From Patiria pectinifera (Eukaryota > Echinodermata > Asteroidea > Valvatida > Asterinidae): a stretch of 64,000 nucleotides of DNA. Where the stretch lies: contig CM057147.1 in assembly GCA_029964075.1 (NCBI GenBank), positions 21,535,513 through 21,599,512 of the forward strand, read 5' to 3'. A program made the position numbers and the translations under genes. The notes under the pieces are model-generated. The model made no database searches and was not told the origin of the DNA. It saw nothing but the letters and a program-made list of their open reading frames with translations. This document shows, one piece after another, positions 1-64,000 of the stretch; position 1 is the stretch's first letter, and each line of letters begins with the position of its first letter.

Positions 1-160
1 CATCTAGTTCCCCTTTTAGCTTGTCTGTGGGTGACTGTTTTCAAAACTCAGCTCTGTAAGTTACATTCATGTACATGTACTCACTTGACATTCTATAGTG
101 AACAAAAGTTGCCCGTTCTTGCCTTTATATTTTAATTGTCCTGTCTTGCCTGCCACCTTT

Positions 161-515
161 CTTGCATAAAGTGCCAATGTTTTGCCGAAAGTGCCAATTA
201 ATTCTTACCTAAAGTGCCAACTATTTCTTGCCTAAAGTGCCAATTAATTCTTATCTAAAGTGCCAACTATTTCTTGCCTAAAGTGCCAATTAATTCTTAC
301 CTAAAGTGCCAACTATTTCTTGCCTAAAGTGCCAATTAATTCTTACCTAAAATGCCAATCCTTGTCTAAAGTGCCATCTCTTGCCTCAAGTGCTATATCT
401 TGCCTCCAGTGCCATTTCTTGTCTAAAGTGCTAAAAACTCTTGCCTCAAGTGCCAATTCTCGCCTTAAGTGCCAATCAATTCTTGCCTATAGTGATAATT
501 CTTGCCATGTTGTCT
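161..515. repeat. Minisatellite of AAAGTGCCAA units
   Basis: A tandem array alternates two related units of about 22 bp, AAAGTGCCAATTAATTCTTACCT-like and AAAGTGCCAACTATTTCTTGCCT-like, so the combined period is about 45 bp. Copies are near-identical from about 200 to 350 and decay towards 515. The open frames here are only the repeat read through and need non-ATG starts. Confidence 0.85.
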
Positions 516-1560
516 AATGTCTCTAGGCCTATTGCCATCACTTGCCATAATTACATCCCTTCTTTACCGATACTATCATTATGTGCAAAATGTTGTTCCA
601 ATCAAAGCTGCCATGCATCAACCCTCCTTGCCAGCCATGTACACTCCCATTCTAGACACACAATTCTAGGCCTTACCTCAGTTACTTGCCTTCAACTTCA
701 AGTCAATGGCTGGATTGAAGGTCTAGTTCATTAGGTTTTTTAGGTTAAGATTAATTCAAAGTAATCCCTAGCTAATTTGTTTAGTCATAAAGAAAATTGG
801 GTAAAAGTTCACACTGAAAGCCACAGCCCTTAGCGTTGTCTTATTTCAATTAATTGTACTGGATGCTAGTATTGCTGTTGCAAGCAGGTCATCACCCACA
901 TTAGGTAAACCATGCAAAGCCAAACCATTGGCACCATTTGTCTTTTATGTGGACGGCCGCACAAGTAATGCACATGCATGCATATGGTGAGTAACCACTT
1001 AATTTTGTCACTTCCTTTGAAAAACATGTTCACCAGAGCTCTTGAAATAGAAATTGTTTGGAACAAAAAGAAAAAACAAGTCTATGAACCCCCCCCCCCT
1101 ATCCTAAACCTTGACTTTGTGACTCGGCATGGCAACACTTTTAAATCTTTGATACTTGATAAAAAAAATTAATTCTACTTTTAAATACATTCAACATTTT
1201 CAATTTGTTTTTTTAACTTCAAATTTGTGTTACTTTTTATTGTTAATTACTTTTGGATATGCATTTTGTCGGTGTCATTTGACTTTTCTTTATTTTCTAA
1301 ATAATTTGGGGTCAGAGAAGACAAACCCAACTACATGTAAGAAGGATGCTGTTTTCACTAGCTTATTAATTGAGTGTAAGTGTTGCCTCAAGTAGGCGTA
1401 CTCAAGTCGAAACTTTGTGCTTGTCCACGTAGTAAAGTGCGAGGGCATAAAATGTCAAAAACAAATCATAATTTCTGATTTCAAAAAAAAAATACATTTT
1501 AAAATGACATGGCTCAGTGAACCCTCCCTCTCTGGGGGGAGGGGGGAGCCATTTCAGCAA
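516..1560. other. Non-coding AT-rich stretch
   Basis: No protein family or splice-supported exon was recognised. A C-run lies near 1089 and an A-run near 1482. Short open frames have no recognisable domain and are treated as chance. Confidence 0.5.
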
Positions 1561-1880
1561 GTCTAGCCCAGCAGTCAAATGAGATTAAGTGACTGTTTTT
1601 AACAGTTTAGTGCTCCCTGTCTTCATAAAGCAGGATTGACTGGCTGTGACTGTTTATTCAACTTGATACAGCTATGCTTTGACTGTCATATATTGATAAG
1701 CCAACTGTGACTTGAACACCTTTCAATCTCCTGCTTTTGTCTGTTGATGGAATGGACTGTCACAGTGCCTATAAACAAGATCTGACTGTTGGTGACAAGC
1801 CTGAGTAAAAGGCATGGCAGGGGAAAAGAAGTGAAATTTTGACTGTCTGTGACTGATCAAACAAAAGATAAATATTGAAG
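1561..1880 (+). repeat. Dispersed GACTGT-rich repeat, copy 1
   Basis: This segment, rich in GACTGT/GTGACTG words, has an inverted partner at about 12905-13205. Shared blocks include the tract around CTTGATACAGCTATGCTTTG in this copy and its reverse complement near 13090-13115. It appears to be an old dispersed repeat of about 300 bp; its class was not determined. Confidence 0.65.
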
Positions 1881-3894
1881 TCTACTTAACAGTAATGGCC
1901 GAATTTAAATAATTGTCAGCAGTTTATTACTTTACTTTGTCTTCCATTTTATTTTGGTACTAAAAATCAAGAAAAAAATTGAACAGAAGTCAACACCCAG
2001 ACATACAAGTTTTCCTCGGATCTGCTGATTTCCTTGTTTTTAAGTTTTTGTGAATGCTATTACAAATTGAAAATACCATACAAAGTCTTGTGTGGTTTTG
2101 GAGTTTCCTTGTTTTTTTCCCCTAAAGTTCCAGTTGCATGCCTGAAAACAGTAAACGTTATGTGAGCATTTGAATAATCATTATTTAGAAAAAAGTTTCC
2201 AAATATCTTTTGATAAAACACTGAGGCACACAGTATTTCAAAAGGGCTTGTTTGACTTTTTAGAAATGATTCAGTACAATGTTAGGCTGTAACATGATTT
2301 ATTTCAATTGATTATTTTGCTTGAAAAATATTCCTGAACTAGCAATTTGCTCCCTATGTTCCTCCAGTTACACGAATTAGGACACTAGTATTTTTAAATT
2401 GGTCACCAGTAATCCTCACTGTTTCATCATGTCGGTTTTAAGGCCGTTGTCCAGTCTGTTCTGGGTTAGCCTGTAGAGAAAACATATCCCCATCTATAGT
2501 CAAGAAAACTGAATGAGTCAGTGAACAATGCAATAAAAAGACAGTGACAGCAGTTACTAGATTCAACACATTTATTAGTAATGTAATGCTAAAAACACGA
2601 TGGATGCAATCCTTAGCAGCCTGGGTAGGAAATGGACTCGTGCTTCGATTGCATGCCTCCACAGTATGTGCTTCTACCCCAGTTTAAGTCAATACAGTGC
2701 TCGCTATGCAGCGCATCCAAGCCACACATTAAATAATGGATGTATGCGTACTCAAAGGCCCAACCAATAAGCATGTCGGCTCGTCACACTGATACGGCGG
2801 TGCAGTCTGGACCTCCAGCTGTACACAGTGCAGCGTATGACTCGTAGCGTAGTGTAGTAGTGTAGTGTAGACTTACCATCGGGTAAACTGTTCGTGTGCT
2901 CTGTGCCTTGGCTAGCAACAGACTGATGTGCTGCGCCTCTTCATGCAAGTACGCCCTCAATGAAAGCGCACTGTGCAACTGATCACGTGACGTGCTTCAT
3001 AGCAACACTCGTAGCGATGTATGATTTGCATTACAATGGGCCCTCTTTAATTAAGCCAGGGTGTCCCGACCTGAAAGCTTATACACAATAACTCACAAAT
3101 TACATTAATAAAAAATAACAATTTTGCCAACATGAAAAGTTACCTCTTGTTAACTGTGGTACTGGAGATGTCTTACAGTTTAATTTGTTTTAATTAAGAG
3201 AATACTTTAAAGAACATTTTCATAACAATTTAAGAACCATTTAAGAACCTTTTCCAAACAAGTTAAGAATGATTTTATAATATTTTAAGAGCACTTTAAT
3301 AAAATTATGGGACGTCTCTAATCGGAGCAGTACTCAGAAAGAATAATTTGGGACCTAATAGTTCATTTCTTCTTAAGCTTGGCATTGAAGATGATGTCAA
3401 ACATCCACATCCTTTTATGATCTTGGTTGCTATGCCGGACTGAAACTTGGTGACGATGATGTTTTTGTCATCTTGGTAGCAGTCCAGCTCAATGTCTCCT
3501 CAAGAACGATGTCTGGCACCAGCTCACTCGAACTGGTCCCAGTTGGACCAGTAAGTTTTTGATGCTGGACCATTTATTGATACAGCACTCTGGTATGGTC
3601 AACTGCTGCATTTTTCTCCTTCAGAACCCAGGTTATGGTGTCGTTCTTTAGTTGGGCCTCGCTTGTTTTGATTGGCTTTACATGTTTTGATTGGCTCTGC
3701 ATAGATCCTGCCTGCATGGCTTCTTCTACAGGTGACTCGGCCCTAGAGGTGTTGCGTTCTATGCTTGAGGAAGCTGGACAACAGCTAGCAATTTACGCCT
3801 TGTTACACAGTAATTAGGTTTGGGTTTGGACGGGGTCTACCTGATGTTCCCCAATACCTGTTCCCCAATACCTATATATGTTCCCCAAAATCCT
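1881..3894. other. Non-coding stretch with a dispersed repeat
   Basis: No gene recognised. A segment at about 2895-3015 (around GGCTAGCAACAGACT and ACGCCCTCAATGA) recurs diverged at about 5722-5855, so it is a dispersed repeat. Just before the telomere-like tract, 3845-3890 holds short GTTCCCCAATACCT repeats. Confidence 0.5.
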
Positions 3895-4078
3895 CAGGGT
3901 TAGGCTTAGGGTTAGGGTTAGGTTTAGATGGTTAGGGTTTGATGATTAGGTTTAGATGGTTAAGGTTAGATGGTTAGGTTTAGATGGTTAGGGTTAGATG
4001 TTTAGGGTAAGATGCTTAGGGTTAGATGCTTAGGGTTAGATGCTTAGGGTTACATGCAGATGCTTCTAGGGTTAGGGT
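3895..4078 (+). repeat. Interstitial telomere-like repeat (TTAGGG-derived)
   Basis: TTAGGG units are visible at the edges. The interior is dominated by derived longer units such as TTAGGGTTAGATGC and GATGGTTAGGTT. The metazoan telomere hexamer is TTAGGG; this looks like a decayed interstitial tract in which a longer secondary unit has been amplified. Confidence 0.85.
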
Positions 4079-5055
4079 TGTGGAACATGTAGGTATTGGG
4101 CAACATAGGTAGGCACCTGGTTTGGACAATGCTAGACTTGCATAGGCGATGACTCTTTCTTTCCCTTCCTAAACTTGCGAAGGGAGAACTCACTGATCCC
4201 ATCCCTGCTGGCATCAGATCGTGTTTGTATTGGCCCTCCAGTTGAGAGTAACCCAGGATAGGGGCCTCCTGCAATCCTGTCTTGAGGGTGTTGAAAGAGC
4301 TGTCACACTACTTGTCCCATTAGATGTTAAACAGTGTACGTAGTGGCCGTGCTTGTAGCGAGTGTATCTCGTTCTTCCAGTAGGAAGAAGACTTTGAAAA
4401 GTTCCTCATAAAGGTTTGAATGGTCTTTGTGTGTTTGAAGGGTTTGTTTTGCATGAGGTATGCAATTCTCATTCGTCTTTGGTAGTGGTTTGGCCGGAGT
4501 GGGAACAAAGTTTAAATCTTTACTCAGGGCTGTTTTCTCTGATGTGGAGATGGATAGCTTACGATAGGTTGAATATAACATGTTCATTGTTTTTGTTTTT
4601 TGGCCAAATAAGCTCGGGATTGGGTTTTATTTACTCGGTGGAGTTCCATGTGAACTTACAAGGAAGCTTGAAATATTTGAAATGATATGTATTGTAGGTT
4701 GGGTTTCCAGATGTCGAAGGAGTTGACAGTTTCCTTCTTGTCCAAACACCATTGTTTTGGTGCTCGGTGTGAACTGGCCATGGTGATTGGAAGGGTAAGG
4801 ACACTCTTGTTGGTAAAAACTGAAAGTTAGTGTTATTATGCAGCTGTAGTATCAGCTGGCCAGCTGTTCACCTGTTTGTGAATGATGCACAGGGTCGGAA
4901 GTCCAAATGTAGCACTCAAAGTCGGCGGTTTGTTGTGACCAGTCCTTTTATGAGCTGAAAAGTGCATGGAAATGTCCAACGCTGCCACCATGGCACTATA
5001 GTAGTTGAATGGGGGATACCACATGAATGAATCACGGTCAAGTACCTCCCTCTCT
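4079..5055. other. Non-coding stretch 3' of a LINE relic
   Basis: No host gene recognised. The right part probably contains the 3' end of the LINE relic described next; the rest shows only short open frames without known domains. Confidence 0.4.
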
Positions 5056-5411
5056 CTTCAGTCCGATGGCACAATTTGCGCTCAGTGGCCATTACTAGTC
5101 TACGCCAACAATCTTGATCCAATGCTGATCTTGATGCTGCTGCAAGTCCCTGTCTGGTCCACTGTTTTATGTCGTTGGTTCCATGATGTTGTTGGATGAC
5201 GTCTCTTCCCATAGACCAATCCCTGGATTATTTCTTTGTCGATTCCTTCGCGGCGCATGACGTGGCCAAAGAAATGCATCTTCCCCACAGCCATCTGTTG
5301 TCTCAGCATCAACTCACTCCCTGTGGTATCCAATACCCAGCGGTTGGTCCTCCTCTCCATCCACGACACTTGGAGAACCCGTCTGTATGCCCAGATCTCA
5401 AAGGTATCCAC
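5056..5411 (-). pseudogene. Broken LINE reverse transcriptase, C-terminal end
   Basis: Read on the minus strand, the segment from 5411 to about 5205 gives a LINE C-terminal pattern: an EIWAYRRVLQVSW-like stretch, RRTN, then FGHVMRREG and GKRR. The match continues in another frame from about 5195 to 5056 (IKQWTRQGL, then DCWRRLVMATERK), so at least one frameshift separates the halves. These short motifs are typical of non-LTR retrotransposon C-termini. Neither end of an intact ORF remains, so this is a dead fragment. The clade cannot be set from this part alone. Confidence 0.8.
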
Positions 5412-8400
5412 TCTACGCTAGTCTGCCATTGGACTCACAACCATAGGAAGCTATAGCTATAAATAGTGACACACACATGTTACAATAACAATATAATAAT
5501 ATAAAGGACATCAATAAAGTGAAATAGTAAATTATAAGAATTATGCACAGAAGATACATGTGCCACAATATTGCACTATGAGACAAAACAAAATAAGAAA
5601 AAAAAACATGTTCACATCACAAAATCACCACATTCTTAAAAAAAGTAAAATATACTGAAAGAACAGAACAAGGATTAAAAATGACAGGCCTGGTGTGCTA
5701 TTACCCCGATTTGAGTCTATGCAGCACTCTGTTCCCTGCATGGCTAGCAACAGACTAATGCGCAACGCCTCTTTTTCCCACAAGTACATTGTGTACGCCC
5801 TCAATGATGTGCGCTACCAAACTGAAAAGGTGACGCGCTTCATAGCAGCACTTCACATGCTTTATAGTTGTCAACTCTAATATGTCGGAATCTACATGTA
5901 TACTGTATACTCACCAGCTTAACTTTGCAAATAAAAAATGGATGTGATTAATGCCACCATACTCTGTGTGCCTCAGTGTTTCATCAAAATATAATTTGGA
6001 AACTGTTCTCTGATTATTTCATTTAAACACGATATAGACTTACCTTGACAAATAAAAATGGTAATCTAATTCTTCTCACATATGGATCATGTGCCAACTT
6101 TCTAACCATAAATATTGTTCTTTCTTCAATTACCGACTATCAAAAACCATTAAAAATACCAGTAAAATGTGAAATTATTCTTTTAAATTAGAAAACTCTG
6201 GAAATGTTTGAATAATATAGTACTCAAGTTATTACTCGTACGCATATATGTTATTGATAATTCATAGCATAATATGATAATATTTATTGTCCTTTCATAG
6301 TCAACTTGAATATGTCTGAGTCAATACTTTATACTCATCAAGTTAACTTTGAAAGTTTAGTAGCATGTAAATATTGCTTGGGAATAATACTGCAGGCAAT
6401 GATGAAGGATTAACGCTACTGCGAACATTGATTAAATGAGATCAATATGCCACCATACTCTTTGAAAATATATTAAAAATGACATTTTACTATATTAGAG
6501 TATTGGTATACAGAACAGGTCTTAATATATACATGTAGGACACTTAAGTTGGGATTTGCTTTCTCTGATGATCAAATTGCTTGAGAGTCAACAAATTCAA
6601 ATCAATGTTGACTCCAATGAAACTTCTGCATTGTGCCACATTGAATGTCCGTTGGAAGACCACCTTACCACTGGCCAGTTGTTTGGTGGTTAGCAATTTT
6701 ATAAGGGCACACTAATCAGTATTCACAGCCTTTTACAATCCCACAAGGAGAAGCAGGACCTGAAGTGCACACTTGGAGAATCTGCTGCGAATGTGGTGAA
6801 GTGCAAGACATCACCTATGAGACTCGGTGAATAAAGATCCCTTTTTTGGCCCATCCTCACTGGACAGTCCGACGGGTCACCTATACCCAAGGACTCGGCA
6901 CCCATAGCAATGTTTCCCCACTTTAGCAAGCCTACGGGTCTTCTATACCCATGGCATCTTACTCCTGTGCTGGACCCAGAGACAATAGACCTGCTTCATT
7001 TACCTTCACTGGAGGAGCAGTAATGATTGACTGTACTCTGTGAGGAGCATCTCCATAGCCAAGGAGTCAGGAGTCATCCAGCCCTCAAGGATAGCCCCAG
7101 CTTCTCTCGTCTCATTAGCATCTTCTGTCACTGATGATGCACAGAATGAAGACCGGGAGTCATGGAAAACATGAGCTTGCCCCAGTTGCTGGTTTCACTT
7201 TAAAGGTAAGACTGTGCCACACTTTTTAATCATTGTGAAGAGAAAATATCTCTGAAGAGAAATGCGTTATCTCCTTGGTGAAAACTAAATAACACAGCAA
7301 TTGTTGGCCTCTACTTTTGAATCCCCTCATGCAAAGTTGTTCTTGTCATGACATTGCAAATCATAATATGCATCTAGTCAATACCTAAGTTGGTTCATTT
7401 TCCTGTCAACTAAGTTTGCATGTCTTTAAACCATACACGGCCGGGTTCTATTCCATCATAACAGTCTGGAGGCTGGCTGCCCTTATATGCTGTACCTCTT
7501 TCCTGTTTGAGTAAATCTTTCACCGAGAGCTTGGTCTTCTATGATTCACTCAGGCCACTTTTTTCCCATGTGTCCCTTTCTGTTGCCTTGATGAATTTGC
7601 CCTGCTAGTGTGTCATTATGTAGGTTGTTTTGCCTGACAAAATGACCAAATATTGCAATGTGACCGAATATGGCAATTAATTTCTCAAGGGTTTTACTGT
7701 TGCTGTATTGCATATGCTCTAATAAATATCACTTTCAAACAAATGTTTGTAAAATCTCTTTAAAATGCTAACTTGACACAAATTATGGCTTCTCTTAATG
7801 ACGAAATCTTGGTCGGCAACAGGATTTTCTGTGAAGCTTTGGACAAGCGTTATCAGATTTTATTTCTCTCCTCTTTACAACTGCAACTTCTCAGAGAATT
7901 TTATGAAACCTATTGGAAGAATGAAAAAAGAAAATAGTTGATAATCTAACCATGTTTTTAACAAAATGTATGTGTAACATGGTGCACAACTTCTAAACAA
8001 AAAGAAACAAAAATTTAATACCACTTGATAAAAGAAGTCATTATTGGAAGTCCTCCCCCCCCCCGGCCCCTTTCACGTGAAACACCTCATAGTTAGGTTT
8101 GAATGATGAAGATCTGATTTCCTATCAGCGAGAACTTTTTTATTGTTTAAGCTGTAATAAGAAATGTTTGTTGTGCGGTGTATGAACATATGAAGAGTTT
8201 ATTTCCCAAATGCGATATATGTACGCCACTGTCTTCCCTTTTCAAAAACTGTAATTATGAACAATCAAGAAAATTTGATGATATAAACTTTGGTAGTGTA
8301 TAGTGCACTTGACCATAAGCTTTGATTGGATACCATTTGCAATTTATGTTCTTTCATGTTGGCTGAGCAATCTTTTTTTTAACTGATGTACGATAAAATG

Positions 8401-9747
8401 AAAATTACCACATTTGGACATGTGGAAGGATTTGGAGAATAGGCAAAAAGACTTCTAAATAACTATTGATATGATTGATCTGAAATTTTTAAAGAGTGAT
8501 AAAAGTTAAGATTCAATTGATTTTTTGTTTCTGTTGGAAGCAGCTCATTGATTTTGATGTTAGATGTGAAATCCAGATAACCAATGCTTCTAAAGTGCAG
8601 TAGTGGGCATTTCCGACTACTTTAGTCAAACAATGAATGTTCAGGCATCTGGAAAATTGGTGTCATATTAAAGCTAATGCCCAAGTGCATCTTGCAATAC
8701 CAAATTTATCATGACAATATTACGTTTTCCTACAATCCCATTTTAGTTTCCTAAAATCACAACTGTTGCATTTTGTAGGGGCACCCTGTTTACTTAAACT
8801 GAACTTCAGAACACAATAGAGCCAAAAAATTAAGTTTAGAAACAGCTGTTATACTGTTTTTATTCTTTTAGGTTTTGTAACTGAGCAAAGTTACCACCTG
8901 CTATTATCGTTTTGATTTTTAATTCTGTCATTCAATATAATTACCCCATCAGCATCTGGGTCTGTATTGTATTACAGTGTATTTATTCACTGAATAATAA
9001 ATCATAGGGTGCCTTCAAGTAGCTCACTGGGATCGACTCTGTAAAAGAAGACGTTAGCTATGACAGCCGGACTAATCGAACATTCAACCGTGGGCCATCA
9101 CGATCCTCACGTGATGTCTGTACAAAATGCCCATTTCAGACTGGGTCTTAACTTTGAGATTTACTGCTTTGCAGTAAGTTGAAAAAGTAAAAAAAGTTTG
9201 GCTGAAATTACAGCCTCTAAAGTTGAAATTAACTAAATAAATAATGACCTTTTTACTTGAAATAAATTGATTTTGGGGTCCGCTCAAGTTTTTGGCTGTC
9301 CAGCCGCCAAATTTGTTCGTTTCTTGAAATGAACAAACAACACATGAATGCATGTGACCTGTTCCCACCACTGAGTCTGCTCCTTCAGCAGTTTCTGTGG
9401 TGGCTGACTCAAGTGAGCCCCTAGAATGACGTCAGAGCAAATTAAACGGCAAGGGTCTAACCTGAGACATCGATCCGGGTGAGCTACATGTACTTTGTAC
9501 TCGAACGTACCCTAAGAGTGCTAGGGCAGTTTTGGTGCTACAGTGAGTAACAGGCAGGGCAGTTTTGGGCGCTATAGTGACTAAAAGTTAAAATAAAATA
9601 TGCAGGCCTGCACCAGGGATGGGTGCTAATACGTGTACCTTTGAAAAGTGTCATTTGAACAGCTAAATTATATTTTTGTTGTGTGATTTATGGCTTGCAT
9701 ACATTTTGCTTGCACAATGTAGGCCTAAGTCTTTACAATTTGCAATA
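5412..9747. other. Long non-coding stretch
   Basis: No gene or exon could be supported. A C-rich tract lies near 8054-8067. The copy of the 2895-3015 repeat is at about 5722-5855. The many short open frames lack recognisable domains. Confidence 0.5.
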
Positions 9748-9976
9748 ATTAGGTTTTGCCCTTCACCGACATATAACCACTGTCTACTCGGTGTGTTACC
9801 CGCGAGTGAAAGTTAAACAATCTCTTGTGCTCGGTGGTCGAGTGGTAAGACGTCTGCTCAACAAAGCAGAAGGTTGTGGGTTCGATTCCCACCCGAGTGC
9901 TTTTGCTGGCTTTCACTCGAGTTGAACACACTGAGTCTATACAATTTTTATACGTCGATGAAGGGCAAAACCTAAT
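9748..9976. mobile_element. Inverted-repeat element (MITE/foldback) with a tRNA-like core
   Basis: Outer arms are inverted copies: ATTAGGTTTTGCCCTTCACC at the left and its near reverse complement (GATGAAGGGCAAAACCTAAT) at the right. Inner blocks are also inverted (CGCGAGTGAAAG against CTTTCACTCGAG; CTCGGTGTGTT against AACACACTGAG). The middle holds the tRNA-like sequence at 9827-9900. No clear target duplication was found. A fragment related to the arm occurs near 13255-13310. Confidence 0.75.
9827..9900 (+). tRNA. tRNA-like sequence or tRNA pseudogene
   Basis: The 74-nt segment has an A-box (TGGTCGAGTGG) and a B-box (GGTTCGATTCC). The T stem is perfect (GTGGG/CCCAC). A 7-bp acceptor stem is possible with two wobble pairs (TGCTCGG/CCGAGTG), and a short D stem is possible. 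The anticodon stem TCTGC/GCAGA encloses 8 nt rather than the usual 7, so the anticodon cannot be assigned safely; AAC would be the nominal reading. Its place at the centre of an inverted-repeat element and the odd loop favour a mobile tRNA-derived sequence over a working tRNA gene. Confidence 0.5.
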
Positions 9977-10363
9977 ATTGATGCAAATTTCATCTTATGA
10001 ATAGTCTTTACTACTTGATATGAACACTCCCCGATAGAAATGATACATGACACTCATTTGAAAATCCTCTGTACAGGCCTGGCATATCTTTTAAAAGTAA
10101 AGGCCTCATTGGCCTACATGTAGGTTGGAAGTAACATGGCTTGATAGGATCATTTGCAAGTACTCAAAAATTTGCCTTATGAAATAACCTGTTAAATAAA
10201 GGCACACATTTTGTTCATGATCTTTAAAAGATGTGACACTTGAGCTGAAAAGTCAGCTATTTTATTTACATTTCTGTAATTGCAAATGATATATTGGCCT
10301 TTCAACATAGCTTTTGCTATTGATTTAAATTTCTGTTGAAAAGCACTGATTACACAGTGCCCG
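9977..10363. other. Non-coding spacer
   Basis: No feature seen. Confidence 0.4.
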
Positions 10364-10546
10364 TAATTATAATAAATAATGAATGTTTGTGAGTGCAATG
10401 GTAAGAATAATTTTATGAGGTGACAGATGAAATGTTCCATTACACAAGGCGAAGCTGAGTGGAATGGAACATTTCATCTCTCACCGAATGAAATTATTGT
10501 TTCCAGTGCACGAACGTGAAACATTCATTATTTGTATAATATAAAT
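10364..10546. repeat. Foldback (hairpin) element
   Basis: Long inverted arms: GATGAAATGTTCCATTAC near 10427 mirrors GGAATGGAACATTTCATC near 10460, and the outer blocks around AATAATGAATGTTT mirror AAACATTCATTATT. The spacer contains GGCGAAGCTGAGTG, which resembles the GCCGAAGGTGAG centres of the hairpins at 34739-34862 and 48872-49031. It is probably a MITE. Confidence 0.7.
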
Positions 10547-11870
10547 TATCCTGATGCAAATTCCATTAAAAGTCAAATACTGACAAAGTGTATTTTTTTT
10601 AATGATGAATGGAAAGAGAGCCCCCATGTTTGCAATTGTAGTGGCTTGGTGTAAGAGTATTGTACTGGTAACAGCCCTTGGGTATGTTGCAGTTAGCAGT
10701 GGATTGCACCAGAATTCCTGGTCAGTTTTACAGGACAAAAAGATAACGACAAAACTCTACAATGAAAAGTATGCTAACATAGTCTGCTTTTACAAATATG
10801 TCTAAAACTAGGGAAATTGTTCAAACTATATGTTGACCAGTTATATAGCTCAGCATGTCAATGCCGTGGTGTATTTACTCATGTGGGGCATTTACTGCTC
10901 AATATACATGGCACTCAAACACAAAGCTGAAGGTACCATGGAGCACTTGGTCTTGATAAAACACCATGCCCCACACCACAGGAGTCTTACAATATTGATC
11001 CAATTTCAAACCAGAGGCCATCTGCCCATTCACTGCTTGTACACGTTATACCCTGATCAAAGCAGGGTACATGTACACTGAAAATAAAAGTGAGATAGCA
11101 TTGGCACGCAAGTCTTATTAAAGAGGGTGACCTCCTTGGTGTTAGCAAGATACAATTATTACACATTATTGATGTGCAATGCCATATCTGTATTTTATTG
11201 GCAAGATGGCTTTTGTGCCAATTGTAAGCCACTTCTTCCTGCATCTTGGTGCCAAGACATGATATGACTGCGCGTTTATTTTGGTGTAAAGTAAAAACTG
11301 TACCTGGGTTAAAGCCAAATTTATCAGATTTATAAATAAATGCAAATGTGAACATGTATGATCTGGCAAGGATTCTAAAGAGTAATTTAATAAGCAGTGT
11401 ATACAGCTGTGTCATTGCAATTGCTTCTTCAAGGAGTTTGGACCCTTCCCGTGCTGATCCCCAGGTCCAACTGACTCAGTTGCATAATAAAGGGTCTCGA
11501 TCTCAGGGTGACAAGTTTACAGTGCAGTGGAAATGATCATAGGTGAACTTTGTGCCATCACTGATCAACACGAGGCACTGATGCATGGTGGAATATTTGT
11601 CTCCAAAGAAACACGGCAGAGCTCTTCATGTACTGTTTAAGTTAGCAGGGAAATGACAGTGACAGCTCATCAGATCCTGGTCCATTTTTACCAGTATTAT
11701 GCAGCAGAACACCTGCAGTATTAGAAATCCAGGATAAGCCTTACTGGATGATATGCAAGAAACTTGGCATATACACCTGCAGACTCAACTAGGCCTGAAA
11801 TGATTGCAAGTAGTACAAGCTAGCCCTTGCTTACAGCTAAATGGGTAACTGTACATACGCCTAGTGAGAT
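10547..11870. other. Non-coding stretch
   Basis: No coding exon supported. A minus-strand open frame of about 140 codons at 10987-11415 shows no domain and no codon pattern suggesting a gene. Confidence 0.4.
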
Positions 11871-11874
11871 GGTT

Positions 11875-12490
11875 GTTTTTCTCTGAGCTGTCACATCACA
11901 TCGGTAATCCTGCCGAAACCCACTAACGGTGAAACAGATAAGCATCTACATGTAGTTGGGCTGTTAAGAAGTCTGTATCCTTGGATACTACAAAGCCAGA
12001 GATGATGTAAATCGGAGCTGTGCTTGCACATCAGAGTTTCTGCCATTGCAGTGGCTCAATAGAAACTGTACATGGACGTGTTTTCCTGAGCTGTAGAGAT
12101 GTTGCAGAGACTCTGCTTAAAGCTGGAAACTTTGCAGCAGAACATGGATGAATACCTGCATGCATGTCAATGATTTTGTTCTGATAATGTTTTCTGAGCT
12201 CGTTTGCATGGCAGTGACTCGGCTCATTATCCCCAAGTATTGCAGCGGGACATCTGATACAGCAGCTTTGTGTATGTCCTGGGTTAGTTTGAGCTGTGGG
12301 TCACTCTGCAGAAATCCGCCGAACCTGAAACTTTGCAGCAGGACTTGGCATAGATGATCAAGGATTCAGCTTTGATAGTGATATTTTCTGATGAGCTCTT
12401 CAGCATTACAGAGACTCAGCTAGATCGAGACCCTTAAACAATGCAGTGAAACTTGGCATAAAGGCGAGATGCTTGTAATCAGCATAGATT
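11875..12490. repeat. Degenerate tandem repeat
   Basis: Several loosely repeated blocks recur: TTTTCTGAGCT-like starts near 11877, 12082, 12190 and 12385, with GAAACTTTGCAGCAG or GAAACTTGGCAT blocks near 12126, 12326 and 12450. They look like three or four strongly diverged units of 100-200 bp. Confidence 0.45.
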
Positions 12491-12499
12491 TAAAAACAG

Positions 12500-12600
12500 G
12501 AGGTGCCTGATCCTTGGAATAACCCAACATCAGGGTGACAGTGGGGTTTCAGTATCTGGCTGTCGGTGAAGGCGTAATCCATACTGTCGTTTGAGACTGA
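12500..12600 (+). repeat. Dispersed repeat, copy 1
   Basis: The block from GGAATAACCCAACATCAGGG through CTGTCGGTGAAGGCGT recurs at 13978-14060 in the same orientation with few changes. Function unknown. Confidence 0.65.
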
Positions 12601-12904
12601 AGTATCACATGATATGCATAATTCATCCGTTGTTTTATTAAAATGAAAAATTTAGATTCTTGAAAGTGACAGTTTAATATTTGATCCAGCAACATTTAAA
12701 TGTATTGCTGTTTATACTTTATGAAACAAAGCATTTAAAAGCTGTTATAATTTTACTGATTGTATATTTTTGTGGTCACTTTTCATTGTGATGAATTCTT
12801 TGTAATTGATACTTTATTACGCAGTACAGACTTTTGATGGAAATTGCGTCAGGTTGGTGTAATTTTAATGTAAGGTTTTCACAATGACATGATTTCTCAA
12901 TTTT

Positions 12905-13205
12905 AACCCTCCTGCTGTTTCAACAGTCACAGACAGTAAAAATATAATCCTCTTCCTCTGCCATGCTTTTTACACAAGCTAGTCACCAACAGTCAGATCA
13001 TATTTCAAGCAAGTTAGCATGTGACTAGTCAAACTCAGTCAACAGGCAACAGCAGGCAAGAAGTAGGCACAGCTGTCTTATCAATCATCTACAGTCAAAG
13101 CATAGCTGTATCAAGTTACATAAACAGTCATAGCCAGTCAATCCTGCTCTATGTTGGCTGGGAGCTCTAAACTGTTGAAAACAGTCACTTGTGAGAATTA
13201 GATTG
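12905..13205 (-). repeat. Dispersed GACTGT-rich repeat, copy 2
   Basis: Inverted partner of 1561-1880, recognised by GTCAAAGCATAGCTGTATCA and by flanking AACAGTCA words. Confidence 0.65.
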
Positions 13206-13974
13206 AAAGGACAACTTTAAACAGAATGTATGTTTGCATAGGAGGGTTAAATGTTGGGTTTTGCCAGAATTTGCCCTTCACTGATTACAGCAGTGGAGGG
13301 CAAAATCCAGTGAAATATTGGCTTAAATACATGTAGGTGTTCAGACCAAATGCCTTTGTAAAAACTCATTTGATGCATAAAAAGTACAGTGGCCTTTATT
13401 TAGCTGGATGGTGGTAATGGTGGGGGGAAGGCCCCTGGCAGCATTTAATGGTGTCATAAAAGAACAGTCTTTTTAAGAGCTTTTAAGATGGTTCAGACAT
13501 TTCCCCCCCCCCCCCCGTCACAAAAAGCTATGCTACTGATCACATTCATACATGTACACTAATTTGTGTTCATTAATTAATTTAATTCACTTGTGCCTGC
13601 CAACCTACATGTACCTGAGATTCATGTTTGATTACAACCAATCTTTTTTTTCTGATTTTGGACTAAATATTCCTTTCAGTTTTAGTGGCAAACACAAGCA
13701 GAGGTGCTAGTTTGTTGTATAGCCCAACCATAAAGCCAAGGCCACTAAAATGTGTGGGCCACAAACCATCTAGGAAGAACACAGAAAGACATAAAGTCAT
13801 AGTGATTTTTTTTTATTGAAGTACAGGCACATAAAGTCATGGCTCATGGAATTGAGCATGAAAGTTCAACGTGCCAATGTGGTTTGTGTTGCCTGTGAAT
13901 GGGCTTTCCATGAATATGATGCCATTTTCTACAACATTTTTGTGTGGTATGTGGAAATAAGGAATAGGCGCCCA

Positions 13975-14060
13975 ATCCTCGGAATAACCCAACATCAGGG
14001 TGACACTGGGGGTATCTTCAGCTGTCGGTGAAGGCGTCAAAAACCCATACTTCAGTTAAG
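13975..14060 (+). repeat. Dispersed repeat, copy 2
   Basis: Second copy of the 12500-12600 block. Confidence 0.65.
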
Positions 14061-14211
14061 AAGCCCTGTGTTTAAAGGCAAAGTAAAGCCATATTTTTTC
14101 TTACCGTTTACCTTACTCGTTACAGTAATGAGTTCAAGGGCCTTTAAAGTTAATGTCAGTTTTCTACAGTCTAGCATTTTATTGATAAAGTGTGAATGGG
14201 GTTTACAATAA

Positions 14212-14312
14212 AAATTCTTTAAGTAATGAAGGCTAATCCTTCTTATGGATGTACATGTAAACTTGACATGTACATCCATAAGAGGGATTAGCCTTCATTA
14301 CTTAAAGAATTT
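14212..14312. repeat. Near-perfect long hairpin
   Basis: Two 47-nt arms, starting AAATTCTTTAAGTAATGAAGG and ending with its reverse complement, are separated by only 7 nt (AAACTTG). One mismatch was seen along the arms. It may be a very young foldback element or a hairpin RNA locus. Confidence 0.85.
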
Positions 14313-14330
14313 ATTACCCAACCCTTAAAT

Positions 14331-14541
14331 AGGCACTGTAGTGACCCAAACTGCCATGCCTAAAGTCACTGTAGTGTCCAAAACTGCCATGCCTAATCAC
14401 TGTAGTGTCCAAAACTGCCATGCCTAATCACTGTGGTGTCCAAAACTGCCATGCCTATTAGGCATGGCAGTTTTAGACACTATAATCACTGTAGTATCCA
14501 AAACTTCCATGCCTAATCACTGTAGCGCCTGAAATAGCCTG
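14331..14541. repeat. Minisatellite with an inverted unit
   Basis: Units of about 32 bp, CACTGTAGTGTCCAAAACTGCCATGCCTAAT, repeat about six times. In the middle, near 14454-14488, one unit is inverted (TTAGGCATGGCAGTTTTAGACACTAT), forming a small palindrome. Related words occur near 9525-9590. Confidence 0.8.
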
Positions 14542-16850
14542 TGCACTCCATGGTTTTATTGATTAATTTTTCATTGATTACAAAAATAAAGTACAAGTGC
14601 TGATAGAATTAACTTTTATTTAAAAAGATAACCTGGAAGGAATGCATAAAATTCTGTCATTTTCTTTGATAAAAAATTAGTCAGCTGATGCTGTTTTCCT
14701 AGATGAACTTTTGTGTCAAGTCACTGTAAATATTGAAATTAGGTATTTGCAATTTCACCTTTTGGGGCAAACCAAATTTCCTAATTATTTGAGCTAATTA
14801 TAATTGAATATAAACAGGAGGTCATGGGTTCACTCCCAGCTGAGCAAGCTTGTGATTTTTTTCCTACCGAGCTCTGAGAAAGCACTGGTGTACATGTACG
14901 TGTACATGTACATATACCCACAATGAAAAACTATTCAAATCATAAAACAGGTCTTCATCATTCAATCTTTTTTGCTTTGAATCACCTTTCGGATCTGTTG
15001 AATATTGTCCCCTGCAATATTTAAGGTCGTTCGCGTAATAGGTACTAGCAGGTATACTGAACTGAAATAGTCTTAAATATATTTAATGTTCTGTTTATAA
15101 TGAATGATTCCATGGCAAACTGTCGGTGTACTCTTAGCCAAAGAAATGTTGCCCACTTGACCACTGTGTAAGAACATACATAGAGCTAAGCAGACACCCT
15201 TCTAGATATTCTTGGCTGGTTCACATTCTGATTCTGATTCTGAGGAAGTAGTGCAGTTGAACCCTTTATTATATCTTTTACGTTGCTTCTTGTATTTTTT
15301 TTTGCTGTCTTTAACTTCAACAAAGCCTCTGATACAAAATCTGGACAGGGTAAAACTTGCTTTGATGATGTCTACAATCATATATCTCTTGTTCTTTGAG
15401 CAGACAAGACTGCTCTTGCCAGTCTATTCTAATGAACATCCTTTCCTATGAACACAACACCAAATTAATATACGACATATATCACCATTTAGGGTATGGC
15501 TTGCCAAGGGGCAGTCAACCAGTTGGTGCTGGTTCTTTAATTGTTTAAGTACAAAAAATGGTTATACAGATATGCAATGTAATTTTATTCTTTAAAAACC
15601 GTAACAAACTCCCGAAGAAACCCACTGGATTAAAAACCAGAGATAAAACTCCATGAGCAAAAACTCTGGGAAAACCTTGTGGTTGCCAGCAAAACAAAAC
15701 ATTTCGAATGTTTACACAAAGCTTTTTTTGAAGCTGATCCATTCTCAGTTTGTCCTTAACTAAACTGAAGTCGCAAGCTAGAATGATCCCACCACGCCTT
15801 CGCCTCGTACATTCTACGTACATTCAATGTACGTTCTTCCTATGCAAATTTGACACACCCTTTCTACCCTTACGTAACACCACCTCCCAGAATTCATTCC
15901 TCAACCGATTAGACACATTTTGCCTGCTATACGACCAAAACGCAGGCAAAGATAATTCTTATCCTGGAATTAATCGTGACAGGGCCAACACATGTATCCC
16001 CACCGGAAACAAAAGGGGACGCTGCACCATTATGCCAACAATGCTGTGTTATTTTGATAAGTTTTCACCAATTTTGTATTGTGTGCAGAATGCTTATTTT
16101 TGCTCTGCATTGCCAGTATTTTTTTTTTGCTGAACCTGAAAATATAGGCCTAATTCTTTGAAATGAATACTTTCTTGTATAGCAACATGAGAACTATGTG
16201 TGTAGCCCTCTTAAGCAGGGACACTATATCAATCATACTTGCAGCCCATATGAGGTCTTGGTGAAGTTTACAATGTATTTTGCCGACAAACACCAATGAG
16301 GAACAGGGTGATGAGACCATGTCACGTAGATACCCTGGATAACTTGCAGATGGGGTGCAGTGAGCTTATCATAATTGCCTGTCAATACAGCTACATGTAG
16401 GCACGATATGATGATTTTACATGTAGGTTGATCAGTTTTGTCTCTGCATGAATGCCACTAAAAGAGTAGCACATCAGTGGAACTTGGAAAGATTAAGACG
16501 ATCAGAATACAAACACCAAATATTAGACAAGTTCAGTTCTAAGTACATGCTATTATGTACAATTTAATTTGCAAGTCTACTTCTTCCACTTGCAGTATTT
16601 CCAATTATTATTAAGTCATAAAAAGATTATCAGTTGGTCAAACTTTATACATGTACGTCAACTTATGCAGTACTCCGAATCACTAGGAAGGTGGAAAACA
16701 ATCGCAAACTAAACTTGGTATATTTCTAAGTTATGAACTCTTAATTCAAACAATTCAAAAAGAAGAATTGTAATGAAATGAATCACTGATTTTAATATCT
16801 GATGAAACACAACTTAACGTAGAACGCAACAGGTGCGGGTACTTTTATTT
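14542..16850. other. Non-coding stretch
   Basis: No host exon supported. 14817-14850 holds a B-box-like word (GGGTTCACTCCC). 15625-15685 contains a short repeat (AAAACTCTGGGAAAACCTTGTGG) that recurs near 18290-18345. Confidence 0.4.
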
Positions 16851-16924
16851 GCTTTTCCGACTAGTATAAAAAGACACCACTGTAACTATCAGTTTAAAAT
16901 ATCAGCAACAACTTCAAATCTCAA

Positions 16925-16975
16925 TTCTCAAAAAAAGTGGGGATAATGGACACCCTTGCTTAGCACCTATGAAAA
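16925..16975 (-). pseudogene. LINE reverse transcriptase relic, QGCPLSPLF motif
   Basis: On the minus strand this short block reads as the reverse-transcriptase motif KQGCPLSPLF, which follows the F-DD region in LINE enzymes. It lies downstream, in the minus direction, of the RT relic at 17592-18036. Both are probably parts of one decayed element with inserted or scrambled sequence between them. Confidence 0.55.
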
Positions 16976-17591
16976 TTGAAAGGCGTCGGACTTAAAACCA
17001 TTGATTAAAACCCTTAATATAATTAATAAAAACAGGGCCGAAACAGGTTCCAAAGCTTTAAAATAAAAATTCTAATTAACCCTATCAAAATTTTTTTATT
17101 GATAAGGCATATCAGTTTGTTTATGAGCGAAACCGCACTCCTATTTATCTTATTTGATTCCACTCAATTTTGCGTGTGTCACAATTTTAACAAAATGTAA
17201 TACAAATGCGCTTACGTGTGTGTGTGGAAGTGAACGTACTTTGTGCGCTATATCTTTGGACCTGATTATCGAATAGCACGCACGCACTCACAGAACGCAA
17301 TGCCCACGACGTATGTAAGCGGGGTTATGATTGGCGATCATCTTCTTCAATCCTAAAAGTACGGGTCTTAACGAGGTCCAATCAGAATACATTTTAAATT
17401 AGTTAGTTGGACCAGAACCTTCCCTAACAACTCATTTTTTAAGAAGGCCATACGGTGGCGCTGTTTATATTTACGGCGAGATGAAGCGGTTCGTGTTTAC
17501 TGAAAACCACGATTTACACATAATTGTGTTAAATTCTGCTAAAGCAACAATGTAAATCCTGAAAAGTACGGGCTTTCTTGTTAATATAAAT

Positions 17592-18036
17592 TCAATATTT
17601 TATATCAGTATGATGTAGAATAATATTGTTTTTCAATGGTGTACAAAAAGAGACATCGAGGCACAGTTTTTGATGGCAATTCCCATAGCGGAAAATCAGG
17701 GACTGTGTGGGCGCTTGAAAAGGAGCGCTTACAAATTGATATGAAATGATCAAGGAATTCAGACCCTTGGAACCTATATAGTAAACCAAATCTCTCAGAA
17801 GTCTGGCATTATCTTGAATACTTCTGCCTTTGATCCTGCAGGTCTGGACGAAAAGGAATAACTTTGCCCAGGCAAAGGCAAATAGCTTTAGAGACAATCT
17901 TGTAATCTACGTTAAGTAACGAAATCAGTCTTTCTTTCTGAGGATTAAGCTGATCCCCAGCTTTTTCAAGCAAAGTTATCACACTTCTGTGTTGAGAAGT
18001 TGGCAAGATATTATTGGCAAAAGATCTATGATACAC
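17592..18036 (-). pseudogene. Broken L1/Tx1-like LINE reverse transcriptase
   Basis: Minus-strand reading gives RSVITLLEK, then RLISLLNVDYKIVSKA and LGKVIPF. After a frameshift near 17830 it continues with IKGRSIQDNARLLRDL and SLIIS. These are the early RT motifs of L1-clade elements (ISLLN.DYKI, GR.I.DN). The catalytic F.DD region is not intact here and frames are broken, so this is a dead copy. Clade assignment rests on motif resemblance only. Confidence 0.8.
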
Positions 18037-18107
18037 TTTAGGAAGATATCTAGTCTGGGCCTAAAGATCCCAAAACTAAACATAAAATTCTTTGGGCACG
18101 CCATCAT

Positions 18108-19360
18108 TGTGCATTATTTTTTTTTGATGGAAATTTTGGGGGGGGGGGCCTAGCCAAATTTTTGCCCCCCCCCCCCCAGAACCGCCTCTGCTTTCAATTA
18201 TGTTTGCTGTATATTAACATTTTAATTAATACTGACTTCGTATAGATCTATGATTTCATTCTATTACTTGTCAATTGCCTAGGGTAAAAAACCAGAGGTA
18301 AAACTCTATGAGGTAAAAACTCTGGAAAACCTTGTGGCCGATCCCTTATACATTAACTTCAACACTGACATACTCCGAGTGTCTCTTCTTCTTTTAAATT
18401 AAATATACGATGTATTGTGGTCGTTATGAAAATTACCGACCTAGTGACGTGGTGGACACAGGCTAGAATGGCCACACTATGGCCACACACGCCCTTTACT
18501 CGATTACGTCCTCAATGACATTCTATTCAAATTAACCCTATTCTTTATCATGATCACTCAAGCATCAAGTTTGTGAGTAACATTGTTCTCTATGCGCACT
18601 ACAATACAAAGTGACGAATTGGCTATTTCGGTGGTTTTTTTTAATTGAGTTTCAGGGTTAAAAATATTTGTACTTTAATTTTTTTAGGCTTTTAATTCAT
18701 GAAAACATCTCATTTTTGTAGTTCCGAAACCCCCCATTGGCGGATCTAGCGGGGGGCGCAGGTGGTGCACACCCCGGCAAGTATTTTAAAATGTTTACTA
18801 TCGGTGAAAAATGGACGGTGATCCGACGGGCCACGCGTTTTGAGTTTGAGGAAGAACAATTGTTCAAAAGGCGTGGCAATTTTCACGCAACTCCTAAGAC
18901 TTTATGCGCAGGTTATGATGGCCGCACGATACGCGGATAAAATCAAGGTAAAATAAACTGTAGTGGAGTCTCATTTCGTGTATTTTTTTCGCACGTCATA
19001 CGTCCATGAGACTGCACGCGGACAACTGCTGCATACGATGCGTATGAAGGTCAAACCGTTTTCTCGCTCCAAGCTCGGTGACTAAACAAAATCAAACAAT
19101 GGCCACTTCAGATTCTGTTAAAATATTTTTTCTCATACGTTTTATGCCAGTTTGTCACACCCCCCAAATATGCATCCGCTGTAATGAAATATTTAAATTC
19201 ATGTCAGTTATGTGACCGAGCGGGGAACAATTACATGTTCTCAACTTTAAGGTTTGAATGCAGAAGAAACTTTTTATCAGAGCAAGAGAATAAAGGCCTA
19301 TATGTATTTGAAACAAATGAATCAAAATATGCCCTCATAATTTAAAAAACTTCTGCTAAA
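18108..19360. other. Non-coding stretch with G/C runs
   Basis: A G-run near 18139 and a C-run near 18165 are close to each other in inverted arrangement. No host exon recognised. Confidence 0.4.
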
Positions 19361-19369
19361 AAAAATCAG

Positions 19370-19890
19370 GGGAAAGTGGCGCCTCAGATTGCACCACAGA
19401 TTGCACCACAGAGCATCTAGAATCCAAAATTTTCCGGGCCCTTAAGTGAGCCCCGGACCCCTTACCGTAAGGGCTTTGCGCTCCGCATTCGCTTTAGTTC
19501 TCCGGCCAAATTTCCTCTATGCTATAATTTCACTTCAGCGGTGCCCCCCACCTTTTTTGTACCTTCAGCAGCAAATGGCTGAGGGTCGGACTACCAGTGG
19601 CCTAAAATCCCTTTCCAAACTAACATTTTTGAAAAAATACGGAGATGGAGCATGGTTCTCAACTTTGAGAACATAACAAACCTTATAGGCACAAAAAATA
19701 ACAAATTCAAATGCAATTTTCGATGTTTAAAATGTTTTCTAAACGGTGGAAAGTGGCCAGGAATCGCCTCAGATTGCACCACAGAGCATCTAAAATCCAA
19801 TTTTTTTCGGGGGCCCCGGACCCATGCCGTAAGGGCTTTGCACTCGGCGCTCGCAGGTCCTGCACCCTTCATTACAATTCTAGGCCCCCC
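19370..19890 (-). repeat. Two copies of a dispersed repeat also found in the hAT-like element
   Basis: The block CCTCAGATTGCACCACAGAGCATCT, followed by an AATTTTCCGGGCCC-like segment and CCGTAAGGGCTTTGC, appears at about 19380-19500 and again at about 19765-19865. Its reverse complement lies at about 33050-33170, inside the hAT-like element 32991-34545. The present copies may therefore be end fragments of relatives of that element. Confidence 0.65.
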
Positions 19891-20884
19891 CCCCCCGAGT
19901 CTGGATCTGCCCAACAACAACAACAACAACTCTGTGGTCAACCTGCCACACTGCTACCAGTACCACAACTGCTGATTCCCAGCATAGAAATACACACAGT
20001 CTGAACAAATGTATACAATTGTAACAACTTGCAATGACCCCGGCATCTTGCCAAACCTTTCCCGCGTCCCCCAACAAAAGAAACCCACTTTTAAAAGCAA
20101 CCTATTTATAGAGCCTATTTCCGGAGCGCACGCTAGCCAGACTCAAAATCAGGTCAGGTGCGCGCCACCGGAGCCCCTCCGCCAGAGCACTAGTGCTAGA
20201 AAGCAATGACATTAAAAGTACTGCATAGACTGTCCGTTACAGTGTAATGTTTTCCTGATTTTCGGAGGTTCAACAAGGAGGCGGGGCCCTTATGACACGG
20301 TAGGTGTCACCAACGTTGGAACTCTTCTTATTCACTACATGAGTCACCAGTGCATGCACCACGTACCGGCGGTACCCGTTGACATGGTTGAGAGGGAGCT
20401 GCATAAACGACGCATTATGTAGGGTATGGCCAGGACCCCAAAATGCGGCAATGTACAAAGCCACACTCTGTTTAGCATCGAGCAAGGGTAATGCCAAACC
20501 TGCGTGCAGCCAAATTTACAAATGGCATCCCTACATTTTCTCAGGCATTTGTGACCTGTCTGACAATCCGACTGGTCAATGGTGGACTTAAGTTGGGCCG
20601 GCTGAGGATGTCTGTCTCATTGCGGAGTTTGCCACACCAGACGTTACACCCCAAAACCCTGGTTTAAAATTAAGTACAAATTCCCACCTTGCGCAGTTTC
20701 TTGAACAGCTAAGTAAATTGTGCCAAGAGAAATTACATACATAAATCATACGAAATTAATTAGATAATCTGAACAGTTTGTAAATTATTGTAAAAGCAAA
20801 CATGAACGCCCAAATATTTAATGGAAATAAAAAAATCATTAACTGTAACAACACAAATCAGATCACTAAATAGTGTGAAATTGT

Positions 20885-23800
20885 ACTTTGCCCTATGTTC
20901 GGACTGGTGACTTTAAATCTGAAGGTTGCATGTTCGATGCTGGGGGGGGGGGAATTTTAGATTTTAATTTTTATTTCTTTTTGGGTAAATTGAAATTTTA
21001 TAGTTAATTTTGTGACCACTCAAAAGTGTGAAATTATGCTTAGTGCAGCGGTTCAGACTGCTGACTGACTCTAAATCTGAAGGTTGCGGGTTGAAATCCA
21101 GGGGGGGGGGAATTTAGATTTTAAAATTTTATTTCTTTTTGGGTAAATTGAAACTTTATTGTTAATTTCATAACCACTATAAAGTGCGAAATTATGCTAA
21201 GTCCAATGGTATGGACTGCTGACTCTAAATCTGGAGGTTGTGGGTTCAAATCCAGGGTTGGAATTTTATATTTTAAAATTTTATTTCTTTCTGTTCATTG
21301 TTCATTGTTCATTGAAATCCAGGAATGTTGTAATCACTAAAAAGTGTGAATAATGTATGCTTAGTCAGTGGACTGCTGACTCTCTATCTGATTGTGAGTT
21401 GTGTGTCAAACTAGGTGGTGTGGAAATTTTTTAATAAAAAATTTTATTTTTTTAGGGAACTGAAACTTTATTAATTTAATAATGTAAAAAAAGTGAAAAA
21501 GTGTGAAGTGCAGTTAGTCTGACTGACTCTCTGCTCTTGGAGATTGTGGGTTTCAAAACCAAATTGGGAATTTTATATTTTAAAATTTTATTTCTTTTGG
21601 GGTAAATTGAAACTTTATAGTTAATTTCGTAACCACAAAAAGCATGAAATCATGCTTAGTGTAGTGGTTCAGACTGCTGACTCTAAATCTGAAGGTTTGC
21701 GGGTTCAAATCCAGGATGGGAATTTTACATTTTAAAATTTTATTTCTTTTGGGGTAAATTGAAACTTTATAGTTTATTTCGTCACCACAAAAAGCATGAA
21801 ATTATGCTTAGTCCAGTGGTTCAGACTGCTGACTCTAAATCTGTAGGTTGTGGGTTCAAATCCAGGTCGGGAATTAAACATTTTAAAATTTTTATTTCTT
21901 TTGGGGTAAATTGAAACTTTATAGTTAATTACGTAACCACTAAAAAGTGTGAAATTATGCTTAGTCCAATGGTACGAACTGCTGACTCTAAATTTGGAGG
22001 TTGTGGGTTCAAATCCAGGGTGGGAATTTTACGTTTTAAAATTTTATTTCTTTTGGGGTAAATTGAAACTTTATAGTTAATTTTGTAATCACTAAAAAGT
22101 GTGAAATGATGCTTAGTCCAATGGTATGGACTGCTGACTCTAAATCTGGAGGTTGTCGGTTCAAATCCAGGGTGGGAATTTTACATTTTAAAATTTGATT
22201 TCTTTTTGGGTAAACTGAAACTTTATAGTTAATTTCGTAACCACAAAAAGTGTGAAATTTTGCTTAGTGCAGTGGTTTAGACTGCTGACTCTCAATCGGA
22301 AGGTTGTGGGTTCAAATCCAGGGTGGGAATTTTATATTTTAAAATTTTATTTGTTTTGGGTTAAATTGAAACTTTATAGTTAATTTCGTAACCACAAAAA
22401 GCATGAAATCATGCTTAGTGCAGTGGTTCAGACTGCTGACTCTAAATCTGAAGGTTGTGGGTTCAGATCCAGGATGGGAATTTTAGATATTAAAATTTCA
22501 TTTTTTGGGGGGTAAATTGAAACTTTATAGTCAATTTCGTTACCACTAAAAAGTGTGAACTTACGCTTAGTGCAGTGGTATGGACTGCTGACTCTAAATC
22601 TGAAGGTTGCAGGTTCAAATCCAGGGTGGGAATTTTAAAATTTTATTTCTTTTGTGGTAAATTGAAACTTTATAGTTAATTTCGTAACCACTAAAAAGTG
22701 TGAAATTATGCTTAGTCCAATGGTACGGACTGCTCACTCTCAATCTGAAGGTTGTGGGTTCAAATCCAAGGTGGGAATTTAACATTTTAAAAATATTATT
22801 TCTTTTTGGGTAAATTGAAACTTTATAGTTAATGTTGTAATCACTAAAAAGTGTGAAATGATGCTTAGTCCAATGGTATGGACTGCTGACTCTAAATCTG
22901 GAGGTTGTGGGTTCAAATCCAGGGTGGGAATTTTATATTTTAAAATTTTATTTCTTTTGGGGTAAATTGAAACTTTATAGTTAATTTCGTAACCACAAAA
23001 AGCATGAAATCATGCTTAGTGCAGTGGTTCAGACTGCTGACTCTAAATCTGAAGGTTGTGGGTTCAGATCCAGGATGGGAATTTTAGATATTAAAATTTT
23101 ATTTTTTTTGGAGTAAATTGAAACTTTATAGTCAATTTCGTTACCACTAAAAAGTGTGAACTTAAGCTTAGTGCAGTGGTATGGACTGCTGACTCTAAAT
23201 CTGAAGGTTGCAGGTTCAAATCCAGGGTGGGAATTTTAAATTTTAAAATTTTATTTCTTTTGTGGTAAATTGAAACTTTATAGTTAATTTCGTAACCACT
23301 AAAAAGTGTGAAATTATGCTTAGTCCAATGGTACGGACTGCTCACTCTCAATCTGAAGGTTGTGGGTTCAAATCCAAGGTGGGAATTTAACATTTTAAAA
23401 ATATTATTTCTTTTTGGGTAAATTGAAACTTTATTGTCAATTTCGTAACCACTAAAAAGTGTGAAATTATGCTTAGTCCAATGGTACGGACTGCTCACGC
23501 TAAGTTTGGAGGTTGCGGGTTCAAATCCAGGGTGGGAATTTTACATTTTTAAATTTCATTTCTTTTTGGGTAAATTGAAACATTACAGTTAATTTTGTCA
23601 CCAGTAAAAAAGTGTGAAATATTGCTTAGTGCAGTGGCTCAGACTGCTGACTCTAAATCTGAAGGTTGCGGGTTCAAATCCAGGGTTGGAATTTTATATT
23701 TTAAAATTTTATTTCTTTTTGGGTAAATTGAAACTTTATTGTCAATTTCGTAACCACTAAAAAGTGTGAAATATTGCTTAGTCAATTGGTACGGACTGCT

Positions 23801-26800
23801 CACTCTCAATCTGAAGGTTGTGGGTTCAAATCCAAGGTGGGAATTTAACATTTTAAAAATATTATTTCTTTTTGGGTAAATTGAAACTTTATTGTCAATT
23901 TCGTAACCACTAAAAAGTGTGAAATATTGCTTAGTCCAATGGTACGGACTGCTCACTCTCAATCTGAAGGTTGTGGGTTCAAATCCAAGGTGGGAATTTT
24001 ATATTTTAAAATTTTATTTCTTTTTGGGTAAATTGAAACTTTATAGTTAATTTCGTAACCACAAAAAGCATGAAATCATGCTTAGTGTAGTGGTTCAGAC
24101 TGCTGACTCTAAATCTGAAGGTTTGCGGGTTCAAATCCAGGATGGGAATTTTTCATTTTAAAATTTTATTTCTTTTGGGGTAAATTGAAACTTTATAGTT
24201 AATTAATTCGTCACCACAAAAAGCATGAAATTATGCTTAGTCCAATGGTACGGACTGCTGACACTAAGTTTGGAGGTTGCGGGTTCAAATCGAGGGTGGG
24301 AATTTTACATTTTTAAATTTCATTTCTTTTTGGGTAAATTGAAACATTACAGTTAATTTCAGCACCACTAAAAAAGTGTGAAATTATGCTTAGTGCAGTG
24401 GCTCAGACTGCCCACTCTAAATCTGAAGGTTTGCGGGTTCAAATCCAGGATGGGAATTTTTCATTTTAAAATTTTATTTCTTTTGGGGTAAATTGAAACT
24501 TTATAGTTAATTTTGTAATCACTAAAAAGTGTGAAATGATGCTTAGTCCAATGGTATGGACTGCTGACTCTAAATCTGGAGGTTGTCGGTTCAAATCCAG
24601 GGTGGGAATTTTACATTTTAAAATTTGATTTCTTTTTGGGTAAACTGAAACTTTATAGTTAATTTCGTAACCACAAAAAGTGTGAAATTTTGCTTAGTGC
24701 AGTGGTTTAGACTGCTGACTCTCAATCGGAAGGTTGTGGGTTCAAATCCAGGGTGGGAATTTTATATTTTAAAATTTTATTTGTTTTGGGTTAAATTGAA
24801 ACTTTATAGTCAATTTCGTAACCACAAAAAGCATGAAATCATGCTTAGTGCAGTGGTTCAGACTGCTGACTCTAAATCTGAAGGTTGTGGGTTCAGATCC
24901 AGGATGGGAATTTTAGATATTAAAATTTTATTTTTTTTGGAGTAAATTGAAACTTTATAGTCAATTTCGTTACCACTAAAAAGTGTGAACTTACGCTTAG
25001 TGCAGTGGTATGGACTGCTGACTCTAAATCTGAAGGTTGCAGGTTCAAATCCAGGGTGGGAATTTTAAAATTTTATTTCTTTTGTGGTAAATTGAAACTT
25101 TATAGTTAATTTCGTAACCACTAAAAAGTGTGAAATTATGCTTAGTCCAATGGTACGGACTGCTCACTCTCAATCTGAAGGTTGTGGGTTCAAATCCAAG
25201 GTGGGAATTTAACATTTTAAAAATATTATTTCTTTTTGGGTAAATTGAAACTTAATTGTCAATTTCGTAACCACTAAAAAGTGTGAAATTATGCTTAGTC
25301 CAATGGTACGGACTGCTGACGCTAAGTTTGGAGGTTGCGGGTTCAAATCCAGGGTGGGAATTTTACATTTTTAAATTTCATTTCTTTTTGGGTAAATTGA
25401 AACATTACAGTTAATTTTGTCACCAGTAAAAAAGTGTGAAATATTGCTTAGTGCAGTGGCTCAGACTGCCGACTCTAAATCTGAAGGTTGCGGGTTCAAA
25501 TCCAGGGTTGGAATTTTATATTTTAAAATTTTATTTCTTTTTGGGTAAATTGAAACTTTATTGTCAATTTCGTAACCACTAAAAAGTGTGAAATATTGCT
25601 TAGTCCAATGGTACGGACTGCTCACTCTCAATCTGAAGGTTGTGGGTTCAAATCCAAGGTGGGAATTTTATATTTTAAAATTTTATTTCTTTTTGGGTAA
25701 ATTGAAACTTTATAGTTAATTTCGTAACCACAAAAAGCATGAAATCATGCTTAGTGTAGTGGTTCAGACTGCTGACTCTAAATCTGAAGGTTTGCGGGTT
25801 CAAATCCAGGATGGGAATTTTTCATTTTAAAATTTTATTTCTTTTGGGGTAAATTGAAACTTTATAGTTAATTAATTCGTCACCACAAAAAGCATGAAAT
25901 TATGCTTAGTGCAGTGGTTCAGACTGCTGACTCTAAATCTGTAGGTTGTGGGTTCAAATCCAGGGTGGGAATTAAACATTTTAAAATTTTTATTTCTTTT
26001 TGGGTAAATTGAAACTTTATAGTTAATTTCGTAACCACTAAAAAGTGTGAAATTATGCTTAGTCCAATGGTACGGAATGCTGACTCTAAATCTGGAGGTT
26101 GTGGGTTCAAATCCAGGGTGGGAATTTTACATTTTCAAATTTTATTTCTTTTGGGGTAAATTGAAACTTTATAGTTAATTTTGTAATCACTAAAAAGTGT
26201 GAAATGATGCTTAGTCCAATGGTATGGACTGCTGACTCTAAATCTGGAGGTTGCGGGTTCAAATCCAGGGTGGGAATTTTACATTTTTAAATTTCATTTC
26301 TTTTTGGGTAAACTGAAACTTTATAGTTAATTCCGTAACCAAAACAGTGTGAAATTATGCTTAGTGCAGTGGTTTAGACTGCTGACTCTAAGTTTGGAGG
26401 TTGCGGGTTCAAATCCAGGGTGGGAATTTTACATTTTTAAATTTCATTTCTTTTTGGGTAAATTGAAACATTACAGTTAATTTCGTCACCAGTAAAAAAG
26501 TGTGAAATATTGCTTAGTGCAGTGGCTCAGACTGCTGACTCTAAATCTGAAGGTTGCAGGTTCAAATCCAGGGTTGGAATTTTATATTTTAAAATTTTAT
26601 TTCTTTTTTGGGTAAATTGAAACTTTATAGTCAATTCGTTACCACTAAAAAGTGTGAACTTATGCTTAGTGCAGTGGTTAAGACTGCTGACTCGAAATCT
26701 GAAGGTTGCAGGTTCAAATCCAGGGTTGGAATTTTATATTTTAAAATTTTATTTCTTTTTGGGTAAATTGAAACTTTATTGTCAATTTCGTAACCACTAA

Positions 26801-29800
26801 AAAGTGTGAAATTATGCTTAGTCCAATGGTACGGACTGCTCACTCTCAATCTGAAGGTTGTGGGTTCAAATCCAAGGTGGGAATTTAACATTTTAAAAAT
26901 TTTATTTCTTTTTGGGTAAATTGAAACTTTATTGTCAATTTCGTAACCACTAAAAAGTGTGAAATTATGCTTAGTCCAATGGTACGGACTGCTGACGCTA
27001 AGTTTGGAGGTTGCAAGTTCAAATCCAGGGTGGAAATTTTACATTTTTAAATTTCATTTCTTTTTGGGTAAATTGAAACATTACAGTTAATTTCATCACC
27101 ACTAAAAAAGTGCGAAATATTGCTTAGTGCAGTGGCTCAGACTGCTGACACTAAATCTGAAGGTTGCAGGTTCAAATCCAGGGTTGAAATTTTATATTTT
27201 AAAATTTTATTTCTTTTTGGGTAAATTGAAACTTTATAGTTAATTTCGTAACCACAAAAAGCATGAAATCATGCTTAGTGTAGTGGTTCAGACTGCTGAC
27301 TCTAAATCTGAAGGTTTGCGGGTTCAAATCCAGGATGGGAATTTTTCATTTTAAAATTTTATTTCTTTTGGGGTAAATTGAAACTTTATAGTTAATTTTG
27401 TAATCACTAAAAAGTGTGAAATGATGTGTAGTCCAATGGTATGGACTGCTGACTCTAAATCTGGAGGTTGTCAGTTCAAATCCAGGGTGGGAATTTTACA
27501 TTTTAAAATTTGATTTCTTTTTGGGTAAACTGAAACTTTATAGGTAATTTCGTAACCACAAAAAGTGAGAAATTTTGCTTAGTGCAGTGGTTTAGACTGC
27601 TGACTCTCAATCGGAAGGTTGTGGGTTCAAATCCAGGGTGGGAATTTTATATTTTAAAATTTTATTTGTTTTGGGTTAAATTGAAACTTTATAGTTAATT
27701 TCGTAACCACAAAAAGCATGAAATCATGCTTAGTGCAGTGGTTCAGACTGCTGACTCTAAATCTGAAGGTTGTGGGTTCAGATCCAGGATGGGAATTTTA
27801 GATATTAAAATTTTTTTGGGGGGGGGGGGTAAATTGAAACTTTATAGTCAATTTCATTACCACTAAAAAGTGTGAACTTACGCTTAGTGCAGTGGTATGG
27901 ACTGCTGACTCTAAATCTGAAGGTTGCAGGTTCAAATCCAGGGTGGGAATTTTAAATTTTAAAATTTTATTTCTTTTGTGGTAAATTGAAACTTTATAGT
28001 TAATTTCGTAACCACTAAAAAGTGTGAAATTATGCTTAGTCCAATGGTACGGACTGCTGATGCTAAGTTTGGAGGTTGCGGGTTCAAATCCAGGGTGGGA
28101 ATTTTACATTTTTAAATTTCATTTCTTTTTGGGTAAATTGAAACATTACAGTTAATTTCGTCACCACTAAAACAGTGTGAAATATTGCTTAGTGCAGTGG
28201 CTCAGACTGCCGACTCGAAATCTGAAGGTTGCAGGTTCAAATCAAGGGTTGAAATTTTATATTTTAAAATTTTATTTCTTTTTGGGTAAATTGAAACTTT
28301 ATAGTTAATTTCGTAACCACAAAAAGCATGAAATCATGCTTAGTGTAGTGGTTCAGACTGCTGACTCTAAATCTGAAGGTTTGCGGGTTCAAATCCAGGA
28401 TGGGAATTTTTCATTTTAAAATTTTATTTCTTTTGGGGTAAATTGAAACTTTATAGTTAATTAATTTGTCACCACAAAAAGCATGAAATTATGCTTAGTG
28501 CAGTGGTTCAGACTGCTGACTCTAAATCTGTAGGTTGTGGGTTCAAATCCAGGGTGGGAATTTAACATTTTAAAATTTTTATTTCTTTTTGGGTAAATTG
28601 AAACTTTATAGTTAATTTCGTAACCACTAAAAAGTGTGAAATTATGCTTAGTCCAATGGTACGGACTGCTGACTCTAAATCTGGAGATTGTGGGTTCAAA
28701 TCCAGGGTGGGAATTTTACATTTTCAAATTTTATTTCTTTTGGGGTAAATTGAAACTTTATAGTTAATTTTGTAATCACCAAAAAGTGTGAAATGATGCT
28801 TAGTCCAATGGTATGGACTGCTGACTCTAAATCTGGAGGTTGCGGGTTCAAATCCAGGGTGGGAATTTTACATTTTTAAATTTCATTTCTTTTTGGGTAA
28901 ACTGAAACTTTATAGTTAATTTCGTAACCACAAAAAGTGTGAAATTATGCTTAGTGCAGTGGTTTAGACTGCTGACTCTAAGTTTGGAGGTTGCGGGTTC
29001 AAATCTAGGGTGGGAATTTTACATTTTTAAATTTCATTTCTTTTTGGGTAAATTGAAACATTACAGTTAATTTCGTCACCAGTAAAAAAGTGTGAAATAT
29101 TGCTTAGTGCAGTGGCTCATACTGCTGACTCTAAATCTGAAGGTTGCAGGTTCAAATCCAGGGTTGAAATTTTATATTTTAAAATTTAATTTCTTTTTGG
29201 GTAAACTGAAACTTTATAGTTAATTTCGTAACCACAAAAAGCATGAAATCATGCTTAGTGCAGTGGTTTAGACTGCTGACTCTAAATCTGAAGGTTGTGG
29301 GTTCAAATCCAGGGTGGGAATTTTATATTTTAAAATTTTATTTCTTTTGGGGTAAATTGAAACTTTATAGTTAATTTCGTAACCACAAAAAGCATGAAAT
29401 CATGCTTAGTGCAGTGGTTCAGACTGCTGACTCTAAATCTGAAGGTTGCCGGTTCAAATCCAGGGTGGGAATTTTAAATTTTAAAATTTTATTTATTTTG
29501 TGGTAAATTGAAACTTTATAGTTAATTTCGTAACCATTAAAAAGTGTGAAATTATGCTTAGTCCAATGGTACAGACTGCTGACGCTAAATCTGGAGGTTG
29601 CGGGTTCAAATCCAGGTTGGGAATTTAACATTTTAAAAATATTATTTCTTTTTGGGTAAATTGAAACTTTATAGTCAATTTCGTAACCACTAAAAGGTGT
29701 GAAATTATGCTTAGTCCAATGGTACAGACTGCTGACGCTAAATCTGGAGGCTGCAGGTTCAAATCCAGGTTGGGAATTTCACATTTTAAAATTTGATTTC

Positions 29801-30440
29801 TTTTTGGGTAAATTGAAACATTATACTTAATTTCGTAACCACTAAAAAGTGTGAAATATTGCTTAGTGCAGTGGCTCAGACTGCTGACTCTAAATCTGGA
29901 GGTTGCGGGTTCAAATCCAGGTTGGGAATTTTATATTTTAAAATTTTATTTCTTTTGGGGTAAATTGAAACTTTATAAATAATTTCGTAACCACAAAAAG
30001 CATGAAATTATGCTTAGTGCAGTGGTACGGACTGCTGACTCTCAATCTGAAGGTTGTGGGTTCAAATCCAGGGTGGGAATTTAACATTTTAAAAATATTA
30101 TTTCTTTTTGGGTAAATTGAAACTTTATACTTAATTTTGTAGCCACTAAAAAGCATGAAATTATGCTTAGTGCAGTGGTTCAGACTGCTGACTCTAAATC
30201 TAAAGGTTGCAGGTTCATTCCCATGCTGGGATTTTTAGATTTCAAAATTTTATTACTTTTTAGGTAAATTGAAACTTTACAGTTAATTTCGTAACCACAA
30301 AATAGTGTGAAGTTGTGCTTAATCAAGTAATACGGACTGATGACCCTAAATCTGAACTTCTGAAGGTTGCTGGTTCAATTCCCACAGTTGGAGTTTTAGA
30401 TTTTAAAATTTTATTAATTTTGAGGTCAATTGAAACTTTA
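20885..30440 (+). repeat. tRNA-like satellite: about 60 tandem units of about 150 bp
   Basis: About 60-65 head-to-tail units of 145-153 bp. A typical unit has GTGTGAAATTATGC, an A-box-like TTAGTGCAGTGG or TTAGTCCAATGG, CTGACTCTAAATCTG (an anticodon-arm-like block), a B-box GGTTCAAATCC, then GGGAATTTT and AT-rich filler with GGGTAAATTGAAACTTTA. A- and B-boxes are spaced about as in tRNA genes, and T4 runs lie 10-20 nt after the B-box. Acceptor-stem pairing is absent, so no cloverleaf is predicted. The edge units, about 20885-21500 and 30160-30440, are the most diverged, as usual for satellites. The small open frames in the array are the repeat read through. Confidence 0.9.
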
Positions 30441-30943
30441 TATTTTTTTTCAAGTTTGAAACCAGTCCACACTGCTAGTCTAGCAAAAGCCAAAAAGTAA
30501 AAAAGCAAATACTTTTAGCTTGAAGCAAATAGTGAAAGCATTTGCTCTCATTTTTATTCACGCAAATAAAAGTTATGCTTAAAAATACGTAGTAAAAAAA
30601 AAAGCAAATGCTAGGTTTTATACATACTACCGAATGTTTCAATGTTAAAAATAATTGCATCGTTTATGTTTCAGTAATAGATATATAAAGTGTTTGAGGA
30701 CCTACGTGGATCTGTTTGGGCCTACAACGACGCCCATTCACTGAGCGGATTCGGGATTGCCCATTGAGAACTCGAAAAGATAGGAGAGACCAAGGCCAGT
30801 TTCTTTGGTAAAATTTTTCATTCAGGTAAGACAAACTTCCATGAAGACTCAACTCATTAGTTCAAGTCCCCCCCCCCCCCAACTAAGCCCTCAGACAACA
30901 CCGAGTGTACACTGTTTACAAAATATGTCCAGTTTTAAATTAG
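30441..30943 (-). other. Possible 3' UTR of the minus-strand zinc-finger gene
   Basis: No exon recognised between the end of the satellite and the stop codon at 30944. By position this would be the 3' UTR and downstream region of the gene on the minus strand. A C-run lies near 30870. A poly(A) signal was not assigned. Confidence 0.35.
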
Positions 30944-31641
30944 TTAAATGGCTTTCAGGCTGTTAGTTCTCCCACGTTTTAATAGTGGTCCCTCATTTGA
31001 CATGTCGTCTTCAAACATTCTTTTGTCGAAGCCGTCGGGGCAGAATATTTTTGGCGTGCTGTTGGAAAGAACCAATTTCAAACTTTTGTTCTCGTGAAAA
31101 TCCTGTTGCGTGACGTCACAGCCTGTGTTGTGACGTGGATGATTTGTACCTGATTGATAAACATGACCCGACACAGAGGTGGCATGTCTTGGTGATAGTC
31201 CCTCGCTTGTCAGTTGGTACAGAATGTCATTTGGTGACAACTGAATGTCCTTATCCAAAGGCAAGACATCGTGTCTCATGGTATCTCCGGGGTTATCCAC
31301 GATCTTCCCAAGCGGCTCAGAATCCTCCTCCGACGTTATCGTCATGACGACTGTCTGCTCCATGTTCCCAAGACTGTCCTCAGAGGAAGACATCATGGCC
31401 ATGTGTGAAATGTCCTGTGATTGGTCGGCCAGGTCTGGTACCAAGACTGCAGATTCGGCTGCAGATTCCTCGGGGGCTGGTTTGGATAATGCGCAGGCCT
31501 GTGCGTACAGCTGCAGCTGTGCTAGATGGTGGTGCAGCAGCTGGGTGTGCTCCTCAGACATGTGTTGCAGTAACGTTTGAAACTGGACGTGTGAATCATG
31601 GACAGCTGCTGCTTGAGTGACGTGTTTGTGTTGGACAAATA
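30944..31641 (-). CDS. Terminal exon of the unidentified zinc-finger gene
   Basis: Two AG acceptors are 6 nt apart. Use of the stronger pyrimidine-rich one (exon from 31647) puts TGA in frame as the second codon after the junction. Use of the second (exon from 31641) keeps the frame open for over 200 codons to the stop at 30944-30946. The encoded part has a His/Gln/Leu-rich helix (FQTLLQHMSEEH, LAQLQLYAQ), a Ser/Asp/Glu-rich middle and a basic end. Confidence 0.65.
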
Positions 31642-34600
31642 CTCAACCTGGAGAGCAAGAAGGATGGGCAGAGAAATTATTTGTTTACAGATGGAATTTT
31701 AATAGACCAATCCATTAGGCTCTGCCCCGTGATGTGTAACCAATCACAACCATGACAGCACACACCAAAGTCCGACATTGATGCACTTGATGATGTGTGC
31801 AGTTGGAGCATGAATGCTTAAGAAGGCACATATGTTGTTGCCCAGTTATTTAGTGCAACTAGAGTATGAGTGCAACCACGGATCTTCTACACAAGGATAA
31901 ACGACACATCTGAGCTTGTGTACAAAATGTGTGGAACGGTTTGTCTGCATACATGATATGCAGCGTCAGCGCATAGAACAACGTAGAACGTGTAGAAAAT
32001 GTAGAACAATGACAACAACAAAAGCACACCATGATCACCCACAGCTTGCTTCCTGACAGAAATCTGACCACTGAAAGAATGCAGTCGCATTAGTGTGCCT
32101 GCATTATCCTCCCTAACCTGTGGGTAGATGCTGAAGGATTCTTGGAGGGTCAGGGTTAATATTCGTACCATCTTACCTTCCCCATTGGCAGTGCTCTGAC
32201 TCGAATCATTGATGCAGGCGAACTGGTACTCGATCTGCGGCTGCTGCCCGTCAGTCTGCTCATAGCTCGGGGATGATGTGTCCATCTCCGATGGCTGCTG
32301 TGACTGGGGGACTATGAGGTGTGTTACCAGGCTGGCACTGTTGGGTGCTGGGTCGGTGTATGTGGTGAAGATCTGGTTGACATCCTGGGTAAAAATGGTG
32401 GAGTGAAGTCGTTAAGGTTGATAAAATGAGACTAAAACCTGCAGGGTTGCAAAAGATTCAATTTATGACACAAACGTGCAGTGATAAAATTAGGTTCACA
32501 ATTAATTATTTTAAAAGGCACGAAGTGTTGGCATTTGATATTATCCACCCAAATCCTTATAGAACTACCATACCTGCTCACAAGGTACATAAATTTCAAC
32601 TGATTACATTTATTTCATGGGTTTTTTTTTTCCATGCAGATTCAAGAGAACCATTACATTACAGCAACGGCATACTCAGTTGTCTTCAAGCAGCACTGAA
32701 ACTGTGAAGGCTAAAAATATGTGCATTTTCAAACATTTTAAGCCAAAACAGTGTGTCTAATCATTCTCAATAGAATGGATACTTGAGTCAAATGTTTGAT
32801 TGTGAAATTTATTTCAGAGAGTCTTTTGACCCTAAATCCCTAGCATGATTTACTAGGAACCATACCCATCCTGGCAAATTCCAACACCATATGGGAAACT
32901 GCGCACAAACATATTTCTGACTTTGATTCTGGAGGTGTGCCAACCCAATGTAAAAGACCGTCAGTTTAGGGGTACTGTACCCATCCTGACCAGTGTTCTA
33001 GCCAGGGTGAAATTATAGCGTAGGGATAATTTTGGTTCGGCGACTAATGCGAGCGCGGAGCGCGAAGCCCTTACGGCATGGGAACCGGGGCCCGCTTAAG
33101 GGCCCCGAAAAATTTTGGACTCTAGATGCTCTGTGGTGCAATCTGAGGCGATTCCCTGCCACTTTCCCCTGTTTTTTTTTTTAGCAGAAGTGTTTAAAAT
33201 TATAAGAAATTTTGTTTTATTTGTTTCAATGATTGATACTCTTGCTCCTGGAAAGTTTCTTCTGTTTTCAAATTTTAGATTATGTTTACAATGTATAAAT
33301 TGTTCCAAGATCGATGCTTTCTGATGTTTTTCTAACCATTTTTAGTAGTTCCTCAATGTTTTATAAAAAAAATGGGATTTACTTTGTCAATATTAAGGGT
33401 GAGAACAAATCGCATGAACATTTCATATTTCAAGAAGCCTTGTGTTGTGTAGCGCTGCCGTAGTAGCAGTAGTTCCGATTTTAAATTTGTAAATAAAACC
33501 ATCCGATCGGCAGGGAGAGAAAGTGTAAAACCATGGAGGTCTCAGATAGAAAAAGTCGTCGGCGATTGCAATTTCAATATGCTACAACACAATGTGAAGG
33601 AGAAATCTCATTTTTGTTATGTTAAAAAAAATATAATTGTAGATAATGACGATGAGAAATAATCACCTTGAATTGATTCCTATCCCGGCCGCGGGCGCGG
33701 CGCGGGCCAGCCCACGCCGGCGAACTACGCGACCAAATTTTCCCTCAGCATTTGAGAAAGCAACGCATTCGTGGAGCGCTAAAAAACTTGCTTTGTTGCA
33801 ATACTTGCTGATTGGTTTTGTCCTAAGAACAAACAGATCCGTTTTTACTACCAAACTTATCGAACTGTTATTATCAGCAACGAGTAGTGTAGTCAAAAAT
33901 CCAAATTTTCGACAGCGACATTCTTCGAGAAGAATTCTTCACGTGCGGCCATCTTTGAGGACGGATCCATTGATATCGTAGGGGTGCTTAACCTTTCTTT
34001 GGACATCGTTTCTCGAATAAATCCTTTACGAAAATTATGTTCCGACGTTGAAGAACTTATTTTCAAACAGTAACATGTTTCGGACTTGATAAAAAGTATT
34101 ATTTATAATTTTAGAACAGTTGAAATGCTTGTAAATATTGACCTTGGGAAAGCACACCCGATACCGCAAAATGGTGTGGTCCACAGAGCGCTCTGTACGT
34201 GACACTCTGTTGGTGACACGTACGTCCGAACGGAGCGCTGTATCTACGCAGAACAAAACAGCACGTGCTTATTGCTATCATAGCGAATGCGTGTGGCGCA
34301 GCATCTCGGTAGGGGTATCGTACGGGGTACGTACGGTGGGATCGTTGTTTATTTTTCGCTGTGTCGTACGGCCAGTGCGCAATGCTCAAAGTCGCTGCGC
34401 TTGTATTCGAACAAACGGCAGATTTTTTTTTTTCACAACCAAAATTTATAGCGTAGCGGTAGCGTAGCGGCGCGATTTAAGCGTAGCGCTTATTTCCGAA
34501 AGCGTAGCGGGTGCTAGCGCTATTTGATGCCTGGCTAGAACACTGATCCTGACAGATTCCAACAAAACATGTCGTTGGGGTTTGATGGGTTGAGTTCTGT

Positions 34601-37202
34601 TATGGTTAAAGCTATGAATAAGTCCAATGAGTTTAGGAATTCAAGCATCAGGAATTTACAACATTTTCTGAGTGAACCATGGTAGTTTAACCACATGTGC
34701 AAACATTGATCAGCTTGTTACTGTTGATGCAGTTTAAAAGGAGTAAATGTGTGCTTGGTCGATTTAATCCGAGCCGAAGGTGAGGGTAATTATCAGCACC
34801 CAGTCTCCAACCAGTTCTTAAACAGAGTGATTAATACCGACCAAACACATATTTATTCCCATGAATTCATAAATACTTTTTCGGTAAATCAAAACTTTTC
34901 GGTCAAAAAACCCCGATTTTGTTTTCAACAAATTCACTTCATGTTTTTTAAACACCCCTCTATAGCTAAATAATGGAGTGTCTAGCTCGCAAGTAAGATG
35001 TACACAACTCCTTTTATGGAGATTGGCGCGCGTTCGCACGTACTGCGTGATGTCGTGCAAGACGCACCTGGAGATTGCGTTGTTAAATTAGGACTTCTTC
35101 TTCTGTTGTACATGTATGTCCTTAGACTTGCAGCTCTGTCAAGGTGTGCCAGGCCAGTGTGTCATCCTCCAGGTTGATCAGGCGGCCGGTGTTTTGGGCA
35201 GGTGGAGATGATGTGGTCTACTGTCTGGATTGGTTCTCTGCAGTCGCAGGAAGTGCAGTCTGCCAATCCCCAGCTTTTCATGGATGTACCATAGCGTCCG
35301 ACTCCAGTCCTCAGATGGCTGAGGGTCGTCCACTGCTTTCGTGGGAGGTCTTGACCGCACACATCCTTAGGGTCGTTTATGAAGCGGTGTAGCCTAGGTA
35401 GATGGTTCTGCTGAGGTCCACCGGACTCTCCAGCTGGTTTTTACCCAGGCGGCCTTAGAGACGTCTGCCGATGTCGTGAGCAGCTTGTGGGTGTGCGTGG
35501 CAAACAGCCTGGAGCCTTGCCGGTCTCTAGCCGTTGGATGGCCAACTGGAGTTTGTGTGCCATGAAGTCGCCTGAAAGGTTGGGATCACACCCCTGCGCA
35601 TGGCACAGCTCCTTGACTCTCGCCGACGTGATTCTAGTAAAGTTCTTGTTCGCGTTGGGGAAGCGACCGTTGCTCAACAGCTGATACGCGATGGAATTTG
35701 CAGTAATTGGACATTGTGTTGGGGTTGTGGACCTACCCGTGAGTTGTTGATGGTTTGCCATGCCCGACAGCTGGAATGGGTGAAATCCATCGATTCCACA
35801 GTCTCTGTCCATCTCTGCCTTCATTTCTCATAGAGCCTACCCAAAAGATCATTGGCTGCTTTATCCCTGTCTTCGTTGGTCGTTGCTTCTTCATGGGCGC
35901 AAAGTAGATCTTCACACTCGCTATCCCAGCAGGGGACGTAGGCTGTGAATGATGCCGTGGACGATGCAGGATCTACAACACCGCAATATTTTAAGACCTG
36001 GGGAGGGATACAGTAGAAGATTGGTTTGACAATTATGACAACAGCTGACAGCCATATGCACTTTGACAAAACATGAACTATGGATCTTTTTATATGGTTC
36101 TCTTGCTGTAACTAGCACAAGTAAGCTATTGACCTGAGTTAGGACTCTTGTTCAGGCAGGGATGCAAAGTTTTTCCCGAGACATAGCCGGCGCTTGGGCA
36201 TGGCCTGTGACAATTGAGTCTATCGAACACTGATATCTGCTAAGAATAACCAGCCCAGGTATCGTTCAATTTCATAAAACTTCCACAAATGCCACTACCT
36301 TGTCCTGCTGTCCACCACCTTCTACATATCTTAATTAATCCTAACCCTGCCACATGCAGTACAGTGCATCAGGTGGAAAAGTCTGGTGCACTTTGCTGCA
36401 TTGCAGCTATCAACACTAGTGCAATAACGGGCAAGATTACCATATGCGAAGTTCACTAATTTTCCTCTGTATTGACTAACAAGCCCCCAGATAGCAATTT
36501 CATGTCATCAAAGTCAAATTGAGCAGTGAGAAAATACAAGCTTTTTCTTAGAAAACACTTACAATTTTTCAGTCCAATCTCATAGGGTTTGTACACAGGG
36601 TGTTGAGTGAACTTCGTATATGGAAATCTTTCCCAATAACGGCCAGTTTTGAAACAATGAGAGCTAATCCAATGGAATAATACCTCAGTTGTATCCTGCT
36701 GGGTTCGAGGACCACAGCACAGACTCCGAGGTAATTTGGCTTTGAGACTTTTGACCTGATGGATCTTGCTGCACTCGGCAGGCTTGTCACTTAGACAAGT
36801 GTTGCATGTTGCTGCATTTGGCAGGGTTTCTAGCCAAATTCAACTCACAAACCATTTGAAAAACATGGACCGTAAAAGTCATCTTGTAGCATGACCTGTG
36901 AAGAGAAAGTGAAAACATTGTCCTGAACCTAAAACTTATTTTTTGGGGATCCAGTCACAAGTATGTGAGAGCTTGGTCTTGTTCCCAAATGTAAACTCAC
37001 CCCCAAAGTTGATGCCTTTATCCACGTGCTTGACCCTGTAGTGCGCCTTGAGGAGAATCTCATCAGTGAAGAGACTGTCCTGGGAGCAGAATGGACAGTG
37101 CAGATGCGGAGCCTTCATCAAGGAGTGGCTACACTCCCTGTCTGTGCATTGTATGGGCGTCCAGTCTGCCTCAGCGCCTTTCATTCGCACTGATGGATGC
37201 GC
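30944..37202 (-). CDS. Partial zinc-finger protein gene, possibly disrupted (not identified)
   Basis: Three splice-supported minus-strand exons, and a fourth candidate, appear to belong to one gene. The first (37001-37202) encodes a cysteine/histidine-rich segment with CTDRECSH and HCPFCSQ followed by an HYRVKH spacing, i.e. C2H2-type zinc binding. A candidate second exon starts at 35997 (LKILRCCRSC, further zinc ligands) but runs into LINE sequence. Then come 32177-32384 and the terminal exon 30944-31641, ending in an acidic, Ser-rich tail with a basic LLKRGR patch near the stop. Phases: exon 1 ends in phase 1, whereas exon 3 starts in phase 0, so an exon of length 2 mod 3 is required between them. 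The 5' end lies outside what I can identify. It may be a nuclear regulator, but I could not name the family. It is head-to-head with MED21. Confidence 0.6.
32177..32384 (-). CDS. Internal exon of the unidentified zinc-finger gene
   Basis: Acceptor TTTTTACCCAG precedes 32384 and donor GAAG/GTAAGA follows 32177 (minus strand). It is open in phase 0 and 208 bp long, so it ends in phase 1. It encodes a polar, Gln/Ser-rich segment (starts DVNQIFTTYTDP, ends NGEG) with no recognised domain. Confidence 0.7.
32991..34545. mobile_element. Non-autonomous hAT-like element with 8-bp target duplication
   Basis: Ends are inverted: CAGTGTTCTAGCCAGG at 32991 and CCTGGCTAGAACACTG ending at 34545. The flanking 8 bp, ATCCTGAC, are duplicated exactly at 32983-32990 and 34546-34553. 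An 8-bp duplication and CAG..CTG ends fit hAT transposons. Subterminal sequence has AGCGTAGCGG-type repeats on the right. No transposase frame was recognised, so it would depend on a transposase elsewhere. It lies in an intron of the zinc-finger gene. Confidence 0.9.
34739..34862. mobile_element. Small inverted-repeat element (MITE)
   Basis: GGAGTAAATGTGTGCTTGGTCG at the left mirrors the right end (CGACCAAACACATATTTATTCC-like, two or three mismatches). The centre has GAGCCGAAGGTGAGGG, shared in type with two other hairpins of the window. Confidence 0.6.
35090..35960 (-). pseudogene. Truncated LINE with reverse-transcriptase fragments
   Basis: Minus-strand LINE blocks occur in order but in different frames: YVPCWDSECEDLL and LLGRLYEK (linker before RT); LTGRSTTPTQCP with NSIAYQLLSNGRFPN and TGKAPG (RT start); then, after a gap, PRKQWTTLSHLRTGVGR and CDCREPIQTVDHIIS.CP (C-terminal Cys/His-like tail), ending before a TAA near 35122. 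The central catalytic RT region is missing, so the copy is internally deleted and frameshifted. Similar linkers and tails are typical of non-LTR elements in invertebrate deuterostomes. Confidence 0.85.
35940..35997 (-). pseudogene. Candidate zinc-finger exon cut by a LINE
   Basis: A strong acceptor (TCCCTCCCCAG) precedes 35997. In the phase left by the upstream exon it reads LKILRCCRSC, adding Cys ligands to the preceding zinc-finger segment. After about 11-20 codons the sequence becomes LINE reverse-transcriptase coding in another frame (YVPCWDSECEDL), and the host frame meets a stop. The exact junction cannot be placed by eye. Alternatively the resemblance is chance and the real exon lies elsewhere. 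Confidence 0.4.
37001..37202 (-). CDS. Zinc-finger exon of the unidentified gene
   Basis: Acceptor CTGTAG at 37203-37208 and donor GGGG/GTGAGT at 37001/37000 (minus strand). The exon is open in phase 0 from its first base and is 202 bp long, so it ends in phase 1. It encodes paired Cys residues (IQCTDREC; LHCPFC) and a distal His pair (HYRVKH). Translation contains no stop and ends INFGG. Confidence 0.8.
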
Positions 37203-37399
37203 CTACAGTTGCAAAAAAAAATGAGACAACCGTCAAGTTTACATGTGTGATGTAAAAAAAAAATTGTAAATGTATGAAACGGCAACACCAATTAAATCTT
37301 CACAGAAGTTTTCAAAGTGGAGAGGGGGAAACAAATTAGGCCAAATAAAAAAACAAAAACATGTCTAGCGTCCCCGCCTGCTTCCTTTTTGGAGGCTGC

Positions 37400-37780
37400 C
37401 TCCTTAGGCCAAAAAAAAAAAGTCTCCGGTTTCTGGTATGGAGCTTGTCCAAAAAGTGGTGCGGCGACGCGGGTTTTTTTTTTTTTTTTACCCGACTTTT
37501 TTGCTTCAAATGTCGGCTGATGACTGCAAATGGTGCCCGACTAAACTTAGTGCAAATATATGGGAGTCCAGAGAGGCCACATAAAGCTTATTCTCGATCA
37601 TAACCCCATCTAAAAACACGTTGAAATTTCGAGCAGCAGGATTCCAGTCAAACCAGTGAGTTTGGTGGTTTTGAGACATCATCTTTCATTGAAAAAAAAA
37701 CTTTTTCATTTTGCCGACGCGCATGGCTACAGCGACACGCGCGCATACCAGAAACCGGAGACTTTTTTTTTTTTGGCGTT
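37400..37780. mobile_element. Inverted-repeat element with A/T-run ends
   Basis: GGCCAAAAAAAAAAAGTCTCCGGTTTCTGGTA at the left (37406 on) is mirrored by TACCAGAAACCGGAGACTTTTTTTTTTTGGC near 37747-37779. No coding capacity; likely a MITE. Confidence 0.65.
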
Positions 37781-38056
37781 AGGTTCTCTTTTTTTTTTAA
37801 CCAAACTTTTTAAAAAATTTCAACAGTGACATCAGTGACATTGTATCTGTTGCATCATGGAGCTATAAACACATTTCAATATAAAGCTGGTATGTAATTT
37901 GCCGGAGTCCAATGGCAGCCATTTAAAAAAAACAAAAACTGGCAGCCATCTTGAAAAATAGCCCGGTTGGGCGACCATTGGGGAGGACAAAAAAAAAAGG
38001 GTCTCCCGCTTCCTTTTTTTTTCAAAAAGCAGGACCCTAAGCATATTCTTTTGATT

Positions 38057-38615
38057 GTGGATATTTTGCCGGAGGTAATGACGGCAAACTAACGTTTACT
38101 AAAGGTTTGCCGGCGGCAATCCATATCAACAGAGGGCGCTGTACTCTTTAAGATAGGGCTGAATTAAAAGATGTATTAAATTCCCATCAAAACTTGTGTA
38201 GCACGTTTGGTGTAGTGGTTAAGCAGAAGCTCTAGTGAGCGGGATGACTCGAGTTCGAATCCGACCGCCGCCACATTTGTAATTTTTTTTTATCCCATCC
38301 CCAAATAAATAAGAATATTCTTCTTTTATTATTTTAATATGTCTTAAACATTTTATTGCAGAGTATTACATTTTCTTTTCAGATTTGTGGCTCTGGAGGA
38401 TTTTTTTTAAAAGAGAAATAAAGTCTGAAATTATAAAATGGTCTGAATCCCATCTTGTGAATACGAGGTTACAACGATAATATTGGCATGGAGCCAGACT
38501 AAAATTTGTCAGCGGAAAATGTTTAAGTACCAAAAAACAGTAACTGCGCATGTTCAGTGCATATCCGGCAAACTAACGTTTACTAAAGGTTTGCCGTCTC
38601 CGGCAAAATATCCAC
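38057..38615. mobile_element. Inverted-repeat element with an internal tRNA-like sequence
   Basis: Terminal repeats GTGGATATTTTGCCGGA (38057) and TCCGGCAAAATATCCAC (to 38615). Inner blocks GGCAAACTAACGTTTACTAAAGG occur at both sides. The middle (about 38205-38275) contains a tRNA-like A-box/B-box sequence. No clean target duplication was seen. Confidence 0.75.
38203..38275 (+). other. tRNA-derived (SINE-like) sequence
   Basis: A-box TTTGGTGTAGTGGTTAAG and B-box GAGTTCGAATCC lie with tRNA-like spacing, and a T-run follows near 38285. Stems are poorly preserved, so this is a tRNA-derived sequence rather than a tRNA gene. It sits centrally in the inverted-repeat element 38057-38615. Confidence 0.5.
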
Positions 38616-38845
38616 TGCTTATTCTTTTTGGAAAGATTCCCACATCTGGCCATCACTTGTCATCCTGATCCTGTGCACAATGAGACTGGTCTGAAAATTT
38701 CTAAGTGTTTTCTCAGTAAATACCCCAATAAATTCCCTGCTAAATTTGACATACTTTCTGATGGCTGATAGGTCGCTGAAGGAAAACATTATTGATGGCC
38801 AGATCTGGGAATCTTTCCGAAAAAAATCCTACTAGCACTAGCCAT

Positions 38846-38886
38846 AGGGATAGCGCAGTGGATAGCGAGCAGCAGCCATTCGATAC
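38846..38886 (+). other. Truncated tRNA-like sequence
   Basis: ATAGCGCAGTGGATAGCG is A-box-like and CATTCGATAC resembles a B-box start. The similarity stops exactly where the palindromic element begins at 38887, so that element probably interrupted or replaced the rest. Confidence 0.4.
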
Positions 38887-39447
38887 GGTCCTACTAAAGC
38901 GCGTCAACAAGCGTCAACAAGCCTAAACGGTCGTCAACGAACGTCAACAAATTTTGTATGGGCTTTTAAACATTAAAAACAGCTTTATATGGTAGAAAAA
39001 GCAATAAAGAACATCTTCTGCATATCAATTTTAGTTTAAATTATTTTAAAACTTGGTTTTTTGAACGCGAAATGTACGACGAATGTGTCGATAAAAGTTG
39101 GCCGCCATCTTGTTTGGATGGCGCTGTAGACTTCGCGCATGCGTAGTATGGCTCTGTACACTTCACGCATGTAGTACGCGTAGTACGGCTAGCTACACAT
39201 AAACAAGATGGCGGCCAACCTTTATCGACAAATTCGTCGTACATTTCGCGTTCAAAAAACCAAGTTTTAGAATAATTCTAACTTTAATTGACATGCAGAA
39301 GATGTTCTTTATTGTTTTTTCTACCATATAAAGCAGTTTTTAATATTCAAAAGCCTATACAAAATTTGTTGACGTTCGTTGACGACCGTTTAGGCTTGTT
39401 GACGCTTGTTGACGCTTGTTGACGCGCTTTAGTACTATAGTAGGACC
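38887..39447. mobile_element. Foldback element abutting the MED21 start codon (element 1)
   Basis: A 561-bp near-palindrome. Ends are GGTCCTACTA...AAAGCGCGTCAACAAGCG, with repeated CGTCAACAA iterons, and the mirror image at 39375-39447. The arms stay similar to near the centre, ending in GGCCGCCATCTTGTTTGG (39100) and its mirror AAACAAGATGGCGGCCAAC (39201). No target duplication was found. It belongs with element 2 (39843-40585), which has the same GCGTCAACA iterons and a similar inner CCGCCATCTTG. It ends 14 bp before the MED21 ATG, so it must supply the leader and probably the core promoter. Confidence 0.85.
39101..39215. promoter_or_regulatory. YY1/NRF1-like sites in the centre of foldback element 1
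   Basis: GCCGCCATCTTGT (39101-39113) and ACAAGATGGCGGC (39203-39215) match the YY1 consensus around AAGATGGCGGC, in opposite orientations. CGCGCATGCGT (39134-39144) matches an NRF1-type site (GCGCATGCGC). YY1 and NRF1 sites are typical of TATA-less housekeeping promoters. The symmetric layout between the minus-strand zinc-finger gene and plus-strand MED21 would suit a bidirectional promoter. Promoter function is inferred. Confidence 0.55.
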
Positions 39448-39461
39448 CCACGCGCACTATC

Positions 39462-39503
39462 ATGGCAGACCGAGTTACCCAACTGCAGGATGCTGTAAAT
39501 CAG
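39462..39503 (+). CDS. MED21: MED21 exon 1
   Basis: Starts at the ATG in CATCATGG-like context (ACTATCATGGCAG; the -3 base is A, +4 is G) and ends CAG before donor GTATGA. Fourteen codons match the conserved MED21 N-terminus. Confidence 0.9.
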
Positions 39504-42500
39504 GTATGATTTGGGAGACAAAACAGAGCCAGCTAGGAAAAAGTATTAAATCAGGAGTTGGTGTGTTTATTGAGGATTATATTTACTCTGAATAAAAGCC
39601 TTTTAATTGTGGGAAAGTGGCAAAATTTTTGTCAAAAGCATTTTTGTGATGTGGCCCAGTTTTCGGACATCTACTCAATCAACTTTAAAGTGGCACTAGG
39701 TTCTGCTGAAAGCTTTCGAGTCAACTCGTACCTTGGGCGACTCGTACCTTGGACAACTCGTACCTTGGACAACTCGTACCTTGGACATCTCGTACCTTGG
39801 ATAACTCGTACCTTGGACAACTCGTACCTTCAATTAAGACGAGGGTCGCACTAAAAAGCGTCAACACACCGTCAACACAGCGTCAACACATGACAGAAGC
39901 GTCAACACACCGTCAACACATCCAAAACACATTCTGAATTGACAAAAATGGTATATAATTGTAAAGCATAGAATAAAAGAGAATTTCCATTGGTTTGAGT
40001 TTCCATTTCGTTGTTAAAAATATAGTATTTTCACGCGAAAAAAATGACCTTTCGCTTGCACGGCCGTTGTCCGCCATCTTGACTTTGCACAAAGCTTGGA
40101 CTACAACATTTTTAGTAGGGGTGTGTAGGTAATGACATTATCTTGTCATAAACAACAGAGGGATACCAGATCTGTGAGGACTGAGGATCGGAGTGGTGAA
40201 TCATTATTTTGTGAGTTGTGTTTATGTTTCATTTACTTTATTGAAATGGACATCTTTTGGTATTGGCCGGCCGCGCCCTCTCTGTTGGTTTATTGTACAA
40301 CGCTATCACCCTTTAGCATAATGGTATGGTCCTCACTGCCACTGAGGCAACATGGCAGCCGATTTCGGAGCAGCACGGAGAGCCAATTTTCTTGAACTGA
40401 AAATCGCAATTTTCAGACGTTTAACCTATTGATTTTAAGCCAAAATCTTGTTTCTGACCATACTATATGGGTTACATACTGCTTTTGTCACTTATAATGC
40501 ATTTTGGATGTGTTGACGCTGTGTTGACGCTGTGTTGACGCTTTGGAGTGTGTTGACGCTGTGTTGACGCTTTTTAGTATGACCGTAAGACGACTCGTAC
40601 CATCAGAATAAAAAGTAGAGTACACTACGTGCGTGACTTAGTGTGTGGTTCCTTGACTCCGAAACGATACAGTCAAAGTTAATTTCCTTCTCACAGAACC
40701 ACATTCAAGATCTAATGGCTTTGCCGGGCAGCATTATTTTACGCATTGGGCCTGGCGGGCCGGCCTCCGAGGGCGCGAGCAGCGGTCGGTCGTGCGCGGT
40801 ACCGATGCCGGTGACTCGGAAGCGGCCGGCCTGCGCGGCGCGCGCGGCAGTGCCATTCTGTTTTTAAAGGTATTACATGTACTTGTACTTCATTGTGCAT
40901 AATAAATGTTTAATTCGGTAGCTAAGATAACTTGTGAAATAAATTTTAATATACTTTTTGTTTTTTTCTTTTTAGGTTCTGGATTTGGCAAGGACCAGAT
41001 GAGTGAGATGACATCGACAGTTTATTCTTTTAGTGTGTGGTTCCTTGACTCCCACATGATACGATGTTTTGCAAGTTGATTTATGTTCCAAAGAACCATA
41101 TTGCACGTGCTCGGGCCGGGGCATACAACTTCGTACGCAGTCTAGCATAATTAATCAAACTATGAATTGAAATTGTTATCTAAATTTAAATCATTTTATT
41201 TTCTGTCATTTCTTTTTAGGTTCTGGATTTGGTAAGGACCAGGTGATATCGAGAGTGATTATTCAGTTTGAGCGTGAACTGATTACTGGCATAGGCTTGG
41301 TTGTATATTTGGTTATTGCATGGAGGTAGGAAACAAGAGGTCATTATCATTCAATATTATTGGGAATGTTTTTCTTTTAGTCCTTTTTTGGGGGCGGGTT
41401 CTTGTGTTGTGTTTTTTAATAGAGAAATTAATTTTGTGTCATACTCTGCATAATAATCGTTTGATTTGGTCATATCAAAAAATGTAGTATACTTTTTTTG
41501 GTTCGTTTTAGGTTCTGGATTTGGCAAAGACGTGGTGACATCGACAGTGAGCTATTCAGTTTGAGGGAGAAGTTACTGGGACCGATTGAAGACAAAAGTG
41601 AATTGGCAGTAAACATTTGTTATCCCTGCAAAGAAGTTTTCGTGATCATTTTCAGAAAATCTTGTGATAACATGAATTGGCAGATATACTTATTACTTAT
41701 GTGCTACGAAATTTTAGTGATTATTTTCAAAGTAATAAAATGTGGACGAAATTATTATGTCTTTTATTTTATAGCTTTTTTGTGGTGGGGCATTTTTTTT
41801 TTCAGAAGAATTGTTAGAATTGCAATCTCTTTTAAAGTGCTTTTCTTCAGGTTACCTTTTTTAACCGAAGGATTCATAATTTTTTCTGGGGGGGGGGAGA
41901 ATTTTTTTTATTTATTCAATTTCAACAGCAGGATTCAATCTCTTTTTTGAACATGTTTGGCCCGTTAGGGCCGGTGGCTCTGAAAAGAGCCGTTTGGGTT
42001 TTAGTGGTGGCTTGACTTGACCAGGTTCAGGCAGATGGTCCGTTGAGGTGACTGCATGCAGACAGGAGGCCGGATGTGGTAAGTTGCCCATCTTGGTAGG
42101 CGTCCCATAGCTTGAATGCCTTGCCTTGAGACCTTGTGTACTGCTTGCGCTGGTATCTTGCCAGCTTGGATGCCTTGAGCAGCTTCATCTGGACGCTGAC
42201 GAGTGACGCCTCTCGGTGGAGCAGGTGCAGAAGCTTGTAGAAGTGCAGACCGTGTCGGCCGGCCTTAAAGTTGATGCGCCGGTGCCACCCTTCCACGTCG
42301 TTGTTGGTGCGCGTGCTCTGCAGGAAAACGGTCCAGCTGGTTGGTGCCCACTTGGTGCTGACGATCCATGTCGTTTCGATGTAGTCGCACAGCTGGATCA
42401 ATGGTGGTGAATTAGCGCGTTCCTGCATCTTGTAGAACGCCCTGGGGATATGCTCATGAGGTAAGAATGGCAAGGCCATCAATTTCTTGATGAACTGCCT

Positions 42501-45500
42501 GACGGAGACATCACTGTTGAATGGAACGACTAGACCAAGTTGTTGGCAATGGCGCCAAACCGCCTGATTCCAGTGGAACAGGCAACCTCTCACTTTCACC
42601 TCGGGAAAGACCCGCCGGATGGCCGACCACATACCAGCCTCGAAGTCCACGACCATCTCTTCAACCCTCGACCCGCTGGATGGCAGCTTCTTCTTGATGC
42701 GCTTCAGGACTTTCTTGTAGTCGCGTTTGGTGCGACTCGACATCAGGACAAACGCCAAAGGGACTTGCTTCTGCTGGCCGTTGTCCCCCTTCACAAATGC
42801 ATGGATGCTAAACAGCTGCTTGAATGGACGCTTGGTGATCTTGAACGTGCCGTCCATGTACCATGTCTTGGCTCTGTCCAAGACTGAACGCTGGTCTTCG
42901 GTATAGAACAAGATGTGCCGAGAGTTTCCCACCCGGATGTCAGCCTGGAGGAAGCCATCTGGCACACTTGAAGACACGATGTCAAAGCCCAGGTCGGTGG
43001 GGTCTGGTGGACGCTGGCTTTGGCGAGCCCGGTTACAAATACGGACGAGGTTGCATGGCTTGGGACAGACGGGGACATCAGGAGCCGCTACATCTGTGAG
43101 CACCCCCTCGACAATGGTGCCTGCGGAATGGAAGATGTTGGCCCTTGCCATCATCTTCACATCCCTCTTCACCTCGACCTGGATGCCTGCACCGGGATTC
43201 GAAGGATGGAGATGTTCTTGGTGACGTCCAAACCGGAAGGAGTCGCAGTGCTGCAAAACAGAAGCTGGGCATCGGAAATGCTTGTTTCGTACACTGCAAA
43301 CCCACGAAGAAAAGTCCGAAGTCGGGTCCTTCTTCCACTTCATGGTGTAGGTGTAGCCGTTGGAGTCCACCAGAACTTTCTTCCCGCGTTGCGTTCCACT
43401 GTCAGTGAGCTTGAAAGTGGTGACCACGTCGTCGCCGATGACACCCTCCAAGGACTCAGGAAGGTCCATGTCAGGCAGAGGTTCCTCTTCCGCTGGCTGA
43501 GGGATTTCAAACTCGGCGCTCAGATGAAAGGAATCAGTCTCCATGATCTCCTCTTCATCCAGGCCGAGGTTGGAGTGACGAGTGCTTTCGCCCACCGGGA
43601 CTGGAGACGAAGCCGGACCCTGACAGTGCTCACACTCCCAAGTCGTACTTGCATCCACGAGCTGCAAGTATTCCTCCCGTGAAAATCCGGTGTTGCAGAC
43701 GCGATGCTGCCAACGATCACACCGATCACACTGGAGGGCCTGCTGGTTACTGCGGACTGCCTTAGCACAAACTACGCACGGAAACTGGACAGGCATCTTG
43801 ACTTGAAACTGGATCTTGGAGCAGAAATTGCGATGATAACTAGTATGGGTAGTTGAAACAACTGATGATTTCAATCCGAGCGGCAATTTTTATAGAGTTT
43901 CGAAGGATCCAAGGTTCACATAAATCGACCAATCATCTCTCTTTTTTGTTGCGGTATCCGTTTCACTAGTTGGGAAGCGGGGAGCACGGCAAGATCATAG
44001 TAAATTAAGTCCTATTCACAACGGGCGTTGACAAAAAAAAGGACCCCGTATAACGCTTCACATTCGCGATGCACATTCTGAGCTCTCCCAGAACCGATGC
44101 GGCGAGTTCAAAGCTGATGATGTTCTCATGCCGGGGCCTTTAGTTTGACAAGGACACCCAAAGTGTCGCTCATCTATTGAAGCGTCGCTCATCTTTAGAA
44201 GTGTCATTCATCTATAGAAGTGTCACTCATGTATTGAATTTTACGGTGGAGAAACTTCAGATGCGGATTTGGTGTAGTTTAATTATGCAATACAGCCTAA
44301 CCACCGTAACATCCTGTTTCCAGAGCGAGCTTTATTAAACTCTATTAAAACCAACCGACAAAATTTATAAAGCAAATTTAAACATTTAATGTGTCTAAAT
44401 AAAGTAATTTCTGCGTTTTCTTGTGAAGTCTAATAACCAAAGTATACAAGAGCAGTCAGTACTTTTAAATGATTCAGTCCTTTCCTAGCTATAAGTGGTA
44501 CCCTATAAGTCTGAAAGTCTAAAATGTAAAAAAAAAAAATCACAGTTGGTTTATTCATCAACCGGTTTATTCGAAACTTTGGGGGCGGGGGTTTGGCCAG
44601 ATGTTTCGTCATAGTCCGACTTGTTGAAATGAAATCGATGAACAGCAGACAAGTCATCGTCTCTTGAGCAGCGCAATCGTTCATCAGAAACCCGCAAGAT
44701 CATCTGGAAAAAAAAAAAATAGAGGTAAACACATAGTTTTGGGATGAAAATATATCGATTCCGTAATACATGTATTTTTAAGTAGGCCTAAGTCTCTAAA
44801 TGCCGTTGAAAAAACGGCAAACTGCAACAATGTCACCGTCTTGTTAAACAAGGTCCGACTTGTTAAAATGAAATCAATTAATAATGGTGGACTAGCAGCA
44901 ATTATCTTTCGAGCAGCGCAGTGGTTCATCAGAAAACCGCAGGTTCATCTGTAAAAAAAAAAAAATTGCGGTGAACACAAAGTTTGGGATGAAAATTAGT
45001 ATTTCCTAACAAAATTGGAAATATTTGTCAGTCCAAGATTCACGTCTTATCTTTTTTGCGGGGAAAAAAAAAGAGAAAAGTAGTTCAGGCGATTATACGG
45101 ATCAATAATAGGAAAAATGTTGCAACCTGACGCCACTTTTTTTCATACATATATCATCTCAATGATGGTCATTCATTGCAGAAATGATGGTAAGCCGTGA
45201 ATCTTGGATAAAAACATCAGTTCCATAATATTTTCACGTAGCCTAAGTCTCTAAACGTAACGGCAGACTGCATCAATGTCACCGTGCACAGACGTCCATA
45301 TTGACCGGTCAGCGCGGCGCAAGAGCCGTGTCACTTTGCACGGATGCCGCGTGGGCCTGTGCATGCCGCGTGGGCCTGTGCATGCCGCGCACACAGTGCG
45401 TGTAAGCTTCCGCGGCCGGCTTCGCGCTAAATAAATTCCTCTTTTGGGGGGAAAGAGAGCCCATACCAAAAAGAGATTCACCTTTATTTTAATAAGCAGT

Positions 45501-47699
45501 CCACTTTCAATGAGTTACGGTCCACTTTATTCAGCCTCGGATCATTATCCTGATTGACGGTACGACTTGTCTTACGCGTGATGGTACGAGTCGTCTTAAC
45601 TGAAGGTACGACTTGCCGAAGGTACGAGTTGTCCAAGGTACGACTCGGTATAATGACGTCGAGTTGAAGGTACGAGTTGTCCAAGGTACGAGTTGCCCAA
45701 GGTACGAGATGACCTGTTACCTGCTGAAATCCCTGAAAATTTCAAGTTTTGGATTGTTTACTTATCCTATTTCAAAAATCTGTTTGAAAAGAAACCAGCC
45801 TTGTTATGTCTTACCATTCCCGAGAAAAGATGAAAAAAAACCCCTGGTTGTTTACTAGCAGCCCTAATAATACTTAATAGCCCCATAAATGTGGCCAATT
45901 TACTGGACGGACTACCTCCGTAAATAAAGGCCACACTTCCACCATGTACAAAAACATGTCGAACTTTGTCAGATTTTGATTTTCACATTCAGGCTTAGTT
46001 TGTAGTTTATTTTTGCTTTACAAGCATACTCACCCTCTTTAATTATTGGCTAATCAGAAAGTGCTTCCCTTTTTCAGATGCCTCTTTTTTGTGAAATTTC
46101 CAGATTCATTTGCACACGTTTGCGTATCAAAATTTCAACAGGAAATTTCACGCATGAAATTTCATCTGAAGAAGGCAGCACTTTCTGCAGCATGTTCCTC
46201 AAATACTACAAGGAGGGTTAGAGCATGTTGTGGGATGAGGAACCTACAGCCAAGACACTATATTAATAACTTTACATGGACTAATAATTCCCCTTGAAAT
46301 TCAAGTACGCATCCAATTACATGTATATTCCTGCACAGCCAAGGGTAGGTTTTTAACACTAAATAACAGAATACATGGTGTTTAGGAATAGTAACCATAT
46401 AAACCTCTCTTCTTTTTTTGTTGGTGTTTTTTTGTCTCCAACAGCTTGCAGAGCATTTCTGTAACAGCGTCGGTGTCCTTCAGCAGAGTGCATCTCCGGC
46501 CAAGTTCCCCGGCTTTGAGAAGCAAGGTGTCGGCCAGCAGCCAGAACCGGCCCAGTCACAGGAGGAATACTCACAGCTCTTTGCTCAGCTCATAGCGCGG
46601 ACGGCTAAAGACATTGATGTCTTGATTGACTCCTTGCCTAGCGAAGAATCAACACTTGAACTTCAGGTGAGGCCTTCTAGCCTTGGTGAAAATGTGGTTA
46701 GAGATTTGAACCAGTGTGACCATAGTGATCAAAAGCTGATTCACTCTTGGATATTGAATCAGGGTCCAGCGAGTGCATCAAAGCATCATTCAGACATTTG
46801 GTCAACTTATTTGACAAATTTGTTTGGAATTTTGTTTTTATAAATTAAATTTAAGCTGATCTCCTGTCATGGACCCTTACTGCCTGTCATCAAACAGTAC
46901 TCACTGACCAATTACATCATGGGTTGTGGTCAGGTGACCACGGTGGCTCAGTCAAACGTCACAAACACTGTTAGAAATGTACACAAACCAATGGCGGGTG
47001 GGGCTAATGGCGAAATTCAGAACCATCCATTTTATACGCGCACCCCCCCCCCCCTTTCAATCATAGGCACACATATATGTTCAAAACAATCTTCCCCAGG
47101 AATGAGTTACCATAGTGGTACCATGGAGATTTGGATGTGTCATTGTAAAATTCAGTCTATCTTGGGTTATTTAAGCGAAAACAAGAATTACTGAATACAT
47201 TTTCAGAGCATTTTTTTTATATGAGTTCTAGTTCCAACCTCTTCCTGATGTGTTTTAGGACAGGATTATGACCAGTTTTGCTACTTTTAACTGTTACGAG
47301 TCTCAAATATTTTGTTTAATTAATTAACATTGAAGCCAGTTGCAGTGCACTTTATCAGATTTTGTTCAGTGGGTATTGCCAAAACACAAGACGAAGAACC
47401 ACTCAAAGTTGTGGCTATAAACAAGAACAAAACAGAAAAGAACAAAACATGATCACTGTTGGATATTTCTCATCTTCACTTGACAGCAAGCATCCTTGAG
47501 GAACCTGGAGGCTGACAACCAAGAAGCTGCCGCCAAACTTGCCGAGGTGGTTGAGAGAGGGGAGGCGCTGCTGGTCCGAATACAGGAGGCCCTGGCGGAC
47601 ATTGCAGAGGCACAGCTCCGGACCCAGAGTGCCAAGAAAGGAAAGCAAGCCAAGGAGGAAAAGGTTGAAAAAGAGGAAGAAAGTCAAGAGACAACGTGA
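39462..47699 (+). CDS. MED21: Mediator complex subunit 21
   Basis: Three coding exons, all joined in phase 0: 39462-39503 ([14 protein letters not shown]), 46445-46666 and 47487-47699, giving about 158 residues against 144 in human MED21. Recognised by the N-terminal [12 protein letters not shown], the central FCN..GVLQQ and the highly conserved block [20 protein letters not shown], followed by a C-terminal helix ([15 protein letters not shown]). MED21 pairs with MED7 as the hinge of the Mediator middle module, linking activators to RNA polymerase II in the nucleus. Splice sites: CAG/GTATGA, CAACAG/CTT, CAG/GTGAGG, GACAG/CAA. Oddities: a Lys/Glu-rich tail of about 20 residues; a first intron of 6.9 kb, most of it a 6.0 kb Mutator-like element; a foldback element 14 bp before the ATG; CDIN1 39 bp after the stop. 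Confidence 0.94.
39726..39842 (+). repeat. Left terminal iteron array of the MULE
   Basis: Seven CTCGTACCTTGG-type units at about 15-bp spacing. After the inserted foldback element the array resumes at 40586-40606 (TAAGACGACTCGTACCATCA), matching the corresponding part of the right array. Confidence 0.9.
39843..40585. mobile_element. Foldback element 2, nested in the MULE left terminal repeat
   Basis: 743 bp flanked by the 8-bp duplication TAAGACGA (39835-39842 and 40586-40593). Ends GGGTCGCACTAAAAAGCGTC and, inverted, GACGCTTTTTAGTATGACC, followed inwards by several CGTCAACAC iterons on each side. Arms are recognisably inverted but diverged. The inner left arm carries CCGCCATCTTG (40071-40081). 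It has no coding potential. Similar ends, iterons and inner motif place it in one family with element 1 (38887-39447). Confidence 0.9.
40620..41570 (+). repeat. Three tandem degenerate units inside the MULE
   Basis: The block T-rich tract, TTTTTAG, GTTCTGGATTTGGCAAGG, recurs at about 40963, 41208 and 41500. GTGTGTGGTTCCTTGACTCC recurs at about 40640 and 41033, and ATACTNTGCATAATAAT-like sequence precedes two of the units. Spacing is 240-290 bp. Each T-rich/AG boundary resembles a 3' splice site. No protein family was recognised across them. Confidence 0.6.
41498..41950 (+). other. Open frame of doubtful value inside the MULE
   Basis: An open frame of about 150 codons with a non-ATG start overlaps the third tandem unit. 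The translation is Phe/Ile-rich, as expected from T-rich DNA, with no recognised domain, and it runs up to the histone-like 3' end of the convergent transposase. I do not consider it a confirmed gene. Confidence 0.2.
41976..41991 (-). terminator. Histone-type 3' stem-loop after the transposase
   Basis: On the minus strand the sequence is GGCTCTTTTCAGAGCC followed by ACCG, with AAACCCAAAC before it. This is the canonical replication-dependent histone mRNA hairpin: 6-bp stem, 4-nt loop, A-rich 5' flank, ACC 3' flank. It begins 35 nt after the transposase stop. A purine-rich CAAAAAAGAGA at 41939-41949 resembles the histone downstream element that pairs with U7 snRNA, though at about 26 nt it is a little far. 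AATAAA words at 41907-41916 could provide an alternative poly(A) site. Confidence 0.85.
42027..43796 (-). CDS. Mutator-like transposase with PHD finger and FLYWCH-type zinc finger
   Basis: 589 residues from the ATG at 43796 (Kozak context CAAG before the ATG); the frame stays open upstream to 43886 but has no earlier ATG. Order of domains: PHD finger at about 7-58 (C7, C10, C23, C26, H31, C34, C55, C58); acidic linker 80-120; FLYWCH-like zinc finger at about 120-197 ([21 protein letters not shown]); MULE DDE core at about 300-510 with YMDGTFK (D315), VVDFEAG (D384), CLFHWNQ and [10 protein letters not shown] (candidate catalytic E502). The enzyme would cut and join transposon ends in the nucleus; the PHD finger may read histone tails. 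Intronless with no internal stop, so it could be functional. It lies in a histone-like promoter and 3' end. Confidence 0.95.
   Translation of the reverse strand: MPVQFPCVVCAKAVRSNQQALQCDRCDRWQHRVCNTGFSREEYLQLVDASTTWECEHCQGPASSPVPVGESTRHSNLGLDEEEIMETDSFHLSAEFEIPQPAEEEPLPDMDLPESLEGVIGDDVVTTFKLTDSGTQRGKKVLVDSNGYTYTMKWKKDPTSDFSSWVCSVRNKHFRCPASVLQHCDSFRFGRHQEHLHPSNPGAGIQVEVKRDVKMMARANIFHSAGTIVEGVLTDVAAPDVPVCPKPCNLVRICNRARQSQRPPDPTDLGFDIVSSSVPDGFLQADIRVGNSRHILFYTEDQRSVLDRAKTWYMDGTFKITKRPFKQLFSIHAFVKGDNGQQKQVPLAFVLMSSRTKRDYKKVLKRIKKKLPSSGSRVEEMVVDFEAGMWSAIRRVFPEVKVRGCLFHWNQAVWRHCQQLGLVVPFNSDVSVRQFIKKLMALPFLPHEHIPRAFYKMQERANSPPLIQLCDYIETTWIVSTKWAPTSWTVFLQSTRTNNDVEGWHRRINFKAGRHGLHFYKLLHLLHREASLVSVQMKLLKASKLARYQRKQYTRSQGKAFKLWDAYQDGQLTTSGLLSACSHLNGPSA
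43887..43933 (-). promoter_or_regulatory. Histone-like promoter of the transposase
   Basis: Going towards the gene on the minus strand: an ATTGG/CCAAT box (43929-43933), GGATCC (43905-43910), 10 nt, then TATAAAAA (43887-43894), with the ATG at 43796. A start about 25-30 nt after the TATA box would give a leader of about 65 nt. Sea urchin histone genes classically have GATCC shortly upstream of TATA. The elements are seen directly; activity is inferred. Confidence 0.7.
44600..45250. repeat. Imperfect direct repeats inside the MULE
   Basis: Segments at about 44612-44790 and 44853-45000 share GTCCGACTTGTT.AAATGAAATC, GAGCAGCGCA, GTTCATCAGAAA and TTTGGGATGAAAAT. A third partial copy near 45225-45280 shares GTAGCCTAAGTCTCTAAA and CAATGTCACCGT. 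Between them, 44999-45200 contains scrambled pieces of the small element at 56206-56377. Confidence 0.6.
45550..45720 (-). repeat. Right terminal iteron array of the MULE
   Basis: Inverted counterpart of the left array: GGTACGAGTTGTCCAA units, and GATGGTACGAGTCGTCTTAA at about 45579-45600, the uninterrupted version of the site where element 2 sits on the left. Confidence 0.9.
46445..46666 (+). CDS. MED21: MED21 exon 2
   Basis: Acceptor TTTTTTTGTCTCCAACAG, donor CAG/GTGAGG; 74 codons, open throughout, holding the diagnostic [16 protein letters not shown] segment. Confidence 0.95.
47487..47699 (+). CDS. MED21: MED21 exon 3 (terminal)
   Basis: Acceptor TTCACTTGACAG; 70 codons then TGA at 47697-47699. 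It encodes the C-terminal coiled coil and a charged tail. The last codon and stop (ACG TGA GT) also spell a consensus 5' splice site GTGAGT at 47696-47701. Confidence 0.92.
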   Translation, partial: QASLRNLEADNQEAAAKLAEVVERGEALLVRIQEALADIAEAQLRTQSAKKGKQAKEEKVEKEEESQETT

Positions 47700-47738
47700 G
47701 TTGTACTCGCTCACAACATTGCAAAACTCGTGAAAGGA

Positions 47739-48623
47739 ATGTGTTTGAGCAAGACGATGAAACTTGCCGAGTATAACAAAATAGTGGAGTGCCTGGAGAC
47801 TGTGCACTGCGACGGAACAAAGGAATCACTGGCGCTCGTGCAGCAGCAGTTCCCGTCGGTGTCCCACCACACACTGATCAGCATCTACTCACAGCGCGTC
47901 CAGGTGAAGACGAAAGGACACCACAGCCAGCACACTTCGCCGGGCGCTGTGGAGCATTACTACGCTAGGTATCGGAAACGGGCGTCGGACCCATCGTACA
48001 AATGGGGGACAATTTTGGTAGGACTTGCTAGTGAGATTGATTTCAGCCCGGCATTGCTGGCCCGTATCGTCCTAGAGCGCCACTTGTTTTATACCTCTGG
48101 GGACGAGGCGCCAGTGCCGAAGAGCAGAGTGACCAAGCTTCTCCGAGAGCCACACTTGATTCAGGACCCCGTACTGTCGCTGGAGGTGCAGCAGTGTGTC
48201 CTGCTGGACTCCAGCTACGGTCCTGTAGTAGAGAGCATCAAGCACTCCATTGGGGTGGAACTGGAAGTCCACCTCAAGAAGACACTCCAGGACCACGGGC
48301 TGGCATTCATCGGAGAGGAAGAGATGAGAAAGAAGGGGTACGACAAGACCCCGGATGTCAAACTCCAGGTCCCGATAGCCGTGGGAGGACGCGTGGTCAA
48401 CTGGATGGAGAGCAAGGCATCATTTGGGGACAGGCACAGTCATGAGAACTACATGAGAGACCAGTTTTGGAGTTACGTGAATCGCTTTGGTTCTGGCCTG
48501 GTGATCTACTGGTTTGGTTTCATTGAAGAGCTTGCAACAAGCTCTGAGCAGGGTATAATTGTGGCCGACGACTTTCCAAAACACTTTACAAATCTGATTC
48601 CCGAGTTGGAAAGTGCCAAGTAG
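47739..48623 (+). CDS. CDIN1: CDAN1-interacting nuclease 1 (C15orf41 homologue), intronless
   Basis: 294 residues from the ATG at 47739, or 288 from the one at 47757, which aligns better with the human start (281 residues). Recognised by blocks conserved in human CDIN1: AEYNKIVECL at the start, a helical domain with HHTLISIYSQ, CxxxDSSYGPVVESIKHSIG, then KKGYDKTPD, NWMESKASFGD and DQFWSYVNRFGSGLVIYW. The PD...ESK residues form the PD-(D/E)XK nuclease core (D206, E224, K226). The human protein binds codanin-1 and is mutated in congenital dyserythropoietic anaemia type I. The human gene has many exons; here one open frame covers all of it. It begins 39 bp after the MED21 stop, in the same frame and without another stop between. 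Confidence 0.94.
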   Translation: MCLSKTMKLAEYNKIVECLETVHCDGTKESLALVQQQFPSVSHHTLISIYSQRVQVKTKGHHSQHTSPGAVEHYYARYRKRASDPSYKWGTILVGLASEIDFSPALLARIVLERHLFYTSGDEAPVPKSRVTKLLREPHLIQDPVLSLEVQQCVLLDSSYGPVVESIKHSIGVELEVHLKKTLQDHGLAFIGEEEMRKKGYDKTPDVKLQVPIAVGGRVVNWMESKASFGDRHSHENYMRDQFWSYVNRFGSGLVIYWFGFIEELATSSEQGIIVADDFPKHFTNLIPELESAK

Positions 48624-48871
48624 AATGCACTTTTTTTCCTGGAGTTGCAGTAATATTTGTAGTATATTTCAGGATGGAAATATGAAATTTCTAGTCCCGT
48701 TGGTCGCACCACAGAGTGGTGAATGTGATGTTTTTGCTTCACCATGTAGTGATGGAATGTCTGTGGACTTTGTGCACATGGTACATGCAACCTCACTTAG
48801 TGGTGCGGAACTAACCATGACACCTTACTAAGTGCCACCAAGGATTTGTAGTCTGATGAAACTATTAATTA

Positions 48872-49031
48872 GGGAATAACAGGGTGAGGACCCGGTCTTC
48901 ACTGCGAAAGTACCGTGTTTGGGGACGGCCGCTGTTAATGAACCAAGCCGAAGGTGAGGTTCATAACAGCGGTCACCCCCAACCTGGTCATTACCACGCA
49001 GTGAAGACCGGGTCCTCACACTGTTATTCCC
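48872..49031. mobile_element. Foldback (hairpin) element downstream of CDIN1
   Basis: GGGAATAACAGGGTGAGGAC / GTCCTCACACTGTTATTCCC ends, CGGTCTTCACTGCG / CGCAGTGAAGACCGG next, and an inner pair around CCGCTGTTAATGAAC / GTTCATAACAGCGG. The centre is GCCGAAGGTGAG, as in the elements at 10364-10546 and 34739-34862. It probably lies in or near the 3' UTR of CDIN1. Confidence 0.8.
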
Positions 49032-50270
49032 ATATACCTTTTTAAAGAAATTAAAATGTTAACAGTTAAAACGGTTAACAGTTAAAATGCTCCGAATTTT
49101 GTGACTTTTCTTTCGGTGATATTTCCAGACTTTTGTGTTCATATTCAGGGGCCATATTTTAGCTTATGGGCAATTCTCCATGGGAGAGGAAAAAATGTCA
49201 AAAATAAATACTTACATATTAAACCTATTTTGTACTTTTTCCAGACCTCAATTTAATGGGGAATTCAGTTCAAAAAAAAACTGGTAGAAAGAGGGATTTT
49301 TGCAATTTATGATTAAAAACGTTCAGATTTGGTCAAACGGAATTACACATGCACAAAGTGTGCACATTTCCTCCAGATTATGTACATGACAAATTGAATA
49401 GGATTTGCATGTAACCTTGGACAATAACTTTAAATACTAAAATTACTTAGTTAAAGTACATGTACATGCCCTTGTTTTAACTAGTTTGGTTCCCAGACCT
49501 GACAACTATTCCCGACGCTCACGTCTAAATTGTAGGTCAGGCACCCTCCGTGGTTAAAAATAAACATGACAAGCCCTTTTTAAAAACTTGGCTTCGTTTC
49601 CGAACTTGCTTTTTCACTTGTAGCTTTTAATGTTCCGTTCAATTTTTAAATAAATCACTTGCTTCATAATATCTTACAGTTATGCTAATACAATTGGATA
49701 TTTCTGTCAGAAAACATTGACTAATGTTGACATGGAATCTTCAAAGTTAGGCACCCAAATAGCACTGTTAGCAGGCAGAGCCGAACGAAGACCACACCGA
49801 TATTTGAAAAATGCAGGTAACGGTCGCCAAATTCAGATGAGTACATGATGCAGCAAAAAGTTTGCCCCTCGTATGCGATCCGTGTACAAAATTGTCGTTG
49901 AATTTCAAGTTTTCTAAATAAAAGGAATGGATATTAATTATCAACTAGTTTTAAAGTTTTTAATAAGCAATAAGCAGTTAATAAAACCTATATTATACTC
50001 GGAAATACTCGGGCACTATCTGATTGTCGACAAAATGAATGTGTTGACCAATCACAGCCCTTGCTAATTCTAAAATCTGCTAACCAGCAATGCAGCCATC
50101 AACAGACTGATTTCATTTGACCTTGACCTTTGACCTAAAAAAATGAAGCCCAGACATGTTAAGGCCTACATGTAGCTTTCCCCTTGAGCCATTTTACAAA
50201 CTTCTAAACTTTGTATTGTGGTGAGTTTATGTTGAATTCAATGTTAATGTATTTACATGTAAATCTATGG
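49032..50270. other. Non-coding AT-rich stretch
   Basis: No exon recognised. An AACGGAATTAC word near 49337 is the reverse complement of the motif repeated at 50271-50654. Confidence 0.4.
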
Positions 50271-50654
50271 CGTAATTCCGTTACCGTGATTAAAATGCAA
50301 ATTATGAAAAGAGTGATTATTTTTTCAACTTTGTTCTGCATTGTAGTTAACAACAACCCTGAACTCTACAAATAACAGGGAGTGTCCAATTTTAAAATTT
50401 CAAAACTTCAGAGAGTTGTATTAATTTATGCGAGAACTCAAATATTCTTGTCCTCCATCAGTAATTCCGTTACCGATATTAAGCTCCGCCCCTTCAAGGG
50501 TAATCTTGTGGGATTTTTTTTTTTTAGCGGTCAATCAATTCTATTGGGTCTTGGTTCCCTTTCCATGTTTAGATTAGTTGCCTAGCATAGAACATATTTT
50601 CTTGGGAAAGAATAATCCTTGACAAAGTGACAAGTGGGCGTAATTCCGTTACCA
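50271..50654 (+). repeat. Three spaced copies of GTAATTCCGTTACC
   Basis: The motif GTAATTCCGTTACC occurs at about 50272, 50461 and 50640, i.e. at 190 and 179 bp spacing, each in different surroundings. It immediately precedes the 322-bp satellite. Its nature is unknown. Confidence 0.55.
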
Positions 50655-50689
50655 AAGAATTGCCCTTATGCAAGGTTATTATTACCCTA

Positions 50690-53600
50690 GCCCAGGTTGG
50701 ACGATGTCTTCATTGCATTACAAAATGTTTGGCCAAAATTGAAAAAAAATCAAGTTACCCTTGAATTTTTTTCAATTTTGGCCAAAAAATGAAATTGCTT
50801 GAAAGTTGCTAGAAAGATTTGGAACGCATTCCAAATTGATTGTTGGACAGAGGTGCTGTTAAAGGGGAAATTCCGTCGAAAAATTAAGGTAAAATTGCTC
50901 AAAAATTAAGAAACAAATTCAAAAAATTGATGACTTTTGCCCAAAAATTCAAAAAAAATTTCAGTTTGGGCCAAAAAAATGATGTTCCTTTTGCATCCAG
51001 ATGAATTTCTGCCTTGTTTTGACAAAAGTCAATTTTCGGCCTTTTTTGACTAAAAATGTAAGGCTAACCCCTTGATTTTTTTTTTAATTTTGGCTAAAAA
51101 AATGAAACTGCTTGAAAGTTGCTAGAAAGATGTTTTCAGGGCCCTGGAACGCATTCGAAATCGATTGCTGGACAGAGGTGCTATTAAACAAAAGATTTCG
51201 ACAAAAAGTTAAGGTAAAAACGCTCAAAAATTAAAAAAACAAAATCTCAAAAAATGGATGATTTTTGCCCAAATATTCAAAATTCTGCGTGTTAGAGTAT
51301 TGATTGATGTTCTTCTTTCATCCAGATGAATTTCTGCCTTGTTTTGAGAAATGTAAATTTTTGGCAAATTTTGACTCAAAATGTAAGGCTAACCCCTTGA
51401 ATTTTTTTCAAATTTGGCCAAAAAATGAAATTGCTTGAAAGTTGCTAGAAAGATGTTTTAAGGGCCCTGGAACGCATTCGAAATCGATTGCTGGACAGAG
51501 CTGCTATTAAACAAAAAATTTCGACAAAACATTAAGGTAAAAACGCTCAAAAATTTAAAAAAAAAAATGGATGATTTTTGCTCAAAAGTTCAAAATTCTG
51601 CTTGTTAGAGTATTGATTGATGTTCCTTTTGCATCCAGATGAATTTCTGCCTTGTTTTGACAAAAGTAAATTTTTTGAAAATTTTGACTAAAAAATGTAA
51701 GGCTAACCCCTTGATTTTCTTTTGAATTTCGGCTAAAAAAATGAAATTGCTTGACAGTTGCTAGAAAGTTGCCCCAATGGCCTTAGAACGCATTCCCAAT
51801 CGATTGCTGGACAGATGTGCTATTAAAAGGTAAAATCGCTTTAAATATAAGAAAAAAAAATAAAAAATGGATGACTTTTTCCCCTATCTTCAAATTTCTG
51901 TGTGTTAGAGTATAGATTGATGTTCCTCTTGCATCCAGATGAATTTCTGCCTTGTTTTGAGAAATGTCAATTTTTTGCAAATTTTGACTCAAAATGTAAG
52001 GCTAACCCCTTGAATTTTTTTCAATTTTGGCCAAAAAAATGAAATCGCTTGAAAGTTGCTAGAAAGATGTTTTAAGGGCCCTGGAACGCATTCGAAATCG
52101 ATTGTTGGACATAGGTGCTATAAAACAAAAGATTTTAACAAAAAATCAAGGTAAAAACGCTCAAAAATAAAATAAAAAAATCTCAAAAAAATGATGATTT
52201 TTGCCCAAAAGTTCAAAATTCTGCTTGTTAGAGTATTGATTGATGTTCCTTTTGCATCCAGATGAATTTCTGCCTTGTTTTGACAAAAGTCAATTTTCGG
52301 CCTTTTTTGACTCAAAATGTAAGGCTAACCCCTTGAATTTTTTTCAATTTTGGCCAAAAAATGAAATTGCTTGAAAGTTGCTAAAAAGATGTCTTAAGGG
52401 GCCCTAGAACGCATTCCCCATCGATTGCTGGACAGATGTGCTATTAAAGGGGAAATTCCGTCGAAAAATTAAGGTAAAATTGCTCAAAAATTAAGAAACA
52501 AATTCAAAAAATTGATGACTTTTGCCCAAATCTTCAAATTTCTGCGTGTTAGAGTATAGATTGATGTTCCTCTTGCATCCAGATGAATTTCTGCCTTGTT
52601 TTGAGAAATGTCAATTTTTGGCCAATTTTGACTCAAAATGTAAGGCTAACCCCTTGAATTTTTTTCAATTTTGGCCAAAAAATGAAATTGCTTGAAAGTT
52701 GCTAGAAAGATGTTTTCAGGGCCCTGGAACGCATTCGAAATCGATTGCTGGACAGAGGTGCTATTAAACAAAAGATTTCGACAAAAAGTTAAGGTAAAAA
52801 CGCTCACAAATTAAAAAAAAAATTCCTAAAAAAATGGATGATTTTTGCCCAAAAGTTCAAAATTCTGCGTGTTAGAGTATTGATTGATGTTCCTTTTGCA
52901 TCCAGATGAATTTCTGCCTTGTTTTCACAAAAGTCATTTTTTGGCCTTTTTGACAAAAAATGTAAGGCTAACCCCTTGATTTTTTATAAAATTTGACTAT
53001 AAAATGAAATTGCTTGAAAGTTGCTAGAAAGATGCCTTTAATGCCCTTAGAACGCATTCCAAATCGATTGCTGGACAGATGTGCTATCTATAAAGGGGAA
53101 ATTCCATCGAAAAATTAAGGTAAAATTGCTTTAAAAATACGAAGAAAACAAAATTAAAAATGGATGACTTTTGCCCAAATCTTCAAATTTCTGTGTGTTA
53201 GAGTATAGCTTGATGTTCCTCTTGCATCCAGATGAATTTCTGCATTGTTTTGAGAAATGTCAATTTTGGGCAAATTTTGACTCAAAATGTAAGGCTAACC
53301 CCCTTGAATTGTTTTCAATTTTGGCCAAAAAATCAAGTTGCTTGAAAGTTGCTAGAAAGATGTTTTAAGGGCCCTAGAACGCATTCGAAATCAATTGCTG
53401 GACAGATGTGCTATAAAAGGGAAATTCCGTCGAAAAATTAAGGTAAAATTGCTCAAAAATTAAGAAACAAATTCAAAAAATGGATGACTTTTGCCCAAAT
53501 CTTCAAATGTCTGCGTGTTAGAGTATAGATTGATGTTCCTCTTGCATACAGATGAATTTCTGCCTTGTTTTGAGAAATGTCAATTTTTTGCAAATTTTGA

Positions 53601-54365
53601 CTCAAAATGTAAGGCTAACCCCTTGAATTTTTTTCAATTTTGGCCAAAAAATGAAATTGCTTAAAAGTTGCTAGAAAGATATTTTAAGGGCCCTGGAACG
53701 CACTCCAAAGCGATTGCTGGACAGAGGTGCTATTAAACAAAAAAAATCAACAAAAATTTAAGGTAAAACGCTCAAAAATTAAAAAAAAAATTCTCAAAAA
53801 AAATGGATGATTTTTGCCCAAAAGTTCAAAATTCTGCTTGTTAGAGTATTGATTGATGTTCCTTTTGCATCCAGATGAATTTCTGCCTTGTTTTGACAAA
53901 AGTCAATTTTTGGCCTTTTTTGACTTAAAATGTAAGGCTAAACCCCTTGAATTGTTTTCAATTTTGGCTAAAAAATGAAATTGCTTGAAAGTTGCTAGAA
54001 GGATATTTTAAGGGCCCTGGAACGCATTCCAAAGCGATTGCTGGACAGAGGTGCTATTAAACAAAAAAATCAACAAAAAATTAAGGTAAAACGCTCAAAA
54101 ATTAAAAAAAAAAAATTCTCAAAAAAATGGATGATTTTTTCCCCAAAAGCTCAAATTCTGCTTGTTAGAGTATTGATTGATGTTCCTTTTGCATCCAGAT
54201 GAATTTCTGCCTTGTTTTGACAAAAGTCAATTTTCGGCCTTTTTTGACTAAAAATGTAAGGCTAACACCTTGGTTTTTTTTTAATTTGGGCCAAAAAATG
54301 AATTTGCCTGGAAGTTGCTAGAAAGATGCCTTAATGGCTTTGGAACGCATTCCAAATCGATTTGG
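50690..54365. repeat. AT-rich satellite, about 322-bp period, about 11 copies
   Basis: The marker GATGTTCC..TTGCATCCAGATGAATTTC recurs at 50982, 51308, 51620, 51920, 52241, 52563, 52886, 53211, 53532, 53857 and 54180, so the period is 300-326 bp. Other shared blocks are TGTAAGGCTAACCCCTTGA, GAAATTGCTTGAAAGTTGCTAGAAAGATG, GGGCCCTGGAACGCATTC and ATTGCTGGACAGAGGTGCTATTAAA. Neighbouring units differ mainly in A/T-run length. Two sub-types (GACAAAAGTCAA and GAGAAATGTCAA) alternate partly, hinting at a dimeric higher-order unit in places. Confidence 0.92.
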
Positions 54366-54577
54366 AATTAACCCTAACCTCACCTAAAGCTACAAAATAC
54401 TACTAGTAGTAAACTGTAGTATGCAGTACTTCAGCATGTAAGTGGGCACAAAACACATAGTATTTTTTGGTACATGGTGCCTGCATACATAATTTTTGTA
54501 GTATTCTGTAGTACTCAGTTCTTTATCCCAAAGTAATGGCTAAGACGTTGGGGTTGACGACAGTTGACTGTACATTG

Positions 54578-54766
54578 TACAGTCGAGTCTCGCTAATACA
54601 AACTCATTCGGACCTAGCCAAATTGTTTGTTATATCAGAATTTTGTATTAAGAGGAACATCAGTCCCATTCATTGTGCACATAAATGCACAGTCGGGACT
54701 AAGGTTTATGTTTGTTATAACCAGAATTTTGTATAAGAGAGTTTGTACTAACGAGATTCAACTGTA
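54578..54766 (+). mobile_element. TA-flanked MITE (pogo/Tc1-mariner-like), copy 1
   Basis: Terminal inverted repeats CAGTCGAGTCTCGCTAATAC and GTACTAACGAGATTCAACTG between TA dinucleotides. Related in full to 63241-63422 in the opposite orientation (shared ATAAATGCACAGTCGGGACT). Non-coding. Confidence 0.8.
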
Positions 54767-56205
54767 TATCTTAAAACTTGATAGGACATACAGAACAGAC
54801 AAAGCAAATCCATGATACATGTACCACCATTTCATTTGCATTTTTATGTATTCTTTTTAATTGTCCTGGGTGGTTCTTTATCTTAAGATGCCAGAATGTA
54901 ACATTTGTAAAAATAGAATCAATTTTTCTTTTTCATAGTAATTCATGACGTTTTCATGAGAAAGTTAGCGAAAATATCTGTTTATAATCCTTCACCATCC
55001 ATTGATAATATAAATGGTCTTAATTTTTTTTATGTTTACAAAAAAAGTTAATGTTGAACAGAAAGCATTGCAAAATACACAGAAGCACTATTTAACATGC
55101 ATGGATTGAACTTATAAGTTACAAAGTTAATGAAATAATAAAGTTGCAAGAATGTCTTTTTTTTTGCAGTATATGTCCTTTGCATTTTTAAAACTGTTAC
55201 ATGCTTAAAAGTAGGCTGTACTACATCTATACAAATCATGCAAAAAGTAATAAACAAAAAAATAATAATAATACATTTTGTGTTCAGTTTTGTTTCAAAG
55301 TTAACATGAAGTGTATTTTCATTCAAGTAATGAGAAGAAAAAACGTTAATTTGTAACAACGCCAGTGTTGCCCAGAGGAATGCACGATAAGGATTGGTCC
55401 ACTTATCCCACTGAATGCCAAATGTACAATAAATCAGACGGAATAAGACAAATTATCATAAAATTATCCAGTCTTTTCAAATTTCTTTTCCTCATTGTCA
55501 TTACAATGTTAACTCAATGATATACAGTATATCATACATGATACAGTATTATCAGTTATAGAAACTGGAAATATCTTTTCTTGAAATTTTTCAAATAATA
55601 AAAAACAGGTGTTCATTTTCCCATGAATTAGCAAAATGAAGCTGTTTGTTTCACCTCTTTGAGTTGTGATATCAAATGTAATCATATTACTGGTAATCAA
55701 TAATCGATCATGTTAATTAATCAATATCTGAATGTAAAGACGTTCATACCAAATATGTACATGCTGACTCCATGCCGTTCACATCAAATTACTCAATACT
55801 GCTTGATCAATAATTACTACTTTGGTCCAGTTTATTGATTTTAATTGGAAAGAAAATTAAATAATGGAAAATTCATGAAGTCCAGTCATGTTTCCTGCAA
55901 ATGTCACAAGACGTGTTGCAGAGTTTAAATGGTTTGTATAGTATGGATGCATTCAAGTCCATTACAAGTCTAGTTACAAGTAACAGTGAATGAACAGTAA
56001 CAAAGGAATGCCTTTGTTGAAGCTCATTTGAATAGCTTGCGAGTTGAATAGGGACTGGACATGCTGGAGGACTTGTGATAGACTTGCAGGGACTTGTGAT
56101 GGCCTGGACTCGACTGCATTACTGATCCATTTAATGAAGGAGACAATTAATGACTCGAACCCCTGACATCTGTTAATGGTTCAGATGTACAAGGTTTGAT
56201 GGAAA
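54767..56205. other. Non-coding stretch
   Basis: Low-copy-looking AT-rich DNA without recognisable exons. It may include distal 3' UTR or downstream sequence of the minus-strand CaM-kinase kinase gene, but nothing shows this directly. Confidence 0.35.
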
Positions 56206-56377
56206 GAATGTTGCAACCTGACGCCACTTTTTTCTTCAGTCATTGCAAAAATGTTGATAAGATATGAATCTGGGACTGAGAAGCATTTCCAATGTTGTTA
56301 GGAAATACTTGGAAAATTTTCTTGACTCTCAATGACTTTGTACACAACCGCTGAAGTGGCGTCTGGATACTACATTC
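56206..56377. mobile_element. Small inverted-repeat element (MITE)
   Basis: GAATGTTGCAACCTGACGCCACTT at the left is mirrored by AAGTGGCGTCTGGATACTACATTC at the right. The interior block around ATTTCCAATGTTGTTAGGAAATAC and the left end both recur, rearranged, at 44999-45200 inside the MULE. Confidence 0.7.
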
Positions 56378-59300
56378 GTTCCAGTTTGATTCCCTTTCCA
56401 GGTACTTGTTACATTTTCCTCATACAAGAGAAATAAGCCAATAATTTAAAAGAACCGACTCCGTATATGTGGCAGTCAGGTAAAACATGACGACAAATAC
56501 ATCATTGTCGGTAAAAGCAATCAATACAATTGTTAAACTTGGTCATTTCTACAAATTCTTCAAATAGGTTTTCACTATCACATGTGTGAAGCTTAGCAGG
56601 AAAGACACAGCTATATACATGTATGTAATCAGTTAATTTGGCAACAAAAATTAAGATTTAGTCAAAGTGGACAATTTTCTCGAACAAAAAAAAGATGGTG
56701 TTTCAAAAAGAAACAGTTTACGATGAGGAGTATCAGTGTGTAGTAATCAGTAATGGCTTTGAATAAATCATGTGAAATTGGTCACAAATCTTGGTCACAA
56801 TTGGTCATATAATTTCACAAAACATAACCGGCAAAGCCATAATCAGAAGATAAAACCAATACATAAATGTCAGAGAGGATCGAAGTCCAGATGGAAGTAA
56901 GTCGTTCGCCATTCTCAAGGAAGGAATGAGGCTTTCCGAATGTAAACTTCACAAGGTAAATCTGTTTCATGTGTTCCAACATGAATTTGACGAATTAAAA
57001 ATTGATCTTTTGCTTCATTGAGGTTGGTTAAAATTTCTGGTCCATTCGTGGATTCATGGTTGGCAATGAAGTGCCATAAACATAGAGGAAGAAATGAATG
57101 ATAAAATAAAGAAAGTACTGAGTGGAAATTGTCCCCTACCCTACAATTGAAAAAAAATTTGAAATATCAGGGGGGGGAAAGGTCAATTATGAGGCTACAC
57201 TGGCCTGAAGAGTGTGTGAATTTCTGAAAAGAAAAGGCCTGTTTTAATCATGGAAACTGAAAAAGAACAAACTATCATTGTTTGGACGAATCCGTATCAT
57301 TAGAATTGCAACTTCATTTCAGTTTTTAAAAATTTAACTTTTTGGTTCTCCAAGCATTTTAGCTATTCATAAAATGAGTAGGAATTTTCAAACTGAATAA
57401 ATTTGCAGCCATTATGTAGTCTTGGTATTCGCTTACATGATGAAGAAAAAAACAAGCTTTTTTAAAGCATGTCCCTTTCAGAAGACAGAAAATAGTTGGT
57501 ACTGCTGAAGATGGGAGACAGAGGGGTGAAACGCCATGAATGGAAGAGCTTGTTGCTCTTGCTTTCTGAAGTATACACTTTGGCTATGAGCAATATCTAT
57601 GCCACTACTTTTGACGTTCTGCCTCCCTCTAGAAGAATGTAATTTAATCAAGAGAGTCACAAGCACCGCTTGGGGAAAAAAAGTGAATACAATTGAAGTT
57701 ATATAAAGATGTACATGTAAATTAATCACTCAATATTGCGCAGAGTAAAATTAACGGAGTTGAATTTTTTGGTAATTCAAACAAAATTGCCGATTCTCAT
57801 CACAAATACAAAGCGACAATGCAGCAACACACCACTATGTCTGATTGTCTCAATCAACCAAACGTTCCAGATAACAATTAAAAACTGCATTTCAAATGTC
57901 ATTATAAAAATTAAGCAAACAGATTTTGGCTTTCTTTCTTTTTTTCCTGGATAAATAAAATCCCTGCGTCTGAAACTGACAACAGTAAAGCTTGATGCTG
58001 ATTTTTTTTTTTTTTCAATGACAAAACTTTTTTCAAAACTTTCTCGAATCCATTTCAACAAAATGCCATTTTCATTTAACTTTGATCTGATGATGATTCT
58101 CATTTTTTTCTTGAATATTTTGAGGTTATGTATACACTTTGGATACTTTGGTGTTTTTTTACATAATTCTGTATATATACAGCATAAACAGGTCTAGTAC
58201 ATAACCTTCAGAGACTGGCCCTTACAAACAATAAATGGACCTAAAAATAAAAATATGATTGCAATGGAAATGAAACTATATTTTTTGTTTTTAACATGAA
58301 AGCTGTGTTATTTGTTCTTTGCTTAAAACACAAGGAATGTTACAATTGAACTACATGTATCTTTCTTTGTCATTCACTAACCTGACACGTTTTTGTTCCT
58401 TTCTATGCAATACAAAAGGTAGGCAAATTAGATTCATTCTCAATCAAAATGAACAGGCACTTAATTTTAGATGGGGCGTCAACCCCCAATGACATCTCAT
58501 TCGTGTACATGTAAGTACACCTATGATCAGGATGCAGTGTTGCATTTTCCATTGCTGCTCTGTAGTCTGTTGCTCCTTCCTCCAGCAAAATTCAAGAACT
58601 TTGCAGATGATGATCACACACACACAGGCGTACGCAGGTGTTAGTCTCCGGGTTACAGCTACGTGTGTATGTACACAGACATGCTGCAAGCTTGTGTGTT
58701 AAACCCGCACAAAGTTGAGACCAAATGCTGTTTTACACACACACTCTTGTTTCACTATACTCCCAAAGACAATGCTTTGTGTTTCCCTTTGTCCCTGTAA
58801 TACAACACTCTCCCACAGAGTAAGCACACAAACCTACTACAGACGCCTGAGGACTGAAAGGATCTGTTGTTCTCCCTTTGTGTGTCTGTCCTCGGGGGTT
58901 ATGTAGAACAAGTACACAATCGCAGATTTAACTTGGCAGAGTTGTTTCGGTATCACAGATTGTGACCAAAAGTCATGGCTTAACAGTTGCTTTTGCTCAC
59001 ACAAATCCATCATGAAATCGGTATTGCTTTGGGAAGGGTTGAACATTATAGTTTGCCCCAAATAAAGTTGCGATGGAAAAAATACTTCAGGAGCTCCGTG
59101 GGAATGAAATTCGATTGGATTCACACACTTTCTGACGAGTATGTCACGTCCAGTTGGCTCAGCCATCTTGTGGCAGCTGATGCACATTCAATAACGTTGC
59201 TATGCCAACAGTCTCTAGAGGGGGCCCTTTACGCTTGAATTTGTTCTGCGATCAGGAAGAGCTGGAACTGTACATATACAATGTGAGGATGTATCCCGAT

Positions 59301-59466
59301 GGACGGTAGATGTGGTCTGTTGTTTCTCTCTTCGTTCAATGTAAGACAGTACCAAAAGTGCATCACTGGTTTCCATCCACGAGGCACCAATCAGTATGTG
59401 TGTGTGTACGCAGGGCATCGGGAGGTACGATTGTTCTTGCCATGTCATGGTAATCCAGTTGAATAC
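56378..59466. other. Possible long 3' UTR/downstream region of the CaM-kinase kinase gene
   Basis: No exon recognised and little obvious repeat content, unlike the rest of the window. On the minus strand this follows the last CaM-kinase kinase exon. Long AT-rich 3' UTRs are common in such genes, but no poly(A) site could be chosen. Confidence 0.35.
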
Positions 59467-59675
59467 CTAGAAAAAATAAAAAGGTGCATTTCAGTACATG
59501 GCAGGAATAATATATGATATAGAACAATCTTGGCACCCCATTAAGGTACGCTCACAAAGACCCTAAGTATTGGGGAAAAGCATTGCTGTGTTACAGTTGA
59601 GTCCATGACAAGTCCGTCACAAGTCCTCCCAATTCCATGTCAAGTCACTAGATATTCAAACAGACTATGTAATGT

Positions 59676-59833
59676 TTAATCCCTGATTGGAGGACACAAA
59701 GATTCAACAAACCTGTTTGGCTTCTGATTGGCCGGAATGGGTTCCAGTAGGACACGCCCACCCTTGGCGCTGCTATGCCGCGCTTTGTTCTTGTACGGAT
59801 TGCCGAAAGACTTGGTCTTCAACATATTCTTGA
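59676..59833 (-). CDS. CaM-kinase kinase last recognised exon
   Basis: Acceptor TTTTTCCAG before ATTTTGGTCAAG. It encodes the calmodulin-binding region (KNMLKTKSFGNPYK) and a basic tail, with TAA at 59676-59678. An internal CAG/GTTTGT donor at 59691/59692 offers the alternative end described for the gene. Confidence 0.85.
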
Positions 59834-62800
59834 CCAAAATCTGGAAAAACAGATAAAAAGACAAGGAAGAATATAAATGCACTATGTTTGGAATTTTTCG
59901 GGTAGCACTGCCAAAGTTCCCAAGACTGGGCTTGATTCATCTTGTTGACAGCGCCCTCTAGAGCCGCAGTGGGCTAACCACCATGGGCGTCGCGAGGGGG
60001 GGGCAAGGGGGGGCACTTGCCCCCCCCTGGAAAAGCAACAAAAAAACAAAAAACAAAAAAAGGAAGAAAAGAAAAGAAAAAAAAAAGAAAAGAAAAAGAG
60101 GCGCGAAGACAAAGTGGTGTAAATTTAATGAGTTGGGGGGGGGGGGGAAATGTCCCTGCCCCCCTCTAAAACTGATAAATCAAGAATGTGTTGAAAAATA
60201 CAAGCATTTTTTGGCAAATTTTTTTTTTTGCCCCCCTCTAGAAAAAATCCTGGCGACGCCCATGCTAACCACACTTGCCATAGACCAGCTTACCTTGGTT
60301 CAGGACTGGATTTGGATTATATTCCCCTTCAAGTGGAATCCGGAGACCAGAATTAGAAGCTTTTACTGCGGTGGTGTCACGCTCATGCGCATGCTGCACG
60401 CGTTCTTAAAGACGAGACGCACGCGCATATTGGTATTACTATTGGTCCAAGGAGCCCGGAGTGCTTGTGTTCTATCTGAGTGTGGCTCGGGCAAACCTTG
60501 TACCACCGCAAAAAATGGCTGCCGACGGATTTGTCTATACATCAGGTCCCTGACATGTGCAATAAAGCCACTGCAGCAGTAGAAGTAGCTATCATCAAGA
60601 TAAATCAAACCAAAGTCTTGCAAACTTTGGTAGTGCTACCCAGGAAATTCTGACCATACCTCACATGCGTACATGAGCACGAATAAAGCATGCATGAGAT
60701 TTGCTCAGAATTTTCTATGTACGCTGATGAAGTTCACCGAGACTAGATTTGATTCATCTTGTTGATAGTGACCACGATGTACTGCCGCGGCAGCCTGACC
60801 CCTCTTGTCAGGGAACGGCTGCAATTGGAGGAACAAAAACTAGCACAGATGACGCTGCAGGGTTTCTCCCAAGCTTCAGCCGTTCGTCATATGATCTGTC
60901 CGATCAAAGTCATGTCATCACATGTCAATCATATCACAAATCGTTTCATCACAAGTTAATCGCAAGTCATCCAGTATCAGGTTAATTGAATGAACCATAA
61001 CGGAGACATTCCTTTTTTTTTTCATCCCGTTACTTGTGCCGTTTGATTGAATTTTGATGAACTTGACCACAACCCCGCAAACTGGGCCCAATTTCATGGC
61101 TCTGCTTACCACGGATTTCTGACCTTATGGACAGCATTCTGTGCTTACAGCGCTAGCACATGCATTCTACACTAACCATGTAAGCACAAAATCCTTAGTT
61201 GCATGTTCAACACATGCGTACAACCCCAAATTCCTTGCCAGTCCGTGAAATGCGCTAACCATTTTCTGCAACACTTAGCAGGGATCTTCTGCATACGGTA
61301 AGCAGGGCCATGAAATGTAAGGGCCCGTGACCATTCAGCCCCGGTATGAAAAGGGCCCCCGTTAAGCTTGTCCCCTCCCAAGAAGTCCTTTCGTACCGTC
61401 CCAGCTACCGGCCCAGGAGCTGGTCCGGTTGCTAATCAGGAACTCCTCTATCCTGGGGTCTATTGTTTGCAAGTATTGACACATGTAATATATCCCAGAA
61501 GAAACCTGCTTGTGGTTTTCATCTCTCAGCGCGAAAAAATAGAACACTTTTGTCGGCACAGATCAAAACCCCTGCCATGCGGTTTCGTGCACAATGGGAC
61601 CGTAAATTACCAAAGAGTTTGGAAGGATTTTATCTTTAATCCGATAAGTCTGCTATTGTTCTGCTCAGAACGTTCTCGGAAGGGCAATACATTCATGCGC
61701 CTGACTGACTTCAAAACTTCTGGTCACACAGGACTATGTACCGGACGAGACTGGGCTGAAGACCGGACTGGCTCTGGACCGGACGAGGTACCGGGGGGCC
61801 CTTTTCATACCAGGGCTGAATGGTTACGGTCCCTAATAGCCTCCATGTCATATTCTGAATACATTCCAGTGAAAAAAAAAGATCTTCGATGTCTGATGTA
61901 ACGGCTGGTGACCCTCTGTACTTACCAGTGTCCTGAGCTTTGGCAGGGTGGTGACGCAGGTATCCACCTCGTCCTGCGACACCTCCACCAGGGTGCAATT
62001 CTCCTCCTCTGTGGGCAGGGGTTCCTCACCGTGTCTGGTCACCCAGGGGTGCAACTGGAACGAGGGAGGGGAAGAGAGGTTAACTAACCCGGGTCAAACA
62101 GTGCAAACTCTTTGACTTTTTTTCCATGTCATACACTGAAAACTGCAAAACTTCTCCCCGAACCTGTGAAAGGTCCATGCTTCCCATCACAAGTTGTTGA
62201 AAATCCATAAATTTGTCACAAACATGCCCAAAACATTGTCAATATGATGTTACATGACTTTTCCACAACACCGTGAACATTCTGTGATTTTTTTCCTTGT
62301 CAAACAGGAAAAATTCGACCTTTACCCTGAAAACACTGTCTTTAAACTTTCATGCTCTCCTGTAGTTAGACCATTCAAAACACCTCAAAATCTGGGTTCT
62401 GGCAAATTGGAGGACAAAAAATGCATGACCTTTTAAAATCCTCCCGAATTTATTGTTACTGCACTACCACACCTTTCAATTCCTTTTGAAAGGTATTGAA
62501 AGACAACTTACTGAATTAACCCACAGTGTTGCTTCACCTTCCGAAACCTTTCGAAAAGTTTCAAAGTTCCAGCACTATTTCACCTTTCAAAACCCTTTTA
62601 GTCAGGCAAATTTAAAATGTTTTGAAAGGTCTGATAATTCTCTGCCAACTGCACTGGGCATAGCAGGGTTTAATCTGAAAACATGTTTTCAAGCCTGAAC
62701 TAGCCCATTCCAAATAAAATTCCAAGATCTTGACCATCCTAGTCCCTCCCCCTCCCATTCCCCCTCCCCCTCCTCCACCCCCAAGAAAACACTAAGAATA

Positions 62801-63622
62801 TAATAACATTTCACTGTAAACCCCAAGGTAGGTGCAGCCAATTTATTTCTGCACATGCCTCAGAAGCACACGCTCTTTAGACAAGAGACAGCGAAATGTC
62901 ATCTGGAGAATTTAAATGAGGATTTTCAATGACAATATCATCATTAATTGGTTTGCAGCAAGGCCTCGCTACATATTCCATTACATGCCTCATTTGGTAA
63001 TTACGACGCCCTTCAAAAGAGAGGAACCCTGTTTCATTCTAATGGCTTTTAATTTGAATCTAGAGTTGCCAACCATCAACTAAAATATCCGTCAGTAGTT
63101 GCAATAAGTGACAGCATTTTCCTTTAGGAACCTACATGCACCGGTATCTGCCAAAATTCACCAATAAGCAATGGACCAATAGACATGTTTGTTTTACTTC
63201 AAACAATAACAACACATACAGACATAAGACTAAATGTATATACAGTCAAATCTTGTTAGTACAAACTCTGTTAATACAAAATTCTGGTTATAACAAACAT
63301 AAAGCCTTAGTCCCGACTGTGCATTTATGTGTACAATGAATGGGACTGATGTTCCAAAATTCTGATATAACAAACAATTTGGCTAGGTCCGAACGAGTTT
63401 GTATTAACGAGACTCGACTGTATGAAGCTGAGCTCAAATCAAATCCAAGAAAGAACATCCCGCCCCTCCCTCCTGACACTGATGCAGGATTTTTAAAGCA
63501 GTCCGGCTGACACCACAGATATTGAATTGCTCACCTTTATTTCCGGTATTTTGATTCTCTTGTCTGGGTCCTTCTCCAACATTTTCAATATGAGATCCTT
63601 TACGTCATCTGGAATTGGCTTG
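59676..63622 (-). CDS. Calcium/calmodulin-dependent protein kinase kinase, C-terminal exons (partial)
   Basis: Minus-strand exons 63535-63622, 61926-62054 and 59676-59833 join in frame. They encode KPIPDDVKDLILKMLEKDP, then KIPEIK/LHPWVTRHG (end of the kinase domain), EEPLPTEEENCTLVEVSQDE (start of the autoinhibitory/calmodulin-binding region), and LVKNMLKTKSFGNPY. The HPWVTRHG, ENCTLVEV and SFGNP motifs are diagnostic of CAMKK1/CAMKK2, which phosphorylate CaMKI, CaMKIV and AMPK on Ca2+/calmodulin binding. The catalytic N-lobe lies beyond 64000. The last exon can run to TAA at 59676 (ending PPIRD) or splice at CAG/GTTTGT (59692) to an exon from 59467 (ending YSTGLP). Non-vertebrates often have a single CAMKK gene, so I do not choose CAMKK1 or CAMKK2. 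Confidence 0.93.
59982..60264. mobile_element. Small MITE with 8-bp target duplication
   Basis: Ends CATGGGCGTCGC and GCGACGCCCATG; target duplication CTAACCAC at 59974-59981 and 60265-60272. Subterminal G-runs and C-runs (TTGCCCCCC) form further inverted blocks. The open frame of about 199 codons running through it is not a gene. The element lies in the last CaM-kinase kinase intron. The 8-bp duplication suggests a hAT-like family. Confidence 0.88.
61321..61833. mobile_element. Harbinger-like MITE with TAA target duplication
   Basis: Terminal repeats of about 40 bp: GGGCCCGTGACCATTCAGCC with GGTATGAAAAGGGCCCCC, and the inverted match near 61793-61833, flanked by TAA on both sides (61318-61320, 61834-61836). 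A 3-bp TAA duplication and GG(G/C)-CC ends fit PIF/Harbinger elements. It ends about 90 bp from a CaM-kinase kinase exon. Confidence 0.75.
61926..62054 (-). CDS. CaM-kinase kinase exon, HPWVTRHG to autoinhibitory region
   Basis: Acceptor CTCGTTCCAG, donor CTG/GTAAGT; 129 bp, 43 codons, phase 0 at both ends. Confidence 0.93.
62741..62785 (+). repeat. Polypyrimidine tract
   Basis: A run of CCCTCCCC-type repeats in the CaM-kinase kinase intron, with potential for triplex formation. Confidence 0.6.
63241..63422 (-). mobile_element. TA-flanked MITE (pogo/Tc1-mariner-like), copy 2
   Basis: Inverted-orientation relative of 54578-54766, ends TACAGTCAAATCTTGTTAGT and GTATTAACGAGACTCGACTG + TA. It is located about 110 bp downstream (minus direction) of a CaM-kinase kinase exon. 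Confidence 0.8.
63535..63622 (-). CDS. CaM-kinase kinase exon, end of kinase domain
   Basis: Acceptor TTTCACAG, donor AAG/GTGAGC; 88 bp. It encodes the kinase subdomain XI region (DLILKMLEKDPDKR). It starts with the last base of a codon begun in an upstream exon outside the window. Confidence 0.9.
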
Positions 63623-64000
63623 CTGTGAAACAGGAGCAGAGAGACATGAAATTATTAAATGTAAATCAAACAGCTTTGATTATCACATCACAGGAAGCCA
63701 AATCATAAAATCAATTACTTCAGTGCCAGACCCAGAACGGTTAACTAACAGACTCGAACCACATCCCAACAACATGCATTCACGGTATGTACTGGTAGTA
63801 ACTTCAGAAAAAACTACTGACTTTTTTAAAATTAAATTGCACGAAATTTGTACTACCCATATGGGTAATTGAGTATAAATGTGGGGTCCACTTTTTCCCT
63901 ATCCCTGTTACATATGACATCTGTGATTTGATCATTCTAATGCACTCCTTCATGCAGTCGTCCTCCAAGAGTGATTAGGCCAAAAAAAATAATAGTTCTG

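What the first reader, a model, noticed from the sequence alone, without database searches (positions are those of the whole stretch)
41976..42029. A Mutator-like transposase mRNA with a replication-dependent histone 3' end
Thirty-five nt after the transposase stop, on the coding strand, lies a perfect GGCTCTTTTCAGAGCC hairpin with the A-rich 5' flank and ACC 3' flank of metazoan histone mRNAs. A purine-rich CAAAAAAGAGA follows about 26 nt later, like the U7-binding element. If used, the transposase message would be non-polyadenylated, bound by SLBP and made mainly in S phase, coupling transposition to replication when gaps and sister chromatids are available. I know of no described Mutator element with this.
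Basis: partly seen in the sequence, partly recalled or inferred. Interest (0 to 1): 0.95.

Follow-up and report, generated by a model that had tools for sequence, protein, structure and literature searches.

The report
Transposons carrying histone-type mRNA ends
In this animal genome several different families of jumping genes end their genes with the hairpin signal known from histone mRNAs, which would tie their activity to DNA replication if the signal is used.

Summary
A perfect histone 3' hairpin lies 35 nt after the stop of an open PHD-MULE transposase frame, inside the element's TIRs and 9-bp target-site duplication.

It is conserved. Of 26 MULE 3' ends examined, 20 carry it. The 16 of these in a 22-row tree form one supported group (98/96), most at roughly 50-60% amino-acid identity to the window. 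Stem changes are compensated, 9 of 20 have two hairpins, and a U7-type purine element follows. Several relatives score 37-41 bits with Rfam Histone3, the range of host histone genes tested (37-43). The window copy scores 30.3 (cut-off 34), because its purine element is displaced by a second small hairpin.

The same end follows pogo and Tc1-like transposases and an unclassified ORF. In two families with reverse transcriptase (Penelope-like, name recalled) it precedes the RT. Of the first 26 perfect hairpins in genome order, one is a degenerate H4; eight more are repeats holding an H1 fragment.

SLBP is encoded; U7 was not found. No RNA was examined, so non-polyadenylation and S-phase timing are inferred. 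Nine paper searches listed no precedent.

The parts
39712..45720 (-). PHD-MULE transposon (transposase on minus strand), 6009 bp including a 743-bp nested insert
   Evidence: Homology with copies on C3 and C4 starts and stops here; 9-bp TSD; TIRs of ~16-bp tandem repeats
39703..39711 (.). left target-site duplication CTGCTGAAA
45721..45729 (.). right target-site duplication CTGCTGAAA
39712..39842 (+). left TIR with tandem CTCGTACCTTGGACAA-type units
   Evidence: 39720-39842 matches 45591-45713 inverted, 84% over 127 columns; motif counts
45579..45720 (-). right TIR with tandem units (inverted)
42027..43796 (-). transposase ORF, 589 aa from ATG, no internal stop
   Evidence: Pfam MULE 1e-14
42564..42863 (-). 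MULE transposase domain (PF10551)
43623..43778 (-). N-terminal PHD finger (Pygopus/MLL-like)
   Evidence: Pfam PHD 2.3e-4, below its curated cut-off; phmmer to PDB Pygopus 2e-7
41976..41991 (-). histone-type 3' stem-loop GGCTCTTTTCAGAGCC, 35 nt after the stop
   Evidence: stem unchanged in 5 of 5 copies of this family, loop ATTC in the C21 copy
41959..41972 (-). second small hairpin GGCCCTAACGGGCC between stem-loop and purine element; stands where some sister families have a second histone hairpin
   Evidence: RNA fold; present in 5 of 5 copies
41939..41949 (-). purine-rich histone downstream element CAAAAAAGAGA (U7-type)
   Evidence: similar motif in H4 genes L090/L093 and MULE relatives
41911..41916 (-). 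downstream AATAAA, possible fallback poly(A) signal
   Evidence: the same signal at +59 in copies L016 and L017

Best explanation
The transposase gene of this MULE, and those of pogo and Tc1-like lineages in the same genome, ends in a replication-dependent-histone type 3' processing signal: an SLBP-type stem-loop plus a U7-type purine element, usually 11-15 nt downstream. SHOWN by sequence: the signal is inside the mobile element, sense to the transposase, shortly after the stop, conserved with compensated stem changes across old MULE subfamilies, and in several subfamilies scores with the Rfam histone model in the range of host histone genes. INFERRED: the host SLBP/U7 machinery cleaves the transposase pre-mRNA after the hairpin, giving a non-polyadenylated message that is stable and translated mainly in S phase, so that transposition is timed to replication. 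AATAAA sites downstream would give fallback polyadenylated forms. In this window's family the purine element is pushed out by a second mini-hairpin; cleavage is then expected at a fixed distance from that element, just after the mini-hairpin.
For: Hairpin lies within TIRs/TSD and recurs in copies on C3, C4, C14 and C21. 20 of 26 MULE 3' ends examined carry it, 7-40 nt after the stop by the script's count. Tree of 109 C-terminal residues: 16 hairpin rows form one group, 98/96, against 6 without (22 of 26 rows used). Pair counts on 29 MULE hairpins (16 distinct): 99.0% of cells paired, 10 both-sided changes at 2 of 6 pairs, 0/500 shuffles as high on cells paired, cells changed on both sides, or covariation score. 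Rfam Histone3 above gathering in 12 of the 14 sources given that hold a hairpin: MULE L036 and L038 41.4, L021 and L041 37.2, pogo L020 37.9, against H1 L014 43.2 and the degenerate H4 L035 37.3. 43 of 47 distinct perfect hairpins in the fetched DNA have a purine element within 60 nt, 37 of the 43 at 11-15 nt, against 4.4% of random 60-mers. Host histone genes have the same hairpin and element. SLBP RNA-binding domain encoded on C5. Occurrence after pogo and Tc1-like transposases.
Against: No RNA data. Two of the whole-structure measures do not exceed shuffles (pairs with a change on both sides 392/500, further pair types 496/500). The window copy is below the Rfam gathering score; L047 (MULE) and L128 (Tc1-like) hold hairpins but had no listed Histone3 match. 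U7 RNA was not found: Rfam search empty with silent controls; pattern search 2 hits against 7 in its control. AATAAA lies within 220 nt downstream in 10 of 12 oriented loci tested, two H1 genes among them, and ATTAAA in an 11th (some loci hold less than 220 nt). The pogo frame holds a spliceosomal-type intron, unlike typical histone genes (recalled). 13 of 19 Tc1-like 3' ends lack the hairpin, including open-frame copies L118 and L119.
Confidence: 0.82

Rival explanations
1. Passenger: the elements merely captured a histone 3' UTR (as Pack-MULEs capture gene fragments) and it has no function in the transposon.
For: Repeat family B (8 of the first 26 hairpins) carries a broken H1 gene fragment with its hairpin, so carriage without an intact gene does happen here. 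In some copies the hairpin is decayed or absent (L053, L055, L081, L082, L122, L123). Different stem types could also come from repeated captures of different histone ends.
Against: Kept over ~50% aa divergence with compensated stem changes; sense and shortly after the stop in the MULE, pogo and Tc1 copies that have it; 3' UTRs otherwise look unlike each other between subfamilies (by eye).
Confidence: 0.08
2. DNA-level function: the palindrome is a transposase- or host-factor-binding site or recombination signal, not an RNA signal.
For: It is a perfect palindromic arm pair inside a DNA transposon.
Against: The TTTC loop and the asymmetric purine element at a typical spacing recur, both strand-specific features; they are shared by different transposases and by histone genes.
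Confidence: 0.04
3. The signal works but mainly as a fast, compact terminator or export signal, without real S-phase restriction; the transposase is also made from polyadenylated forms.
For: AATAAA downstream; misprocessed histone pre-mRNA is reported to use downstream poly(A) signals (passages of PMC6303110).
Against: Two H1 genes of this genome have the same downstream AATAAA, so it does not exclude normal histone regulation.
Confidence: 0.3

Closest known systems
Replication-dependent metazoan histone mRNAs (SLBP/U7 snRNP processing; Rfam RF00032)
   Same: Same hairpin, A-rich 5' flank, AC-type 3' flank, purine element mostly 11-15 nt downstream; scores in the range of host H1/H4 genes in several element families.
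   Different: The gene encodes a transposase, not a histone; 9 of 20 MULE ends have two hairpins; the window family has a 26-nt spacer with an extra mini-hairpin; the pogo gene has an intron.
Animal PHD/MULE (Mutator superfamily) DNA transposons
   Same: MULE DDE domain, TIRs, 9-bp TSD, recent copies.
   Different: Histone-type 3' end; none described in what nine paper searches listed. 6 of 26 MULE-relative 3' ends in the same genome lack it.
Pogo and Tc1-like DNA transposons (distant kin within IS630-Tc1-mariner, recalled)
   Same: HTH_Tnp_Tc5 + DDE_1, and DDE_3 transposases.
   Different: Same histone-type 3' end as the MULEs although the transposases belong to other Pfam families.
Penelope-like retroelements (name from recalled RT motifs; Pfam gives only RVT_1)
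   Same: RT ORF preceded by a separate ORF1-like frame.
   Different: A histone hairpin lies upstream of the RT ORF, after the ORF1-like frame, in two families 47-51% identical in the RT.

Membership tests
Replication-dependent histone 3' end (RF00032) | 6-bp stem, UUUC-type loop, conserved flanks | tested here: met
Replication-dependent histone 3' end (RF00032) | score above Rfam gathering (34 bits) | tested here: inconclusive
   Window copy 30.3, not met. Sister MULE families 37.2-41.4 (4 of 5 given) and pogo 37.9, met; L047 not listed.
Replication-dependent histone 3' end (RF00032) | purine-rich element ~10-17 nt downstream | tested here: inconclusive
   37 of 47 distinct perfect hairpins at 11-15 nt, sister MULE, pogo and Tc1-like ones among them. 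Window family has it at 26-30 nt behind a mini-hairpin.
Replication-dependent histone 3' end (RF00032) | SLBP in the host | tested here: met
   two neighbouring matches on C5 over the PF15247 cut-off, 52.1 and 39.2 bits, the second reading across one TGA
Replication-dependent histone 3' end (RF00032) | U7 snRNA in the host | tested here: inconclusive
   not found; controls silent; pattern search at chance
Replication-dependent histone 3' end (RF00032) | mature mRNA ends after the hairpin without poly(A); S-phase expression | not testable with these tools
   no RNA data
Mutator-like element (MULE) | MULE transposase domain | tested here: met
   PF10551 55.2 bits, cut-off 27.6
Mutator-like element (MULE) | TIRs and 8-11 bp TSD (length recalled) | tested here: met
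   9-bp TSD CTGCTGAAA in the window copy, tandem-repeat TIRs; in the C4 copy only a shifted 8-bp match, in C3 none found by the script
Mutator-like element (MULE) | recent mobility of the family | tested here: met
   C3 and C4 copies 97.4-99.9% identical over stretches of 448-3457 bp at other chromosomal sites

The most novel reading that the evidence does not exclude
Histone-type 3' ends are a general, repeatedly acquired device of mobile elements in this animal: MULE, pogo and Tc1-like transposases, an unclassified C2H2-tailed ORF family, and two RT-bearing retroelement families where the signal sits between an ORF1-like frame and the RT. They put transposition under SLBP/S-phase control and, in the retroelements, would release a separate ORF1 message upstream of the RT.
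Probability: 0.65. Interest if true: 0.95.

Novelty: new variant of a known kind. Interest (0 to 1): 0.92.

Why it matters
[quoted passage not shown] Transposons that took over this signal would be a non-histone class of such messages, new as far as my searches show. They would also give a direct molecular handle on the old question of why and how transposition is coupled to DNA replication. It warns too that poly(A)-selected RNA-seq may miss active transposases, and that isolated Histone3 hits in animal genomes need not be histone genes.

Tried and rejected
Chance: rejected. Hairpin as adjacent host sequence (for example a histone gene beside the element): rejected, it lies inside TIR/TSD and recurs in the copies. 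Unique oddity of one copy: rejected. Search for the U7 gene: failed both ways, so nothing is claimed. Viral contigs: hairpin plus element 0 matches, MULE protein 0 matches (records near the window's genome may be left out there). Classification of the L111 ORFs by Pfam: no family; one chance-level hit, DUF1388, E 0.067. Boundaries of repeats B and E and of the pogo element: not settled. In the alignment the C3 row was given on the wrong strand, so I rely for the five copies. An Rfam RF00032 scan of the genome did not complete. A genome-wide GGYYCTTTTCAGRRCC count did not complete four times. Species not identified.

Full report
OBSERVATION. The transposase reads on the minus strand: 42027-43886, ATG at 43796, 589 aa, MULE domain E 1e-14, N-terminal PHD finger. 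GGCTCTTTTCAGAGCC occupies 41976-41991, 35 nt past the stop; CAAAAAAGAGA is at 41939-41949. Rfam Histone3 gives 30.3 bits, E 1.1e-6 for 601 bases, under the curated 34. An exact GGYYCTTTTCAGRRCCAC occurs once in the window and in 0 of 100 shuffles. The genome holds 326 exact 16-mers against 0 of the reversed pattern.

IT IS INSIDE THE ELEMENT. The window is part of a 613-Mb genome. The hairpin region finds five loci over all or nearly all its length: the window and C3, C4, C14 (95%) and C21 (87%); two further short matches are H1 genes. Copies on C3 and C4 start and end where the window element does (39712/45720); the window copy has the 9-bp duplication CTGCTGAAA and inverted arrays of ~16-bp units as TIRs. 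The hairpin stem is unchanged in all five; the C21 copy has loop ATTC. C3 and C4 copies are 97.4-99.9% identical over stretches of 448-3457 bp, so the family moved recently.

IT IS CONSERVED IN OLD RELATIVES. A protein search listed 86 matches (74 of 295 candidates scored). I looked at 26 MULE 3' ends: five of the window family, L021, and 20 fetched for reaching or nearing the C-terminus. Other listed matches that also reach the C-terminus were not fetched. 20 of 26 have a hairpin shortly after the stop: 18 with all six pairs, and L053 and L055 with five. Six have none; their matches are 38-48% identical to the window protein, but identity alone does not separate them, since three degraded hairpin-bearing copies (L039, L053, L055) score 41-48%. 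Stem variants are GGCTCT/AGAGCC, GGCCCT/AGGGCC, GGTCCT/AGGACC and GGTCCT/AGGGCC. Nine of the 20 have two intact hairpins, 31-71 nt apart start to start. Counting pairs on 29 MULE hairpins (16 distinct): 99.0% of cells paired, 10 two-sided changes at two pairs, sliding controls at most 58.3% paired. Two other measures of that call did not exceed shuffles. On a tree of 22 rows, 109 C-terminal residues (L016, L053 and L055 left out as chimeric or decayed, L017 as too short), the 16 hairpin rows are one side of a branch with support 98/96. The three stem types lie in different subclades, so by my reading at least three compensated replacements, or re-captures of other histone ends, occurred.

THE DOWNSTREAM ELEMENT. 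43 of 47 distinct perfect hairpins in the fetched DNA have an AAAGAGA-type element (a loose set of motifs) within 60 nt, 37 of them at 11-15 nt, against 4.4% of random 60-mers. Four are at 30, the spacing of the window family by that script (CAAAAAAGAGA itself starts after 26 nt), behind a second small hairpin GGCCCTAACGGGCC that folds on its own. Measured from that second hairpin, the spacing is again ordinary. In sister families with two hairpins the same place holds a second true histone hairpin, so the mini-hairpin is plausibly its worn descendant (inference). [quoted passage not shown]), so I expect cleavage after the mini-hairpin. Host histone genes of the C7 cluster (H2A, H2B, H3, H4, named from recalled C-termini) and H1 genes have the same hairpin and element; the H4 element (L090) differs from that of the window MULE by one base over CAAAAAAGAGATTGGATC/CAAAAAAGAGATTGAATC.

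OTHER ELEMENTS. Pogo: L020 encodes HTH_Tnp_Tc5 + DDE_1 and has a perfect hairpin 20 nt after the stop. Two more copies (L078, L079) are the same; three of a sister group (L080-L082, 51-68% identical over their main matches) keep the purine element and a hairpin with five of six pairs; L083-L086 could not be judged. A GTAAGT...GCAG intron interrupts the L020 frame. Tc1-like: L109+L105 encode a DDE_3 transposase (E 6e-13), hairpin 29 nt after the stop. Of 19 Tc1-like 3' ends examined, five have at least one fully paired hairpin (in L128 GGTTCT/AGAACC and GGCTCT/AGAGCC in tandem), one (L121) a decayed one, and 13 none, not counting a weak, distant match in L134. C2H2-tailed ORF family without Pfam name: L095 (with L111), L100 and, by eye, L102. 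RT-bearing elements: in L031, L099 and L106 (98-99% alike) an RT ORF begins about 690 nt after the hairpin; an ORF1-like frame ends before the hairpin in L099 (241 codons) and in part in L031. In the L098/L028 family an RT 47-51% identical begins ~220 nt after the hairpin in L098; L028 has only part of it; its upstream frame ends 30 nt before the hairpin. Pfam calls the L031 RT RVT_1; 'Penelope-like' is my recollection of motifs. Rfam scores over gathering: L036 and L038 41.4, L031 40.9, L034 40.7, L029 39.3, L020 37.9, L027 37.7, L021 and L041 37.2, L028 36.5; real or derived histone genes L014 43.2 and L035 37.3 (15 sources given, 14 with a hairpin; L128 and L047 had no listed match).

CENSUS. 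The first 26 of the 326 places in genome order (C1 to C7:2341008), taken without selection, are: 8 repeat B (broken H1 fragment), 6 repeat C (three of these, L023, L026 and L029, were compared with L031: 73-74% alike over its tail and no RT found), 4 MULE places in three loci, 2 L027/L028-type, 2 repeat E, 1 pogo, 1 L031, 1 unclassified (L030), 1 degenerate H4. A second set of 20, chosen to include clusters, held 10 histone genes, 4 RT-element (L097 and L106 assigned by their flanks or downstream RT), 3 C2H2-ORF, 1 E, 1 Tc1-like, 1 unclassified. Of the other places only those met through the protein and DNA searches were looked at.

MECHANISM. Shown: position, strand, conservation, compensation, spacing, SLBP in the genome. 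Inferred: SLBP/U7 cleavage, lack of poly(A), S-phase timing. Not found: U7. Against exclusivity: AATAAA downstream in 10 of 12 oriented loci checked and ATTAAA in an 11th, though two H1 genes show it too. Origin: capture of histone 3' ends is plausible because repeat B shows carried H1 ends. Separate gains in the MULE and Tc1-like lineages are suggested by hairpin-free relatives of both; for pogo no hairpin-free relative was assessed, and exchange between elements is not excluded.

LITERATURE. Nine full-text searches listed no title or abstract on transposons with histone-type 3' ends; two lists were cut at 20 papers. For all but PMC6303110 I saw listings only. That covers the held open-access library, not subscription papers or Repbase.

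Noticed in passing
L031:3324-6021; L099+L112+L114; L106+L115; L098+L113+L116; L028: Histone hairpin lies upstream of an RT ORF, after an ORF1-like frame where that was seen, in two RT families about 50% identical; an internal mRNA end that could give a separate ORF1 message.
   Followed up: partly
L001, L003, L004, L006, L022, L024, L025, L032: A long dispersed repeat carries a broken H1 gene fragment with its hairpin, a record of histone 3' end capture.
   Followed up: partly
L128 (reverse complement 85-117), L126, L129: Tc1-like copies have two hairpins almost back to back, 1 nt between: in L128 GGTTCT/AGAACC then GGCTCT/AGAGCC; in L126 and L129 variants of these.
   Followed up: partly
window 39843-40585: 743-bp insert with gcgtcaacac-type repeats nested in the MULE's left end, absent from C3 and C4 copies.
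   Followed up: no
window 38901-39415: A 515-bp imperfect palindrome (87% over 524 aligned columns) beside the element.
   Followed up: no
L035:4831-4954: U2 snRNA-like match (56.9 bits) beside a degenerate H4 gene.
   Followed up: no
L033, L034, L101 (repeat E); L030; L096: Further hairpin loci, most with a purine element, and no recognised protein; what they end is unknown.
   Followed up: no
L122, L123: Tc1-like 3' ends that look identical (C7:23049420 and C7:117080, opposite strands) without hairpin, perhaps a duplicated or misassembled end of C7.
   Followed up: no
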